Shown here piece by piece: positions 1 through 64,000 of a stretch of DNA of 64,000 bases; position 1 is the first letter of the stretch, and the number at the start of each line of letters is the position of its first letter. Origin of the DNA: Macrococcoides canis (lineage in GTDB: Bacteria; Bacillota; Bacilli; Staphylococcales; Staphylococcaceae); assembly GCF_002119805.1 (NCBI RefSeq), contig NZ_CP021059.1, positions 1,116,001 through 1,180,000 of the forward strand. Reading direction: 5' to 3'. Position numbers and translations under genes: made by a program. Under the pieces are notes generated by a model. The model saw only the letters and a program-made list of their open reading frames with translations. It did not search any database and was not told the DNA's origin.

Positions 1-705
1 ATTTTTATCTATTCAGGTAAAGACCTGGATCAAGTCGGAGCGAAGATTGCTGATATTGCAAAAGATAAAACTAAAGTCGTGTCATTAGAAGATGCCATCA
101 AAGAATCTGATTTGCTTGCTGGTGAAGAACATGATCATGAAGCTGAACATGATCATGAAGCAGAACATGAAGGACATAATCACGGCGCGCATGATCCTCA
201 TATATGGCTTGACCCAGTGCTTAACAAATCATTTGCTAAGATGATAAAGGATGAACTTGTTGCTCAAGATGAAAAGCATAAGAAGACTTATGAAGAGAAC
301 TATAACAAACTGATTAAAGATATTGATGACATCGATAACAAGTTGAAAGATGTTACAAAGAACAAAAAGCATGATACGGTTTATATCTCTCATGATTCAT
401 TAGGATATCTTGCACATCGCTATGGATTTAAACAAGAAGGGGTATCTGGTATGAACAATGAAGAACCATCACAAAGTGATATTATCAATATGATTAATAA
501 TATTGATAAGACTAATGCATCGGTGATTTTATATGAGCAGAATATACCATCTAAGACGACAGATATTATTAAGAATAAAACGAATGCAAAGACAGCGAAG
601 TTTCATAATATGGCAGTATTAACAAAAGAGGATAAAGAAAATGTAACGTATCAGCAAATAATGGAAAATAATATTAAAGCAATTGACGAAGCGTTAAACA
701 AATAA
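1..705 (+). CDS. adcA: Zinc ABC transporter substrate-binding protein (AdcA/ZnuA type), C-terminal part
   Basis: The frame is open from base 1, so the gene begins upstream of the window. The product is the extracellular, probably lipid-anchored, metal-binding subunit of a zinc (or Mn/Zn) ABC importer. Visible are a His/Asp/Glu-rich metal-collecting loop ([18 protein letters not shown]), then HDPHIWLDP, the segment carrying a conserved His ligand of the family, and later [13 protein letters not shown] with another ligand His. The C-terminus ([12 protein letters not shown]) is typical of ZnuA rather than of AdcA fused to ZinT; the ZinT-like domain is a separate gene at 2244. rpsN2 follows after 13 bases, so the two are probably co-transcribed in a zinc-starvation operon. 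The exact metal is inferred. Confidence 0.9.
127..171 (+). repeat. 18-bp tandem repeat coding the His-rich loop
   Basis: gaacatgatcatgaagc(t/a) occurs twice in tandem (127-144, 145-162), followed by a partial third copy. It encodes the EHDHEA repeats of the metal-binding loop. Copy number could vary by slippage without breaking the frame. Confidence 0.85.
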
Positions 706-718
706 AAGGAGCGATATT

Positions 719-988
719 TTGGCTAAAAAATCAAAAATAGCAAAGGAACTAAAAAGACAGCAGCTCGTAGAACAATACAGAGAACAAAGAGCGGCATTGA
801 AGGCTGCTGGTGACTATGCAGGACTAAGTAAACTACCACGAGATTCATCACCCTCTCGACTTACGAACAGATGTCAGCTTACAGGAAGACCACGTGGTGT
901 TTATCGTAAGTTCGGACTTTCTCGTATCGCATTAAGAGAACTTGCGCATAAAGGACAACTGCCTGGTGTGAAAAAATCAAGCTGGTAG
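719..988 (+). CDS. rpsN2: 30S ribosomal protein S14, zinc-independent paralogue
   Basis: An 89-residue S14 of the long 'C-minus' type. The CxxC...CxxC zinc ribbon of the short S14 is absent (only one Cys, in [12 protein letters not shown]), while the family signature [14 protein letters not shown] is intact. Such paralogues replace the zinc-containing S14 when zinc is scarce and so release zinc. The start is TTG at 719, 6-8 bases after AAAGGAG. The gene lies 13 bases behind the zinc-binding protein gene, which fits shared Zur control; the promoter is outside the window. A rho-independent hairpin follows. Confidence 0.95.
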
Positions 989-1003
989 AATAACTTTTTT
1001 ATA

Positions 1004-1037
1004 AAGGTTAAGACATAAAAGTCTTAACCTTATTTTT
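1004..1037 (+). terminator. Terminator after rpsN2
   Basis: Stem aaggttaagac / gtcttaacctt (11 bp, 6-nt loop) followed by a T-rich run. Confidence 0.85.
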
Positions 1038-1104
1038 ATGTTATTATTTTTATTATGTGATTTGTTTGTTATAATAGAATGAAATTATGAGCTAGGAGTA
1101 TATT

Positions 1105-1518
1105 ATGAAAGAAAAAATAACCGCATCACTTTTAATTACGACTGAAGATAAGATACTGATTCAGGACAATGGAAACAAACAAATGAAGTTACCTGGTGTC
1201 GTAAAAAAAGGCCAGCATACAATCAAACAGACTGCCGAACAGTTTGCACGCAAGCTCGATAAAGATATTAAAGTCGGGGGTATATTGTTTGTTGTTGAAG
1301 AGAAGAAACCATATAAAGGGTTATTCTTTGAAACATTGGTCAATGATACTGCATTTGTTTTCAATACGCGCAGTCAGTCTGAATTTAAAGTAAAGCACCC
1401 TTATGCATGGCTTGATTTTGATTACCTTGATCAGCTTGATATCGCTGAAGAATTAAAGCAGTTGATTGTATCGAATCAAGTGATTAAATCAAGTGTACCT
1501 TTAATTAATTTACATTAG
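1105..1518 (+). CDS. Nudix-fold protein with degenerate Nudix box
   Basis: 137 residues. The N-terminal half follows the Nudix fold pattern (strand ITASLLITTEDKILI, then KLPGVVKKGQHT), but the helix that should read REUxEExGU is ARKLDKDIKV, so the metal-binding glutamates are missing. Hydrolase activity is therefore doubtful, and a regulatory or substrate-binding role is possible. Followed after 8 bases by a VOC protein and then a small membrane protein, probably one operon ending at the hairpin at 2201. The family assignment is from pattern only. Confidence 0.6.
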   Translation: MKEKITASLLITTEDKILIQDNGNKQMKLPGVVKKGQHTIKQTAEQFARKLDKDIKVGGILFVVEEKKPYKGLFFETLVNDTAFVFNTRSQSEFKVKHPYAWLDFDYLDQLDIAEELKQLIVSNQVIKSSVPLINLH

Positions 1519-1526
1519 GAGAGATT

Positions 1527-1907
1527 ATGAATAGCTACTGGTTAAATATAGGTGTTACAGATGTTGAACGTGCTTTAAACTTTTATCGTAATATCGGATT
1601 TGAAATCATTGATGAACGAAGTAATCATGAAACATTAGGTGCTATTAAGATTGGTGATAATACGATATGCATTTTTAAACAGGATATACTTGAGCAGTTT
1701 ATGCAGACACCGCTGAAGACACACACTGATAAACCTGAGATTATCATTTCGTTTGATCTACCTACTAATCAAGCGGTAGATGAACTATATGAACGCATTG
1801 TTCAGGCAGGTGGTAATGTGATCAATAAACCTTCTGTAAAAAATGGTTACTATGGTTTCATGTTCAATGATGTGGATGGTCATTATTTCAATGTAATTGT
1901 AATGTGA
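1527..1907 (+). CDS. VOC (glyoxalase/bleomycin-resistance fold) protein
   Basis: 126 residues forming the two beta-alpha-beta-beta-beta modules of the vicinal-oxygen-chelate fold: YWLNIGVTDVERALNFYRNIGFE at the start, DVDGHYFNVIVM at the end. Metal-ligand positions are not clearly conserved (no His in the first module), so it may be a non-enzymatic VOC protein. RBS AGGAGA lies 6 bases before ATG. Substrate unknown. Confidence 0.8.
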   Translation: MNSYWLNIGVTDVERALNFYRNIGFEIIDERSNHETLGAIKIGDNTICIFKQDILEQFMQTPLKTHTDKPEIIISFDLPTNQAVDELYERIVQAGGNVINKPSVKNGYYGFMFNDVDGHYFNVIVM

Positions 1908-1915
1908 GGTAATTT

Positions 1916-2161
1916 ATGTATAAGAAAATCGTAATATTAATTTTTATCGCTAGTATTTTGCTGTTATATTTTCTTCCTTCAATACATGGTAGAGGACAGA
2001 TTAATCTCTATGTTCGCTTATTACTTTATGTTCTTACACTTCTTGGATTATACATGAGTATGCTGATTGGACATATAAAGACACGAATGCTTTATACTGG
2101 GTTATTTGTACTGCTGACAGCAATAATATTATTTATGCACACCTTCAATGTGTGGATATAA
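1916..2161 (+). CDS. Small integral membrane protein, unknown function
   Basis: 81 residues with three predicted membrane segments (about 4-20, 31-50, 57-77) and short polar loops. RBS GAGGT. It begins 8 bases after the VOC gene and is the last gene of the presumed operon. No family recognised. Confidence 0.65.
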   Translation: MYKKIVILIFIASILLLYFLPSIHGRGQINLYVRLLLYVLTLLGLYMSMLIGHIKTRMLYTGLFVLLTAIILFMHTFNVWI

Positions 2162-2200
2162 ATGAGATGTTCGCAAACGGTCGAAATTAAATAATAAGAA

Positions 2201-2235
2201 AAGATGACGAGGAGTTATTCATTCCTCGTCATCTT
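2201..2235. terminator. Bidirectional terminator between convergent units
   Basis: Stem aagatgacgagga / tcctcgtcatctt (13 bp, 9-nt loop); serves the plus operon ending at 2161 and the ZinT-like gene on the minus strand. Confidence 0.85.
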
Positions 2236-2243
2236 TGTTCATT

Positions 2244-2978
2244 TTAATGTGCTAACATTTCTTCTTTTACTTCTATAGCAGATAGATCGTCAGGATAATA
2301 TGTTGGCCAGTTTTCAAGTTCATTTAGCAGCTGTTTACGGTCATCGCCCATATAGATATGGAAATGTAGTGCACGTTGGGGAGCTATAATATGATCGCTG
2401 AACTGTATATAGCCTGGTGCATCCTCGTCACCAGATACTTTTTTGAATATGTATCTAACGCCACGATTTCCTTTTTCATACGTTAGAATCTCTTTTCCAT
2501 CGTATGCGTACTCAGCTTTTTGTTTTTTGCCGTCTTTTGTGAAGGTGATTTCTTTTTCACCAATTTCGATATGAGAGACATCCGTTTTATATCCTTCTGT
2601 GTAGTAATCCTTTATTTCTTGCTTTGTTTTCTTCTGATCTTCTGCTTTGTGTTCGAATACTTCATCTAGTGATCCATCTTTTAAGAAGGGGTAAACGGAC
2701 TGCCAGCTTCCTTCCCAGTCAGTTAATTTTCGATCTTTCACTGCAGCATCTTCAAAATACCCGTTGTATATCTTTTGATCTGCTTCCGTCATATGATGCC
2801 CGTGCTCATGCCCATGCCCATGCTCATGCTCGTTATTATGACTTTCTGCATGTTCATCTTTATGATGTTCAGAAGCGTGATCTTTATGTACCACATCTTT
2901 ATTTTCATCAGTATCATTACAACCTGATAATAGGATAGAAAGTGAGACTGCCGTACCGATAATAAATTGTTTTTTCAT
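2244..2978 (-). CDS. zinT: ZinT-like zinc-binding lipoprotein
   Basis: 244 residues. A lipoprotein signal (ILLSGC, lipid Cys about residue 20) is followed by a His/Asp/Glu-rich linker (roughly residues 32-62, with HEHGHGHEHGHH) and a ZinT/YodA domain (LTDWEGSWQSVYPFLKDG at its start, ALHFHIYMGDD with ligand histidines near its end). ZinT proteins bind zinc outside the membrane and pass it to the ZnuA/AdcA importer. In many Firmicutes this domain is fused to AdcA; here it is free-standing. A perfect Zur box sits at the transcription start, so expression should rise when zinc is low. RBS GGAGA. Confidence 0.92.
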   Translation of the reverse strand: MKKQFIIGTAVSLSILLSGCNDTDENKDVVHKDHASEHHKDEHAESHNNEHEHGHGHEHGHHMTEADQKIYNGYFEDAAVKDRKLTDWEGSWQSVYPFLKDGSLDEVFEHKAEDQKKTKQEIKDYYTEGYKTDVSHIEIGEKEITFTKDGKKQKAEYAYDGKEILTYEKGNRGVRYIFKKVSGDEDAPGYIQFSDHIIAPQRALHFHIYMGDDRKQLLNELENWPTYYPDDLSAIEVKEEMLAH

Positions 2979-2989
2979 ATATATTCTCC

Positions 2990-3008
2990 AATCGTAATTA
3001 TTACGATT
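2990..3008 (-). promoter_or_regulatory. Zur box upstream of zinT
   Basis: AATCGTAATTATTACGATT is a perfect 9-1-9 inverted repeat and matches the Bacillus/Staphylococcus Zur consensus TCGTAATnATTACGA at every defined position. It lies just downstream of the -10 element, where bound Zur-Zn would block initiation. Confidence 0.93.
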
Positions 3009-3011
3009 TAT

Positions 3012-3040
3012 ATCTTACTTGAACTTATTCTATCCGTCAA
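3012..3040 (-). promoter_or_regulatory. zinT promoter
   Basis: On the minus strand, -35 TTGACG (3035-3040), 17-bp spacer, -10 TAAGAT (3012-3017). The start point would fall inside the Zur box. Confidence 0.7.
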
Positions 3041-3101
3041 TGGCAATTTTTAAAATTATGATAAAATGGGAGTAAATATATTGAAAGAGGAATTTATTAT
3101 T

Positions 3102-3242
3102 ATGAAATTAACTTTAATCTTTAGTTATGTACTGTTATTATTTGTTTTAAGATATGGATTTGAAATAATCAATGATCAGGTAACACTTCTTCTTCTTATC
3201 GTTGGTTTAGCATTATTCGGATTTTCAAACAGAAAAAAATAG
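3102..3242 (+). CDS. 46-residue membrane peptide, unknown
   Basis: Short ORF with RBS GAAAGAGG about 10 bases before ATG. The peptide begins MKLTLIFSYVLLLFVLRYGF and has a second hydrophobic stretch (VTLLLLIVGLALFG) before FSNRKK, so one or two membrane segments with a positive tail. It ends inside the hairpin shared with the PspC gene. Function unknown; it resembles many small membrane peptides of Firmicutes. Confidence 0.5.
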   Translation: MKLTLIFSYVLLLFVLRYGFEIINDQVTLLLLIVGLALFGFSNRKK

Positions 3243-3267
3243 AGCTGGATGAGGACTTCCAGCTCTA
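3240..3267. terminator. Terminator shared with pspC-like gene
   Basis: Stem tagagctgga / tccagctcta (10 bp). On the minus strand it is followed by CTATTTTTTTCTG, a good U-tract, so it mainly ends the PspC transcript; that U-tract doubles as the last codons of the 46-residue ORF. Confidence 0.75.
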
Positions 3268-3268
3268 T

Positions 3269-3478
3269 TTAGTAGTTATCCAGAATATCTGTATCTTTTG
3301 GCATAAATATTGCGAGTAGGATATAGATGGTAAATGTAGGGATATTCGCTGTTAAAAATGAGACTAAAATAAATACTACTCTGACAACTGTTGAATCAAT
3401 ATTAAAATATTCACTGATGCCACCAAGAACTCCGGCAACATAGCGGTCGGTTGTTGATCTTGCAAGACGTCTTTCCAT
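3269..3478 (-). CDS. PspC domain protein
   Basis: 69 residues covering one PspC domain: RLARSTTDRYVAGVLGGISEY, then NIDSTVVRVVFIL and a hydrophobic segment ending IYILLAIFMPKD. Such small inner-membrane proteins belong to envelope-stress responses (phage-shock protein C / LiaI-like context), although no partner is adjacent. RBS AGGAGTG on the minus strand. Confidence 0.85.
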   Translation of the reverse strand: MERRLARSTTDRYVAGVLGGISEYFNIDSTVVRVVFILVSFLTANIPTFTIYILLAIFMPKDTDILDNY

Positions 3479-3543
3479 ATGCTTTCACTCCTTTTTTAAA
3501 ATATAACAAATAAATAAAGGAACTTCCAATGATTTACTATTAT

Positions 3544-3568
3544 GTTTAACTTATAGCTTTAGGGGTAT
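3544..3568 (+). promoter_or_regulatory. Sigma-B-type promoter
   Basis: GTTTAA, 13-bp spacer, GGGTAT agrees with the SigB consensus (GTTTaa N12-15 GGGTAT) of Bacillus and Staphylococcus. It lies 32 bases upstream of a 22-codon ORF with an RBS and about 120 bases upstream of a strong terminator. Confidence 0.75.
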
Positions 3569-3600
3569 ATAAATAATATATTATTAAAGGGGATAGCAAG

Positions 3601-3669
3601 ATGGAAACAACAGAGAAGAAAAATGAAAAAGACATTTTAGAACAAGTGAAGACAATATTAGGTAAATAG
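3601..3669 (+). CDS. 22-residue peptide of a sigma-B-type transcript
   Basis: ATG preceded by AAAGGGG (about 7 bases away). The peptide begins METTEKKNEKDILEQVKTIL (22 residues in all, ending GK), charged with an amphipathic C-terminal half. With its own SigB-type promoter and a terminator 23 bases after the stop, it forms a compact transcript of about 160 bases. This is comparable in design to the S. aureus SbrA/SbrB small SigB transcripts, though no sequence relation is claimed. It may act as an RNA, a peptide or both. Confidence 0.5.
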   Translation: METTEKKNEKDILEQVKTILGK

Positions 3670-3691
3670 ATTTCTTTAATGAAACATTAAT

Positions 3692-3741
3692 AAACCCGAG
3701 CAATATTAGAACCGTTTCGTTCTAATTTGCTCGGGTTTTAT
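3692..3741. terminator. Strong bidirectional terminator downstream of lexA and the small sigma-B transcript
   Basis: Long stem aaacccgagcaa.attagaac / gttctaatttgctcgggttt with one bulge, then TTTA; on the minus strand an A-rich flank gives a weaker T-tract. Confidence 0.88.
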
Positions 3742-3812
3742 AATGACAGCAGTTTAATTTACACAGATATAATAATAATATTGATAGAATAATAATAAAG
3801 TCTGCCGTATAA

Positions 3813-4433
3813 TTAAAATTCTCTGAACAAACCTACAACTTTACCGAGTACTGTTACTGAATCAAGGTAGAGTGGTTCCATTGTCTGATTCTCAGGCTGG
3901 AGTCGATATCGATTGTTTTCTTTGAAGAAACGTTTAACCGTAGCTTCATCTTCATCTGTCATCGCTACGATAATATCTCCATTTTCAGCGATGGACTGCC
4001 TTCTGACGATTACTTTATCACCGTCCAGGATACCGGCTTCAATCATACTTTCTCCGACAACTTCAAGAATAAATATGTCGCTATTATGACTAGAAGTAAA
4101 GTGCGCAGGTAACGGGAAGTACTCTTCAACATTTTCTATTGCAGTAATCGGGACACCTGCAGTAACCTTTCCGATGACAGGTACATGAATTGTAGCCTCA
4201 GAATAATCTTGCGAATTTTCACCGTGAACGATTTCGATAGCACGCGGTTTCGTAGGATCTCGTTTAATGTAGCCCTTTTCTTCTAGGCGAGAAAGATGAC
4301 CATGAACAGTCGAGCTTGAAGCAAGTCCAACAGCTTCTCCGATCTCTCTTACACTCGGTGGATATCCTTTAGTTGATACAATATGTTTTAAATATTCATA
4401 TATTTCTTCTTGTCTTTTAGTTAATTCTCTCAT
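3813..4433 (-). CDS. lexA: LexA, SOS repressor and self-cleaving protease
   Basis: 206 residues from the ATG at 4433, which has AAGGAGTG in front; an in-frame extension to 4529 runs back over the promoter and is rejected. The N-terminal winged helix-turn-helix (residues 1-65, [20 protein letters not shown]) binds LexA boxes; the C-terminal S24 domain shows cleavage site Ala92-Gly93, Ser129 (VVGESM) and Lys167 (ATVKRF). RecA-stimulated autocleavage derepresses the SOS regulon. A promoter with a LexA box over the -35 indicates autoregulation. Confidence 0.98.
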
Positions 4434-4467
4434 TTTATAAACACTCCTTATATGTGGTGTTATACGT

Positions 4468-4496
4468 ATTATAGCATATACGTTCGCATGTAACAA
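4468..4496 (-). promoter_or_regulatory. lexA promoter
   Basis: Minus strand -35 TTGTTA (4491-4496), 17-bp spacer, -10 TATAAT (4468-4473). The -35 overlaps the LexA box at 4494-4507. Confidence 0.8.
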
Positions 4497-4507
4497 ACAT
4501 TTGTTCG
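4494..4507. promoter_or_regulatory. LexA (SOS) box 1
   Basis: CAAACATTTGTTCG (read on the other strand CGAACAAATGTTTG), close to the Gram-positive consensus CGAACRNRYGTTYG. Confidence 0.85.
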
Positions 4508-4515
4508 TATTTTTA

Positions 4516-4544
4516 TTGACATAGAACACGTGTTCTGATAAAGT
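4516..4544 (+). promoter_or_regulatory. sosA promoter
   Basis: -35 TTGACA (4516-4521), 17-bp spacer, -10-like TAAAGT (4539-4544). LexA box 2 fills the spacer. Confidence 0.7.
4523..4536. promoter_or_regulatory. LexA (SOS) box 2
   Basis: AGAACACGTGTTCT, a perfect 14-bp palindrome in the core promoter of the sosA-like gene. Confidence 0.92.
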
Positions 4545-4551
4545 ATAAATA

Positions 4552-4565
4552 CAAACAAATGTTCT
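4552..4565. promoter_or_regulatory. LexA (SOS) box 3
   Basis: CAAACAAATGTTCT, a third LexA-type site between the -10 and the RBS of the sosA-like gene; it would act as a roadblock downstream of initiation. Confidence 0.8.
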
Positions 4566-4579
4566 AGGAGGAATTTGAT

Positions 4580-4801
4580 ATGACGATTAGAATTTCTAAG
4601 GAATTTATACTATATTTCATCTTATTTTTAATTATTACACTTTTTTCAGTACTTTATATAGAACAATCGCAAGCTATTTATTATAATGAAGCACCTGGTT
4701 TTACCGAACAGATAGGGGAACAAGATCGTGATAAATTACCCCATTCAGATTCATATCATGATCCCGTTTCAAATGGTGAAGTACTTGGTGTTGTAAATTA
4801 A
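4580..4801 (+). CDS. sosA: SosA-like SOS cell-division inhibitor
   Basis: 73 residues: short cytoplasmic start, one membrane segment (about 9-28, [19 protein letters not shown]), then an extracellular acidic tail. Size, topology and position divergent to lexA match S. aureus SosA and B. subtilis YneA, membrane peptides that delay septation during the SOS response. RBS AGGAGG. It sits under two or three LexA boxes. Sequence identity with SosA was not computed; the call rests on topology and synteny. The extracellular tail is the part known to be needed and proteolysed in SosA. Confidence 0.85.
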
Positions 4802-4820
4802 TTTAAATATTTAATGTATT

Positions 4821-4855
4821 ACGAGTGAAGCCAGTTGGTTTCACTCGTTTTTTTT
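4821..4855 (+). terminator. Terminator after sosA
   Basis: Stem acgagtgaagcca / tggtttcactcgt (13 bp, one G-U type mismatch) then eight T. Confidence 0.93.
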
Positions 4856-4885
4856 GGTATCTTTATAATGAAAGGAATGAGAGTT

Positions 4886-5122
4886 ATGCTAGATGAAAAT
4901 AAGATGAAGAGAATCAACGAATTAGCTCAGAAAAAAAAGACGATTGGTCTGACGGATGAAGAAGGTAAAGAACAGACTTTATTACGTAAAGAATATTTAC
5001 AGTCATTCAGACAATCCTTTAAAAAGACGATAGAGAATACAACAATCATTGATCCTGAAGGAAATGATGTAACACCTGACAAGGTGAAAGAAATACAGAA
5101 GATAAATAATATCAGAAAATAA
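4886..5122 (+). CDS. DUF896 family protein (YnzC-like)
   Basis: 78 residues from ATG 4886 (RBS AAAGGA); the longer frame starting at 4835 lies in the terminator and is rejected. The N-terminal half is a helical hairpin, [21 protein letters not shown], and [10 protein letters not shown] is the other conserved segment. Family members are small cytosolic helical proteins of unknown function. B. subtilis ynzC likewise sits beside yneA and lexA and is SOS-induced; here a terminator separates it from sosA, so SOS control would need read-through. Confidence 0.85.
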
Positions 5123-5148
5123 ATTATTTTATAGATGGGAGCATTTAT

Positions 5149-7134
5149 ATGTTTAATGAAAAAGATCAATTAGCAGTAGATAGTATTAGAGCTTTAAGTA
5201 TCGATCAGATTGAGGAAGCGAATTCAGGTCATCCCGGATTACCGATGGGGGCAGCTCCGATGGCATATACTTTATGGACACGTCATCTTAACTTCAACCC
5301 AGCATCGCACAATTTCTTCGATAGAGATCGATTTGTACTATCAGCAGGTCATGGTTCGGCTTTACTTTATTCATTGCTGCATGTTTCTGGTGGTTTAGAA
5401 ATTGAGGAACTAAAGCAATTCAGACAATGGGACTCTAAAACACCAGGACATCCGGAATATCGTCATACTAAAGGTGTAGAGGTTACGACAGGACCACTTG
5501 GGCAAGGATTTGCAATGAGTGTCGGTATGGCGATGGCGGAAAAACATCTAGCTGCAACTTTTAATCAGCAGTCAGATATTATTGATCATTATACGTACGC
5601 ATTAGTTTCAGATGGAGACTTGATGGAAGGTATATCTCACGAAGCTGCAAGTCTAGCAGGTCACTTAAAATTAAATAAATTAATTGCGCTATATGATTCA
5701 AATGATATTTCTTTAGATGGAGAGCTGAATAAAGCGTTCTCTGAGGACATTAAAGGGCGTTTCGAAAGCTATGGATGGGAACATATTCTAGTGTCAGATG
5801 GCAACGATATGGAAGCAATTGATCAAGCGATTGAAAAAGCGAAATCAAGTGACAGACCTTCGATTATTGAAGTTAAGACCATTATCGGTTATGGTTCTCC
5901 GAACAAACAAGGAACAAATGGCGTTCATGGTGCGCCGTTAGGAGGAGATGAGCGTAAGCTTGTATTTGAAGCTTATAGTCTTGATGCAGAGAAGAAATTC
6001 CATGTTGACTCGGCAGTATATGAAGTATTCCAGCAGACTATGCTGAAACGTGCAAATGAAAAAGAACAAATATGGAATGATAAATTTGCGCAACTTGAAA
6101 AAGAGAACCCTGAGCTGGCACACCAGCTTAAACGTGCAATAGCTGGTGAATTAGAATCTGATTATGCAGCAGCTTTACCAGTATATGAGGCTGGTACATC
6201 AGCAGCCACACGTGCAACGAGTGGTGATATGATTCAGGCACTTGCAAAAACAGTTCCTTCATTCTTTGGAGGTTCTGCTGATTTAGCATCTTCTAATAAA
6301 TCTAACGTTAAGGATACGGGAGATTTTTCAGCAGAAACGCCTGAAGGAAAGAACATCTGGTTTGGTGTCAGAGAGTTTGCCATGGGTGCTGCATTAAATG
6401 GTATGGCTGTTCACGGTGGGCTTAAAGTATATGGTGCGACATTCTTTGTGTTTAGTGACTATTTAAAGCCGGCAGTAAGATTATCTGCATTGATGGGCTT
6501 ACCGGTAACGTATGTATTTACACATGATTCAATTGCTGTTGGTGAAGATGGACCAACTCATGAACCAATCGAGCAGTTGGCTGGCTTACGTGCGATCCCT
6601 AATTTAAATGTCATTCGTCCAGCAGATGGTAATGAAAGTCGTGCCGCCTGGAAGATTGCTCTAGAATCAACTGATGCACCGACTGCACTTGTGCTTACAC
6701 GTCAAAACTTAACTGCGATTGATATTGAACAGGATAAATTAGAAGCGGGTGTTGCACGTGGTGGCTATATTGTGTATCAATCTGAACAACCTGAAATATT
6801 AATTGTTGCAACTGGTTCAGAAGTCAATTTAGCGATTGATGCAGCGAAAGCTTTAGAAAATCAAGGTAAAGGTGTACAAGTTGTATCGATGCCGAATACA
6901 CAGAAATTTGATGCGCAGGATAAAGCTTATAAAGAAGAGGTATTACCAACATCAATTAAACAGCGTGTAGCAATTGAAATGGCTGCTTCTGATAGCTGGT
7001 ACAAGTATGTTGGTCTGGATGGACTTGTAATTGGCATTGATAAATTTGGTGCAAGTGCACCTGGTGAACTTGTTATGGAGAAGTATGGATTTACTGTAGA
7101 AAATGTTGTAAATAACATTTTGAATATGAAATAA
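5149..7134 (+). CDS. tkt: Transketolase
   Basis: 661 residues, the usual bacterial length. Transfers two-carbon units between sugar phosphates in the non-oxidative pentose phosphate pathway with thiamine diphosphate. Visible: early His of [14 protein letters not shown], the ThDP motif beginning GDGxxxEG ([18 protein letters not shown]), [19 protein letters not shown], and the C-terminal pyrimidine-domain segment [17 protein letters not shown] with [20 protein letters not shown]. It begins 26 bases after the YnzC-like gene with RBS ATGGGAG; terminator directly after. Confidence 0.98.
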
Positions 7135-7137
7135 TAT

Positions 7138-7164
7138 AAAAGGCTGTATGTCAGCCTTTTATTA
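7138..7164 (+). terminator. Terminator after tkt
   Basis: Stem aaaaggctg / cagcctttt, 5-nt loop, T-rich tail. Confidence 0.85.
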
Positions 7165-7237
7165 TTTATAGAAAACATATTGAAAAAAAAGTTTGTTTTT
7201 AGTAAAATCTTAATGGTATGAGAAAGTGGGTGAACAA

Positions 7238-7468
7238 ATGGATACCTGGATCTGGATAATAATCGTAATACTTGCGCTGGCAGCAGGTCTTGCAGCAGGA
7301 TTTTTCCTTGCAAGAAAATATATGATGGATTACTTGAAGAAAAATCCACCAATCAACGAAGAGATGCTTCGAATGATGATGATGCAAATGGGTCAAAAAC
7401 CTTCACAGAAGAAAATTAATCAAATGATGCAGATGATGAATAGAAATATGAATCAAAATCTTAAATAA
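7238..7468 (+). CDS. UPF0154 (YneF-like) membrane protein
   Basis: 76 residues from ATG 7238; a GTG four codons earlier is possible, but homologues as I recall them begin at MxTW. One N-terminal membrane segment ([19 protein letters not shown]) followed by the conserved block [20 protein letters not shown] and a Met/Gln-rich tail. Widespread in Firmicutes next to tkt; function unknown. Confidence 0.9.
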
Positions 7469-7492
7469 ATAAAAGTCTTTCATTAGACAGTT

Positions 7493-7529
7493 AGACCCGT
7501 GAATGATTATGTGAATCATTCACGGGTCT
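7493..7529. terminator. Bidirectional terminator
   Basis: Perfect 16-bp stem agacccgtgaatgatt / aatcattcacgggtct with a 5-nt loop, between convergent genes. Confidence 0.9.
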
Positions 7530-7553
7530 TAAAATTTTAATGATATAAAATAT

Positions 7554-8072
7554 TTACTGGACTGTTTCTGTAGATTCAGCAGGTATAGATTCAGCAGGAA
7601 GAGTTTCAGCTGAGTCTGAGACTGCAGGATCAGTTATTTCTTCAGTAACAGGAATATCTGTTGCTTGTTCAGTTGGTGGTTCCTGAGTAACTGGCTGCTG
7701 TTCAGCTGGGTAAGTCTGTTCCGGTAGTGGTTCTACAGGTGCTTCTTGTATAGGTGCTTCAATGACTGGTGCTTCTGTAACCGCTTCTTCAGAAGATTCG
7801 ATTGCTGGTGCTTCAGTTGTAGGTGCCTCTGTAGTAACGGTTTCGGATTCAACCACTGTTTCAGAAGATTTTATGCGTTCTTTGACAGCTGCAATTTTTT
7901 TCTCTGCTTTCTCAGTTAGTTTATTATCAGGCTTTATCTTATGGTGCTGTATTATTTCATTAGAAGGTTCATCACTAACTGAAGTAGTAATCTCTGGTGG
8001 ACTCTCTCTATTACAGGCTGTAAGACTAATCAGACCCAGCATAATGCTAATTGTCACTATCGGTTTTTTCAT
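7554..8072 (-). CDS. Pro/Thr/Glu-rich lipoprotein, unknown
   Basis: 172 residues. Lipoprotein signal with lipobox LTAC (lipid Cys20), a short charged region (residues 45-70, KLTEKAEKKIAAVKERIK), then about 100 residues of low-complexity sequence built of short repeats such as TTEAPTTEAPAIE and EAPVIEAPIQEAPVE. No globular domain is visible; the tail may span the wall as an extended spacer. RBS GAGGAGGAAG on the minus strand. Not recognised as a named family; the repeats make homology calls unreliable. Confidence 0.7.
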   Translation of the reverse strand: MKKPIVTISIMLGLISLTACNRESPPEITTSVSDEPSNEIIQHHKIKPDNKLTEKAEKKIAAVKERIKSSETVVESETVTTEAPTTEAPAIESSEEAVTEAPVIEAPIQEAPVEPLPEQTYPAEQQPVTQEPPTEQATDIPVTEEITDPAVSDSAETLPAESIPAESTETVQ

Positions 8073-8222
8073 TGAACTTCCTCCTCGTTATTTATTTAAA
8101 TATATCATATTTTATCCAATTATTACTCATATTTAATCAACTTTTTGTCACATTTAAGTCATAAAAATCATCTTAATATGCCGTGAATATTTGCTAAAAT
8201 AGAATGGAATGGAGGTTTTCTG

Positions 8223-8897
8223 ATGAATGATATTACGATAGCGGTTGCATTTGGTGCAGGTTTATTAAGCTTTGTGTCACCATGTGTATTACCGATATAT
8301 CCAGCATTCTTATCCTATATCACCGGAGTAGGTTATAATGATCTGCAAGAGTCGAAGCTGAATCGAAATGCGCTATTGCATACGATATTCTTTTTACTAG
8401 GTTTTTCAGTCGTTTATATTTCTCTAGGTGTCGGTATCGGGATATTTTCTGATTTCCTATTATCATATGATAATACAATACGTATGCTTGGTGGATTACT
8501 CTGCATTATATTCGGATTGATCATTTTAGGCATCTTTAATCCTAAATTATTGATGAAAGACCATAAATTCGAATTTAAAAATAAACCAGCAGGATTTATT
8601 GGATCATTTTTAGTAGGTATTGCTTTTGCTGCTGGCTGGACACCTTGTATGGGACCGATTATTGGTGTAATTTTTTCAATGGCAGCTGTGAATCAATCAC
8701 TCGCGCTAATTTATATGATCATGTATGTTCTAGGATTTTGTATTCCTTTCTTCCTGCTGACATTCTTTATTACTAAAATTAATATATTGAAGAAATATAG
8801 TCAGTTGTTAACTAAAGTCGGAGGGGTTATAATGATAATCATGGGCTTATTGCTATTCTTTGATAAGCTGACAGTTATCAATCAGTACTTTAGTTGA
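8223..8897 (+). CDS. ccdA: CcdA-type thiol-disulfide transmembrane transporter
   Basis: 224 residues, six predicted membrane segments. The two redox cysteines lie in SFVSPCVLPIYPAFLSYITG (TM1) and AGWTPCMGPIIG (TM4), the hallmark of CcdA/DsbD-beta proteins, which carry electrons from cytosolic thioredoxin to extracytoplasmic thiol proteins, for example during cytochrome c maturation. RBS TGGAGG. Followed 14 bases later by a CcdC-like gene, as in bacilli (where response-regulator-like yneI lies between). Confidence 0.95.
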   Translation: MNDITIAVAFGAGLLSFVSPCVLPIYPAFLSYITGVGYNDLQESKLNRNALLHTIFFLLGFSVVYISLGVGIGIFSDFLLSYDNTIRMLGGLLCIIFGLIILGIFNPKLLMKDHKFEFKNKPAGFIGSFLVGIAFAAGWTPCMGPIIGVIFSMAAVNQSLALIYMIMYVLGFCIPFFLLTFFITKINILKKYSQLLTKVGGVIMIIMGLLLFFDKLTVINQYFS

Positions 8898-8911
8898 AAG
8901 TAGGTTAAATC

Positions 8912-9388
8912 ATGTATTTTATTATTTCTATGCTTGTCGCTTTATTTATGGGTGTGGCTGTAATTGTTGTCAGAATGAAAGCACAAAATTATCCGACGAA
9001 CATAAAGAAGATTATTTTACCGCCATTTTTTATGTCTACAGGCGCACTTATGTACATATTTCCTTATTTTAGATTGACAACGATGGAAATGATAGAAGCT
9101 GTATTTGTAGGGATGTTTTTTTCCGTATTTTTAATCTTCACATCCAATTTTGAAGTGAAAGATAATAAGATATATATGAAACGATCTAAATTATTTCCTT
9201 TAATTCTAATAACATTACTTGTCATCCGCTCAGTGATGAAATTTTTCCTGAGCAGTGCGATACATCCAGGTGAGCTTGCAGGAATGTTCTTCCTGTTAGC
9301 GTTTAGTATGATTGTTCCGTGGCGTATTGCGATGTATATCAAGTATAAGAAGATTGCACGTACAATAAATAACAGCAGTGAGCACTAG
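8912..9388 (+). CDS. ccdC: CcdC family membrane protein
   Basis: 158 residues with four or five membrane segments; PPFFMSTGALMYIFP and HPGELAGMFFLLAFSMIVPWRIAMY match the CcdC (YneJ) family as I know it. In B. subtilis ccdC is found with ccdA but is not essential for cytochrome c. The last codons and the stop lie in the long terminator hairpin. Confidence 0.85.
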   Translation: MYFIISMLVALFMGVAVIVVRMKAQNYPTNIKKIILPPFFMSTGALMYIFPYFRLTTMEMIEAVFVGMFFSVFLIFTSNFEVKDNKIYMKRSKLFPLILITLLVIRSVMKFFLSSAIHPGELAGMFFLLAFSMIVPWRIAMYIKYKKIARTINNSSEH

Positions 9389-9412
9389 CTCACTGCTGTT
9401 ATTTATTTTTTT
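9364..9412. terminator. 20-bp stem terminator overlapping ccdC and the YneK-like gene
   Basis: aataaataacagcagtgagc / gctcactgctgttatttatt, a perfect 20-bp stem with a 4-nt loop, then TTTTTT. It contains the ccdC stop codon and reaches the stop codon of the convergent gene. Confidence 0.93.
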
Positions 9413-9888
9413 GCGATTTCAGAATGCTCGAAGATTGAGAACTTCTGCTTTTCATCATCTGCATATTTAAAATAATGTTCGTACGGTGCATAATCGATAT
9501 TCAACTGATTCAGTTTTTTCTTCATGAAAGGATGATCACGTTTTGGAGTCGCTATAATATATCCTCTTAAGATATGATCAAGTTCAATATTGCCTGCACC
9601 TTCATCAAGTGCAATCTTCGAAATTCTTCCGGCGATTCTTTCTTTAGCAACTTGTCTGAATAATTCTGGAACAGGACTGACAAGTTCGTTCAGAAGATTG
9701 CGAGCATCATCATTCCATAGCGGTAGCGCTTTATTGATATAGTATTCCTGCCAGTCCAGTTCACTTTTACCATCATCTTTAGGCAGTCTTTTCAGGAATT
9801 TTCTGAACATGAAGAAACCACCGATAGTTAGTAATCCCATAAAGAGCACTGTCCATAAAAAAATTAATATAATAAACCAGTCATTCAC
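9403..9888 (-). CDS. DUF2621 membrane protein (YneK-like)
   Basis: 161 residues. One N-terminal membrane segment (about 5-27) followed by a cytosolic domain: DWQEYYINKALPLWNDDARNLLNELVSPVP, DHILRGYIIATPKRDHPFMKKKL. This agrees with DUF2621, which in B. subtilis (YneK) lies close to ccdA/ccdC as here. Function unknown. RBS AGGTGATG region before ATG. Confidence 0.8.
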   Translation of the reverse strand: MNDWFIILIFLWTVLFMGLLTIGGFFMFRKFLKRLPKDDGKSELDWQEYYINKALPLWNDDARNLLNELVSPVPELFRQVAKERIAGRISKIALDEGAGNIELDHILRGYIIATPKRDHPFMKKKLNQLNIDYAPYEHYFKYADDEKQKFSIFEHSEIAKK

Positions 9889-9981
9889 GTCATCACCTCA
9901 TCACATATTATATAGAACTGAAAATGTAATGTCTATCTAATAAAGATATGACGATATATATAGTGTAAAGGAGGTGAAACG

Positions 9982-10182
9982 ATGATAAAGGATATTATTC
10001 TTGAGCTTGCTTTTGTTAAAGAAGTTACAGAAGAAGGTAAATCTATCATGAAGACCCGTAGATTTAACCAAGTTGTTCTGAACATCACCGATGAAGAAGC
10101 GCGTGCTTTTGCATTATTAATTGCAAGGCTTACAGGTGAGGTTTATGTATCTGTGAATAAAATTGAAAAGAAAGAAATATAA
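9982..10182 (+). CDS. DUF1659 family protein
   Basis: 66 residues; beta-rich small cytosolic protein with FNQVVLNITDEEARAFALLIARLTG. RBS AAAGGAGGTG 5 bases before ATG is very strong. Always paired with a DUF2922 protein in Firmicutes, as here (23-base gap). Function unknown. Confidence 0.8.
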   Translation: MIKDIILELAFVKEVTEEGKSIMKTRRFNQVVLNITDEEARAFALLIARLTGEVYVSVNKIEKKEI

Positions 10183-10205
10183 AAAATTATGAAAGGAGAG
10201 ATTAG

Positions 10206-10424
10206 ATGAAAACACTTCAGCTTAATTTCGTTACTGAAATCGGGAAAAATTATACGATGACTATCGTCAGTCCAAAAGAAGGTTTAACATCTGAAGAGGT
10301 ATTACAAGTAATGGAATCTTTAATCAGCCAAAATTATATCACGACTACTTCGGGTGCATTAAAGACGATTAAATCTGCAAAATTAATTGACCGTACTGAA
10401 CAGATTTTATTTGAAAATAAGTAA
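10206..10424 (+). CDS. DUF2922 family protein
   Basis: 72 residues, MKTLQLNFVTEIGKNYTMTI then PKEGLTSEEVLQVMESLI, the DUF2922 pattern. Partner of the preceding DUF1659 gene in a two-gene operon closed by a terminator. Function unknown. Confidence 0.82.
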   Translation: MKTLQLNFVTEIGKNYTMTIVSPKEGLTSEEVLQVMESLISQNYITTTSGALKTIKSAKLIDRTEQILFENK

Positions 10425-10448
10425 TAATGATTTCCCTGTCATTATCAG

Positions 10449-10477
10449 CACATCTCAGCAATGAGATGTGTTTTTTT
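10449..10477 (+). terminator. Terminator after the DUF1659/DUF2922 pair
   Basis: Stem cacatctca / tgagatgtg, GCAA tetraloop, seven T. Confidence 0.93.
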
Positions 10478-10502
10478 GTATAATAATAATAGAGGTGAGA
10501 AC

Positions 10503-11621
10503 ATGAGAATCATGCATTTAGGAGACTTGCATATTGGTAAGACGATAAATCAGCAAAGTTTATTACATGAGCAGTCTATACTATTGAATAGACTCATAGA
10601 AGATATCCAGGAAACATCGATTGATGTATTAGTTATTGCAGGAGATATTTACGATCGTTCAATTCCTTCAAGAGAAGCAATGAAGATATATGAAACCTTT
10701 ATTTATGAGGTAAATCAAATAATGAAAATTCCTGTTCTGGTAGTCAGCGGTAATCATGATAGTGCAGAGCGTCTAGGATACGGTAAAGCTTGGTACAAGG
10801 GGCATGAACTTTATATAGGAACTACGATCGACGATGCGCTTTATCCAGTATCAATCGATGATGTTGATTTTTATCTAGTACCTTATATTGAGCCTGTTAT
10901 TGCACGTCAATATTTTGAAGATGACAGTATACGTACACATCATGATACATATAAAAGGATCATTGAACAGATAGAACAGCGAATGAATAAAGACAGAAAA
11001 AATATTATGGTCAGTCATCTGTTTGTAGCCGGAGGAAAAACATCAGAGTCAGAAAGAGAGATTATTGTAGGTACAATAGAGAATGTATCACTTAACCTTT
11101 TTAATGCTTTCGATTATGTGATGCTAGGACACCTTCATACACCTGATGCGATACATGATGAAAAGGTTTTCTATAGTGGAAGTATAATGAAGTACTCCTT
11201 TGATGAAGTATATCAAAGAAAAGGATACAGGATTTTTGATCTTGATCAGCAACAAGTTAATTTTGTAGCATTATCACCTCCAAGAGATCTGCAATACGCT
11301 ACAGGTACATATGAAGACGCAATTAAAATGAAATTAAGAGTAGATAGAAATTCATATTTAAAGCTTGAATTAAGTGAAATGGAACATATCAATGATCCGA
11401 TGTTCAAACTGAAACAAGTCTATCCATACTTATTAGAATTAAAACCTGTAATCGATCATAAGGATATTCGATATCAACAAAAAGAAGTGCAGCACCTTTC
11501 ACATTTTGAACTTGTTCAACAGTTTTATGTAGATATGACTGAAAGTGAGATGGATAATACACAGAAGAATTTAATAGAACAGCTTATTAATGAAAGTAGG
11601 GTAATGGATGAGACCGATTAA
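10503..11621 (+). CDS. sbcD: Nuclease SbcCD subunit D
   Basis: 372 residues from ATG 10503 (RBS GAGGTGAG); the frame extends back into the terminator and that part is rejected. A calcineurin-like phosphoesterase of the Mre11/SbcD family with the metal-binding motifs GDLHIGK, AGDIYDRSIPS, SGNHDSAERLG and LGHLHTPD. With SbcC it opens and trims hairpins, palindromes and blocked DNA ends. The 3' end overlaps sbcC by 14 bases, implying coupled translation. Confidence 0.97.
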   Translation: MRIMHLGDLHIGKTINQQSLLHEQSILLNRLIEDIQETSIDVLVIAGDIYDRSIPSREAMKIYETFIYEVNQIMKIPVLVVSGNHDSAERLGYGKAWYKGHELYIGTTIDDALYPVSIDDVDFYLVPYIEPVIARQYFEDDSIRTHHDTYKRIIEQIEQRMNKDRKNIMVSHLFVAGGKTSESEREIIVGTIENVSLNLFNAFDYVMLGHLHTPDAIHDEKVFYSGSIMKYSFDEVYQRKGYRIFDLDQQQVNFVALSPPRDLQYATGTYEDAIKMKLRVDRNSYLKLELSEMEHINDPMFKLKQVYPYLLELKPVIDHKDIRYQQKEVQHLSHFELVQQFYVDMTESEMDNTQKNLIEQLINESRVMDETD

Positions 11622-14600
11622 ATTAGAAATTCATCATTTTGGACCGTTTAAAAATGAAACAATTGACTTTATGCAGTTGAATAATCATATGTTATTTCTT
11701 ATTAGTGGTAAGACGGGTTCTGGAAAAACAACGATATTCGATGCGATGATGTATGCATTATATGGCACAGCTTCGACATCATCCCGAAATTTCAAGGCTA
11801 TGAGAAACAAACATGCAAACGATGACGAAGAGACACTAATTAAATTTCAGTTCTCTATTAGAGGTAAGCAGTTCTTAGTCGTCCGCAATCTACCTCACAT
11901 TAAAGAAGGCAATAAATCGCACATTGCATCTAAACTAGAAGTACATGAAATTATTGATAATAAATCACAGTTAATCAGCACTCATAAGAAAACTGAAACA
12001 AACCAGCTTATCGTTGATATCGTAAAATTACAAGCTGATCAGTTTAGACAGATTCTCATACTGCCTCAAGGTGAATTCAAGAACTTTCTTGTTTCAGACA
12101 GTGACAGTAAGAATGAGATTTTGAGAACATTATTTGATACGAAGCATCTTGAGTTGATGGTCAAACGTCTAAAAGAGAACGTTGATGATAAAATAGATGC
12201 AATTAAGATGAAAGAAAAAGAAATTGAGCTCCGCATTCAGCAACTTGATTTAGGTCTTCCAGAATATATGGCTTCATATGATAAACAGATTCAGACGGTT
12301 AACCTGTTTTATGAAGCTTCAAAAAAAGAGTTATCATATAAAAAATCAGAATTAAATAATAAGTTGAATCGGCTGAAAACTAAAGAAGAAATGTTAAAAA
12401 AAGCCGAAATACTTCATGAAAATATACAGACGTATAACAAGCATAAACAGCAATTAGATCGTTTGTTTGAACAACGTGCAGAAATAGAGAAGTCACAAGA
12501 AATGATTCAGCAATTATTACAGCTGGAATCATACCTCAAGTGTCTCAAGCAGCTTGATGAGCTAAAAAAAGAAGATGATCACATTAAAAAACAAATGAAG
12601 ATTGAAGAACTTCAAATAAATGAAATTAATAGTAAGTTACAGCAATTAAAAGATTCTTTAACTGAAGTGACGAGTAACGAAGTTGAAATGAACCAGCTTA
12701 ATCATCAATTAATTGAACAAGAAAGATTTGTACATATAAAATATCAGGGACTTGAAAAGAATATTGATACTTTAAATGATCTGAAGCGTAAAACTGAAGA
12801 ATATAGTGATACACTGACAAGCATACAGCAAGAAAATGAAACGATCCAAAGATCACTTGAAGTGTTAACAAAAGAAAAGAGTAAAACATACGAAGAAAAG
12901 ATGCATAATCAGAATCTGATAAAGGATACGGAGACTATTATTGCACTCATAAATGAGTATCTTTCCTACAAAGACGAGATCATGACAATTAATAAAACTC
13001 AGGACAAGCTTTTAGAAGAATTAAATGCTTATGAATTGCAAATCGAACGTTTTAATTTCGGTGACGAAACACTTGATATTGATGCCGTTGATAGGGTACG
13101 TGCAAATTTAAAACGGGGTCAAAACTGCCCAGTATGTAATCATGTCGTTACGGAAGTTACAGATGGTGTGCATCATGAATATCATAACATTGTACAAAGA
13201 AAGATTAAGCTATCTCGTGAATTAGAAGCTAATTCAGCAAAGATAGAATGGATAGAATCATTGACGCATACGCTCATCGATAAGCTACTCAAATATAAAC
13301 AATTTAAAGATGCATATAAGAATGATGATATTAAAAATACAATAGCTTTGTTTAATCATGAACAAGAATCGATAATACAGAACTCAGCAGCAATCAATGA
13401 AACGTTAGAACATATAAATCAACAGTATGAACAGTTAAATCATAAAGTGGAAGAAAATACTACTTCGATTGCCGCTTTAAAAAAATCTATTGATACCAAT
13501 AATCAAAAGATTGCTGAGCTTAATGATAAAAAAGAGTTATATCATACTTTTGTCTCCTTTACAGGATTTGAGAAATTTGATGATTTCAAGGCACAGTATG
13601 ATGAGAAAAAGAAGAGCGTTGAAAGTTACAAGAAAAATGTGGATGAACTAAACGATGCGATTACTGCCAGCTTAGAGCTTATCCAATCAAAAGAGACGAA
13701 ATTGGATAAGTATAAACATCATCTCATTTATAATGAAAAACTATTGAACCAGTTACAATCAACAAAGCAATCCTTTAAAGTATCAGATGAAATTCTAGAT
13801 AAATATAAAGACGCTGATGTTGAGAATGAGATAAAAAACTTGCAGAATACTGTCGAAACCTATCATAAGGAGATCCATTTTCATGAAAATACAATAAAAT
13901 CTCTTGAAGAGGCGATCAAAGGAAATGAACCGCCTGATATTGAGCAGATATCGGCTGAATATTTGCAATTTTCATCTGAAGTGAAGATTTTTGAACAATC
14001 AGTCAGCGATATGAATAGTCAGTTAAATCAAATGGAAAAAATAATCATACAGCTTGAAGCGGTATATAAAACTTATAGCAGACAGATGGATGATATAGGT
14101 TCAGAAATAAAACTCTTCGAAGTACTGAACGGGAAAAATGCATTGAAATTATCTATAGAGAATTATGTGCTCGTATACTATCTGGAACAGATACTATTAT
14201 TGTCAAATGAACGATTACTGCAGATGACACACAATAGATACAAACTTGTCAGAAAAAAAGATGCCCATTCCAGAAAAAAAAGTGGACTTGAAATAGAGGT
14301 CTTTGATTATCATACAAATACTGTGAGGGATATTACAACGCTGTCAGGTGGAGAAACATTCATTGCTTCCTTATCATTAGCACTCGGATTAAGCGATTAT
14401 GTCATGCAGTTATCAGGTGGAATCAATCTTGAGTCTGTATTTATAGATGAAGGTTTTGGAACTTTAGATAGTGACACACTCGATACAGCAATCAATGTAT
14501 TGATCGAACTCCAGCAAAGTGGCAAACTGATTGGAATTATAAGTCATGTACAGTCACTGAAAGAAAGTATGCCTGCGATATTAAATGTGAATTCAGATGG

Positions 14601-14634
14601 TTTTAACAGTAGAACCGAATTTCTGCTGAAGTAA
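11608..14634 (+). CDS. sbcC: Nuclease SbcCD subunit C (Rad50-type ATPase)
   Basis: 1008 residues. Walker A GKTGSGKTT at residues 34-42, Q-loop region ILPQGEFKNFL, two long coiled coils flanking a zinc hook CPVC at 507-510, ABC signature TLSGGETF and Walker B VFIDEGFG near the end. The ATP-driven tether and motor of the SbcCD nuclease. The start lies inside the end of sbcD. No terminator is obvious directly after the gene. Confidence 0.97.
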   Translation: MRPIKLEIHHFGPFKNETIDFMQLNNHMLFLISGKTGSGKTTIFDAMMYALYGTASTSSRNFKAMRNKHANDDEETLIKFQFSIRGKQFLVVRNLPHIKEGNKSHIASKLEVHEIIDNKSQLISTHKKTETNQLIVDIVKLQADQFRQILILPQGEFKNFLVSDSDSKNEILRTLFDTKHLELMVKRLKENVDDKIDAIKMKEKEIELRIQQLDLGLPEYMASYDKQIQTVNLFYEASKKELSYKKSELNNKLNRLKTKEEMLKKAEILHENIQTYNKHKQQLDRLFEQRAEIEKSQEMIQQLLQLESYLKCLKQLDELKKEDDHIKKQMKIEELQINEINSKLQQLKDSLTEVTSNEVEMNQLNHQLIEQERFVHIKYQGLEKNIDTLNDLKRKTEEYSDTLTSIQQENETIQRSLEVLTKEKSKTYEEKMHNQNLIKDTETIIALINEYLSYKDEIMTINKTQDKLLEELNAYELQIERFNFGDETLDIDAVDRVRANLKRGQNCPVCNHVVTEVTDGVHHEYHNIVQRKIKLSRELEANSAKIEWIESLTHTLIDKLLKYKQFKDAYKNDDIKNTIALFNHEQESIIQNSAAINETLEHINQQYEQLNHKVEENTTSIAALKKSIDTNNQKIAELNDKKELYHTFVSFTGFEKFDDFKAQYDEKKKSVESYKKNVDELNDAITASLELIQSKETKLDKYKHHLIYNEKLLNQLQSTKQSFKVSDEILDKYKDADVENEIKNLQNTVETYHKEIHFHENTIKSLEEAIKGNEPPDIEQISAEYLQFSSEVKIFEQSVSDMNSQLNQMEKIIIQLEAVYKTYSRQMDDIGSEIKLFEVLNGKNALKLSIENYVLVYYLEQILLLSNERLLQMTHNRYKLVRKKDAHSRKKSGLEIEVFDYHTNTVRDITTLSGGETFIASLSLALGLSDYVMQLSGGINLESVFIDEGFGTLDSDTLDTAINVLIELQQSGKLIGIISHVQSLKESMPAILNVNSDGFNSRTEFLLK

Positions 14635-14726
14635 TTGTAACAACTATGTCAAATTTAAATGAACTATACGCTTTTTATTTGTACTCAGTTTGCTATAGTA
14701 TTATATGAATACTTAAGGAGGTTACT

Positions 14727-15350
14727 ATGAAGCAGTTAAATTTTCTTTTAATTTTATTTTTAGCATTAGTATTATCAGCGTGTAGTAATTCAAGGATAGA
14801 GCCAAAATCTTTATATGGAAACACGATTACTGAATTTAGTGGAACTGATGAAATGGGTAAGCCCATCTCAAATAAAGATCTAAAAGGAAAGGTATGGCTG
14901 GTAGATTTTATCTTTACAAACTGTGAGACAGTCTGTCCTCCAATGACATATAATATGAGTCAGGTGGCTGATCAGCTTGAGAAGGATGGCATCAGCCATG
15001 ATGATTATGGCATCATCAGTTTTAGTGTCGATCCAAAGAAAGATACGCCGCAAAAACTTAGTGACTATATTAACCAGCATAATCCTCCAAAAGGGGTCTG
15101 GAAAGCTGTAACGAAGTATGACGAAAAATTTATCAGACAGTTTGCAGAAGAGAATTTCAAGACGATTGTTGTACCACCTACTGCTAATAATACACAGGCT
15201 ACACATGGAACATCTTTTTATCTCGTTGATCAAAATGGGATGATAATAAAAGATTACGCAGGTAAGGATACTGGTGACAAAAAGTTTCCGAAAGCAGAGA
15301 TAGTAGAAGATGTTAAAACGATGATAGAAGAAGGACCATATAAAAAATAG
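14727..15350 (+). CDS. SCO1/SenC family lipoprotein
   Basis: 207 residues. Lipobox LSAC (Cys19), thioredoxin fold with CxxxC (C66, C70 in NCETVCPP) and a conserved copper-ligand His160 (ATHGTSFYLVD). SCO proteins deliver copper to the CuA site of cytochrome oxidase or act as thiol reductases outside the membrane. RBS AAGGAGG. Monocistronic with its own terminator; B. subtilis YpmQ is the counterpart. Confidence 0.93.
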   Translation: MKQLNFLLILFLALVLSACSNSRIEPKSLYGNTITEFSGTDEMGKPISNKDLKGKVWLVDFIFTNCETVCPPMTYNMSQVADQLEKDGISHDDYGIISFSVDPKKDTPQKLSDYINQHNPPKGVWKAVTKYDEKFIRQFAEENFKTIVVPPTANNTQATHGTSFYLVDQNGMIIKDYAGKDTGDKKFPKAEIVEDVKTMIEEGPYKK

Positions 15351-15351
15351 A

Positions 15352-15380
15352 AAAACTTCACCAATCTGGTGAAGTTTTTT
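15352..15380. terminator. Terminator after the SCO gene, shared with mscL
   Basis: Stem aacttcacca / tggtgaagtt, 3-nt loop, seven T on the plus strand; A-run on the other side gives a U-tract for mscL. Confidence 0.92.
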
Positions 15381-15748
15381 TATTTAGAACGTAATAAATC
15401 TCTGATTTCAGTTAATAATACCGTATTTTCTTCAACGGCTTCTTCAACTTCTTCAACTTCGCTCTTGCGTGTAATCTTATTAATGATTTTAATAAATAAG
15501 AAGATTGCTGCTGCGACGATTAAGAAATCGATGATTGATTGAATAAAGACACCATATTTGATTCCTTTGTAAGCCCAGCTAGATGCGAAATCTGTGTTGC
15601 CAAATATAAGACCGATAATCGGCATGATTACATCAGCTACTAAAGAAGAAACGATTTTACCAAATGCTGCTCCAATAACAACTGCGACAGCTAAATCAAG
15701 AACATTTCCTTTTATAGCAAATTCTTTAAATTCTTTTAACAATGACAT
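15380..15748 (-). CDS. mscL: Large-conductance mechanosensitive channel
   Basis: 122 residues: amphipathic N-terminal helix ([15 protein letters not shown]), TM1 with the pore-lining Gly/Ala pattern ([20 protein letters not shown]), TM2 ([21 protein letters not shown]) and a charged C-terminal helix. Forms a pentameric emergency valve opened by membrane tension at hypo-osmotic shock. RBS AGGAGGTG. It lies divergent to a compatible-solute transporter, a fitting osmotic pair. Confidence 0.97.
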
Positions 15749-15937
15749 GTATAGTCACCTCCTAGTAATTTTAAGTTTACATTGTAACTTTTTAAAAATC
15801 AATTGATTTTCAGTATTTATTTTATAAACTTATCAAATGGAAATTTAATTTTAATAATGCATTTACATTTGTGTAATTAAATATAGTTTGTTATACTAAA
15901 AACTGTTTTTCAAAAATTAAATTGGAAGGAGTATTAT

Positions 15938-17488
15938 ATGACATCAGAAAAAAAATTGACGTCAGTATTTTTTATTGCACTATCTCTAGTAATTATCACT
16001 GTAATTTTAGGTGTTTTAAACCCTGCAGGATTTGGTGAAGTTACAGGTCAGATCAATGTATTTATAACGAAATATTTCGGCTGGTATTACGTTATGATTA
16101 CGTCGATATTTGTTTTTGCATGCTTGTTCTTAATTCTTAGCCCAATCGGTAAACTAAAATTAGGTAAACCTTCAGATAAACCTGAATTTAGTACAATATC
16201 CTGGTTTGCAATGTTATTTAGTGCAGGTATGGGAATCGGGCTCGTTTTCTATGGGGCAGCAGAACCGCTTAGTCATTTTATCAAATCACCAACAGCGAGC
16301 GCGCAGTCAGATGAAGCAATGAAAGATGCATTTCGTTATACATTCTTTCACTGGGGATTTCATGCATGGGCTACATATGGAATAGTGGCTCTAGGTCTTG
16401 CATATGCTCAATTCAGAAAAGGTGAAGCAGGATTATTATCAAAAACATTAAGACCATTACTTGGTGATAGAGTAGATGGTATTCTGGGAACAATCATTGA
16501 TGTACTTGCAGTATTTGCAACTGTAGTTGGGGTTGCAGTGTCATTAGGAATGGGTGCTCAGCAGATCAATGGTGGTTTACATTTCTTATTCGATGTTCCG
16601 AATAATATGAGCGTAAAACTTATTATTATTATCGTTGTTACTATTTTATTCTTGATGAGTGCATGGAGTGGCTTATCAAAAGGAATACAAATTTTAAGTA
16701 ATGTTAATATCGGAATAGCTACATTATTACTTGTAGCGGTCCTCTTTTTAGGTCCAACAGTGTTAATTATGAATATGTTTTCTACATCGTTAGGGAATTT
16801 GCTGCAGAACTTCTTATCTATGAGTTTTGATGCAGCACCTTTAGATCAATCGAAACGTGAATGGATGAACAGCTGGACAATCTATTACTGGGGCTGGTGG
16901 ATGAGCTGGAGTCCATTTGTCGGCATTTTTATTGCGCGAGTTTCTAAAGGAAGAACAATTCGTGAATTTTTAATCGGAGTTCTGCTCGTACCGACAATTA
17001 TCAGTATGCTCTGGTTTAGTGTCTTTGGTGTTAGTGGGATACAGATATTTAAGAAATTCCCTGAAATCGGCAAGCTTGCTGTTGAGACACAGCTGTTCGC
17101 AATATTTGAACACATGCCAATGGCTATGGGATTATCATTAATAGCTTTATTATTAATCTGTACTTTCTTTATCACGTCTGCAGACTCTGCAACATTTGTA
17201 TTAGGGATGCAGTCTACAAATGGCTCTCTAGAACCTGCAAACTACATCAAGGTAATATGGGGGCTTGCACAGTCAATTATTGCAGCGGTGCTTTTATATG
17301 CAGGTGGACTGAGCGCATTACAAAGTGCAGCAATCATTGCAGCATTCCCATTTTCATTTGTACTTATATTGATGCTATTATCATTATATAAAGATGGTAA
17401 TGCGGAACGTATGAGAATTGGTTTAACATTAAAGCCTGATAAGAAATTCAGAAAATCGTATCAGGATAATCAAAATAATCAGAAATAA
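15938..17488 (+). CDS. BCCT family glycine betaine/choline transporter
   Basis: 516 residues, 12 predicted membrane segments, with GMGIGLVFYGAAEPLSHF and the family signature WTIYYWGWWMSWSPFVGIFI and ARVSKGRTIREF. Sodium-coupled uptake of betaine-type osmolytes (OpuD/BetT type); the exact substrate cannot be told from sequence alone. RBS TGGAAGGAG. Divergent to mscL with a 189-base AT-rich gap holding both promoters. Confidence 0.93.
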   Translation: MTSEKKLTSVFFIALSLVIITVILGVLNPAGFGEVTGQINVFITKYFGWYYVMITSIFVFACLFLILSPIGKLKLGKPSDKPEFSTISWFAMLFSAGMGIGLVFYGAAEPLSHFIKSPTASAQSDEAMKDAFRYTFFHWGFHAWATYGIVALGLAYAQFRKGEAGLLSKTLRPLLGDRVDGILGTIIDVLAVFATVVGVAVSLGMGAQQINGGLHFLFDVPNNMSVKLIIIIVVTILFLMSAWSGLSKGIQILSNVNIGIATLLLVAVLFLGPTVLIMNMFSTSLGNLLQNFLSMSFDAAPLDQSKREWMNSWTIYYWGWWMSWSPFVGIFIARVSKGRTIREFLIGVLLVPTIISMLWFSVFGVSGIQIFKKFPEIGKLAVETQLFAIFEHMPMAMGLSLIALLLICTFFITSADSATFVLGMQSTNGSLEPANYIKVIWGLAQSIIAAVLLYAGGLSALQSAAIIAAFPFSFVLILMLLSLYKDGNAERMRIGLTLKPDKKFRKSYQDNQNNQK

Positions 17489-17500
17489 ATTCAGAAAATC

Positions 17501-17547
17501 TACCTGTCGATGTCACAAATCATTGTGAATTATTGACAGGTATTTTT
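17501..17547 (+). terminator. Terminator after the BCCT transporter
   Basis: tacctgtc / gacaggta outer stem with an inner cacaa / ttgtg helix, then TTTTT. Confidence 0.85.
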
Positions 17548-17664
17548 ATAAGTAAAACTTATAACTAAGTATAGCAAATTTGGAATGTGATAATATTTAC
17601 TTCTTATTAAATATTGATTAGAATGAATATGTAAAGGCTTTATCAATCAATAGGGGGAACACAT

Positions 17665-20373
17665 ATGAATTCAAATTTACAGCAAACTGCAAAACAGACA
17701 TTTGAGTTAAACGGTAAGACATTTACGTTCTACAGTTTAAAGTCATTAGAATCATTAGGGCTTGGAGAAATTAAGAAGCTTCCGTATTCTATCCGTGTGT
17801 TACTTGAGTCTGTTCTTCGTCAGTACGATGGGCGAGTAATTAACGAAGAACATATTAAGCATCTTGTTAAGTGGGGTAAGAATAACGATCCTAATGCAGA
17901 GGTTCCGTTCAAACCATCACGTGTTATTCTGCAGGATTTCACAGGCGTGCCAGCTGTCGTTGACTTAGCATCGCTTCGTAAAGCTATGGATGACGTAGGT
18001 GGAGATGTTACTAAGATTAATCCAGAAGTACCTGTAGATTTAGTAATTGACCACTCTGTGCAAGTAGATGCATACGGTAATGAAACAGCATTACAAAGAA
18101 ATATGGAGCTTGAATTTGCACGTAATAAAGAGCGTTACCAATTTTTAAACTGGGCAACAAAAGCATTTGATAACTACCGTGCAGTACCACCAGCTACAGG
18201 TATCGTGCATCAAGTTAACCTAGAGTATTTAGCGAATGTTGTACATGTGCGTGATGTTGATGGAGAACAGGTTGCTTTCCCTGATACATTGGTTGGAACT
18301 GACTCTCATACTACGATGATCAATGGTATCGGGGTACTTGGATGGGGCGTTGGTGGTATTGAAGCTGAAGCGGGTATGCTTGGCCAGCCATCATATTTCC
18401 CAGTGCCAGAAGTAATCGGGGTTAAACTTACAGGAGAACTTCCTGAAGGTGCAACTGCTACGGATTTAGCGTTACGTGTTACTCAGGAATTACGTAAAAA
18501 AGGCGTTGTCGGTAAATTTGTTGAATTCTTCGGACCAGGTGTTGTGAACTTACCACTTGCTGACCGTGCGACAATTGCTAATATGGCACCTGAATATGGT
18601 GCGACTTGTGGTTTCTTCCCTGTTGATGAAGAAGCACTGAATTACATGCGTTTAACTGGTCGAGATGAAGAACATATTCAGCTCGTTAAAGAATATTTAG
18701 TGAAAAATGATATGTTCTTTACAACTGATAAAGAAGATCCAACTTATACTGATACTCTTAATCTTGATTTATCAACAGTTGAAGCTTCATTATCAGGACC
18801 TAAACGTCCACAAGATTTAATCAAACTGAGCGATATGAAAAAAGAATTTGTCAAATCAGTTACTGCAAAAGCCGGTAACCAAGGTCACGGATTAGATAAA
18901 GCTGAGTTTGACAAAACTGCTACTACGACTTTATCTGACGGTAAGTCAGTGACAATGACTACAGGAGATATCGCAATTGCAGCGATTACTTCTTGTACGA
19001 ATACTTCAAACCCTTACGTTATGTTAGGAGCAGGTCTTGTTGCGAAAAAAGCTGTAGAAAAAGGATTACAAGTGCCAGCTTATGTGAAAACATCACTAGC
19101 GCCTGGATCTAAAGTTGTAACGGGCTATCTTGAAGATTCTGGATTACAAACATATCTTGATCAATTAGGATTTAATACTGTAGGTTATGGATGTACAACA
19201 TGTATCGGTAACTCAGGTCCGTTATTACCTGAAATAGAAGAAATGATATCAAAAGAAGATTTATTAGTAACATCTGTATTATCAGGTAACCGTAACTTTG
19301 AAGGTCGTATTCATCCTTTAGTGAAAGCGAACTACTTAGCTTCACCACAACTTGTCGTGGCATATGCTTTAGCAGGTACTGTTAATATCGATCTTCAAAA
19401 CGATCCAATTGGTAAAGGTCATGACGGTAAAGATGTATTCTTAAAAGATATCTGGCCAACAATTGATGAAGTTAAAAACGAAGTTAATTCAGTAGTGACG
19501 CCTGAATTATTCCGCAAAGAGTATGAAAATGTCTTCAATTCAAATGCAATGTGGAACCAGATTGAATCTACTGATCAGCCATTATATGATTTCGATCCAA
19601 CTTCAACGTATATTCAAAATCCAACATTCTTCCAAGGGTTATCAAAAGAACCAGGAAGCATTGCACCATTAAATGATCTGGCTGTTATGGGTAAATTCGG
19701 TGACTCAGTAACAACTGACCATATCTCTCCAGCAGGTGCTATCGGTAAGGATACGCCAGCAGGAAAATATTTACGTGAAAATGGTGTTGAAATCCGTGAT
19801 TTCAATTCATATGGTTCTCGTCGTGGTAACCATGAGGTTATGATGCGCGGAACATTTGCAAACATCCGTATTAAAAACCAGATTGCTCCAGGCACAGAAG
19901 GTGGATTTACAACTTACTGGCCAACTGGTGAAGTTATGCCTATCTTTGATGCTTGTATGAAATATCAAGCGGATGGTACAGGACTTGTTGTTTTAGCAGG
20001 TAACGACTACGGAATGGGTTCAAGTCGTGACTGGGCTGCAAAAGGTACTAATCTTTTAGGAGTTAAAACTGTAATCGCACAAAGTTATGAACGTATTCAT
20101 CGTTCTAACTTAGTAATGATGGGTGTATTACCGTTACAGTTCTTAAAAGGTGATTCAGCAGAAAAATTAGGGCTTGATGGCAGCGAGAAGTTCTCTGTAG
20201 ATATTCATGAAGGTGTTAAACCTCGAGATGAAGTTAAGGTGACAGCAGTTAAAACAGATGGTACTCAAGTAGCGTTTAACGCTTTAGCGCGTTTTGATTC
20301 AGAAGTAGAAATAGATTACTACCGTCATGGTGGAATTCTTCAGATGGTACTACGTGGTAAATTAGCTGAGTAA
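17665..20373 (+). CDS. acnA: Aconitate hydratase A
   Basis: 902 residues. Interconverts citrate and isocitrate in the TCA cycle with a [4Fe-4S] cluster; cluster ligands are Cys444 ([10 protein letters not shown]), Cys510 and Cys513 ([12 protein letters not shown]). The swivel domain carries [25 protein letters not shown]. Preceded by about 175 bases with the terminator of the previous gene and an AT-rich promoter region; no clear CcpC or CcpA site was recognised. IRP-like RNA binding is known for the family. Confidence 0.98.
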
Positions 20374-20380
20374 TAGATTG

Positions 20381-20406
20381 ACAGGGACATTTGTCCCTGT
20401 TTTTTT
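20381..20406 (+). terminator. Terminator after acnA
   Basis: Stem acagggac / gtccctgt, 4-nt loop, T-run. Confidence 0.92.
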
Positions 20407-20457
20407 ATTGAAACTGGTGTATGATAGATATAATAGTAAACATAAGGAGTCAATTTA

Positions 20458-20880
20458 ATGCATATAACAGAAAAAGAGATTGATGTGCGATACGCTGAAA
20501 CGGATAAGATGGGTGTCGTCTATCATGCAAACTATTTAATCTGGTTTGAAGTTGCTAGAACGGATTTTATTAAGAAAGCAGGATTCAGCTATCAGGCGAT
20601 GGAGGATGAAGGATTAATATCACCAGTTGTAGATATCTCTGTACAATATAAGAAGTCTATAACTTATCCAGAGACGATTACTGTAAGAACATGGATTGAA
20701 CGCTATAGCAAGCTAAAGACAATCTATGCATATGAAATTGTTAAGGAAGACGGAGCGATTGCTGCTACAGGAAAGACAACACATGTCGTTATCAAAAGAG
20801 GCAGTGAAATTCCTGTCCGACTGGATCGTTACTATCCTGAATGGCACGAGAAATATCTCGAACTTTCTTCGCAATCATAA
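20458..20880 (+). CDS. Acyl-CoA thioesterase, YbgC/FcbC hotdog family
   Basis: 140 residues, single 4HBT hotdog domain with the catalytic-loop pattern YAETDKMGVVYHANYLIWFE (Asp16, His23). Hydrolyses acyl-CoA thioesters; physiological substrate unknown. RBS AAGGAG. It follows acnA in staphylococci as here. Confidence 0.92.
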   Translation: MHITEKEIDVRYAETDKMGVVYHANYLIWFEVARTDFIKKAGFSYQAMEDEGLISPVVDISVQYKKSITYPETITVRTWIERYSKLKTIYAYEIVKEDGAIAATGKTTHVVIKRGSEIPVRLDRYYPEWHEKYLELSSQS

Positions 20881-20930
20881 CAATGGAATTAATTGATCAT
20901 GCAACTGAATTAAGGAAAGTTGTAAAATAA

Positions 20931-20982
20931 AAATCCGGACACTGTACAAAGTCTATCGATTGACTACAGTGTCCGGATTTTT
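20931..20982. terminator. Bidirectional terminator between the thioesterase gene and plsY
   Basis: 16-bp stem aaatccggacactgta / tacagtgtccggattt with an inner helix, T-run on both sides. Confidence 0.92.
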
Positions 20983-21006
20983 CATTGTGCATATAAAAGG
21001 GATACA

Positions 21007-21591
21007 TTATTTTTTAAATTGTATCTTCGGTTCTGTACCTGAAATAATCCTCTTAATATTACTATGATGACGAATAATAATGATCAGCATAATTAGAAAT
21101 GAGATAATCTTTAATATGATATCATCGAAAAATAAAGTAGTAATAAAGTTTCCGATGCTCGTCAAGATACTTGTTAACGAGACCATTCGCGTTGTAAACA
21201 GTAAGGTAAAGAATATTACAGCGATGATGAGGAATACGATTGGATTTACTCCAAGTATAACGCCGGCACTTGTTGCTACTGCCTTTCCACCTTTAAATTT
21301 CAAGTAAATAGGGTAGACATGGCCAATTATTGCTGCAAGTCCAAACCATATGCCATGAATATCAAGATCAAATAAAATTGGAAATGCTGCAGGTAGGACA
21401 CCTTTAGCTACATCGAATATTGTGACAAATATACCGGCATTCTTACCTAAGACGCGAAACGTGTTGGTAGCACCTAGATTTCCGCTGCCAAAATTACGAA
21501 TATCTTTGTTAAAAAATAGTTTGCCTACAATCAAACCTGTTGGAATTGCACCAAGTAGGTAGGCAATCACTAGTAATAATGCAATCTGCAT
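21007..21591 (-). CDS. plsY: Glycerol-3-phosphate acyltransferase PlsY
   Basis: 194 residues, five membrane segments. The three PlsY motifs are present: SGNLGATNTFRVLGKNAG, GHVYPIYLKFKGGKAVATSAG, and a short third motif near SLTSI. Transfers acyl from acyl-phosphate to glycerol 3-phosphate, the first step of phospholipid synthesis. Divergent to parE, the usual arrangement in the family. Confidence 0.96.
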   Translation of the reverse strand: MQIALLLVIAYLLGAIPTGLIVGKLFFNKDIRNFGSGNLGATNTFRVLGKNAGIFVTIFDVAKGVLPAAFPILFDLDIHGIWFGLAAIIGHVYPIYLKFKGGKAVATSAGVILGVNPIVFLIIAVIFFTLLFTTRMVSLTSILTSIGNFITTLFFDDIILKIISFLIMLIIIIRHHSNIKRIISGTEPKIQFKK

Positions 21592-21731
21592 AACTTTTCT
21601 CCTTTATGAGTAGGTACTAATAGTAATTCATAACTATATCTATTATAACGCATACAAAAATAGTTGTGTAGAAAAATATTGTTAAAATAAATAATAATGT
21701 TATGTAAACCTATTAATTATCGTTTTTGTAA

Positions 21732-26232
<4,501 letters not shown>

Positions 26233-26311
26233 AGTTTATGTAGACCCTTTCATTATCTATGGTAAAATAGTTTTAGTTTTATTTTACTTTGATTAGTGGA
26301 GGGTTTTTATT

Positions 26312-27802
26312 TTGGATATATCAAAAATAAATTTTGATGCGTGGATTCCGGAATGGTTTAAGATGATAGTATCTACTGGAAATGATATGATCTGGTCACA
26401 ATTTTTAATTGGATTATTATTGCTTGCTGGATTTTTCTTTAGTTTAAGTTCTAAATTTGTACAGCTTCGCTGGTTACCGGAGATGTTTAGAGTTATCGGT
26501 GAGAAACCAGAGACACTTGAAGATGGTAAAAAAGGGATTTCTTCATTCCAGGCATTTGCTATTAGTGCAGCAAGTCGTGTAGGTACCGGAAATATTGCAG
26601 GTGTTGCGACTGCCATCGTTCTCGGTGGACCGGGTGCGGTATTCTGGATGTGGGTTATTGCATTCTTCGGTGCAGCAAGTGCATTCTTTGAAGCGACGTT
26701 AGCACAAGTTTATAAGGTTAAAGATGAAAATGGTGGTTTCCGTGGTGGTCCCGCTTATTATATGGAATATGGTCTTGGACAAAAATGGTTAGGGACAGCA
26801 TTTGCTATTTTAATTACGATTACATTTGCATTTGTCTTTAATACTGTGCAGTCAAATACGATTGCCGAAAGTTTAAATACTCAATATAATACACCAGCAT
26901 GGATTACAGGAGTAATTTTAGCGATTATTACAGCAATCGTAATTTTCGGTGGTGTACGATGGATTGCAAATGTATCGTCAGCTATCGTACCAATTATGGC
27001 AATATTTTATATTCTGCTTGTGCTCTTTATTTTAATTATGCATATTGGTGATGTAATTCCGATGATTATCAGTATTATCAAAGGTGCATTCGGTATGGAA
27101 CAGGCTTTTGGTGGCGCACTCGGTTTCACGATCATGCAGGGGATCAAACGTGGGTTATTCTCAAATGAAGCAGGTATGGGGTCAGCCCCTAATGCTGCAG
27201 CAACTGCTGCAGTCAGTCATCCTGTAAAACAAGGTTTAATTCAGTCATTAGGCGTATTCTTTGATACGATGATTGTATGTACTGCAACTGCAATCATGAT
27301 CTTATTATATTCTGGATTAGAGTTCGGCGAAAAAGCGCCGCAAGGTGTAGCTGTAACACAAGCTGCGCTTAATAATCATGTCGGTAGCTTTGGTGGATTC
27401 TTCCTGACAGTCGCTGTTTTCTTATTTGCATATTCTTCAGTAATTGGTAACTATTATTATGGACAATCCAATATTGAATATTTAACGACAAATAAAGTGG
27501 TGATGTTTATCTTCAGATTATTTGTTGTATTAATGGTATTTTTCGGTGCAGTTATTAAAGTTGAGACGGTCTGGGCAACTGCAGATTTATTTATGGGGCT
27601 CATGGCGATCTTAAATATTACTGCGATTATCGGATTAGCACATGTCGTATTTGAAGTTGCTAAAGACTATGGAGAACAGCGTAAGAAAGGTCTTAATCCT
27701 GTTTTTAGAACAGAAAATGTTAAAGCAGATCTATCAGACGTTGAAACATGGGGAGATAACCCGTATCAATTTAAAGATAAGGAAATAAATCATACTAAAT
27801 AA
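26312..27802 (+). CDS. Alanine/glycine:cation symporter (AgcS/AlsT family)
   Basis: 496 residues, about 11 membrane segments; start TTG 26312 with GGAGGG 8 bases before. Family signature: SAASRVGTGNIAGVATAIVLGGPGAVFWMW split across two segments, FRGGPAYYMEYGLG and GLFSNEAGMGSAPNAAATA. Sodium- or proton-coupled uptake of small amino acids; substrate not resolved (alanine, glycine or glutamine). Located behind parC as in S. aureus. Confidence 0.95.
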   Translation: MDISKINFDAWIPEWFKMIVSTGNDMIWSQFLIGLLLLAGFFFSLSSKFVQLRWLPEMFRVIGEKPETLEDGKKGISSFQAFAISAASRVGTGNIAGVATAIVLGGPGAVFWMWVIAFFGAASAFFEATLAQVYKVKDENGGFRGGPAYYMEYGLGQKWLGTAFAILITITFAFVFNTVQSNTIAESLNTQYNTPAWITGVILAIITAIVIFGGVRWIANVSSAIVPIMAIFYILLVLFILIMHIGDVIPMIISIIKGAFGMEQAFGGALGFTIMQGIKRGLFSNEAGMGSAPNAAATAAVSHPVKQGLIQSLGVFFDTMIVCTATAIMILLYSGLEFGEKAPQGVAVTQAALNNHVGSFGGFFLTVAVFLFAYSSVIGNYYYGQSNIEYLTTNKVVMFIFRLFVVLMVFFGAVIKVETVWATADLFMGLMAILNITAIIGLAHVVFEVAKDYGEQRKKGLNPVFRTENVKADLSDVETWGDNPYQFKDKEINHTK

Positions 27803-27836
27803 AAATATTAAGCTGCTACTGCAGCTTAGTATTTTT
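27803..27836. terminator. Bidirectional terminator
   Basis: aaatattaagctgc / gcagcttagtattt, 14 bp with one wobble pair, 4-nt loop, then TTTAT; between convergent genes. Confidence 0.85.
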
Positions 27837-28806
27837 ATTTGAACAGACTCATAATCCAGTCAATAATAGATTGTATGAAGTTCATGATCTTATCCCAGAA
27901 TCCTTCATCTTTTAAAGTATCACTAATATTATTACCAAGTTCCTTTGCTTTATCAGTTGCTTTTTTAAAGCCTTCAGAATTTTTGATATCATCTACATAG
28001 TTTTTTGTGCCTTCAATAAATTTATCTTTATTTTCACCACTGAAGACGCCATTGTTCTGTGCATTTTCAATAAAGTTAACAATGATATTAATCTGATTGT
28101 CATTTATGATATTCGTAAGGCCATTGTTCTCAATTTTCTGAATAACGATATTTTTGATTTCTGTCGTATTTAAATTGGCACCTTGCTGTGCTATCTCTGC
28201 TTTCGCTTCAGCGATTGCTTTATTGAGCTGTTCTTGAGAGTAACCATCGACACCTGCATTTTGATCGTTAATGTTAGAGATAGAATTAAGTTCATCCTGA
28301 GCAACCTGTGTTTTTGACTGATCGATTGGTTCACCTTGTGCTTCGAAAGCTTTATACACTCCAGCGAGAGCACTTTCACCTGTAACATCTTCTGCAGCTG
28401 CTATGGTAACATCAGCATCTGTTACACCAGCTGTCAGTAGAGCGTTCTTATAAGTATCTTCAGTAATTTTAGTGATTTTACCAGCAGATTGGTTTATATT
28501 TAAAGTAAGACCACTGCCAGCAGATAACTTTTTGATGCGAATGCTGGACTTTAATACATCGTTACTTGATTGAAGGTTTAAGTATTTTCCTAAGTCTTCA
28601 GCATATACATATGTCGTTTTATCCTGTGCATCAGTTTGAAGTAGTTCACTTGTCTTATCTTTAAGTTCGTTATTTTGCTCTAAAGCTGCACCATACACTG
28701 TAACTGCTTCAGACCAAGCTTCTTGTGTTACCGCTTGTGCACGCTGAGGTAAAATCAACGTTAATGAAAGAAAAGCTGCTAATATTAAGATTATAAATTT
28801 TTTCAT
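27835..28806 (-). CDS. DUF1002 secreted protein (YpuA-like)
   Basis: 323 residues. Sec signal peptide (residues 1-25, cleavage near AQA-VT), a DUF1002 domain (VYGAALEQNNELKDKTSELL, TYVYAEDLGKYLN, SSIRIKKLSAGSGL, VTDADVTIAAAEDVTGESALAGVYKA in pieces), then a helical C-terminal region ending in a hydrophobic stretch FIQSIIDWIMSLFK that could attach it to the membrane. Exported; function unknown. RBS AGGAGGAAT. Confidence 0.85.
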   Translation of the reverse strand: MKKFIILILAAFLSLTLILPQRAQAVTQEAWSEAVTVYGAALEQNNELKDKTSELLQTDAQDKTTYVYAEDLGKYLNLQSSNDVLKSSIRIKKLSAGSGLTLNINQSAGKITKITEDTYKNALLTAGVTDADVTIAAAEDVTGESALAGVYKAFEAQGEPIDQSKTQVAQDELNSISNINDQNAGVDGYSQEQLNKAIAEAKAEIAQQGANLNTTEIKNIVIQKIENNGLTNIINDNQINIIVNFIENAQNNGVFSGENKDKFIEGTKNYVDDIKNSEGFKKATDKAKELGNNISDTLKDEGFWDKIMNFIQSIIDWIMSLFK

Positions 28807-28906
28807 ATCTATTCCTCCTGATAATATTTATCTTTTTTTGGTACATACCTATATATTATCATGAGCATGTTTATTGTGATATAGGTCTTTGGAATGAGGT
28901 GTTAGT

Positions 28907-29758
28907 TTGATATATCATGTGATTAAAGTATTGAATAATAATGTCGTTATTACAGAAGGAGATGAAGGAGAAACTATCCTGATCGGTAAGGGTATAGGCT
29001 TTGGTAAGAAAAGTGGAGCAGTATTAAAGGATAGTGAACTTGAGCGTATAGAGAAGATTTTCGAACTTAAGTCTTCTTCTGAACAAGAAAGATATAAGTC
29101 ATTATTGACTCTAACTAACGATGAAGTGATTCATACGGTGATAGAGGTGATTGAATTTATCGATCATAAAACGAATGGAGAGATGAATGATAATATTCTG
29201 TTATCCCTTACAGATCATATTATCTTTGCATTAAAACGTTATCAGGAAGGCATCGTTGTAGCTAATCCTTTCCTGAAAGAAACTGAAAGCCTATACAGAC
29301 AGGAATTTCTTATTGCTGAACAAGTAGTGGCAATGCTGAATGACAGACTGCAAGTTCAATTCCCTAAAACAGAAGTCGGTTTTATTGCATTGCATATCCA
29401 TTCGTCAGTGAACAATCATTCTTTAAGAGATATGCGACTGATGACTGAAGTGGTTCAAAATGCTATTACTATAATCGAACAGGATCTAAAGGTTACTGTA
29501 GATAAAGAGTCTATAACGTATTCAAGGTTTTTAAGGCATATTACTTTTGCTGTGCAACGTGTCATGTCTGATGAGAGAATGCCAGAACAAAAAACATTGG
29601 AAAACCTATTGAAACAGCAGTATCCTCTGTGTTACAATACTGCTGTAAAGATCCTAAAGATGATGCAGACTTATTTAAATAAGCCTGTCTATGATTCGGA
29701 ACTGGTATATCTTACGATGCATATTCAAGCATTTAATACTGAAGTCGATAACGTGTAA
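28907..29758 (+). CDS. glcT: GlcT, PRD-containing RNA antiterminator of the glucose PTS
   Basis: 283 residues, start TTG 28907 after GAGGT. N-terminal co-antiterminator RNA-binding domain (residues 1-55, KVLNNNVVITEGDEGE, GKGIGFGKKSGAVL), then PRD1 and PRD2 with phosphorylatable His (FIDHKTNG, ALHIHSSVNNHS, MHIQAFN). Unphosphorylated GlcT binds a RAT hairpin and prevents termination ahead of ptsG. The RAT overlaps this gene's own stop codon. Confidence 0.95.
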   Translation: MIYHVIKVLNNNVVITEGDEGETILIGKGIGFGKKSGAVLKDSELERIEKIFELKSSSEQERYKSLLTLTNDEVIHTVIEVIEFIDHKTNGEMNDNILLSLTDHIIFALKRYQEGIVVANPFLKETESLYRQEFLIAEQVVAMLNDRLQVQFPKTEVGFIALHIHSSVNNHSLRDMRLMTEVVQNAITIIEQDLKVTVDKESITYSRFLRHITFAVQRVMSDERMPEQKTLENLLKQQYPLCYNTAVKILKMMQTYLNKPVYDSELVYLTMHIQAFNTEVDNV

Positions 29759-29784
29759 CTGATAATGCAGGCATGAGTTGTCAC
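29753..29784 (+). promoter_or_regulatory. RAT (ribonucleic antiterminator) of ptsG
   Basis: GTGTAACT ... AGTTGTCAC can pair as an imperfect hairpin around the internal CAGGCATG; it overlaps the glcT stop codon (29756-29758) and the 5' arm of the terminator at 29769, the mutually exclusive design of GlcT/LicT-type RATs. Position by analogy with the B. subtilis and S. carnosus ptsG/glcA leaders. Confidence 0.75.
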
Positions 29785-29822
29785 TGGTACATAGGGACCA
29801 GTGTATACTCATGCCTTTTTTG
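29769..29822 (+). terminator. GlcT-controlled terminator before ptsG
   Basis: aggcatgagt (29769-29778) / actcatgcct (29807-29816) enclosing a second helix cactggt / accagtg, followed by T-run. Also ends the glcT message. Confidence 0.9.
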
Positions 29823-29869
29823 TTGCATTGCATCACTTTACATCAATAAATTTTTAGGAGGAACACAAT

Positions 29870-31909
29870 ATGTGGAAAACGTTTTTCGGTCAATTACAAC
29901 GTATCGGTAAAGCATTGATGCTTCCGGTAGCGATTCTACCAGCCGCAGGGTTACTTTTGGGTATTGGTGCAGCATTACAGACAGAATCATTAGTAGATTT
30001 TTTTCCGTTTTTAGCCAATGATATGATTGTAAAAATTGCAGCAATGTTACAGGCTGCAGGTGGAGTAATCTTTGACAACTTGCCATTACTCTTTGCTTTG
30101 GGGGTAGCTGTCGGACTTGCAGGCGGTGATGGCGTTGCAGCGATAGCAGCTTTTGTTGGGTATTTAGTTCTAAATGTAACTATGGGTCAGATTGGTGGTA
30201 TCACTGCTGACAATGTCACTAAAAGTCCAGGATATGCTACAGTTTTAGGAATTCCAACGTTACAGACAGGTGTCTTTGGCGGTATAATTATCGGTATATT
30301 AGCGGCATGGGCTTATAATAAGTTCTATAATATTAACTTACCTCCATTCTTAGGATTCTTTGCAGGAAAAAGATTTGTACCTATTGTAACGGCATTCAGT
30401 TCATTTATTTTAGGGATTTTAATGTTCTTCATCTGGCCTGCAGTTCAAAGTGGTATGAACGGACTTTCATTATTCCTGATGGAAGAAAACAAAGCATTAG
30501 CTGTATTCTTCTTCGGAATGATTAAACGTTTATTAATTCCATTTGGTTTGCATCATATCTTCCATGCACCGTTCTGGTTTGAATTTGGTACATATACGAA
30601 TGCAGCCGGTAAAGTAGTCCATGGTGATTTAAATATCTTTATGGCTCAGATACAAGATAAAGCGCCATTGACAGCTGGAGCATTTATGCAAGGTGAATTC
30701 CCTGTTATGATGTTTGGTTTACCAGCTGCAGCTTTAGCTATTTACCATACAGCAAAGCCTGAAAAGAAGAAGTTTGTAGGGGGGTTAATGGCATCTGCTG
30801 CATTAACATCATTCTTAACAGGTATAACTGAGCCTTTAGAATTCTCATTCTTATTTGTAGCACCAATTTTATTCTTTGTTCATGCAGTGTTAGATGGATT
30901 ATCTTTCTTAATACTTTATTTAATGGACTTACATCTTGGTTATACATTCTCAGGTGGATTTATTGATTTCTTCACCTTCGGAATGTTACAAGGCAGAACG
31001 CCATGGTGGTTAGTCATTCCTGTTGGATTAGTCTATGCAGTGATTTACTATACAGTATTTAGATTCTGTATCACTAAATTTAACTTGAAAACACCGGGCC
31101 GTGAAGATGAAGAGGTTGCAGTTAAAGAAACTTCAACGAATGAACTTCCTTTCCATGTGCTTGATGCGATGGGTGGTAAAGAGAATATCAAGCATCTTGA
31201 CGCTTGTATTACAAGACTTCGAGTTGAAGTTAATGACAAGTCTAAAGTAAATGTCGGTGAATTAAAAGCATTAGGTGCAGCAGGTGTGTTAGAAGTAGGA
31301 AACAACATGCAGGCAATCTTTGGCCCTAAGTCAGATCAGATTAAACATGATATGGCTCGTATTATTTCAGGTGACATCACACGTCCAGAACAAACGACTG
31401 TTACTGAAGAGATGAACCCGGTCAAAGCAGAAGAACAGATTGAAGCTGTTCCTGCAGCAGAGGAACATATTGTATATGCGCCGATTACTGGTGAAGTGGT
31501 AGATTTATCTAAAGTTCCTGATCAAGTATTCAGTCAGAAGCTAATGGGAGATGGCGTAGCAATTATACCGTCTGTTGGTGAGGTAGTAGCACCGTTTGAT
31601 GGAGTAGTGAAGATGGACTTCCCGACGAAACATGCGATTGGACTTGAAGATGAAAATGGTCTTGAAGTATTGATACATTTTGGATTAGAAACTGTCGGAT
31701 TAAAAGGAAACGGATTTGAAATGCTAGTAGCGCCTGGTGATAAAATCACTAAAGGGCAGTCATTGTTAAAGGTAGATTTAGATTATATCAGAAGAAATGC
31801 GGACAGTGATATAACACCAATTATCTTTACTAATTTGAACAACCAGATGATTCATGATGTTAAATTTGGACAAATTCAATCTGGTGAACGTTTACTTTCA
31901 ATTAAGTAA
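29870..31909 (+). CDS. ptsG: PTS glucose transporter EIICBA
   Basis: 679 residues. IIC membrane domain first (about 1-390; [32 protein letters not shown]), then IIB with phosphorylated Cys446 ([12 protein letters not shown]), then IIA with active His603 ([14 protein letters not shown]) and the supporting His at FPTKHAIGL. Imports and phosphorylates glucose. RBS TAGGAGG. Controlled by the RAT/terminator upstream. Confidence 0.97.
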
Positions 31910-31914
31910 ATATT

Positions 31915-31953
31915 ATCAAGGAACATCTGTGATGATGTTCCTTGATTTTTTTG
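31915..31953 (+). terminator. Terminator after ptsG
   Basis: 13-bp stem atcaaggaacatc / gatgttccttgat, 6-nt loop, seven T. Confidence 0.93.
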
Positions 31954-32059
31954 TTAATATATGGTTAAATTTTTTTATATCATTATATAAATATTATAAA
32001 AATATTATGTAAACTATGATTTATATTAAAAAATAACAATTACATAAGGAGGAATGCAT

Positions 32060-33196
32060 GTGTCGGATCGCAGCTTTTTTCAGTTTTTTGGTGGCAGAAA
32101 ATTATTGTTCACATTAACTGTATTAATATTAACCGGAATATTACTATTGATATTAAATCATATATCATTTATCTTTAAACCATTTATCGTTATCTTCAAT
32201 ACAGTAATCGGACCTGTCATCCTGGCCTTCATTTTATATTATCTACTGAATCCGCTTGTCAATTTGATGGAGCGTTATCGTATTAATCGGCTATGGGGTA
32301 TCATCATTTTAATCGGTATTATTATCAGTCTTTTTGCTTTACTCATCACTTGGTTAATTCCTGTTATAGAAGTTCAGATTACTGGGTTAGTTCAGAATGC
32401 GCCTGATTATTTAAATCATCTGTTAAAAGACTTCAACCGACTGTCGAACGATTCTAAGTTTGCTCCATTTCTGCAGAATATTCAGGAGTGGGTGAATACA
32501 AATCTTAGTGATCTTCCAAAGAAGGTAGGAGAGTATCTTGGCAATTTTTCAACGCGCCTGCGCTCAGTTGTTGATACAGTTGCAAGTGTAGCTATTGTTA
32601 TCATGACTTTTCCATTTGTACTTTTCTTTTTACTTAAAGATGGTAAACAATTCAAAAATTATATTTTAACATTAACGCCACCTAAGTTCAGAAAGGATCT
32701 TCATGATATTTTAGAAAAGATGAATGTCCAGGTCGGTTCTTATATTCAGGGGCAGATGTTTGTCGCTTTCTGTATTGGTGTGCTGTTATTTATTGGTTAT
32801 ATGATTATCGGGCTTGAATATGCCTTAATTCTTGCTTGTATCGCTGCAGTAACGAGTGTGGTCCCATATTTAGGACCGATGATTGCTATCAGTCCTGCTA
32901 TTGTAATTGCGCTAGTTGATTCACCTTTCATGTTACTGAAGCTTGCAGTTGTATGGATGGCGGTGCAATTTTTAGAAGGTCACTTTATATCTCCTAATAT
33001 TATGGGAAAGACAATGCAGATTCATCCTCTGACGATTATTTTTGTCCTGCTTTGTGCAGGCAATCTTCTCGGCTTAATCGGGGTGATACTAGGTATTCCT
33101 TTGTATGCAATATTAAAGGTTTTAACTCAGTATGTATTCGATAAATTTAAGAAACGCTACAATACATATTTATCAGAAGATGGAGAAGTGTATTGA
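32060..33196 (+). CDS. AI-2E family membrane transporter (PerM/YdbI-like)
   Basis: 378 residues from GTG 32060, 7 bases after AAGGAGG; the ATG at 32054 is only 1-2 bases from the RBS and less likely. Seven or eight membrane segments; family motifs FFLLKDGKQFKNYIL, YIQGQMFVAFCIGVL, SVVPYLGPMIAISPA and the C-terminal EGHFISPNIMGKTMQIHPLTII (in pieces). Members export AI-2 or act as Na+(Li+)/H+ antiporters; role here open. Confidence 0.92.
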   Translation: MSDRSFFQFFGGRKLLFTLTVLILTGILLLILNHISFIFKPFIVIFNTVIGPVILAFILYYLLNPLVNLMERYRINRLWGIIILIGIIISLFALLITWLIPVIEVQITGLVQNAPDYLNHLLKDFNRLSNDSKFAPFLQNIQEWVNTNLSDLPKKVGEYLGNFSTRLRSVVDTVASVAIVIMTFPFVLFFLLKDGKQFKNYILTLTPPKFRKDLHDILEKMNVQVGSYIQGQMFVAFCIGVLLFIGYMIIGLEYALILACIAAVTSVVPYLGPMIAISPAIVIALVDSPFMLLKLAVVWMAVQFLEGHFISPNIMGKTMQIHPLTIIFVLLCAGNLLGLIGVILGIPLYAILKVLTQYVFDKFKKRYNTYLSEDGEVY

Positions 33197-33203
33197 TATT
33201 CAG

Positions 33204-33240
33204 ATAAGTCATCATTCTACTGGAATGATGACTTATTTTC
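33204..33240 (+). terminator. Terminator
   Basis: 14-bp stem ataagtcatcattc / gaatgatgacttat, 5-nt loop, TTTTC. Confidence 0.85.
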
Positions 33241-33326
33241 ATTTTTTTCCAAGTATATTTGGTTTTTTTCTATTTTTTCTGTAGAATATGTATGAAATTA
33301 AATTATTTATTGTGAGTAGGGATTTT

Positions 33327-35861
33327 ATGAGAATAATATTTAACAAGTATCGGAATATAATTAAGTTTATTATTATGACATTGCTGTTTATATTTGTGAT
33401 ATATCGTCTAAAAGGGGAGTTATCGACGATTGACTTCAAATCGACGATGACAGCATTTAAGCATTTAGATTCTATACAGCTTGCTCTGCTTATTTTTTCT
33501 GGTCTTATTTCAGTCAGTATTTTATCATTGTATGATTTTGTATTAGCTAAGAGACTTAATCTGGAAATTAAGTATTTGAAACTATTTAATGTCAGTTTTA
33601 TTGCAAATGCGTTAAATGCGGTTATAGGATTTGGAGGAATGATTGGAGCAGGTCTCCGTTTGCTTACTTATAGGAATTATACTGAAGATGATAAAACGCT
33701 GATTAAAGTCATTTCTATGATGCTTTTATCGATGATTTCAGGGATGAGTATATTGAGTTTAGGTATACTTTTTAATATTTTTCCGAATACCCATGCGTTT
33801 GATCACTATACGTGGTATAGAACTGGTATTTTTATCATTACGCTCTATTTACCGATATTTCTTATATACACATTTATTAAGCCTGTTAACAATGATAAAT
33901 TTCTAGGATTAATATTTACACTTGTATCTAGTATCGAATGGCTGGCCGCGAGCGGTGTATTCTATCTGATATTTAAGTTTATCCATATCGATGTGCAGTA
34001 TTCGTTAATTATAGGAATCTTCGTTATCGCTGCTTTAGCTGGATTACTTTCGATGGTTCCAGGTGGATTCGGTGCATTTGATCTGATGATCCTTATTGGA
34101 TTTAAAAGTATAGGTATCAGCGAAGAAAAGATATTGCTTGCACTCGTCATATACCGTGCTGTCTATTATTTCGTTCCATTTCTTGTCGCTATGGTTTTAT
34201 CTACCTTTGAATTTAAAGGGCTTGCAAAAAAACAATTTGGAGAACGCTTTGAAGATAACAAATATTTTGCACCTGCAATTGAGACAAGCTCATTATTTTT
34301 AAATCTGTTAAGAGATGTTTTAGTATACTTACCAGCAATTGCTTTAGGGATATTATCTTTTATTACTGGGTTTGTATTTCTGATGACAAACAGTATATTG
34401 ATAAATGATGCTATCTTTGATGTTCAGCACAATACATATACCTTTTTATCTTCTTTATTCACGCTTGCTTGCTTACTGCTGATGATTAATGCAAAAGGTG
34501 TGATGCATGATACGAGACGTGCTCATATTATCAGTATCATTGCTGCTACAGTCATATTGATCATTCTTTTCTTAACATTTGGAAACTGGCTTGTATACAT
34601 CTGGATTGCAGTACTTATTTTGCTACTGTTTATTGGAAATATGAATATTAAGATGATTAAACGACCGATTACGCTAATGAGAGCAGGTTTAACGCTATTA
34701 TTTTCTGTCACTATTCTTTCGCTCAATAGCTGGCTCATCAGAATTCAGCTAAGTGAACTGTTAGCACAGGATAGTATCGATTTTGACGGCAATTTAATGA
34801 GAAATTACTTTCTGTTCTTTATCGTTGCAACAATATTACTTGTCGGTTTAATTTCTTATTTCTTCAATAAGAAATATATTGCTAATATCGCAATGGAGGT
34901 TTCTGAAGAACAGCGTGCACAAATTATTGATAACTACGGAGGTAACTTTGTCAGTCATCTTCATTATTCTACCGATAAATCATATTTTATTAATCAGGAT
35001 GAAGATGCTTTCATTATGTTTCAGACACATTATGATACGATTTTTGTGCTCGGCGATCCAATCGGTAATAAGCAATCATTCAGGGATTTATTATATGATT
35101 TCTACAGTCAGGCTAGCTATTACGGGTATGAAATCATCTTCTATCAGGTGAAACCGGATTATCTGCCTTTATATCATGATTTCGGAAATATTTTCTTCAA
35201 ATTAGGGGAAGAAGCAGTGATACCTCTTAAAGATTTTACTATTAGTGGTAAGAAGAAACGTGCATTTCGTGCAACAGTAAATAAATTTGAATCACAAGGG
35301 TATTTTTATGAAATCGTGCATCCACCATTCAGTTCAGATTTTGTAAATCGATTACAATCTGTATCTGATGAATGGTTAGACGGCAGGTCTGAGATGAACT
35401 TTTCAGTCGGAAGCTTCAATGAGTATTATCTCAATAAGGCTCCTGTAGGCGTCATTAGAAACGAAGAAGATATCATTGGATTTGTCTCGTTTATGCCGAC
35501 AAACTATGATCACTCTATTTCAGTTGATATGATTCGCTGGAAAGAGAATGAGTTTCAGATGATGGACGGACTCTATTTAAATACGATGTTATCCGTTAAA
35601 GAACAATACGATAACTTTAATATGGGGATGGCACCGCTATCAAACGTCGGCAGCCATAAATATGCATTTTATAGAGAGCGATTTGCAGGAAGGATATTTG
35701 AAACGATTTCTCATATTTATAGTTTCAAAGGACTACGTAACTATAAAGAAAAATTTAATCCGAACTGGCAGCCACGCTACCTCGTCTATAAGAAGGGGAA
35801 TAGCCTATTGACGTCTATGGTAAGAGTTAGTTATCTCATTAATAAAAAGACAAGAAATTAA
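33327..35861 (+). CDS. mprF: Phosphatidylglycerol lysyltransferase MprF
   Basis: 844 residues from ATG 33327 (AGTAGGG in front; an ATG 13 codons earlier has no RBS). N-terminal flippase domain with about 14 membrane segments ([16 protein letters not shown] near residue 90), C-terminal cytosolic aminoacyl-PG synthase domain ([50 protein letters not shown]). Adds Lys from Lys-tRNA to phosphatidylglycerol and flips it outward, lowering surface charge against cationic peptides. Its stop overlaps the convergent msrA stop by 4 bases. Confidence 0.97.
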
Positions 35862-36361
35862 TTTTTCTTGTCTTTTATCTTTTGTCTCGTTTCTTGTTCT
35901 CTCTTATAACGTTCAGGATCCTTCTTGTAGAAGTCCTGATGATATTCCTCTGCTTTATAGAAGATCTTTGCCTCTCTTAATTCTGTGACAATCGGTCTAT
36001 CGAAATCGGGCTGAATTTTCCTGATATAGTTTTCAGCAATCTCTTTTTGACTTTCATCTGTATAAAAGATTGCCGTACGATACTGACTCCCTCTATCCTG
36101 GTATTGTCCTTCATTATCAGTCGGATCAATGATTTTAAAGAATATTTCAAGAATTTGTAAAGTAGGGAAGACTTGATCATCATATTGTATTTCTACGACC
36201 TCAAGATGTCCAGATTCACCGGTCTTTACTTGTTCGTACGTTGGGTTTTCAATATGTCCACCCATATAGCCACTAATGACTGCTGAAACGCCATCGTATG
36301 TATCAAAAGGTTTAACCATGCACCAGAAACAGCCACCTGCTAAGTATATTTTCTTTTTCAT
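35858..36361 (-). CDS. msrA: Peptide methionine-(S)-sulfoxide reductase MsrA
   Basis: 167 residues. Catalytic motif GGCFWCM (Cys11, Cys14), then [26 protein letters not shown] and [13 protein letters not shown]. No Cys near the C-terminus, so resolution must use Cys14 or an external thiol. Repairs oxidised methionine. RBS AAGGAGG. Divergent to the LCP gene, convergent with mprF. Overlapping stop codons leave no room for a dedicated terminator. Confidence 0.96.
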
Positions 36362-36483
36362 ATATTTCTACCTCCTTTTTGTTATTTTACTTTATTATTT
36401 GGAAAAATAAACCGATATATGCTTGCAATAATGATAATTTTTTTATAAGTTTATTATATTGTGATATAGAAAGCAGGGTATAT

Positions 36484-37425
36484 ATGAGCGAAAGATCAGT
36501 GCCAAGAAGACGTAAAAGAAAAGTGAGACTAAAAAAACTGCCGTTCGTAATTTTAGGATTAATATTATTACTTATATTATCGGTAATCTATATTAAATCG
36601 AGTTATAAAAGTGGTCTAGAACTTGCAGAAAAACATGGACAAAAACATGTGAATTATGAGTTTAACGGTATGTCCAATAAAGATGGCAAATCGAATATTT
36701 TGATATTAGGGCAGGACCGAATGGTAGAAGGATCTGCACGTACAGATTCTATTATGGTTGCTCAGTACGATTATTTAAATAAGAAGGTCAAAATTATTTC
36801 TGTGATGCGTGATATATACGCTGAAATACCAGGATACAGAAACTATAAAATTAATACAGCTTACACGTTAGGTGGACCAGAATTACTGCGCAAGACGTTA
36901 GAGAAAAATTTAGGTATTCCTATTGAGCACTATGCTATTATTGATTTCAAAGGATTCGAAGCAATGGTTGATGAAATCTCGCCTTCAGGGGTGTCGATGA
37001 ACGTGGAAAAGGATATGTCTGAAAAAATTGGAGTATCTCTAAAAAAAGGCCAGCAAAATCTTAATGGTAAGGAATTATTAGGGTATGCCCGTTTTAGACA
37101 TGATGAAGAAGGGGACTTTGGACGTGTAAGACGACAGCAGCAAGTAATTTCCGCTTTAAAACAGGAGATGGTCAGTCTGCCTGTACTCTTTAAAACGCCG
37201 AAATTAGCAGGGATTGCAAGAGGTTATGTTAATACCGATCTTAAAGATGGGGAAATATTCCGAATGGGAACAAGCTTTGTTATTCGCGGAGACAAGAAGC
37301 AAAGTACTTTAACGGTGCCGATTAAGGGGAGCTACCAGCAGGCAAGTTATCCTGAAGCAGGAGCTGTACTTGAAATCGATAAAGAAATGAATAAAAAAGC
37401 GATACAGAAGTTCTTAAACGAATAA
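36484..37425 (+). CDS. msrR: LytR-CpsA-Psr (LCP) family wall-polymer transferase
   Basis: 313 residues from ATG 36484. Short basic N-terminus ([11 protein letters not shown]), one membrane anchor (about 20-38), then the extracellular LCP domain: [62 protein letters not shown] with the pyrophosphate-binding Arg and Asp residues. Attaches teichoic acid or similar polymers to peptidoglycan. Neighbourhood with msrA matches S. aureus msrR, the basis of the symbol. RBS AGCAGGG is modest. Confidence 0.9.
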
Positions 37426-37458
37426 AACAGGAGAAGCGATTGCTTCTCCTGTTTTATT
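37424..37458. terminator. Bidirectional terminator
   Basis: Perfect 14-bp stem aaaacaggagaagc / gcttctcctgtttt, 4-nt loop. Confidence 0.93.
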
Positions 37459-37462
37459 GTTC

Positions 37463-37651
37463 TTACTGTTCTTCTGATAATAATTGACCTGCTACTGCAT
37501 AACGCTCTTTTTTAAGTTCTTCGATAAATACATGAACTTTCTCTTTCGGCGCTCCAGAGTTACGGCTTACAACTTCCGTTACTTCTTCAACGATTTTCTT
37601 TAACTGTTCTTCAGAACGACCTTCAACTAATTCTACTGTTACGAATGGCAT
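37463..37651 (-). CDS. 4-oxalocrotonate tautomerase family protein
   Basis: 62 residues from the ATG at 37651. This start is required because Pro1 ([17 protein letters not shown]) becomes the N-terminal catalytic base after Met removal; the ATG two codons upstream is too close to the RBS AAAGGAG. Arg11 (EGR) is also conserved. Keto-enol tautomerase of unknown physiological substrate, common as a free-standing gene in staphylococci. Confidence 0.95.
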
Positions 37652-37699
37652 AAACATTCTCCTTTACATCTAATATTTATTACTCAAAGCTATTATATA

Positions 37700-38704
37700 C
37701 TATTCATAAATATTACGGTTAACAGATGATCCGTTACCACTTACCCAGTCATCCATACCATCATCTTCCATGATTTCGATGTTGACATCTGTAACGTGTG
37801 GCTGTTTCATTAAGTCATTAGTAATCGTCTTTTTAATTTCTGTAAGCTGACGTAAGTTGAATTCATGGTTAATAACTTCAACCAATGCTTCTACGTGCTT
37901 ATCTTCGCCTTCTTTCATTACAACAAGACGTTTGATATCTGAAACTTCTGGGTGCTCTAATATAACTTTAGAAGCATGAACTTCCATCTCTTCATCCGCG
38001 CGACCAATCGCTCCAGCTGCGTTCTCCATAAAGACTTTAAATACAACGTAGAACATTGCTAAACCGATGATAACAGAGACGATACCTTCAATTTGGCTCC
38101 ATCCTGTAAATCTGGCAATAATAATAGCGATTAATGCGATGAATCCTCCACCAGTTGCTACAGTATCTTCCATGAATACTAATTTCGTCGCAGGTTTCGC
38201 GCGTCCAATATTAGCATAACTCGTAGTAAAAGGATGAATTCCACCTGTAGGCTTGTGAACTTCCTCAAGTACCTCTTGACCTGCTTTATATAATACAGAA
38301 CCTTCTAATACGACACCGATTAATAATACCCCAACAGCAATTAAAAATTGATTTAATGACTGTGCTTGATGAGTAGGGTGCATGATATGATGTACCCCTT
38401 CTAACACTGTTTCATAAGCTAAAATTGCGACGATGATTACCGCAAATAAACAAACGATGTTTACAAGTCGACCATATCCAAATGGGAATTTTTCATTTGG
38501 TGCTTTCTTAGAAACAGCAGATCCGACCCAAACAAAGAGCTGGTTTGCAGCATCCCCATAAGAGTGCATCATCTCTGCAAACATTGCAACGTTACCTGTG
38601 AAAATATAGGCTACTAGCTTTAAAGTACCTAAAATAAAGTTAACGATTGCTGCAATTAAAGAAGATTTACTCCCTTTTTTGAGTAACGTAAATAATCCTG
38701 ACAT
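37700..38704 (-). CDS. Cation diffusion facilitator (CDF) transporter
   Basis: 334 residues, six membrane segments (GSKSSLIAAIVNFILGTLKL; FTGNVAMFAEMMHSYGDAANQ with HxxxD-type ligands; PNEKFPFGYGRL) and a C-terminal cytosolic dimerisation domain (VKKHVEAL-like strand EDKHVEALVEVINHEF). Exports Zn2+, Mn2+ or Fe2+; the HSYGD metal site suggests the SLC30A9-like branch and the metal is not certain. RBS TAGGAG. Single gene. Confidence 0.92.
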   Translation of the reverse strand: MSGLFTLLKKGSKSSLIAAIVNFILGTLKLVAYIFTGNVAMFAEMMHSYGDAANQLFVWVGSAVSKKAPNEKFPFGYGRLVNIVCLFAVIIVAILAYETVLEGVHHIMHPTHQAQSLNQFLIAVGVLLIGVVLEGSVLYKAGQEVLEEVHKPTGGIHPFTTSYANIGRAKPATKLVFMEDTVATGGGFIALIAIIIARFTGWSQIEGIVSVIIGLAMFYVVFKVFMENAAGAIGRADEEMEVHASKVILEHPEVSDIKRLVVMKEGEDKHVEALVEVINHEFNLRQLTEIKKTITNDLMKQPHVTDVNIEIMEDDGMDDWVSGNGSSVNRNIYE

Positions 38705-38841
38705 AGAATTCTCCTAACATATTAAATTTTCTATTTACTTTACCTATTATATGTGAAAATAAACATAATAAAAAGGATAGGGTTTATATTTATGTTAATA
38801 TAATTATATATTATTTTGAATTATAATCAGGAGATTCAATA

Positions 38842-39312
38842 ATGAGAGTTAGGCTGAGAGAATTTAATAATATCGATGATTTAAAATATGGTGCGAAATG
38901 GTATCAGAATCCTAGAGTACTTCTAGGATCTGAAGGAAAACATATTAAATGTTATGATATAGAAACTGTTAAACGTATGTATAAAAATTTGAGAGTAATA
39001 GGTGATGTTTATATAATTGAATATTTTTTTGATGAAGTTTGGATAGCAGTAGGTGACATAACTTTATCACAGAATATACTGCCAATTGTAATAGGTGATG
39101 ATAGATTTGTAGGGCAAGGTATTGGTAAAAGAGCATTAAAACTTTTGATTGAAATTGCTCGTTTTAAACAATATGAAAAACTTATTGTTTCAAAAGTATT
39201 TGCATATAATATTAATTCTCAGAAACTCTATGAATCTCTCGGTTTTATTAAAAAAGAACAATATACTGATACTCATGGAGTATTATGTTTTTCATATGAA
39301 TTAATATTATAA
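38842..39312 (+). CDS. GNAT N-acetyltransferase
   Basis: 156 residues; GNAT fold with acetyl-CoA loop VGQGIGKRALKLLIE and the late YESLGFIKKEQY strand. Very AT-rich, marking the beginning of the accessory stretch. RBS CAGGAG. Substrate unknown; no neighbour in operon. Confidence 0.85.
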   Translation: MRVRLREFNNIDDLKYGAKWYQNPRVLLGSEGKHIKCYDIETVKRMYKNLRVIGDVYIIEYFFDEVWIAVGDITLSQNILPIVIGDDRFVGQGIGKRALKLLIEIARFKQYEKLIVSKVFAYNINSQKLYESLGFIKKEQYTDTHGVLCFSYELIL

Positions 39313-39418
39313 GAAGGAATATTTATATTCATATCGATAAATTTAATAAATAAGATAATGATTTATATTATAATCGAACTATGCAACAATAGTGATAACT
39401 TATTTCAGGAGGGTTACT

Positions 39419-39805
39419 ATGTTTAAAGAATTATTAACATCTATCGGTATTGGAGATTCAAAAATCGATACAAAGCTGGAGAAAACATCATTCAGATTAG
39501 ACGAAGATATTAATGGTGTGGTGGATGTTCATGAATTAGATGGACTTGAGATTGATCATATAGAATTATCATTAATAGAACGTAAGAAAAATAGTGATGA
39601 AATGAGTCAATTTGAATATTTAGATGAGAAATTAGCATCGTTTACAATCGAAAACAGAGGATCAGAAACAATTCCATTCACATTTCCAGCAATCCATAAC
39701 GTAGAAGATGTGGGTCATACATTCGTGATAATAACACATGTATTTGTCAGCAGCTCTGTTGATTATTATGATGAAGATGAAGTTTATTTTGAAAGTGTTC
39801 GTTAA
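39419..39805 (+). CDS. Spo0M-like arrestin-fold protein (half-length)
   Basis: 128 residues from ATG 39419 (RBS AGGAGGG 7 bases before). MFKELLTSIGIGDSKIDTKLEK, then beta-strand-rich sequence ending VGHTFVIITHVFVSSSVDYYDEDEVYF, matches the N-terminal arrestin-like half of Spo0M, which is about twice as long in bacilli. The organism group does not sporulate, so the role must be different. Ends cleanly at a stop followed by a terminator. Confidence 0.82.
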   Translation: MFKELLTSIGIGDSKIDTKLEKTSFRLDEDINGVVDVHELDGLEIDHIELSLIERKKNSDEMSQFEYLDEKLASFTIENRGSETIPFTFPAIHNVEDVGHTFVIITHVFVSSSVDYYDEDEVYFESVR

Positions 39806-39830
39806 ATTTAGTAAATAAAAGAGATGCACA

Positions 39831-39886
39831 TTATATAAAATAAAACTTCGGTTCATTAACCGAAGTTTTATTTTATATAATTTTTT
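39831..39886. terminator. 23-bp stem bidirectional terminator
   Basis: ttatataaaataaaacttcggtt paired perfectly with its complement at 39858-39880, CATT loop, then TTTTTT. It overlaps the stop codon of the convergent DUF402 gene. Confidence 0.95.
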
Positions 39887-40383
39887 AAATTTTCAATATT
39901 TCTTAATAGAAAACCGTCAAAAGGGAACACGTTATTACGATATAAAGATTCTAGGTTTTCTTTTAGGTGATTTACCTTTGTTATTAAGCTATCTGGATAT
40001 TGATATTTTATTTTGTTAATTTCAAATTCGTCTTCATCTACAAAATAATATTTTCCTTCTTTATCGATGATCATATCAATATCTAAATCTACAATATTTA
40101 TATTATTCTCTTTTAATATAGGCAAAGAACATATATTACAGTAGTATTCAATATCTCCATCACGATAAATATCTGTATTTATCGTGAAGCCGTCACTTTT
40201 TGATATGAACTCAAGTGAAGCATTATCATAAACAAATGTTTGACCACGTGTATGATGAATAAGCTTTCTGGGTGGCAGAGACTTAAGAAGAATGTATGTT
40301 TCACTCTCTTCTATAAGTTCTGATTTCCATGAATAGTGAATAGAATTGTCGTATTTATATGTATTAACATTGTATTCTTTCAT
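39868..40383 (-). CDS. DUF402 family protein
   Basis: 171 residues from the ATG at 40383, 5 bases after GGAGGTG (a GTG two codons upstream overlaps the RBS). Motifs SLPPRKLIHHTRGQTFVYDN, YCNICSLPILKE, and IVDLDIDMIIDKEGKYYFVDEDEFE agree with DUF402/FomD-like metal-dependent nucleoside-diphosphate hydrolases: a core of beta strands with acidic metal ligands. Activity is inferred from the family; substrate open. Confidence 0.82.
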   Translation of the reverse strand: MKEYNVNTYKYDNSIHYSWKSELIEESETYILLKSLPPRKLIHHTRGQTFVYDNASLEFISKSDGFTINTDIYRDGDIEYYCNICSLPILKENNINIVDLDIDMIIDKEGKYYFVDEDEFEINKIKYQYPDSLITKVNHLKENLESLYRNNVFPFDGFLLRNIENLKNYIK

Positions 40384-40475
40384 TAACACCTCCGTTGTAA
40401 ATATATTGATTTAATTATATGATATATTAATCAGAAAATTCTTTAAATAAAATTATATTATTAGAGGAGTAATTT

Positions 40476-40934
40476 ATGGACATCACATTTACACACGATA
40501 ATATGCGTTTCAAATATAGAGCTTCAGCGCTAATTATAGAAAATGATCATATATTATTACAGAACTTCAATGATTACTGGACACCGCCAGGCGGTAAAGT
40601 TCAAATGCTGGAAGATTCTAGAACAGCATTGAAAAGAGAGATATTTGAAGAACTTTCTACTGACATAGAGATTGAACAAAGTGCTATTTTCATTGAACAA
40701 ACATATCATTCACAAGAAAAGTCATTCCATGAACTTGGTGTTTATTATTTTTGTCATTCTAAATCATTATGGGGTAGAGGAATGTCTATAGTCGGAAATG
40801 AAAATGGAGAAGATATGGAGTATCGATGGTTCCCAATAAATGAAATCGATAAGATTAATATTCAACCGGCAATATTAAAAGACAAGCTGTTAGATGAGAA
40901 TAAAGTTTTTGAACATATTATTAATCATGAATAG
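40476..40934 (+). CDS. Nudix hydrolase
   Basis: 152 residues with an intact Nudix box: Gly40, Glu46, Arg54-Glu55, Glu58-Glu59 (GGKVQMLEDSRTALKREI). Hydrolyses nucleoside diphosphates linked to another moiety; substrate unknown. RBS AGAGGAG. Nine bases after its stop comes an unused GAGGAGG sequence, described under findings. Confidence 0.9.
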   Translation: MDITFTHDNMRFKYRASALIIENDHILLQNFNDYWTPPGGKVQMLEDSRTALKREIFEELSTDIEIEQSAIFIEQTYHSQEKSFHELGVYYFCHSKSLWGRGMSIVGNENGEDMEYRWFPINEIDKINIQPAILKDKLLDENKVFEHIINHE

Positions 40935-40966
40935 GAATAAGCGAGGAGGAATTTAGATATATTTAT

Positions 40967-40995
40967 TTGGACAATCCCAGATCTAATGTTATAAT
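40967..40995 (+). promoter_or_regulatory. Promoter of the first YefM/YoeB module
   Basis: -35 TTGGAC (40967-40972), 17-bp spacer, -10 TATAAT (40990-40995). Confidence 0.8.
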
Positions 40996-41014
40996 GTACA
41001 CGATAATGTACGTT
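40991..41014 (+). promoter_or_regulatory. YefM-type operator
   Basis: ATAATGTACACG and ATAATGTACGTT in tandem with a 12-bp period, carrying TGTACA and TGTACG. TGTACA is the known core of YefM-YoeB operators; the site overlaps the -10 and start point. Confidence 0.72.
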
Positions 41015-41029
41015 ATGGGAGGGTCATTT

Positions 41030-41281
41030 ATGAATACTTATACACCAACAAGTGCTAGAAAAGATTTTTTCAACATCATCAAATCTGTTAATGAAGATAG
41101 TAAAGAAATATATATCGCACCAACTAAAATTGGAGAAAAAGGTGCTGTTTTAGTCGGCGAAGATGATTGGAATGCTATTCAGGAAACTTTATTCTTATTA
41201 GAAAAAGGTATCGCTTATCAAATTGAACAACGTAAAGACGAAGAAGAAATTGATTTTGACAGTACTTGGGATAATATATAA
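41030..41281 (+). CDS. YefM/Phd family antitoxin
   Basis: 83 residues from ATG 41030 (RBS GGGAGGG). N-terminal DNA-binding fold typical of Phd/YefM (TPTSARKDFFNIIKSVNEDSKE, then VLVGEDDWNAIQETLFLL) and an acidic C-terminal tail (RKDEEEIDFDSTWDNI) for toxin wrapping. Overlaps the toxin gene by one base (TAATG). Forms, with the toxin, a repressor of its own promoter. Confidence 0.9.
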   Translation: MNTYTPTSARKDFFNIIKSVNEDSKEIYIAPTKIGEKGAVLVGEDDWNAIQETLFLLEKGIAYQIEQRKDEEEIDFDSTWDNI

Positions 41282-41541
41282 TGTACAAAATTGTAATGAA
41301 ATCTAGTGTTAAGAAAGATTTAAAGAAGATTAAAAACACGCACTTAGAACCGAACTTTCTAAAAATCATTAATCAGCTTAAAGAAAATCCATATAATAAT
41401 AACCATTCTTTCGAAAAACTAATCCCCCCAATAAAGGGATTTTATTCGAGAAGGATAAATGTACAACATCGTGTTGTTTATACTGTAAATGACGAATTTA
41501 AAATTGTAACAATTTATTCAGCATATGGACATTATAAGTGA
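41281..41541 (+). CDS. Txe/YoeB family toxin
   Basis: 86 residues, RelE-fold ribosome-dependent mRNA interferase. Conserved features: basic N-terminus, FEKLIPPIKGFYSRRINVQH, RVVY and C-terminal GHYK supplying the catalytic His-Tyr pair. Antitoxin gene directly upstream. Stop codon abuts the stop of the convergent GNAT gene with no gap. Less canonical than the second YoeB in this window (44103). Confidence 0.9.
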   Translation: MYKIVMKSSVKKDLKKIKNTHLEPNFLKIINQLKENPYNNNHSFEKLIPPIKGFYSRRINVQHRVVYTVNDEFKIVTIYSAYGHYK

Positions 41542-41991
41542 TTATTTCATATCTTTACAAAGTATTATCTTATCCATCGCTTTTATACCATTTTCAATTA
41601 TGACTTCTTTATATGCATTGATAAAGAAGTCTTTTTCTATGCCTATTATTCTAAATCCACACTTTTGATATAACGCAAGCTGTTTCAGACTTGAGTTTGC
41701 TGTGGCAATGATTAATTTGTTATATCCTGAATGATTCGCTATTTTTTCAGCTTCTTTTAGCATCAATTTTCCATATCCTTTTCCTTGATGAGCTTCACTA
41801 ACTGCAACATTCATTATTTCCATCGTTGATTCACTTACTTCTTTAAGGACAACAACACCGATAGATTTACTTTGTTCTAATATATAGATTGAACTTTCAC
41901 TAATATATTGATTAATCATTTCAATCGAAGGTTCTGCTAATAACAATAACGCTAAAATTTCATCGTTAATTTCATAAACTTGTTTTAACAT
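41542..41991 (-). CDS. GNAT N-acetyltransferase
   Basis: 149 residues from the ATG at 41991 (RBS AAAGGTG); the longer frame is rejected. Acetyl-CoA loop AHQGKGYGKLMLKEAEKIA and YQKCGFRIIGIEKDFF. Substrate unknown. Directly abuts the YoeB-type toxin gene tail to tail. Confidence 0.85.
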   Translation of the reverse strand: MLKQVYEINDEILALLLLAEPSIEMINQYISESSIYILEQSKSIGVVVLKEVSESTMEIMNVAVSEAHQGKGYGKLMLKEAEKIANHSGYNKLIIATANSSLKQLALYQKCGFRIIGIEKDFFINAYKEVIIENGIKAMDKIILCKDMK

Positions 41992-42208
41992 CGAATCACC
42001 TTTTTGTAAGAATTTTCTGTATAATGTCATTATATATTTTTTCTTATGATAAACACAGAAAGGTGCATATTAATGAAACCAATTTGTACTTTTTAAGAAA
42101 CAGATGATAATAATATATTCATACTGATTTTACATATCTTTATACATCAATAAATAAATTTTAAAATATAATTAATACATTTATAAAACACATATATAGG
42201 AGGGTGCC

Positions 42209-43099
42209 ATGCATATTGATGATTTAAATGATCTCTTGCCAGGCTTTCATTTTGTGAAGTTAGAAAGCTTTAACAAAGGCTGGTCGGATGATCAAAAATA
42301 TATTGTTACTAGTCGTGATGATAAGTATCTATTACGTCTTTCTTCTTTTAAAGAAATAGAGGATATTAAATTACAAATTTATTTAGTTGAACAGTGTATG
42401 GACTTAGGACTTCCTGTGCAACAATTAGTATCACACGGTAAGTATCATAATCATTATTATTTATTATACCAATGGATTGAAGGTCATGAAGCTAAAGAAA
42501 TATTGCCGACATTAACTTTAGAAGAACAATATGAACTTGGTCTTGAAGCTGGGAGAATATTGAAAGCCATTCATGCTATACCTGGAGCAAATCAGTTTGG
42601 ATGGCGTGACTTTTTCCTAAAAAAAATCGAACGTAAGAAATCGATGTATCTAAACTGTGAATATAAATACGATAATGATCAGTGTTTATTTAATGTAATT
42701 GAAAAGTATGAAAATCGTATCATCGATAAACCTGTTGTCTACCACCACGGCGATTATCATGTTGGGAATATGGTCATTGATGAAAAAGGTAAACTATGGA
42801 TTATTGATTTTGATAGATGTAGTATCGGTGAATCATTTGAAGAATTCAATCGTATCAGCTGGTGTGTAAATACGAGTGAGGCATTTAGTAGAGGGCGCGT
42901 CGATGGATATTTTGCTGGTAAATTACCGATTGAATTTTGGGAAGTATTATCTGTTTATATCGCTACGAATATCTTATCTTCTTTACCATGGGCAGTCCCA
43001 TTTGGTAATAAACAAATACAAGTGATGAAAGAAGAATTTGAAGTACAACGTAAATATTATGAAGATTTTAATATTGTAATTCCTAAATGGTATAAATAA
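42209..43099 (+). CDS. Aminoglycoside phosphotransferase (APH) family kinase
   Basis: 296 residues, protein-kinase-like fold. Catalytic Brenner motif HHGDYHVGNMV (Asp182, Asn187) and metal-binding IIDFDR (Asp200). Phosphorylates a hydroxyl of a small molecule; APH-family genes include antibiotic kinases but also metabolic ones, and no specific resistance can be claimed. RBS AGGAGGG. First gene of a tight cluster with the Nudix remnant (31-base gap) and the papain-like protein. Confidence 0.88.
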   Translation: MHIDDLNDLLPGFHFVKLESFNKGWSDDQKYIVTSRDDKYLLRLSSFKEIEDIKLQIYLVEQCMDLGLPVQQLVSHGKYHNHYYLLYQWIEGHEAKEILPTLTLEEQYELGLEAGRILKAIHAIPGANQFGWRDFFLKKIERKKSMYLNCEYKYDNDQCLFNVIEKYENRIIDKPVVYHHGDYHVGNMVIDEKGKLWIIDFDRCSIGESFEEFNRISWCVNTSEAFSRGRVDGYFAGKLPIEFWEVLSVYIATNILSSLPWAVPFGNKQIQVMKEEFEVQRKYYEDFNIVIPKWYK

Positions 43100-43130
43100 T
43101 ATTACGAATTACATCATTGGAGGGATACAC

Positions 43131-43313
43131 TTGAGTGAAATATGGGAACTTCTAGATATCAATAGACAAAAAACTGGTATCCTCCATGAAAGAGGCGTTA
43201 CAGTACCTGATGGATTATACCATTTAGTAGTAGAAATCTGGGTACAGAAACCAAATGATGAATTAATACCAGAATTATGGGATAGATATTGTAAGTATAT
43301 TAAAGTGGGGTAG
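43131..43313 (+). pseudogene. Nudix hydrolase remnant, catalytic core deleted
   Basis: 60 codons starting TTG with GGAGGG. The first 45 residues (EIWELLDINRQKTGILHERG, then VPDGLYHLVVEIWVQ) are the N-terminus of an Idi-like Nudix hydrolase, normally 160-180 residues. After NDELIPELW the Nudix box and the rest of the domain are gone; the last residues WDRYCKYIKVG may be the original C-terminus, which suggests an internal in-frame deletion of about 100 codons. Translation signals are intact, so a non-enzymatic peptide may still be made. Confidence 0.75.
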
Positions 43314-43318
43314 TTAAC

Positions 43319-44080
43319 ATGCGTAATTTGAAGTTCGAGTTTGATCTTTTCTTTATATCAGAAGCTTTCTTAAATGAACATCAGCATAATTTAATAAACA
43401 CTTTAATTGTTCCGAAAGAAGAGTTTAAGAAAAACAGTAGCTTATCTAATGTTGTTAACAATTCAACGTATCAAACATGGCATCTAACATATGAGTTTGT
43501 TATTGCAGCTGAACCTGGATGGTATGAAAGCATAGAAAATACATTTAAAGATGCATTGAAACAAGAAATGATCGATAATGGTACTCAGCTGATCAATGAT
43601 GATAGATTAATCACTTCAGCATATTGGGATACGCTCTCAAGAAATAAACAAATAAGCTTTATCCAACAGTTCGATGATGAACCTAGCAAAACATATATAA
43701 CACAGTTCAGTTCAATATCTCATCTTACTGCATTACATAATAAATTCCCGGAAAACCATGGCGCAAATTGTTTGTCGGCAACACTGTATGCATTAACTAA
43801 AAATCCATTTATATTAGAACAGTGGGTGCATCAGGAAACCTTTATGCACTTCCTTAACCGTCTTGGATACAAAGAAGTAGAATCTTCATTTATTAGTGGA
43901 GATATTATCTGTTTCTATCAGGATAACTTATTAACACATGCATGTTATGCGATTGATGACGAATATGTCTTTAACAAGCAAGGACAGACATTCTGGGAGC
44001 CGTGGACGATAGAACGATTTGAGACGATTCAAAATAATAGAGATGAAGTTAATTATAAAATTTATAAAAAATTAAGGTAG
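43319..44080 (+). CDS. Uncharacterised protein with papain/NlpC-P60-like features
   Basis: 253 residues, not recognised as a named family. The N-terminal 120 residues look like a separate alpha/beta domain. The C-terminal half shows an ordering seen in papain-fold amidases: Cys151 opening a helix (HGANCLSATLYALT), SGDIICFYQDN, His207 (LLTHACYAI), then YVFNKQG with a polar residue. No signal peptide, so a cytosolic substrate or a transferase is likely. Begins 5 bases after the Nudix remnant, so co-transcribed with the APH-type kinase. Function unknown. Confidence 0.7.
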   Translation: MRNLKFEFDLFFISEAFLNEHQHNLINTLIVPKEEFKKNSSLSNVVNNSTYQTWHLTYEFVIAAEPGWYESIENTFKDALKQEMIDNGTQLINDDRLITSAYWDTLSRNKQISFIQQFDDEPSKTYITQFSSISHLTALHNKFPENHGANCLSATLYALTKNPFILEQWVHQETFMHFLNRLGYKEVESSFISGDIICFYQDNLLTHACYAIDDEYVFNKQGQTFWEPWTIERFETIQNNRDEVNYKIYKKLR

Positions 44081-44112
44081 AATAGTCTGATGAATAGCTA
44101 TTCTACCTTTTA
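44074..44112. terminator. Bidirectional terminator
   Basis: 12-bp stem aaggtagaatag / ctattctacctt, overlapping the stop codon of the upstream gene and reaching the last codons of the YoeB-type gene. Confidence 0.85.
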
Positions 44113-44375
44113 TAATGAAAACGACATTGTAAAATACAAATTGAATCATCTTCTATCTTATATACGAGCCTATGTTCATGAGTGATTCTTCTGCTATAGC
44201 AACCTGTATAGTTTCCTAATAATTTTTCTGGCTTACCTATACCTTCATTTGCACCATCAATCATAATACTCTTTATTAGTTTATTTATTTTCTTTAATAC
44301 AGTTTTATCGTTAGTTTGCCAGTACGTATAATCTTCAAAACCACTTGAATAAAATAGTATCTTTTTCTTAGGCAT
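44103..44375 (-). CDS. yoeB: YoeB family toxin (second module)
   Basis: 90 residues, a canonical YoeB: FEDYTYWQTNDKTVLKKIN, GIGKPEKLLGNYTGCYSRRI, HEHRLVYKI and C-terminal RFHYKR with the catalytic Glu/Arg/His/Tyr set. Ribosome-dependent mRNA cleavage at translation start. It overlaps the antitoxin gene by 8 bases. Confidence 0.95.
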   Translation of the reverse strand: MPKKKILFYSSGFEDYTYWQTNDKTVLKKINKLIKSIMIDGANEGIGKPEKLLGNYTGCYSRRITHEHRLVYKIEDDSICILQCRFHYKR

Positions 44376-44625
44376 CTAAATCAATCTCAACTTGAAGTAA
44401 GTTATTTTTATCAGTTGATTCATCTATCGCTTTTTGTAATCTTTCGGCATTCGCTGGTGTACTCTGTAAATAAAGTGTTTCAATCATACTATTATAATCT
44501 TGTTCAGATAATATCACGGCATTATGCGTATTTGTTGTGATTGTGTAAGGTTCACAGTCTTCATTAACAATATCTATAATTTTTCTAAAATTTGATCTTG
44601 CATTAGAATAAGTTGTGACTTTCAT
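44368..44625 (-). CDS. yefM: YefM family antitoxin (second module)
   Basis: 85 residues from the ATG at 44625 (RBS GGAGGCG); the upstream extension covers the operator and is rejected. MKVTTYSNARSNFRKIIDIV and VILSEQDYNSMIETLYLQ are the YefM/Axe signature; acidic C-terminus. Upstream on the minus strand lie TTGTACAA and TTGTATACA, matching the TGTACA-type operator core. Confidence 0.95.
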   Translation of the reverse strand: MKVTTYSNARSNFRKIIDIVNEDCEPYTITTNTHNAVILSEQDYNSMIETLYLQSTPANAERLQKAIDESTDKNNLLQVEIDLDA

Positions 44626-44638
44626 TTTATCGCCTCCT

Positions 44639-44646
44639 TGTACAAC
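44639..44646. promoter_or_regulatory. YefM operator core
   Basis: TTGTACAA palindrome 14 bases before the yefM start; a related TGTATACA occurs about 30 bases further upstream (44671-44678). Role by analogy with characterised yefM-yoeB operators. Confidence 0.6.
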
Positions 44647-44715
44647 ATTATTGTACCACTCAAGAGATATTATGTATACAATCATTACTTTTTACTCTTA
44701 AATATACTGATTTTA

Positions 44716-44750
44716 AAAACCCACCACTCAAATATTTGAGCGATGGGTTT
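44716..44750 (-). terminator. Terminator of the decayed membrane-protein gene
   Basis: aaacccaccactcaaa / tttgagcgatgggttt, imperfect 16-bp stem; on the minus strand it follows the stop of the remnant and ends in a T-run. Confidence 0.7.
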
Positions 44751-44755
44751 GTGCT

Positions 44756-44866
44756 TTAGAATATATTTTTAAATCGATATGTGAGTAAACATATCAATAA
44801 GTAAGCAAGGGATGCTACAACAAATGCGAATGTTTTCGAAATAGCGATATTAGGATATTGTAATTT
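44756..44866 (-). pseudogene. C-terminal remnant of an integral membrane protein
   Basis: An open frame without start or RBS, ending at a normal stop and terminator. It reads QYPNIAISKTFAFVVASLAY then LLICLLTYRFKNIF, one membrane helix and a basic tail typical of the last helix of a permease or multi-helix transporter. The 5' part is missing; relB promoter sequence starts where the frame loses similarity. Family not identifiable from so short a piece. Confidence 0.5.
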
Positions 44867-44898
44867 TTCACACTTTGTTGTACAATTGTGTTACACAA
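44858..44898 (+). promoter_or_regulatory. relBE-like promoter and operator
   Basis: -35 TTGTAA (44858-44863), 17-bp spacer, -10 TACAAT (44881-44886), then the perfect inverted repeat TTGTGTTACACAA (44886-44898) covering the start point, a probable antitoxin operator. Confidence 0.75.
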
Positions 44899-44913
44899 AT
44901 AGGAGATGATATT

Positions 44914-45138
44914 ATGGCTACTATTACTATCAGGGTAAGCGAAGATGAAAAGAATTTTTTAAAATATATGTCAGAATTTATGAACTTAAGCTTAACTGAC
45001 TTAATTAAGAATTATACCATTGAAGATCTTGAAGATTTATTTGATACTCATGTTGCCGATAAGGCATATATTGAATGGTCTAAAAATAAGCAGACTGTTT
45101 CTCACAATGATGTTATGCAAGAATTTGGATTACTATGA
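44914..45138 (+). CDS. RelB-type antitoxin
   Basis: 74 residues from ATG 44914 (RBS AGGAG). Ribbon-helix-helix start MATITIRVSEDEKNFLKYMS, then NLSLTDLIKNYTIEDLEDLFD, and a C-terminal toxin-binding tail. The stop overlaps the toxin start (ATGA), giving coupled translation. Confidence 0.9.
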   Translation: MATITIRVSEDEKNFLKYMSEFMNLSLTDLIKNYTIEDLEDLFDTHVADKAYIEWSKNKQTVSHNDVMQEFGLL

Positions 45139-45401
45139 AATACAGTGTCGAATATGTTCCTAAGGTCATTAAACAATTACGAAAAATGGATGCCCAATCC
45201 AGTAGATTACTATTACAATGGATTAATAAAAATATTGTTCATTGTGAAGATCCCAGAAGCTCAGGAAAAGCTTTGACTGGTAACTATAGTGGTTTTTGGC
45301 GTTATAGAGTTGGACAATTTCGTATTATTACTAAAATAGAAGATGATAAATTAATTATTTTAGTAATTTCAATAGATCATAGAAAAAATATTTATCGATA
45401 A
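45135..45401 (+). CDS. RelE/ParE family toxin
   Basis: 88 residues. YSVEYVPKVIKQLRKMD, GKALTGNYSGFWRYRVGQFRII and the C-terminal SIDHRKNIYR are the RelE signature (compare HRxDIYR). Probably a ribosome-dependent mRNA interferase; ParE-type gyrase poisoning is less likely from the tail. Terminated by, or reading into, the GntR-operator hairpin at 45422. Confidence 0.92.
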   Translation: MKYSVEYVPKVIKQLRKMDAQSSRLLLQWINKNIVHCEDPRSSGKALTGNYSGFWRYRVGQFRIITKIEDDKLIILVISIDHRKNIYR

Positions 45402-45409
45402 CATCGAAC

Positions 45410-45437
45410 TTGTAATCCTACACCAATCTGTTATAAT
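45410..45437 (+). promoter_or_regulatory. Promoter of the GntR unit
   Basis: -35 TTGTAA (45410-45415), 16-bp spacer, -10 TATAAT (45432-45437). The -10 lies within the first operator. Confidence 0.75.
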
Positions 45438-45456
45438 AAATGTATAACAGATTGGT
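45422..45456. promoter_or_regulatory. GntR operator 1 / possible hairpin
   Basis: Perfect 14-bp inverted repeat accaatctgttata / tataacagattggt with a 7-bp spacer. It includes the -10 and is followed by TTTTTATTTTTG, so as RNA it could also end the upstream relBE message. Confidence 0.75.
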
Positions 45457-45475
45457 TTTTATTTTTGTCTTTATA

Positions 45476-45500
45476 TCTGTTCTACAACTTGTATAACAGA
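45476..45500. promoter_or_regulatory. GntR operator 2
   Basis: tctgttctac / gtataacaga, 10-bp arms with one mismatch and a 5-bp spacer, sharing the half-site TATAACAGA with operator 1. It abuts the RBS of the regulator. Confidence 0.7.
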
Positions 45501-45511
45501 GAGGTGATTGA

Positions 45512-45880
45512 ATGTACATAGAGATTGATGAAACAAGTAGTGTACCGGTATATTTACAGCTTGCCAATCAAATGATTCATCATATTGCAGAAGGGAATAT
45601 CGTACCTTATGATCCGTTACCTTCTGGTCGTGTATTTGCGAAGAGTCTTCAGATTAATATGCATACGGTGAACAAAGCCTATCATTATCTGGAGGAGAAA
45701 CAATTGATTCTTGTGCAGCCGAAGTCTGGTGCGATGATTCATCCTGATGCTTTAAAGGCTGCGACAAAAGTTGAACAGGAAGATTTAATACGTCGCTTGA
45801 AACCGATTATTGATGAAGCAAAGTGCAAACAATTGGATGTTGCTGATTTACTGAAATTAATTGAAGAGGGAGAGGGTTAA
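45512..45880 (+). CDS. GntR family regulator (YtrA/YhcF-type)
   Basis: 122 residues. N-terminal winged helix (VPVYLQLANQMIHHIAEGNI, LPSGRVFAKSLQINMHTVNKAYHYLEEK in pieces) and a short helical C-terminal dimerisation tail without ligand-binding domain, as in the YtrA subfamily. Likely represses its own two-gene operon through the two operators upstream. RBS GAGAGGTG. Its stop overlaps the next gene's start by one base. Confidence 0.92.
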   Translation: MYIEIDETSSVPVYLQLANQMIHHIAEGNIVPYDPLPSGRVFAKSLQINMHTVNKAYHYLEEKQLILVQPKSGAMIHPDALKAATKVEQEDLIRRLKPIIDEAKCKQLDVADLLKLIEEGEG

Positions 45881-46980
45881 TGATGGAAGGTTTATTACTT
45901 AGTGGCATACTGTTTTTAACCGGTTTATTGTTCTTATTGAATGGTCGTTTCGTTCGTCGTAATATATTATTCAGTGTCTATGTGCCTGAGAGTGAAACGA
46001 ATAATACTATGATTCAACCGATAAAGTTTCGTTACAACAGGCAGATAATCATATTAGCAATCGCTGTATCTCTATTATTTAGTTTGATTTATTTATTTGC
46101 TAGTCATTCAGCAGCACTTCTGAGCTTTGTCGTATTACTGCATGTTTTAATTATCGTCGCAATACTTATCTATAAGAACGCCCATGATGACTTAAAAGCT
46201 GTAAAGATAAGTGAAGACTGGATGAAAGATATTAAAGTAGTGAAAGCGACTGATACAAGTTTAATGACAGAAAGTTCTCCGCTTCCGAATGCTTTATTTG
46301 TGATTCAGCTACTTGCATTTATCGCTGCGTTTATATTTGTTGCACTGAACTATGATAGAATACCTGAAACGATAGCAACACATTGGAATATTAAGGGTGA
46401 AGCCGATAACTTTAGTCCTAAAAATATCATCAGTGTATTTGCGCCTGGTGTACTTGGCCTTGTAATTTTGTTAGTACTTTTTGCAAGTTCAAAAGGGATA
46501 AACTTTTTCGATAGTAGTGTTAATCCTGCTACTAAGTCTGCTTCGATTAAATTTGTCAAGAAATCTAAGTTGATTAACAGTATGATGATTCATCTCATAT
46601 CATTTACGATGACTTTACTCTTTATTTTAATCTTTGTACGGCCTGCTATCTATAAAGGGGATTATCTTCCTCATGGAATTATGATAATGTTAATCGCTAT
46701 AATGCTGGGTATCACAGTAGTTTGTCTTTATTTACAAGTTTCTGAAGATAAGAAGTATCGTCAGGCAGCAGCTTCATCAGACAAAGCACCTTATTATAAT
46801 GAAGATCATTACATCTTCGGACTATTCTATTATAATCCGGATGATTCTAATGTCTGGGTACCGAAGATTTCTCAAATGGGTATGACACTCAATATGGCGC
46901 GACCGATGTCCTGGTTTATCGCGTTTATGCTTATAGGTTTACCCTTTGTAATCATTGCGCTTATTACAATTTTCTCATAA
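45880..46980 (+). CDS. DUF1648/DUF5808 membrane protein
   Basis: 366 residues with about eight membrane segments. The central IPETIATHWNIKGEADNFSPK is the DUF1648 (SdpI-like) motif; the C-terminal NVWVPKISQMGMTLNMARPMSW resembles DUF5808. Partner of the YtrA-type regulator in many bacilli; suspected in immunity to or sensing of membrane-active peptides (inference from SdpI relatives). Translationally coupled to the regulator. Confidence 0.85.
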   Translation: MMEGLLLSGILFLTGLLFLLNGRFVRRNILFSVYVPESETNNTMIQPIKFRYNRQIIILAIAVSLLFSLIYLFASHSAALLSFVVLLHVLIIVAILIYKNAHDDLKAVKISEDWMKDIKVVKATDTSLMTESSPLPNALFVIQLLAFIAAFIFVALNYDRIPETIATHWNIKGEADNFSPKNIISVFAPGVLGLVILLVLFASSKGINFFDSSVNPATKSASIKFVKKSKLINSMMIHLISFTMTLLFILIFVRPAIYKGDYLPHGIMIMLIAIMLGITVVCLYLQVSEDKKYRQAAASSDKAPYYNEDHYIFGLFYYNPDDSNVWVPKISQMGMTLNMARPMSWFIAFMLIGLPFVIIALITIFS

Positions 46981-46991
46981 TGTTTTAATAC

Positions 46992-47049
46992 GAAGTTAAC
47001 TTCATTTTTTACGAATGTTTCGTTAGATCTGAAGTTAACTTCATTTTTT
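46992..47049 (+). terminator. Twin short terminators
   Basis: gaagttaacttcatttttt occurs twice (46992-47010 and 47031-47049), each a 12-bp perfect palindrome plus T-run, giving tandem weak terminators. Confidence 0.65.
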
Positions 47050-47107
47050 ATTTAATCTATTTTCTATTATTATAAATATAACAATCAAATCATTAGGAGT
47101 CGTCTGT

Positions 47108-47221
47108 ATGATTCAATCTTTGACATTAGAAAAGTTAGGGACCGTAACCAACCTTGCTTTAAGACTAGGGCCGGACAATGTAACAAGTAGAATCGTGTGT
47201 TTTAAAAAGAAAATAGAGTGA
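47108..47221 (+). CDS. 37-residue ORF, unknown
   Basis: ATG 47108 preceded by TTAGGAG (about 8 bases). The peptide begins MIQSLTLEKLGTVTNLALRL and ends in a basic CFKKKIE tail. A terminator hairpin starts 22 bases after the stop. It may be a true small protein or the surviving N-terminus of a longer one; no family recognised. Confidence 0.4.
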   Translation: MIQSLTLEKLGTVTNLALRLGPDNVTSRIVCFKKKIE

Positions 47222-47243
47222 TTTATATGTTTATTACATGTGT

Positions 47244-47286
47244 TCCGGCAAATGTGGAGTTGTATTCCATATTTGCCGGACTTTTT
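47244..47286 (+). terminator. Terminator after the 37-residue ORF
   Basis: tccggcaaatgtgga / tccatatttgccgga, 15-bp stem with one G-T pair, 7-nt loop, CTTTTT. Confidence 0.85.
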
Positions 47287-47307
47287 CGTAGATTTTCATG
47301 ATTTTTT

Positions 47308-47341
47308 GCGGCTAATATGGAGTGGCAGCCCATATTACCTT
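47308..47341 (+). repeat. Second hairpin related to the preceding terminator
   Basis: gcggctaatatggagtggca... with arms taatatgg / ccatatta. Its order of elements (CGGC, AAATGTGGAG or TAATATGGAG, then CCATATT) copies the hairpin 65 bases upstream, so the two look duplicated and diverged. Confidence 0.5.
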
Positions 47342-47374
47342 TTATTTATTTTTGTTTTAATATCCCGGAAAATA

Positions 47375-47388
47375 AGAACATACGTTCT
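47375..47388. promoter_or_regulatory. LexA box upstream of the Y-family polymerase
   Basis: AGAACATACGTTCT, near-perfect palindrome fitting the LexA consensus. Confidence 0.88.
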
Positions 47389-47395
47389 ATTTTTA

Positions 47396-47424
47396 TTGAA
47401 ATAGAACGTATGTTCTGGTATGAT
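47396..47424 (+). promoter_or_regulatory. SOS promoter of the Y-family polymerase
   Basis: -35 TTGAAA (47396-47401), 17-bp spacer, -10 TATGAT (47419-47424). A second LexA box, AGAACGTATGTTCT (47403-47416), fills the spacer exactly as at sosA. Confidence 0.88.
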
Positions 47425-47460
47425 AAATATATCATCAAAGATTATAAGAGGGTGCTTATT

Positions 47461-48723
47461 ATGTATGATTACAGTCTATGTGAGAAGAGAAATGTACTCT
47501 GTATTGACCAGAAGAGTTTCTTTGCGAGTGTTTCCTGCATCATGAAAGGACTTGATCCTATGACAACAAAGCTCGCTGTTGTCGCTGATACGAAACGCCA
47601 AGGTTCTGTCGTTCTAGCTGCTACGCCGCCTCTGAAAGCAATCGGTATTAAGACGGGATCACGTCTGTTCGAAATTCCGCATCATCCAGATATTTATATT
47701 ATCAATCCCTCTATGAAGGAATACTTAAAGGTTGCAAGTCAAATCGCGGAAATCTCGCTGCGATATGTCGCACCAGAAGACTATCATCAATACAGTATCG
47801 ATGAGTTTTTTATGGATGTTACAAAGAGCTATCATCTATATGCAGAAAGTCCTTATGCGCTCGCCTTAAAGATTAAGCAGGAGATTTATGATAAGACGCA
47901 GATTCAATGTGCTGTCGGCATAGGGGATAACGTCTTACTGAGCAAGATTGCACTGGATATGGAAGCAAAGAAACAACCAGATGGCATTGCAGAGTGGCAT
48001 TATGAAGATGTACCGGCCAAGATGTGGTCGATAGAACCATTAAGTAAATTCTGGGGGATTAACCGACGTACAGAGAAGAAGCTGAATCAAAAAGGAATAT
48101 TCACCATTGGTCAGCTTGCGAATTATCCCCATCACTATTTAAAGCGTGATTTCGGTGTGATCGGCGTGGATCTTCATCTACATGCCAATGGTATTGATTC
48201 AAGCATTATAAGAGAGAAACATCAGATTTACAAACCATCTGTGAATAAGAGTCAGATCTTGATGCGTGATTACCATTTTCACGAGCTTCGTGCAGTTGTT
48301 ATTGAACATATTGAAGAAATTACATTTCGACTACGTGCGGATAATCGTATCGCCAGAACAATCAGCTTTACGATTGGTTATAGTGATGAAGGGAGTGTCA
48401 GTAAGAGTTACACGTTATCAGAAGGAACGAACCTTACTTCAGATGTATTTAGAGTCGTATGGGGGTTTATGCAGCAGATGTGTGATCAAAAGAGGAAGTA
48501 TCGTACTGTCAGCATCGCTCTGACGAACTTGATGAAGGAAGAAGACAGGCAGCTTTCATTATTTGTAGATGAGTTTGAACGCGCGAAGGAAGAGCGTCTA
48601 GAAAGAACGATTGATGAACTACGCACCCGCTTCGGGAAGAATAGCGTACTCCGTGCAATCTCCTACACTGAACAAGGAACAGCGCGTAAACGTAATGGGT
48701 TGATTGCTGGTCATAAGGCATAA
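47461..48723 (+). CDS. SOS-inducible Y-family DNA polymerase (UmuC/UvrX-like)
   Basis: 420 residues from ATG 47461 (RBS GAGGGTG); the frame back to 47317 crosses the LexA boxes and is rejected. Catalytic acidic residues Asp16 (CIDQKSFFASV) and Asp114-Glu115 (YSIDEFFMDVT), then a helix-hairpin-helix region (FWGINRRTEKKLNQKGI) and little-finger domain. Error-prone translesion synthesis; length and C-terminus match B. subtilis YqjW/UvrX and the S. aureus UmuC homologue rather than DinB. No YolD-like partner follows. Confidence 0.95.
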   Translation: MYDYSLCEKRNVLCIDQKSFFASVSCIMKGLDPMTTKLAVVADTKRQGSVVLAATPPLKAIGIKTGSRLFEIPHHPDIYIINPSMKEYLKVASQIAEISLRYVAPEDYHQYSIDEFFMDVTKSYHLYAESPYALALKIKQEIYDKTQIQCAVGIGDNVLLSKIALDMEAKKQPDGIAEWHYEDVPAKMWSIEPLSKFWGINRRTEKKLNQKGIFTIGQLANYPHHYLKRDFGVIGVDLHLHANGIDSSIIREKHQIYKPSVNKSQILMRDYHFHELRAVVIEHIEEITFRLRADNRIARTISFTIGYSDEGSVSKSYTLSEGTNLTSDVFRVVWGFMQQMCDQKRKYRTVSIALTNLMKEEDRQLSLFVDEFERAKEERLERTIDELRTRFGKNSVLRAISYTEQGTARKRNGLIAGHKA

Positions 48724-48866
48724 TTGTAATTACACCTATCTAAAATAACGAGATAAAAGGTTGTTTCAATTCTATAAAATATGTAGCATAAATATTTAAA
48801 GAAATTTGTTAAGTTCACATTTTACTATATTGAATGTACAATATTTATACATAGTATACAGAAAGA

Positions 48867-49064
48867 ATGATGTATATGAAATTAGTTAAATATAATGAAC
48901 TTACAAAAAATGCACTAGATAAAAGAGAAAAAGTTATATTAGCTATGAAAGAAATAGATAAAAACTTTGATATTGGAAAAAGAATCTATGATGCTAAATG
49001 TATCGATGGTAAAAAAGAACAATTGGAACGTATGAAAGAAAAAGAGTGTGCATTTCACTATTAG
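48867..49064 (+). CDS. Small charged protein, unknown
   Basis: 65 residues (62 if the ATG at 48876 is used); AGAAAGA in front is a modest RBS. Lys/Glu-rich, mostly helical (LTKNALDKREKVILAMKEID, then KKEQLERMKEKECAFHY). Upstream AT-rich DNA contains ATGTACAATATTTATACAT, a possible operator. No family recognised; accessory character. Confidence 0.45.
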   Translation: MMYMKLVKYNELTKNALDKREKVILAMKEIDKNFDIGKRIYDAKCIDGKKEQLERMKEKECAFHY

Positions 49065-49102
49065 ACAAGCTAAATTAGATTTATACACATGAGGTGAATC
49101 TA

Positions 49103-49159
49103 ATGAAACAGTTTGTATTTTTCTTATCAACCATTGTACTCCCCCTCATTATCAGATAA
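49103..49159 (+). CDS. 18-residue hydrophobic peptide
   Basis: ATG with GAGGTGAATCTA directly upstream, a strong RBS. The peptide MKQFVFFLSTIVLPLIIR is a single membrane-spanning stretch between positive ends, the layout of type I toxins or other membrane peptides. It may also be a leader for the aminopeptidase 37 bases downstream. No family assigned. Confidence 0.35.
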   Translation: MKQFVFFLSTIVLPLIIR

Positions 49160-49196
49160 TATTAAATTATCAGTGAATTTGAAAAGGAGAATGAAA

Positions 49197-50237
49197 ATGT
49201 ATCCAGATGTAAATAGCACGATGCAGGAGATTGAACGTTTAGTAAGGATTCCAGGTCCTTCAGGTTTCGCATTTAAAGCGATTGAATATGTGACAGAAAC
49301 GTTATCTTCAGTAGGTTACGAAGTACAACAGACGAATAAAGGCGGGGTATTAGTTACTGTTCCTGGTAAAGATGATACACGTCATAAATATTTAACGGCC
49401 CATGTTGATACGTTAGGTGCGATGGTTAAAGAGATTCTACCGAGTGGTCGTCTTCGTTTATCGATGGTTGGTGGCTTCAGTTGGAATGCGGTAGAAGGAG
49501 AGTACTGCGAGATTCATACTGCTGATAAAGTCTATACTGGAACAATCTGTCTGCATGAGACTAGTGTCCATGTATATCGCAACACGGGTGATGTTAAGCG
49601 AGATGCGGATCATATGGAAGTCCGTGTTGATGAAGTAGTGAAATCTCAGGAAGATACTGAAAAGTTGGGGATTAGTGTCGGAGATTTTATCACATTTAAT
49701 CCAAGATGTGAGATTACTGAATCCGGCTTTATTAAATCGCGTCATCTCGATGATAAAGCAAGTGCTGCGATGCTGATTCAATTGTTACGTCATTTGAAGG
49801 CTGCATCTGTTGAATTACCGCATACGACACATTTCTATTTCTCAAATAATGAAGAGATTGGTTATGGCGGTAACTCTAATGTTCCGGAACAAGTTGTAGA
49901 ATATATCGCTGTTGATATGGGTGCATTAGGTGATGGACAAGCTTCTGATGAGTATACGGTATCGATATGTGCAAAGGATAGCTCAGGTCCATATCACTAT
50001 CAATTGAAACAACATCTCGTTCAGCTGTGTAAGGATAACGAAATTGATTATAAAGTTGATATTTACCCATATTACGGCAGTGATGCGAGTGCTGCGATGA
50101 GTGCAGGTTACGATATTAAGCATGGACTATTTGGTGCTGGTATTGAATCTAGCCATGCGATGGAACGCACACATAAAGATTCGCTGCTGAATACAGAAAA
50201 ACTTATCTATCATTATGTAATGAGTCCGGCGCTATAA
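49197..50237 (+). CDS. M42 family aminopeptidase
   Basis: 346 residues from ATG 49197 (AAGGAG with 8-base spacing). Dinuclear metal ligands in TAHVDTLGAMV (His69, Asp71), HLDDKASAAM, NNEEIGYGG and AVDMGALGDG; C-terminal His in GIESSHAMERTH. Glutamyl/leucyl aminopeptidase type (YsdC/YtoP-like), cytosolic, forms large oligomers. The upstream frame overlapping the 18-codon ORF is rejected. Confidence 0.93.
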   Translation: MYPDVNSTMQEIERLVRIPGPSGFAFKAIEYVTETLSSVGYEVQQTNKGGVLVTVPGKDDTRHKYLTAHVDTLGAMVKEILPSGRLRLSMVGGFSWNAVEGEYCEIHTADKVYTGTICLHETSVHVYRNTGDVKRDADHMEVRVDEVVKSQEDTEKLGISVGDFITFNPRCEITESGFIKSRHLDDKASAAMLIQLLRHLKAASVELPHTTHFYFSNNEEIGYGGNSNVPEQVVEYIAVDMGALGDGQASDEYTVSICAKDSSGPYHYQLKQHLVQLCKDNEIDYKVDIYPYYGSDASAAMSAGYDIKHGLFGAGIESSHAMERTHKDSLLNTEKLIYHYVMSPAL

Positions 50238-50306
50238 GTTAAATATTTTTATTCACTCCTTTTCTTCGTTATAATGAATTTATATCGAAGAAAAGGAGTG
50301 TTTATT

Positions 50307-50963
50307 ATGACAAAGAAAGTTCTCATGGTTTTAACGAATCACGACACTTTGAACGATGGCACACCAACAGGTCTTTGGCTCGGTGAGGCTGCAGAGCCTT
50401 ACAAAGTATTCGAACGTAATAATATCGAGGTAGATTTCGCTTCGATTCAAGGTGGTGCTATACCACTTGATCCGAATTCTACTCAGAACGATGAAACGAA
50501 GACATTCCAGGATGTCGTACAAAAATTAGGGAAAACACTAAAACTAAGAGATATCGTATTTGAAAACTATGATGGCATATTCATACCCGGGGGTCATGGT
50601 ACGATGTATGATCTGCCAGGAGATCCAGATTTACAGAACATATTAGCTTTCTATAAAGATGATAACCGTGTTATCGGAGCAGTATGCCATGGTCCGAGCG
50701 CCTTTGTAGGTGCTAAACAAAAAGATGGCAGTCACCTGATTGAAGGTGTCAAATTAACTGGGTTTACAAATGAAGAAGAACAGCAGATGAATCAAGACAG
50801 CAATGTACCATTCGCTTTACAGACTGAACTTGAAGCAAATGGTGCAGGATTTGTGAAAGGTAAGTCGTTTGAATCCAATGTTGTAACGGATGGCAAGTTT
50901 GTAACAGGACAGAATCCTCAGTCCAGTACAGATGTTGCAGAAGCATTTGTAAAAGTATTATAA
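50307..50963 (+). CDS. DJ-1/PfpI superfamily protein (type 1 glutamine amidotransferase-like, Hsp31-like)
   Basis: 218 residues from ATG 50307 (RBS AAAAGGAG). Nucleophile Cys127 in AVCHGPSAF and acidic Glu27 in GLWLGEAAEP, plus FIPGGHGTMYDLPGD. Family members are glyoxalase III, deglycase-like or chaperone proteins; here probably stress or methylglyoxal defence. Single gene with own terminator. Confidence 0.92.
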   Translation: MTKKVLMVLTNHDTLNDGTPTGLWLGEAAEPYKVFERNNIEVDFASIQGGAIPLDPNSTQNDETKTFQDVVQKLGKTLKLRDIVFENYDGIFIPGGHGTMYDLPGDPDLQNILAFYKDDNRVIGAVCHGPSAFVGAKQKDGSHLIEGVKLTGFTNEEEQQMNQDSNVPFALQTELEANGAGFVKGKSFESNVVTDGKFVTGQNPQSSTDVAEAFVKVL

Positions 50964-50964
50964 T

Positions 50965-50993
50965 AAAAACCGCACACTTGTGCGGTTTTTATA
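50965..50993. terminator. Bidirectional terminator
   Basis: 12-bp stem aaaaaccgcaca / tgtgcggttttt with a 2-base loop core. Confidence 0.92.
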
Positions 50994-51357
50994 TTATAAA
51001 GACAAGCTTGAAAATAATACCGTTAATAATGCCTATAAGAAGACTCAGCATCGTTCCCAGTAAAATATATTCACTTTTTTTATCGATTTTATCAGGATTA
51101 TGATTTTGACCATCATCCTTAAGATCATTGAATCGTAGTATCGATTTACTTGCAATGACAAGTCCGATTGCTGTATATTCACCGAGTATAAAAAATAAAA
51201 TAACCAGCATTCTTTCTATATATCCGATAAGCAGACCGATATTATCGGAAGTCTTCATTTCAATCGCACTCATAGAAGTTAAAATACGTTTGATTACCGG
51301 GCCTGATAATAAGTAGAAGAGTGTACCGATCAGCATAATCATTATTTTTACAACCAT
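50989..51357 (-). CDS. Small multi-span membrane protein, partner of the SatD-like gene
   Basis: 122 residues, three or four membrane segments (about 3-20, 42-68, 95-120) with a polar loop RFNDLKDDGQNHNPDKIDKK. Resembles the C-terminal part of DUF3307 membrane proteins, which are usually found next to SatD genes; a weak call. Starts 10 bases inside the end of the SatD-like gene (AAGGAGG six bases before ATG), so co-expressed. Confidence 0.7.
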   Translation of the reverse strand: MVVKIMIMLIGTLFYLLSGPVIKRILTSMSAIEMKTSDNIGLLIGYIERMLVILFFILGEYTAIGLVIASKSILRFNDLKDDGQNHNPDKIDKKSEYILLGTMLSLLIGIINGIIFKLVFII

Positions 51358-52019
51358 GATAAACCTCCTTGTAAAGACTGGATGACTGAAGGTTCGATAG
51401 TATGCTGTGCATCAGAAAATACGAGATGTTTCTTGATTAATCCAAGCTGCTTATAATGCGCTTTATTCAAATGTTCTGAAATGGTGGAAACACTCTTGTT
51501 GTTCAGCTGAGCAATTTCTTTTTGAGTATCGATATAGAGTGACTGTTTGAAAATTGTTTGCTGCAAAAGCGAATGATTTCGGACAATTTCAGTGAGATAA
51601 GGGAACAGAACATCGTTATAAAGAGACATGTCTACCGCTTCAATCGTCACATAAAAATCACTGATATCCGATTTCTTGATATGCTCCAGGTTATTACGTG
51701 CCGTTTTTGTCAGCTTACTGTTCCAGTGTTCGATGTCCTGTTCAGGAATCTCTTCAGCTCCTGCTGCAATACCAAATTTTACTGGCTGAGATTTATAAGG
51801 CCATAATAGTTTAATATAGTACGATATTAATAAGGTCGCATCTGTACAATCACTCACGAAAAAAAGCTCATCACCCATTCTGTAATTAATATAGCTGAAG
51901 TTAAGGGAATGCGTCCATTGTTCGATACTTTCTGTTATCCCTTCAAGTACTTTACTGATTTCATCACTATTATTGAACTGTGTACTATTTGAAACATCCA
52001 TAATAAATATAGAAAGCAT
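51348..52019 (-). CDS. SatD-like protein: cyclase-fold-like N-terminus with HTH C-terminus
   Basis: 223 residues. The N-terminal part (SIFIMDVSNSTQFNN, INYRMGDELFF, FGIAAGAEE) has the order of elements of SatD-family proteins, which resemble nucleotide cyclases: a first Asp after strand 1 and a GDE-type hairpin. The C-terminal part (TQKEIAQLNNKSVSTISEHL, then NKAHYKQLGLIKKH) is a helix-turn-helix. A ligand-sensing autoregulator is likely (inference). RBS GGAGGG. Twin palindromes lie right upstream. Confidence 0.75.
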   Translation of the reverse strand: MLSIFIMDVSNSTQFNNSDEISKVLEGITESIEQWTHSLNFSYINYRMGDELFFVSDCTDATLLISYYIKLLWPYKSQPVKFGIAAGAEEIPEQDIEHWNSKLTKTARNNLEHIKKSDISDFYVTIEAVDMSLYNDVLFPYLTEIVRNHSLLQQTIFKQSLYIDTQKEIAQLNNKSVSTISEHLNKAHYKQLGLIKKHLVFSDAQHTIEPSVIQSLQGGLSWL

Positions 52020-52034
52020 AATATCCCTCCATAG

Positions 52035-52054
52035 ATTCGGTTATATAACCGGAT
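52035..52054. promoter_or_regulatory. Palindromic operator A of the SatD-like unit
   Basis: ATTCGGTTATATAACCGGAT, a 20-bp palindrome with one mismatch. Confidence 0.75.
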
Positions 52055-52062
52055 TTTTAAAA

Positions 52063-52082
52063 ATTCGGCTATATAACCGAAT
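52063..52082. promoter_or_regulatory. Palindromic operator B of the SatD-like unit
   Basis: ATTCGGCTATATAACCGAAT, same motif as operator A; centres are 28 bp apart, close to three helical turns, so one regulator could bind both on one face. Confidence 0.75.
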
Positions 52083-52126
52083 TTTATCACGGATAACGTA
52101 AAATAACAAAGAAGAGGGAATTAAAT

Positions 52127-52162
52127 ATGAAAGTAATCGTCTTAAAAATGACTGAGTTATAG
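52127..52162 (+). other. 11-codon ORF with RBS, divergent to the SatD-like gene
   Basis: GAAGAGGG precedes ATG; product MKVIVLKMTEL then stop. Likely the truncated start of a lost gene that shared the divergent promoter, or a leader peptide for femA 70 bases downstream. Confidence 0.3.
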
Positions 52163-52231
52163 TTATAAATGATTTTTGCGCTATGAATATGTTAATATGA
52201 TGCTTGAGATGATAAAAGAAGGAGAAAATAA

Positions 52232-53473
52232 ATGAAATTTACAACACTTACACGTGAAGCATTCAGTGCTTTCACGGATCAGCACCCAAGTCATTTTACA
52301 CAGATGGCTGTAAACTATGATCTAAAGGTTTCAGAAGGTACAGAGACACATCTGCTCGGCGTGAAAGATGAGCATAATGAAATCATAGCTGCAGGTCTGT
52401 TTACATCAGTACCTGTAATGAAAGTCTTTAAATATTTCTATTCAAACCGTGGTCCAGTCATGGATTATCACAATAGAGCACTCGTAACGTTCTTCTTCAA
52501 TGAACTTAAGAAATATATGAAACAGCATAAAGCATTGAATTTACGAATCGATCCATACGTACCATACCAGTTACGTAATCATGATGGGGACATCATTGAA
52601 ACATATAAGACGGATGATATTTTTGAAACATTGAAATCTCTTGGCTTCAAGCATGATGGATTTACGACTGGTTTTCATCCTATACACCAAATCAGATGGC
52701 ATTCAATCCTGAACTTAAAAGGTAAAACGAAAGACCAGCTCATAAAGGATATGGATAGTCTCAGAAAACGTAATACGAAGAAAGTCATTAAAAATGGGAT
52801 TAAAGTAAGATATCTGGATAAAGATGAGCTTCATATCTTCCGTTCATTTATGCAGGATACGAGTGATAAGAAGGATTTCGAAGATCGTGGAGATGAATTT
52901 TATATCTCAAGGTTAGAAAAATTCGGAGATCGAGTAAAGATGCCGCTTGCGTATATTGATTTTAATACTTATATTCCTGAACTGGAAGCTGAGCTTACTG
53001 AAATAGACCATGCAATAGACAAAGCAAAAGCTGATATCGAGAATAAACCTGAAAATAAAAAAGCACAAAACAAACTAGCAGATAACGAACGACAAAAACA
53101 AGCACTTTTAGAGAAACTGACAGAAGCACAGCAACTTAAAGCAAAGCATGGGGATACATTACCGATTGCAGCTGCATTTTATTTTATCAACCCACATGAA
53201 GTCGTCTATTATGCTGGTGGATCTTCCAATGAATTCAGACATTTCTCTGGAAGCTATGCAATTCAGTGGCACATGATCAACTATGCTTTGGACTATGGTA
53301 TAGATAAATATAACTTCTATGGTATAAGCGGTATCTTCAGTGAGGATGCACCTGATGCTGGTGTTATAAAATTCAAAAAAGGTTATAATGCCGATGTGGT
53401 TGAATATATCGGTGACTTTGAACTCCCTGTAAATAAAGGTGTCTATAAATTATATAAACGAATAAAGAAATAA
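52232..53473 (+). CDS. femA: FemA, aminoacyltransferase of the peptidoglycan interpeptide
   Basis: 413 residues. Two GNAT-like domains plus a coiled-coil arm (about residues 245-305, ELEAELTEIDHAIDKAKADI). Signature [73 protein letters not shown]. In S. aureus FemA adds Gly2-Gly3 to the pentaglycine bridge from Gly-tRNA; here the bridge composition may include Ser. RBS GAAGGAG. femB follows after 21 bases. Confidence 0.97.
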   Translation: MKFTTLTREAFSAFTDQHPSHFTQMAVNYDLKVSEGTETHLLGVKDEHNEIIAAGLFTSVPVMKVFKYFYSNRGPVMDYHNRALVTFFFNELKKYMKQHKALNLRIDPYVPYQLRNHDGDIIETYKTDDIFETLKSLGFKHDGFTTGFHPIHQIRWHSILNLKGKTKDQLIKDMDSLRKRNTKKVIKNGIKVRYLDKDELHIFRSFMQDTSDKKDFEDRGDEFYISRLEKFGDRVKMPLAYIDFNTYIPELEAELTEIDHAIDKAKADIENKPENKKAQNKLADNERQKQALLEKLTEAQQLKAKHGDTLPIAAAFYFINPHEVVYYAGGSSNEFRHFSGSYAIQWHMINYALDYGIDKYNFYGISGIFSEDAPDAGVIKFKKGYNADVVEYIGDFELPVNKGVYKLYKRIKK

Positions 53474-53494
53474 GTATTACTGGAGGCAGTGTCT

Positions 53495-54769
53495 ATGAAG
53501 TTTACAGAATTAACAGTTGAGGAATACGACCAGTATATGTCGAAAACTGAGGCGATGAGTCATTATTTTCAGATGAAAGAGAATATAGAAAATCGTGAAC
53601 AAAAAGGATATCCCGTTGTATTGCTTGGTGTAAAAGAAGGAGAACATGTCATCGCTGCAAGTCTATTCTCAAAGATTCCAGTGTTCGGAGGATATCAGTA
53701 CTATTCAAATCGAGGACCTGTGATGGACTTCCATGATTCGAAGCTGGTTGACTTCTTCTTCCGAGAACTTGACCGTTATTTGAAGCGTCATCAGGCCGTA
53801 TTCATAAAGATCGATCCTTACTGGATATACAAATGCTATGACAAGGACGTCAATGAAAAGGATGATGCTGCGAACGATGAAATAATTCAACAGCTCAAGC
53901 AGCTTGGCTATCAGCATAAAGGATTTAAAAGAGGTTATTCACCAGACGAGCAGGTCCGCTGGATGAGTGTCATGTATTTGCAAGGGGAGACACCACAATC
54001 TCTGATGAAACAGTTCGATTCGCAAAGAAAACGCAATATTAAAAAAGCACAAAAATATGGCGTAAAAGTACGAATGCTGCATAAAGATGAAATCGATCTA
54101 TTCCTTGAGCTATATAGAGAAACTGAAGAAAGAACTGGATTTATTTCAAGACCAGATAGCTATATGCGAGGATTTAACGATACATATGGGGAAAATATTC
54201 TCTTACCGTTAGCATATATCGACCTGGATGAATATATGGAGCAGCTTTCTGAAGAGCTGGTACAAGCAGAAACCTCACGAGATCAGATGATGGCAAAGGA
54301 AAATAAAAGTGAAAAGCAACTGAAGAAAATCGCACAGCAAGATCGTGATATTGATCACATACAACAAGAGATGCTCGAAATAAGCGAATTGCGAAAAACT
54401 GATGGACAAATATTAAACCTTGCATCAGGCATGTTCTTCCAGAATCATTATGAAGTGAATTATTACTCCGGAGGTTCAAGTACAAAATATAATAAGTTTA
54501 TGGGACCATATGCAATGCATTGGTACATGATTAATTATTGTCTGGACCATGGCTATGACCGCTATAATTTCTATGGTGTATCCGGCGATTTCACTGAAGA
54601 CAGCGAAGATTATGGCGTGTACCGTTTCAAACGTGGATTTAATGCGCAGATTGAAGAACTTATCGGAGACTTTATAAAGCCGATAAATAAACCTAAATAT
54701 AATGCATATCAGTTACTGACAAATGCACGAATTAAAGGTGCACAAATAAAACAGCGTCTAAAAAAGTAA
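53495..54769 (+). CDS. femB: FemB, aminoacyltransferase of the peptidoglycan interpeptide
   Basis: 424 residues from ATG 53495 (GGAGG with 8-base spacing; a GTG two codons earlier is rejected). Same architecture as Fem[41 protein letters not shown], coiled-coil arm with [39 protein letters not shown]. Adds positions 4-5 of the interpeptide in S. aureus. Operon femA-femB ends at the terminator after this gene. Confidence 0.97.
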
Positions 54770-54796
54770 TCACTAAATAGTGATTACTTTTTTAAC
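54763..54796 (+). terminator. Terminator after femB
   Basis: 13-bp stem aaagtaatcacta / tagtgattacttt, T-run; the stem includes the femB stop codon. Confidence 0.88.
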
Positions 54797-54832
<36 letters not shown>

Positions 54833-54889
54833 AACTATAAGAGAAAGAGACTTAAAATAAGCCTCTTCCACTTAACGATAATATTCTAA

Positions 54890-56488
54890 TTACAATGATG
54901 ATAATTCATATACTGCAATTGTTCCTGACATTTCATGACTCGCAAGTAGCAATGATGTTTTTGTTGGTGATTCTGATGCAGGAATAAATGTCAAACCTTC
55001 TGGTGAAATATCGCCATTATCAATAGAATTGAAATACGTTTCGAATACAGGATTCTGAGGGTTTGTTACATTGTATACCATAATACCGCCTGTACGTTCT
55101 AAACCGATGAATGCATAAGTAGATTTACCGATTTCACCGGTTACTACAGATTCAGGCTCTGGGCCTTTATCATCACTACGTGAATCGAATTTAACCTCAC
55201 CTGGTGATTCTTGTTCAGAATTGAATGCTTGTTTATTCGCTTCAGCTGTTATCGTTTCAAAATCACCTTGTGAATCATAGATCATCGTTAAATCACTATT
55301 CAGAATAGAAAACGAGCGTCCTCCAAATGTAACAGGTACATCAAACTTACCATTGGTATTTAAGAATGGATTTGAAGTTGTTGTCTTTAGACGTCCTAAC
55401 GCTTTTTTATCACTGAAAAGTAATTTATCTGTTTCTGTTAAATATTTTCCATTAAAATTAAACTGGTCCTGAATATCAGCGATACGTGTTTCTTCGCTAT
55501 ATCCGTCATAATCCTGTGTATCCCCTTCATTTGCAGTTAGAAGATAGGTTTTACCTTTGACCTTCATCTGGGCAATGCCGTCTGGCTGATACATACCGAA
55601 TAACGGATAGTTTTTCATATTGATCGCATTATCTTTATCAGATACATCAATAGGTGTCTTGCGATAATCTTTGTACCCTAAGCTTTGTACTTTAACAATT
55701 GAATCACGCTTTATATCAAACTTTGCAATCGCATTGCGTTCCTGGATAGTGATGTATGCAAATTTATTCTGATCATCAATTGTGATATATTCAGGCTCAA
55801 TATTTAGAAAGCTTTCTTCATTATTTCTGCCTAACGGTCTGATATCATTACCGATGGCTTTACGATTAAAAGGAATTGTTTTGACGTTCTGCTGTTTGAT
55901 CACACCGTCTTTCGTTGCAATGATCGACGATATAGAACCTTCTGGATTTACAGTTAAATCATCATTTGGTTCTCCCTCGTTCGCTACAAGTAATTTCTTA
56001 CTATCATGTGAAAATGTTAACATATCTGGTAAGCTTCCTACAGATACATGACTAAGTAATTTACCATCATGATTTAAGAATGCGACGGTACCCGCATCAG
56101 TCTTATTGTTAGCTGGAATACTGACAGCGATATAATGATATTTTTTATTTACTGCAACACTCGTGATATCTGATCCAGCAATACCAAGATCTTTAAGGAA
56201 AATACGCTTCTTTAAAGGAAGATCACCGTTATTCAATGAACGCATATCTAAGATGTCAATAGCGTTTAACGCACCATTGATAGAATATGCCTGCTGATAT
56301 TTTGAATCAAAGCTTACGATTTCCGTGCCACTTTCTCCATATTCTGTATTAGAATGATATCTTGCAAGTTGCTCAACTTTAATGTGCGAATCTTTACCAT
56401 ATTCGTTCACTGGCTGAGCGTTAGCGTAAGTTGTTGAGAGTACAGTTGATGCAAGTAATGTCGTTAAAAATTTTGGTAATTTACTCAT
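54890..56488 (-). CDS. Choice-of-anchor I domain secreted protein
   Basis: 532 residues from the ATG at 56488 (GGAGG ahead). Sec signal peptide (residues 1-25, TYANAQP cleavage area), then a beta-propeller-like domain of the choice-of-anchor I family: IVSFDSKYQQAYSINGALNA, LLVANEGEPNDD, LTANEGDTQDYDGYSEE, GPEPESVVTGEIG, AFIGLERTGGIMVYNVTNP. Related to secreted alkaline phosphatase-like esterases of bacilli, but no catalytic set is visible and there is no LPXTG or other anchor at the C-terminus. Function unknown. Confidence 0.88.
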   Translation of the reverse strand: MSKLPKFLTTLLASTVLSTTYANAQPVNEYGKDSHIKVEQLARYHSNTEYGESGTEIVSFDSKYQQAYSINGALNAIDILDMRSLNNGDLPLKKRIFLKDLGIAGSDITSVAVNKKYHYIAVSIPANNKTDAGTVAFLNHDGKLLSHVSVGSLPDMLTFSHDSKKLLVANEGEPNDDLTVNPEGSISSIIATKDGVIKQQNVKTIPFNRKAIGNDIRPLGRNNEESFLNIEPEYITIDDQNKFAYITIQERNAIAKFDIKRDSIVKVQSLGYKDYRKTPIDVSDKDNAINMKNYPLFGMYQPDGIAQMKVKGKTYLLTANEGDTQDYDGYSEETRIADIQDQFNFNGKYLTETDKLLFSDKKALGRLKTTTSNPFLNTNGKFDVPVTFGGRSFSILNSDLTMIYDSQGDFETITAEANKQAFNSEQESPGEVKFDSRSDDKGPEPESVVTGEIGKSTYAFIGLERTGGIMVYNVTNPQNPVFETYFNSIDNGDISPEGLTFIPASESPTKTSLLLASHEMSGTIAVYELSSL

Positions 56489-56578
56489 AAAAACCTCCAA
56501 ATGTAATTAGTCTTATATATTTTATCGGACTAATGTAAAGTTGATATGAATTCTTTGTAAATAATCAAACAAAGAAAA

Positions 56579-56660
56579 AGAGGGTAAGACATAAGTCTCA
56601 GCCCTCTTCTGTTTAACAGCTTAAACGGCGGAACACTTCTGTCTCAGCCTCTCTCCCACT
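56579..56660 (-). repeat. Intergenic repeat-like element with terminator
   Basis: gtctcagcc occurs at 56595-56603 and again at 56641-56649 (ggctgagac on the minus strand), around an agaggg.agac / gtct.ccctct hairpin. On the minus strand the hairpin ends CCCTCTTTTTCTTTG, a good terminator for the membrane protein gene at 56672. The layout recalls the ggctgggac-type intergenic repeats of staphylococci. Confidence 0.55.
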
Positions 56661-56671
56661 ATCCTATTTTA

Positions 56672-57061
56672 TTACTTTTCATGTCGCTTTACTGATGCCA
56701 TTTCAGATTGATTCTGCATGTCATCATATCGTTTGCGCTCTACTGCTTCTTTCTTCTTAATTCGATTTAATTTTCTGCGTTCACGTGTCATGTACCAGAA
56801 AATTATGCTTAAAATTAAAGATATAACCGCTAAAAACACAGCATAACCAAGTAAAGGCTGATATTTGATATCATAGAAATTTGGTAATATAAATGCTGCT
56901 ACAGCTAATAGGACGAAAGTAATCAAAGGTGCAAATACAAATCGCCCTAGAATAAGACCGAATAATAATGATATAACAAGCATTCCGACAATTGTTATCA
57001 ATAAAAAGTTAGGAATTTCTGTAAAACTAATATCTCCAAGTACAAACATAACATCACTCAC
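56672..57061 (-). CDS. Small membrane protein, unknown (DUF2651-like?)
   Basis: 129 residues if started at GTG 57061, 125 from ATG 57049; neither has a good RBS. Three membrane segments (about 16-38, 42-60, 70-92) and a basic cytosolic tail RRKLNRIKKKEAVERKRYDD. The topology recalls DUF2651 proteins; not certain. Followed by the repeat-containing terminator region. Confidence 0.65.
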   Translation of the reverse strand: MSDVMFVLGDISFTEIPNFLLITIVGMLVISLLFGLILGRFVFAPLITFVLLAVAAFILPNFYDIKYQPLLGYAVFLAVISLILSIIFWYMTRERRKLNRIKKKEAVERKRYDDMQNQSEMASVKRHEK

Positions 57062-57202
57062 TTATCGTTTATTTTTTACATTTATATTATACCCGAAATA
57101 ATTTGTATATACATTACTTTTTAATTAAATGAACTTTCTAAATTATTAGAATAGTAGTACAATGATTATGTTATGAGTTTATATATGAAAGGAAGTTATA
57201 TT

Positions 57203-59005
57203 ATGGGATTACCTTCAAGAAGTGAAGTCAATATTTCAGAAACATGGGATTTATCTCCACTATTCAAAGACGATGATGCATTTTATGCTGCACTTGATGA
57301 AGCAGTAAAAGAGGCAAAAGCATTCAATGAAAAGTATAAAGAGAATTTAAATAATCAAGAAACTATTCAAGATGCATTGGATACATATGCACAACTTAAT
57401 ATCAAGCTCGATACATTAGGAAATTATGCAAGTCTGCAATTCAGTACAGATCAGACAGACACTTCAGCTGCAAAATTATACAGTAAATACGCTTCAAGTT
57501 ATGGCAAGATTGCTAGCAATCTGACATTTTTAAATTCTGAATTACTTGCTAAAGAGGAATCAGAACTGAAATTATTACAAGAAGCATTACCATATAAGCG
57601 CTTCTTCGAGAAATTAATCAAAGCGAAGCCATATCAATTACATCCTGAAGTTGAAAAAGCACTTGCTTCTTTCTCTCCAGTATTCAATGCGCCTTATAAT
57701 CTTTACGATACAACAAAGATGCAGGATATCGACTTTGGTACATTTGAAGCGGATGGTAAAGAAATACCGATGAGCTACGTTTCATTCGAAGGTGAATTAG
57801 AAGTAGATAGCAATACGGAAGTAAGACGTAACGCATTTAAAGCGTTCTCAGATACATTAAGAAAGTATGAACACACAACTGCAAAAACTTATGATACACG
57901 AGTACAGCAGGAAAAGATTGAATCTGAACTCCGTGGCTATGATTCAGTCATTGATTTCCTGTTGCACGACCAGGAAGTGTCACGTGACCTGTACAATCGT
58001 CAAATCGATCTGATAACGAAAGAACTTGCACCTCATATGCGTCGCTATGCAAAACTTCTGCAGAAGACAAATCATCTTGATAAAATGAAGTTTGAAGATT
58101 TAAAGATTTCTTTGGATGAGTCTTATGAGCCAGATATTACAGTGGAAGAATCACGCGATTATATCAAGAAAGCTTTATCTGTCATGGGTGAAGAGTACAT
58201 GGCGCTCGTTAATGATTCATATGACAAACGCTATATCGATTTTGTTCAGAACAAAGGTAAATCAACAGGTGCATTTTGCGCAAGTCCTTATGCAACGAAT
58301 CCGTTTATCTTAATCTCATGGACTTCCAAGATGACCGAAGTATTTGTGTTAGCACATGAACTTGGACATGCTGGACACTTTAACTATGCGAATAATAACC
58401 AGAATGTATTTGATGCAAACTGTTCATTATATTTTGTAGAAGCGCCAAGTACGATGAATGAGATGCTAATGGCAAATTATTTATTAGAAGAATCGGATGA
58501 TCCTAAGTTTAAACGCTGGGTGATTGCTTCAATCATTTCAAGAACGTACTATCACAATTTCGTGACACACTTATTAGAAGCGGCTTATCAGCGTGAAGTC
58601 TATAATCGCGTCGATGCAGGTGAATCGCTAACTGCCCCACTTCTCAATGAGATAAAGCGCAATGTCATTTCAGATTTCTGGGGAGATGCGGTAGAGATTA
58701 CAGAAGGTGCTGAACTGACATGGATGCGTCAGCCTCACTACTATATGGGATTATATCCTTATACGTATTCTGCAGGATTAACAATTGCAACGTTGATGTC
58801 TAAACGTATATTAAATGAAGGACAGAAAGCGGTAGATGCATGGACAGAAGTATTAAAAGCTGGTGGCTCTAAACCACCTGTTGAGCTTGCGAAAATGGTA
58901 GATATTGATTTAACGACAGATGCTCCGCTTAAAGAAACGATTGCATATATCGGTAGCTTAGTAGATGAACTTGAGAAATTAACTGCTGAAATCGAAGGGC
59001 AGTAA
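57203..59005 (+). CDS. pepF: Oligoendopeptidase F
   Basis: 600 residues from ATG 57203 (RBS AAAGGAAG). M3 family metallopeptidase: HELGHAGH at 385-392 with zinc ligands His385 and His389 and catalytic Glu386, downstream Glu in EAPSTMNEMLM, and substrate-binding HHYMGLYPYTYSAGL-type motif (PHYYMGLYPYTYSAG). Degrades 7-17 residue peptides in the cytosol. The SDR gene follows after 9 bases. Confidence 0.96.
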   Translation: MGLPSRSEVNISETWDLSPLFKDDDAFYAALDEAVKEAKAFNEKYKENLNNQETIQDALDTYAQLNIKLDTLGNYASLQFSTDQTDTSAAKLYSKYASSYGKIASNLTFLNSELLAKEESELKLLQEALPYKRFFEKLIKAKPYQLHPEVEKALASFSPVFNAPYNLYDTTKMQDIDFGTFEADGKEIPMSYVSFEGELEVDSNTEVRRNAFKAFSDTLRKYEHTTAKTYDTRVQQEKIESELRGYDSVIDFLLHDQEVSRDLYNRQIDLITKELAPHMRRYAKLLQKTNHLDKMKFEDLKISLDESYEPDITVEESRDYIKKALSVMGEEYMALVNDSYDKRYIDFVQNKGKSTGAFCASPYATNPFILISWTSKMTEVFVLAHELGHAGHFNYANNNQNVFDANCSLYFVEAPSTMNEMLMANYLLEESDDPKFKRWVIASIISRTYYHNFVTHLLEAAYQREVYNRVDAGESLTAPLLNEIKRNVISDFWGDAVEITEGAELTWMRQPHYYMGLYPYTYSAGLTIATLMSKRILNEGQKAVDAWTEVLKAGGSKPPVELAKMVDIDLTTDAPLKETIAYIGSLVDELEKLTAEIEGQ

Positions 59006-59014
59006 CGAGGTATT

Positions 59015-59719
59015 ATGATGTTTAATGATAAAGTCATCGTCATAACTGGAGACCAGAGCGGCATTGGCAAATGTATAAAGGAAAGCTTTGAACAAGCAGG
59101 TGCAATAGTATGTGGTATCGATATAAAATCAGGTAGTTTCTACCAGGGCGATATCGCTGATGAAACTGTACTGGATGATTTTATACAGAAAGTAATCGAC
59201 ACCTATAGTCATGTCGACTATATCATCAATAATGCCCTGCCCTTAATGAAAGGTATCGATGACTGTACATACAAGGAATTCCAGTATGCACTTGCAGTCG
59301 GTGTCACCGCCCCCTTCTATCTTGTAAAGAAGTTAAGACCTTACTTTAATGAAGGTGCTGCTGTAGTTAATATCAGCTCTACCCGTGCAGCCATGAGTCA
59401 GGCACAAACAGAAAGCTATAGTGCTGCTAAAGGTGGCATACATGCCCTGACCCACGCCCTAGCTGTTAGTTTAAGTGGTATTGCACGTGTTAATTCTATT
59501 AGTCCTGGATGGATAGATACAACAAATTCTAAATTTTATGGGGCGAATGAATATCAGCATCCGGCTGGACGTGTTGGTCAACCTGAAGATATTGCAGAGA
59601 TGGTGAAATTTTTATGTTCTTCTAAGTCAAGCTTTATAACAGGTGAGAATATTACAATAGACGGTGGAATGAGCAAGCTGATGATCTACCATAATGACCA
59701 AGGATGGTCATTAGAATAA
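59015..59719 (+). CDS. Short-chain dehydrogenase/reductase
   Basis: 234 residues, classical SDR: NAD(P)-binding TGDQSGIGK (residues 11-19), DI at the end of the second strand suggesting NAD preference, INNA, catalytic Ser121/122, Tyr135 and Lys139 (YSAAKGG), and C-terminal GENITIDGGMSK. Substrate unknown. RBS CGAGGT. In operon with pepF. Confidence 0.93.
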   Translation: MMFNDKVIVITGDQSGIGKCIKESFEQAGAIVCGIDIKSGSFYQGDIADETVLDDFIQKVIDTYSHVDYIINNALPLMKGIDDCTYKEFQYALAVGVTAPFYLVKKLRPYFNEGAAVVNISSTRAAMSQAQTESYSAAKGGIHALTHALAVSLSGIARVNSISPGWIDTTNSKFYGANEYQHPAGRVGQPEDIAEMVKFLCSSKSSFITGENITIDGGMSKLMIYHNDQGWSLE

Positions 59720-59736
59720 TCTATATATAAGAACTA

Positions 59737-59776
59737 CAATAAAAGAGGGCTGGTATCCAGCCCTCTTTTATTGTAT
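59737..59776. terminator. 17-bp stem terminator shared with cvfB
   Basis: caataaaagagggctgg / ccagccctcttttattg, perfect, 3-nt loop; contains the cvfB stop codon. Confidence 0.95.
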
Positions 59777-60634
59777 CAATTTTATTTTATCAGGTTCTAT
59801 CGTAATACGTTTATTTTTATACAATCTTCCGATTGCTCGTTTAAAGCTTCCTTTACTCATATTAAATACTTCCTTAATCGCTTCAGGATCTGATTTATCA
59901 GAGAAAGGCAGTTCACCACCATATTCATTTAACATCGTAAGGATGACCTCAGAATCATCATCCATACGCTCATGCGCAAGTGGTAAGAAAGAACCGTTTA
60001 AAGTCCCGTCTTCCTTGTGTCCGATAATTCGAACTTCAACAGCTTCTCCTAATCGAGGCTCGCTACGTCGTTCTGATTCATGTACAAAAATCTTGTAGCC
60101 TTCTTTAGAAAGTAAAAATGTACCTACACGTAATAGACGATATGGATGCGCAGTAATTGTCGAGTGAACAAGTGTTTCTGGTGCTGCAGTATACATCGTA
60201 TCAACAATTGTTTCACTTGCTAAGCGTCCGTATAACTGATCGTTTCTATCTACTCTTAAACATGCAAATACTTCGTCTCCTGCTTCCGGCCACACTTCTT
60301 TTAATTTCGGAAGGTCTTCCCAAGGAATAACGATTTCACGAGGTATACCGATATCAACGGTCACGCCATCGCGGTCTTTCTTGATCACCTTTACCCAGTC
60401 ATAACGATCTGTTGAAATATCAGGTATATTCTGTGTCGCGAATAAATCTCCTGTTCGACCAGGATAAACGAAGAATGAATAATCCTCACCTATTTCAAGT
60501 TCATCGTCATCTAATACTTCTGATGCATTCAGTTTTACTTCTTCACTGTTCGGTCCAAGTAAGTAATATGTAGAACCTTCTAAACGGTCTACTCGAAGGA
60601 AGTCAATGCTTCCTGATAATTGTTTTTGTTCCAT
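59768..60634 (-). CDS. cvfB: Conserved virulence factor B, S1-like RNA-binding protein
   Basis: 288 residues with three S1-type OB folds (GEDYSFFVYPGRTGDLFATQ; DWVKVIKKDRDGVTVDIGIP; GTFLLSKEGYKIFVHESE) and a C-terminal winged helix (FNMSKGSFKRAIGRLYKNKR). Binds RNA and affects virulence-factor expression in S. aureus; YitL in B. subtilis. RBS GGAGAGAC. Lies divergent to the ABC-F gene as in S. aureus. Confidence 0.95.
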   Translation of the reverse strand: MEQKQLSGSIDFLRVDRLEGSTYYLLGPNSEEVKLNASEVLDDDELEIGEDYSFFVYPGRTGDLFATQNIPDISTDRYDWVKVIKKDRDGVTVDIGIPREIVIPWEDLPKLKEVWPEAGDEVFACLRVDRNDQLYGRLASETIVDTMYTAAPETLVHSTITAHPYRLLRVGTFLLSKEGYKIFVHESERRSEPRLGEAVEVRIIGHKEDGTLNGSFLPLAHERMDDDSEVILTMLNEYGGELPFSDKSDPEAIKEVFNMSKGSFKRAIGRLYKNKRITIEPDKIKLIQ

Positions 60635-60808
60635 AAGTCTCTCCTTTAAGGCTGTGCCTTTATCAATTACTTATTATAGCACATATTTAAAATATAGTCT
60701 GTTAATGTATAAATGTACTGTAAAGCATGCTATTATTGAATATGGAATGCAATTTTTTTATCATTATATGATATAATTTACGCGAAATAATTATAAAGGA
60801 GATCATAC

Positions 60809-62409
60809 ATGTTACAAGTATCTAATGTAAGTTTACGATTCGGAGACAGAAAATTATTCGAAGATGTAAATATTAAATTTACGCCAGGCAACTGCTATGG
60901 TTTAATCGGTGCAAATGGTGCCGGGAAATCAACATTTCTAAAAATATTATCGGGTGAAATTGATTCACAGACAGGACATGTTTCATTAGGTAAAGATGAA
61001 CGTTTATCTGTATTAAAGCAAGATCACTTCGCCTATGAAGATGAACGTGTACTAGACGTTGTACTGCGTGGAAATGAAAGATTATGGAATGTCATGAAGG
61101 AAAAAGACGAAATCTATATGAAACCTGACTTCTCTGATGAAGATGGTATGCGCGCTGCTGAACTTGAAGGAGAATTCGGCGAAATGGGTGGCTGGACTGC
61201 AGAGAGTGATGCGCAAGTATTATTATCTGGTCTAGGGATTAAAGATGAACTTCATGAGAAGAAGATGTCTGAACTAGAAAACAATCAAAAGATTAAAGTT
61301 TTATTAGCACAAGCTTTATTTGGAGAACCTGATGTATTACTGCTGGATGAGCCGACAAACGGACTCGACATCCCTGCCATCAGCTGGTTAGAAGAATTTT
61401 TAATCAACTTTGAGAACACTGTTATCGTTGTATCCCATGACCGTCATTTCCTAAACAATGTGTGTACACATATCGCGGATCTTGATTACGGTAAGATTAA
61501 AATCTATGTCGGGAACTATGATTTCTGGTATCAGTCAAGCCAGTTAGCGCAGCAGATGCTTCAAGATTCTAACAAGAAAAAAGAAGAAAAAATTAAAGAA
61601 TTACAAGAATTCGTTGCACGTTTCTCTGCCAATGCTTCGAAATCTAAGCAAGCAACGAGCCGTAAGAAGATGCTTGAAAAAATTGAACTTGATGATATAC
61701 AGCCTTCTAGCCGTAAATATCCATTCGTCAACTTTAAACCTGAACGTGAAATCGGTAATGAATTATTGCAAGTTCAAGGATTATCTAAGTCAATTGATGG
61801 GGTTAAAGTGTTAGATAACATTTCCTTTACGATGAACCCTAATGATAAAGCGGTGCTTGTCGGTGATTCAGAAATCGCGAAGACGACACTACTTAAAATA
61901 TTAGCTGGAGAAATGGAACCGGACGAAGGCACTTATAAGTGGGGTGTGACTACAAGTCAGACGTATTTACCGAAAGATAACTCTGAATTCTTTGATGGTA
62001 AAAATATCGATCTTGTAGAATGGTTACGTCAGTATGCCCCACCAGAAGAACAGACAGAAACATTCTTACGTGGTTTCTTAGGACGTATGCTGTTCTCAGG
62101 TGAAGAAGTACGTAAGAAAGCAACTGTACTGTCCGGGGGGAAAAAGTACGTTGTATGCTCAGCAAGATGATGTTGTCGAGTGCGAACGTATTATTATTAG
62201 ATGAACCGACAAACCATCTGGACTTAGAAAGTATTACTGCCGTAAACGATGGTCTTAAAGCTTTCAAAGGTTCAATTATCTTTACCTCTCATGACTTTGA
62301 ATTTATCAACACAATCGCAAATCGTGTGATAGATTTAAATGTTGAAAGCAGTCTGTCTAAAGAAATCACATATGAAGAGTATTTAAAAGAACAAGGTGTA
62401 CTAAAATAA
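60809..62409 (+). pseudogene. ABC-F ATPase with a one-base frameshift
   Basis: About 533 codons of a YkpA/YbiT-type ABC-F protein split by a frameshift: the first frame runs 60809-62170, the second resumes as CMLSKMMLSSANVLLLDEPT to 62409. The break is at CTGTCC-GGGGGG-AAAAA (62135-62145) in the second ABC signature: one more G restores LSGGEKVRCMLSK. First domain: Walker A GANGAGKST, Walker B LLLDEPTN, divergent signature ELENNQKIK. The second Walker A reads GDSEIAKTT. Either a real loss, a slippable tract, or a sequencing error. Ribosome-associated translation factor if intact. RBS AAAGGAG. Confidence 0.85.
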
Positions 62410-62423
62410 TTTTTATAAAACAC

Positions 62424-62452
62424 TTTACAATTCTGAAAACTTTATGTATTAT
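62424..62452 (+). promoter_or_regulatory. Promoter of the lysine riboswitch-lysC unit
   Basis: -35 TTTACA (62424-62429), 17-bp spacer, -10 TATTAT (62447-62452). Confidence 0.75.
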
Positions 62453-62473
62453 AAACAACATAACTAAATAATG

Positions 62474-62645
62474 AAACAGATGAGGCGCATCAATCATGAG
62501 TACATAACTTCCCTACTGCAATATGTTATGGAAAGGGTGCGATGCCGAAATATTAAATATGTTGCAGCATATTTAGTGTTGGATTCACAGGTTAAGAGCT
62601 AGGAATCTGTCATTATATTACTATAATGGAGTGCATCGCTTGTAT
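62474..62645 (+). promoter_or_regulatory. Lysine riboswitch (L box)
   Basis: Conserved L-box pieces in order: GATGAGGCGCATCAATCATGAGTA, a P2/P3 hairpin pair, GAAAGGGTGCGATGCCGAAA, an extended hairpin (AATATGTTGCAGCATATT) and a further hairpin around AGGAATCTGTC, then TGGAGTGCATCGC closing P1. Lysine binding should favour the terminator downstream and shut off lysC-asd. Confidence 0.9.
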
Positions 62646-62654
62646 AAAAACTTT

Positions 62655-62688
62655 AACAAGTCCGGAGCATATCCGGGCTTGTTTTTTT
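62655..62688 (+). terminator. Riboswitch-controlled terminator
   Basis: aacaagtccgga / tccgggcttgtt, 12-bp stem with one G-U pair, then seven T. Confidence 0.92.
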
Positions 62689-62715
62689 GTTGCAGATGCC
62701 ATAGGAGGATTTTAA

Positions 62716-63939
62716 TTGCATAATCAAATAACTCAGTCAAATATTCGGGTCTTAAAGTTTGGAGGTACATCAGTCAGTGATTTCGATAAGATTAGTGCAA
62801 TCGCTAATTACTTAAAGGAACGTACGGAAAATAATGAAAAATTAGTAGTTGTCGTTTCTGCAATGGGAAAAACTACAGATGACCTTATGAGAAATGTCAG
62901 CTCAATTTCTAGTACACCGAAGGAAAGTGCTTTAGCGATGCTGCTTACTACAGGCGAACAGCAGACCATTTCGTACTTATCGATCATATTACATGATCTG
63001 CACGTTGCATCTGTTGCAATGACGGGCAGTCAGGCTGGCATTCGTACGAAAGGACATCATCTTAAAAGTAAGATTACTGAAATTAATGATCAAAAACTGA
63101 TAGAAACATTCAAATCACACGATGTCATCATCATCGCAGGATTCCAAGGTGTAAATGAACAGGATGAAATCACGACGCTCGGTCGTGGTGGCAGCGATAC
63201 TACTGCAGTGGCACTGGCAGCAGCATTAAACGCGCCATGTGAAATCTACACCGATGTTACAGGTGTCTTCGGAACAGATCCACGTATCTATCCAGAGGCT
63301 CAGCGTATTGACAAGTTAAGTTTTGAAGAGATGATGGAACTCTCCTCTCTTGGAGCTGGTGTGCTGGAGACACGAAGTGTTGAAATTGCTAAAAATTATA
63401 ATATTCCGATCTATCTCGGAAAAACTTTATCAAATGAGAGAGGAACTTGGATTATGCCGAAAGAACAAATACTTGAGAAGAAAGCAGTAACTGGTGTTGC
63501 GCTAGATAATGAGATGGAATACGTGACATTAAGTTATCCGATGAATGATACAAAATTATTAAATCAGCTATTTGATGAATTGGAACAAGAAGAAGTCAAC
63601 ATCGATATGATATCTCAAATCGTAAATATGGATGGGCTTCAAATCTCTTTCACCATGAAAGATACAGATAAATTGCAGATTGAACGTATCTTTGACAGAT
63701 TAAGTGAAAGCTATCCTGCGCTCAGTCACCAGTCGCATTCAACTTATGCGAAGCTCTCTGTCATCGGTTCAGGCATGAGAGATATGAGCGGAGTTGCATC
63801 AAAAGTATTTAAATCATTGATACACAATGAAATCCCCTTCTATCAAGTAACAACAAGTGAAATATCAATTTCATATGTTATAGATAAAGAAAACGGTAAA
63901 CATGCAGTACAGTCATTATGTAAAGTATTTAATATATAA
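62716..63939 (+). CDS. lysC: Aspartate kinase
   Basis: 407 residues, TTG start at 62716 after AGGAGG. N-terminal kinase domain (VLKFGGTSVSDFDKI, TTLGRGGSDTTAVALAAALN, EIYTDVTGVFGTDPRI) and C-terminal tandem ACT domains for feedback control. First step of the aspartate pathway to lysine, DAP, threonine and methionine; riboswitch control points to the lysine/DAP branch. Followed after 18 bases by asd. Confidence 0.96.
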   Translation: MHNQITQSNIRVLKFGGTSVSDFDKISAIANYLKERTENNEKLVVVVSAMGKTTDDLMRNVSSISSTPKESALAMLLTTGEQQTISYLSIILHDLHVASVAMTGSQAGIRTKGHHLKSKITEINDQKLIETFKSHDVIIIAGFQGVNEQDEITTLGRGGSDTTAVALAAALNAPCEIYTDVTGVFGTDPRIYPEAQRIDKLSFEEMMELSSLGAGVLETRSVEIAKNYNIPIYLGKTLSNERGTWIMPKEQILEKKAVTGVALDNEMEYVTLSYPMNDTKLLNQLFDELEQEEVNIDMISQIVNMDGLQISFTMKDTDKLQIERIFDRLSESYPALSHQSHSTYAKLSVIGSGMRDMSGVASKVFKSLIHNEIPFYQVTTSEISISYVIDKENGKHAVQSLCKVFNI

Positions 63940-63957
63940 ACTTAAGGAGTGTCATTT

Positions 63958-64000
63958 ATGTATAAAATTGCAGTTGTAGGTGCTACAGGATTAGTTGGAC
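63958..64000 (+). CDS. asd: Aspartate-semialdehyde dehydrogenase, N-terminal start only
   Basis: RBS AAGGAGTG, ATG 63958, then MYKIAVVGATGLVG, the NADP-binding start of Asd. The gene continues beyond the window. The identity rests on this short piece plus its place behind lysC. Confidence 0.85.
   Translation, partial: MYKIAVVGATGLVG

Follow-up and report, generated by a model that had tools for sequence, protein, structure and literature searches.

The window, by which we mean the whole stretch of 64,000 nucleotides of DNA analysed here, carries close to its beginning a small forward-strand gene that we term sbrB-like. As read from the sequence, its SigB-type promoter consists of a −35 element, GTTTAA (3544..3549), and, 13 nt after it, a −10 element, GGGTAT (3563..3568). 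A ribosome-binding site, AAGGGG (3587..3592), precedes a 22-codon ORF (3601..3669, METTEKKNEKDILEQVKTILGK; ATG at 3601, TAG at 3667-3669) for an SbpB-like micropeptide of 22 residues and net charge 0. Folding places a predicted intrinsic terminator at 3692..3739 on the same strand, with a single bulge in its hairpin and a short run of T residues, and the predicted transcript from the SigB-type promoter is ∼ 160 nt long. The stretch 3575-3741 is more stable than its own shuffles (z −5.6), to which the terminator hairpin is an obvious contributor. The hairpins of two other genomes (G004 and G006) lack the bulge found in the window, and by eye both of their arms have changed together relative to it. 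On the reverse strand lexA (3813..4433) converges on the sbrB-like gene; it was matched at E ≤ 1e-60 in 107/108 family genomes. Beyond it, and divergent from it, a 73-codon ORF (4580..4801, forward strand) occupies the place of sosA and is named by position as in S. aureus (PMC8745188). A scan for sigma-70-type promoters listed no forward-strand site between 3409 and 4515. An initial annotation had described promoter, ribosome-binding site, ORF and terminator as one compact unit, and direct reading found each of them in place. Its remark that the 200 bases hold nothing else is nearly right: the 3′ end of lexA (3813, reverse strand) converges on the unit, and the hairpin at 3692-3739 is possibly shared by the two genes. 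That annotation did not mention the lexA neighbour, and the phage copies described below lay beyond its knowledge.

The sbrB-like locus gave no Rfam family at gathering score; the only Rfam match in the window is a lysine riboswitch (RF00168) at 62472-62644 on the forward strand. The gene is adjoined by a small ORF for a membrane-type peptide (∼ 3105-3242, forward strand), and Macrococcoides bohemicum (L031) has a like ORF near the same place. Divergent from the sbrB-like promoter is a reverse-strand ORF (3269-3478) that we take to be PspC-like; many staphylococci and three loci of a second family, f2, have a CAP-like ORF there. Further upstream, a His-rich lipoprotein-like gene (2244-2978, reverse strand) is preceded by the palindrome AATCGTAATTATTACGATT at ∼ 2992-3012. 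We assume this lipoprotein ORF to be ZinT-like, ORF 79-705 to be ZnuA-like and ORF 719-988 to be S14-like; together with the palindrome they resemble a cluster for zinc starvation that includes a Zur box.

Conservation of gene, promoter and peptide

A profile (A2) built from 19 lexA-linked peptides matched all 9 genomes of the genus and, at E ≤ 0.01, 83 of the 108 genomes of the family, in which the reversed-letter profile had no match. The peptide match was convergent with lexA within 3 kb in 68/108 family genomes, and the distance between the two was 32 to 263 nt in 66 of these 68. A looser pattern, applied to the lexA ends of the remaining genomes, yielded 15 more ORFs (the scanned regions of G017 and G076 end at contig ends). 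Five further matches carry a SigB-type motif and stand beside a CAP-like ORF, a name given by eye; lexA is distant from them or on a different contig, or the match stands where a contig ends. By these mixed criteria, 88/108 family genomes have an sbrB-like ORF. The gene is dispensable, since the other 20/108 are without it by the same criteria, some species clearly so. Inspection by pattern and by eye found no such ORF between the CAP-like ORF and lexA in G072, G074, G077, G103, G034 and G095. The lexA-linked copy of G062 (C1:1317124-1317183) has a stop codon within the matched frame and is possibly decayed.

Sampling across the order gave A2 matches in 72/120 genomes, 12 of them from family f2. 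Three f2 loci (L285-L287) have the order CAP-like ORF, SigB-type motif, peptide, lexA; another, L283, gave no output in the locus comparison. The 13 matches in a class-wide sample of 200 genomes all came from f1 or f2. SigB itself scored above the curated cut-off in the window's own genome and in 50/60 genomes searched. No SigB scored above the cut-off in the ten genomes of family f4 searched, and f4 is absent from the order-sample matches. SigB-bearing genomes of g7, g9, g10 and g12 gave no peptide match in the first searches, so that the presence of SigB does not imply that of the peptide and the correlation is unclean.

The promoter pattern GTTTAA-N12..14-GGGTAT occurs once on the forward strand of the window and not at all on the reverse strand. 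The 2.36-Mb genome has 22 copies of a looser form, GTTT-N14..17-GGGTAT, and the reversed control has 18; the motif alone is therefore little proof, and its weight comes from its conservation. Extraction from 84 lexA-linked loci gave 80 ORFs with 77 distinct upstream stretches, close relatives included; four loci (G011, G016, G062 and G109) yielded no ORF under the start and Shine-Dalgarno filter. GTTT-N12..17-GGG[AT][AT] was present within 130 nt upstream of 72 of the 80 ORFs. Over 50 rounds of dinucleotide shuffling of the 80 upstream stretches the mean was 4.3 and the maximum 10, and the reversed and reverse-complemented stretches gave 0. GTTT and GGG are separated by 15 or 16 nt in every one of the 72 motif-bearing genes, and the motif lies 26-29 nt from the ATG in 54 of them. 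As for the exceptions, G005 has GATT for GTTT, and G009 and six genomes of genus g4 are without the pattern. The g4 loci without a SigB motif by pattern (L187, L189, L190, L192, L193 and L194) have, by eye, a long upstream block in common, which suggests a promoter change in this genus.

The conserved peptide core reads [KE]DILExVKx[IV]L. Within D-I-L-x-x-V-K, all 80 ORFs have the same D, L and K, 72 have the I and 64 the V, and the synonymous codons used vary. In Macrococcus and Macrococcoides most of the lexA-linked peptides contain KDILEQVK. The corresponding cores are EDILEKVKDIL in S. lugdunensis, EDILEKVKDVL in S. nepalensis and S. cohnii, and EDILDRIKKLL in S. coagulans; all four staphylococcal ORFs have a SigB-type motif, which in S. 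lugdunensis is GTTT-N16-GGGTAA. Comparison of the window species with its two nearest relatives gave a pN/pS of 0.05 and a peptide identity of 91-100%. All three species share the same −35 and −10 hexamers and the same AGGGGATAG ahead of the ATG; identity is 62-69% over the promoter spacer and 45-70% over the 20 nt that follow the stop codon. Terminators vary among species in both sequence and position. A whole-genus pN/pS of 0.63 was discarded as invalid, equal-length ORFs having been compared without allowing for a one-codon shift. Length (22-34 residues) and net charge (−4 to +8) differ widely among the 80 ORFs, so that ‘basic peptide’ is not a family trait. The core is probably a short amphipathic helix: its amphipathic moment is mildly above that of shuffles, 0.01 to 0.05 of same-residue shuffles reaching it. 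The core may bear some likeness to helix I of acyl carrier protein. Searches of PHROGs and NCBIfam with five peptides gave no family up to E 5. Sub-threshold Pfam matches to Dehydrin (0.12) and WHEP-TRS (0.032), and the single match of a PDB search with the family profile (E 0.57), were taken as chance.

Copies of the core in phages

Besides the lexA-linked copies, A2 found 46 matches elsewhere in the 108 genomes. Five are chromosomal; the other 41 fall into 40 loci, two matches within one locus of G066 having been counted once. From their neighbours we infer that these 40 loci are prophages. The upstream ORF was taken as that ending between 260 nt before and 60 nt after the start of the match. 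Pfam classed 14 of the 40 upstream ORFs as dUTPase (trimeric), 6 as dUTPase_2 (dimeric) and 14 as MazG, and PHROGs classed 15 as MazG-like, 14 as dUTPase and 6 as members of a nucleoside triphosphate pyrophosphohydrolase family. The upstream enzyme thus belongs to one of three families at 35/40 loci (14 trimeric and 6 dimeric dUTPases and 15 MazG-like); the counts are those of the family searches, and enzymes were assigned to individual loci by reading the ORF letters. The five upstream ORFs outside these families are those of L150, L160, L162, L163 and L029, and in L160 a dUTPase-like C-terminus overlaps the micropeptide ORF. Dimeric dUTPase and MazG belong to one all-alpha superfamily, and the three enzymes therefore represent only two unrelated folds. 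Trimeric dUTPases have no structural relationship to dimeric ones (PMC5608427, PMC6770826).

Start calling left 2/45 loci without an ORF, L163, which was read by eye, and L166; both are among the 40. With the heuristic start, the small ORF begins before the upstream ORF ends in 35/38 loci, always in another frame; in L150 and L162 the overlapped ORF is none of the enzymes. Because of this overlap the N-terminal residues are often encoded, out of frame, by the end of the enzyme gene, and they differ with the enzyme. The last ∼ 13 codons are alike, mostly KDIL(E/D)(R/K)V(K/R)E(V/I)L(G/N)K (39/40 cores extracted, 35 of them distinct). For the phage set pN/pS came to 0.24-0.27, a value biased downwards by the selection of its members for peptide similarity. 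Of 38 prophage-like copies, only L028 was flagged for a SigB motif. In the window's own genome a prophage-like copy lies at 1,536,392 (E 3.6e-7), by reading with a TTG start, behind a MazG-like ORF. The f2 copies L281, L282 and L284 follow, as judged by eye, a trimeric dUTPase-like ORF, a short ORF with a dUTPase ending and a dimeric dUTPase-like ORF respectively. In L150 (G066) the micropeptide core forms the C-terminus of a DUF1381-like ORF, presumably a fusion or recombination product, and the core is matched again a few hundred bases off.

Public phage genomes (50,697 records) were searched by tblastn, at E up to 10, with three phage-type peptides. These matched 144, 38 and 32 records, in sets that overlap and include many weak matches. 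The hosts were Staphylococcus in 143, 35 and 30 cases; the others were three Mammaliicoccus records and single records from Pseudomonas, Streptococcus and Xanthomonas. The window peptide gave no tblastn match in the same records. All five records examined, StB20, 42E, Sazerac, Lacachita and 2638A, carry no gene annotation for the core ORF. The gene before it is MazG-like in Lacachita and a dUTPase in the other records, of which 42E leaves that ORF unnamed; four of the five have a rinB-like annotation within the stretch. In other phage records the match falls on a listed hypothetical protein, which could be either the core ORF or the gene after it. A profile search of viral_contigs returned 137 pattern stretches and no confirmed relative, and a degenerate DNA pattern hit one contig there, for which no qualifying ORF was printed. 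The open-access literature, together with few subscription journals, yielded no earlier report of the phage copies of the core or of the Macrococcoides gene.

Proposed role and likeness to known systems

By position and sequence the window gene appears to be the Macrococcoides counterpart of staphylococcal sbrB, and it adds a member to a gene family that is known but poorly understood. The best joint explanation, which we hold with considerable confidence, is that this counterpart of sbrB would be driven by SigB and code for a probably helical peptide that would dock on a host protein, which phages would engage as well. Active SigB would give rise to the ∼ 160 nt transcript and hence to the 22-residue micropeptide of the SbpB family, whose working part, the short helix [KE]DILExVKx[IV]L, would dock on its host protein while SigB is active. 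Phages of the same hosts would use the same core to engage this protein. By virtue of its position, the gene would incidentally yield lexA antisense RNA when its terminator is read through. The fact that one micropeptide follows enzymes of unrelated fold is a hint that the common target is a host protein rather than the enzyme as a partner. The idea that a single helical module serves both the host (under SigB, at the lexA locus) and its phages (with dUTPase/MazG-like genes), acting on one and the same host protein, is more tentative, and we would put it somewhat short of even. If so, the common protein may be of importance to DNA or nucleotide metabolism; the peptide would be the fixed element of the pair, and the enzyme, of which there are two or more unrelated folds, the one that can be swapped. 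Common descent of the chromosomal and phage copies is not proved, as the core is only ∼ 12 residues long.

The shortness of the comparison also leaves room for the chromosomal and phage peptides to be unrelated look-alike helices. The phage ORFs would then be relay ORFs that couple translation of the enzyme to that of the next gene, their last codons acting as the Shine-Dalgarno sequence of the latter. We regard this as rather unlikely. A Shine-Dalgarno-like run does occur in the last 15 nt plus stop codon of 31/39 phage-type copies, and most of the ORFs overlap the upstream one; however, the run is absent in 8/39 copies, the conserved DILxxVK lies outside the Shine-Dalgarno codons, and a profile made of lexA-linked peptides only finds the phage copies with E values to ∼ 1e-7 per genome, against none in 108 genomes for the reversed profile. 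Translational coupling and a peptide function may both be true. A chance ORF behind a chance promoter can practically be dismissed: the loose SigB pattern is indeed common in this AT-rich genome, but ORF, promoter and position are conserved over two families. Such conservation in relatives had been named beforehand in the initial annotation as one of the points on which its proposal could fall, and it was found when searched for.

There is a slim chance that the functional unit is a trans-acting or dual-function small RNA in which the ORF is incidental or secondary. The compact, strongly terminated design would suit such an RNA, and a review states that in S. aureus the SbrB peptide is translated in some strains only and suggests a dual role (PMC3861533). 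Set against this are the retention of the peptide core through many synonymous changes, the drift of the promoter spacer and 3′ region between the closest species, terminators that vary in sequence and place, and the lack of an Rfam family at gathering score at the locus; in addition, sbrB is listed as a coding and not as a regulatory RNA gene in PMC5826253. The choice that the initial annotation had left between peptide, RNA or both thus leans to the peptide, the core being kept as the RNA around it drifts, even if the review grants the S. aureus peptide to some strains only. We see very little likelihood that the locus is mainly a SigB-driven source of lexA antisense RNA through read-through, with the peptide as a passenger. 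The convergent layout is that of S. aureus, where a strain with a mispaired sbrB hairpin reads through the terminator and makes lexA antisense RNA (PMC8745188), and the one bulged base of the window hairpin is absent in two sister species. Layout alone, however, explains neither the conservation of the peptide nor the phage copies away from lexA, and changes in the sbrB terminator were found in 571/10,399 S. aureus genomes, so that read-through variants are a minority there (PMC8745188).

The conserved ∼ 12-residue core occurs across two families of the order and again behind phage dUTPase/MazG-like genes, which provides a handle on its presumed binding partner: the core is a small conserved bait present on both the phage and the host side. 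The data also suggest that a staphylococcal phage locus studied for its dUTPases and for pathogenicity-island induction carries an often overlooked small gene. The phage copies are the part of these results most likely to surprise the specialist.

In S. aureus, sbrB was first described by Nielsen et al. 2011 (as cited in PMC8745188). It is SigB-dependent and lies downstream of lexA on the other strand, tail to tail with it; it starts 9 bp after GTTT-N16-GGGTAA and gives a 145-nt transcript for the 38-residue SbpB, which is called basic (PMC8745188). SigB dependence of the promoter was established with a reporter, alkaline stress induces it, and translation of SbpB was seen with a gfp fusion; in the conditions tested, this translation left terminator read-through unchanged (PMC8745188, PMC12607899). 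The sources consulted here report no function for the SbrB peptide. The window gene resembles S. aureus sbrB in its SigB-type promoter, its short peptide-coding unit with a predicted terminator of its own, and its tail-to-tail arrangement with lexA and a sosA-like ORF beyond. Its peptide is unlike S. aureus SbpB in being 22 residues long and of net charge 0, but given the range of length and charge over the 80 ORFs we treat ‘basic, 38 residues’ as descriptive and not as defining. The peptide core was compared through S. lugdunensis, S. nepalensis, S. coagulans and S. cohnii, and S. aureus entered by its published description. The design of SbrA/SbrB, to which the unit had been likened from the start, is borne out on the side of sbrB by position, by the SigB-type promoter and by the core common to the lexA-linked ORFs of these four staphylococci. 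S. aureus sbrA, compared by description, is likewise a SigB-dependent small peptide gene (PMC3861533); the lexA neighbour is described for sbrB. The small ORFs of StB20, 42E, Sazerac, Lacachita and 2638A have, like the window peptide, a DILxxVKxxL-type core at the C-terminus; unlike the window gene, the phage ORFs are not beside lexA, their start mostly overlaps the enzyme gene and their N-terminus is variable.
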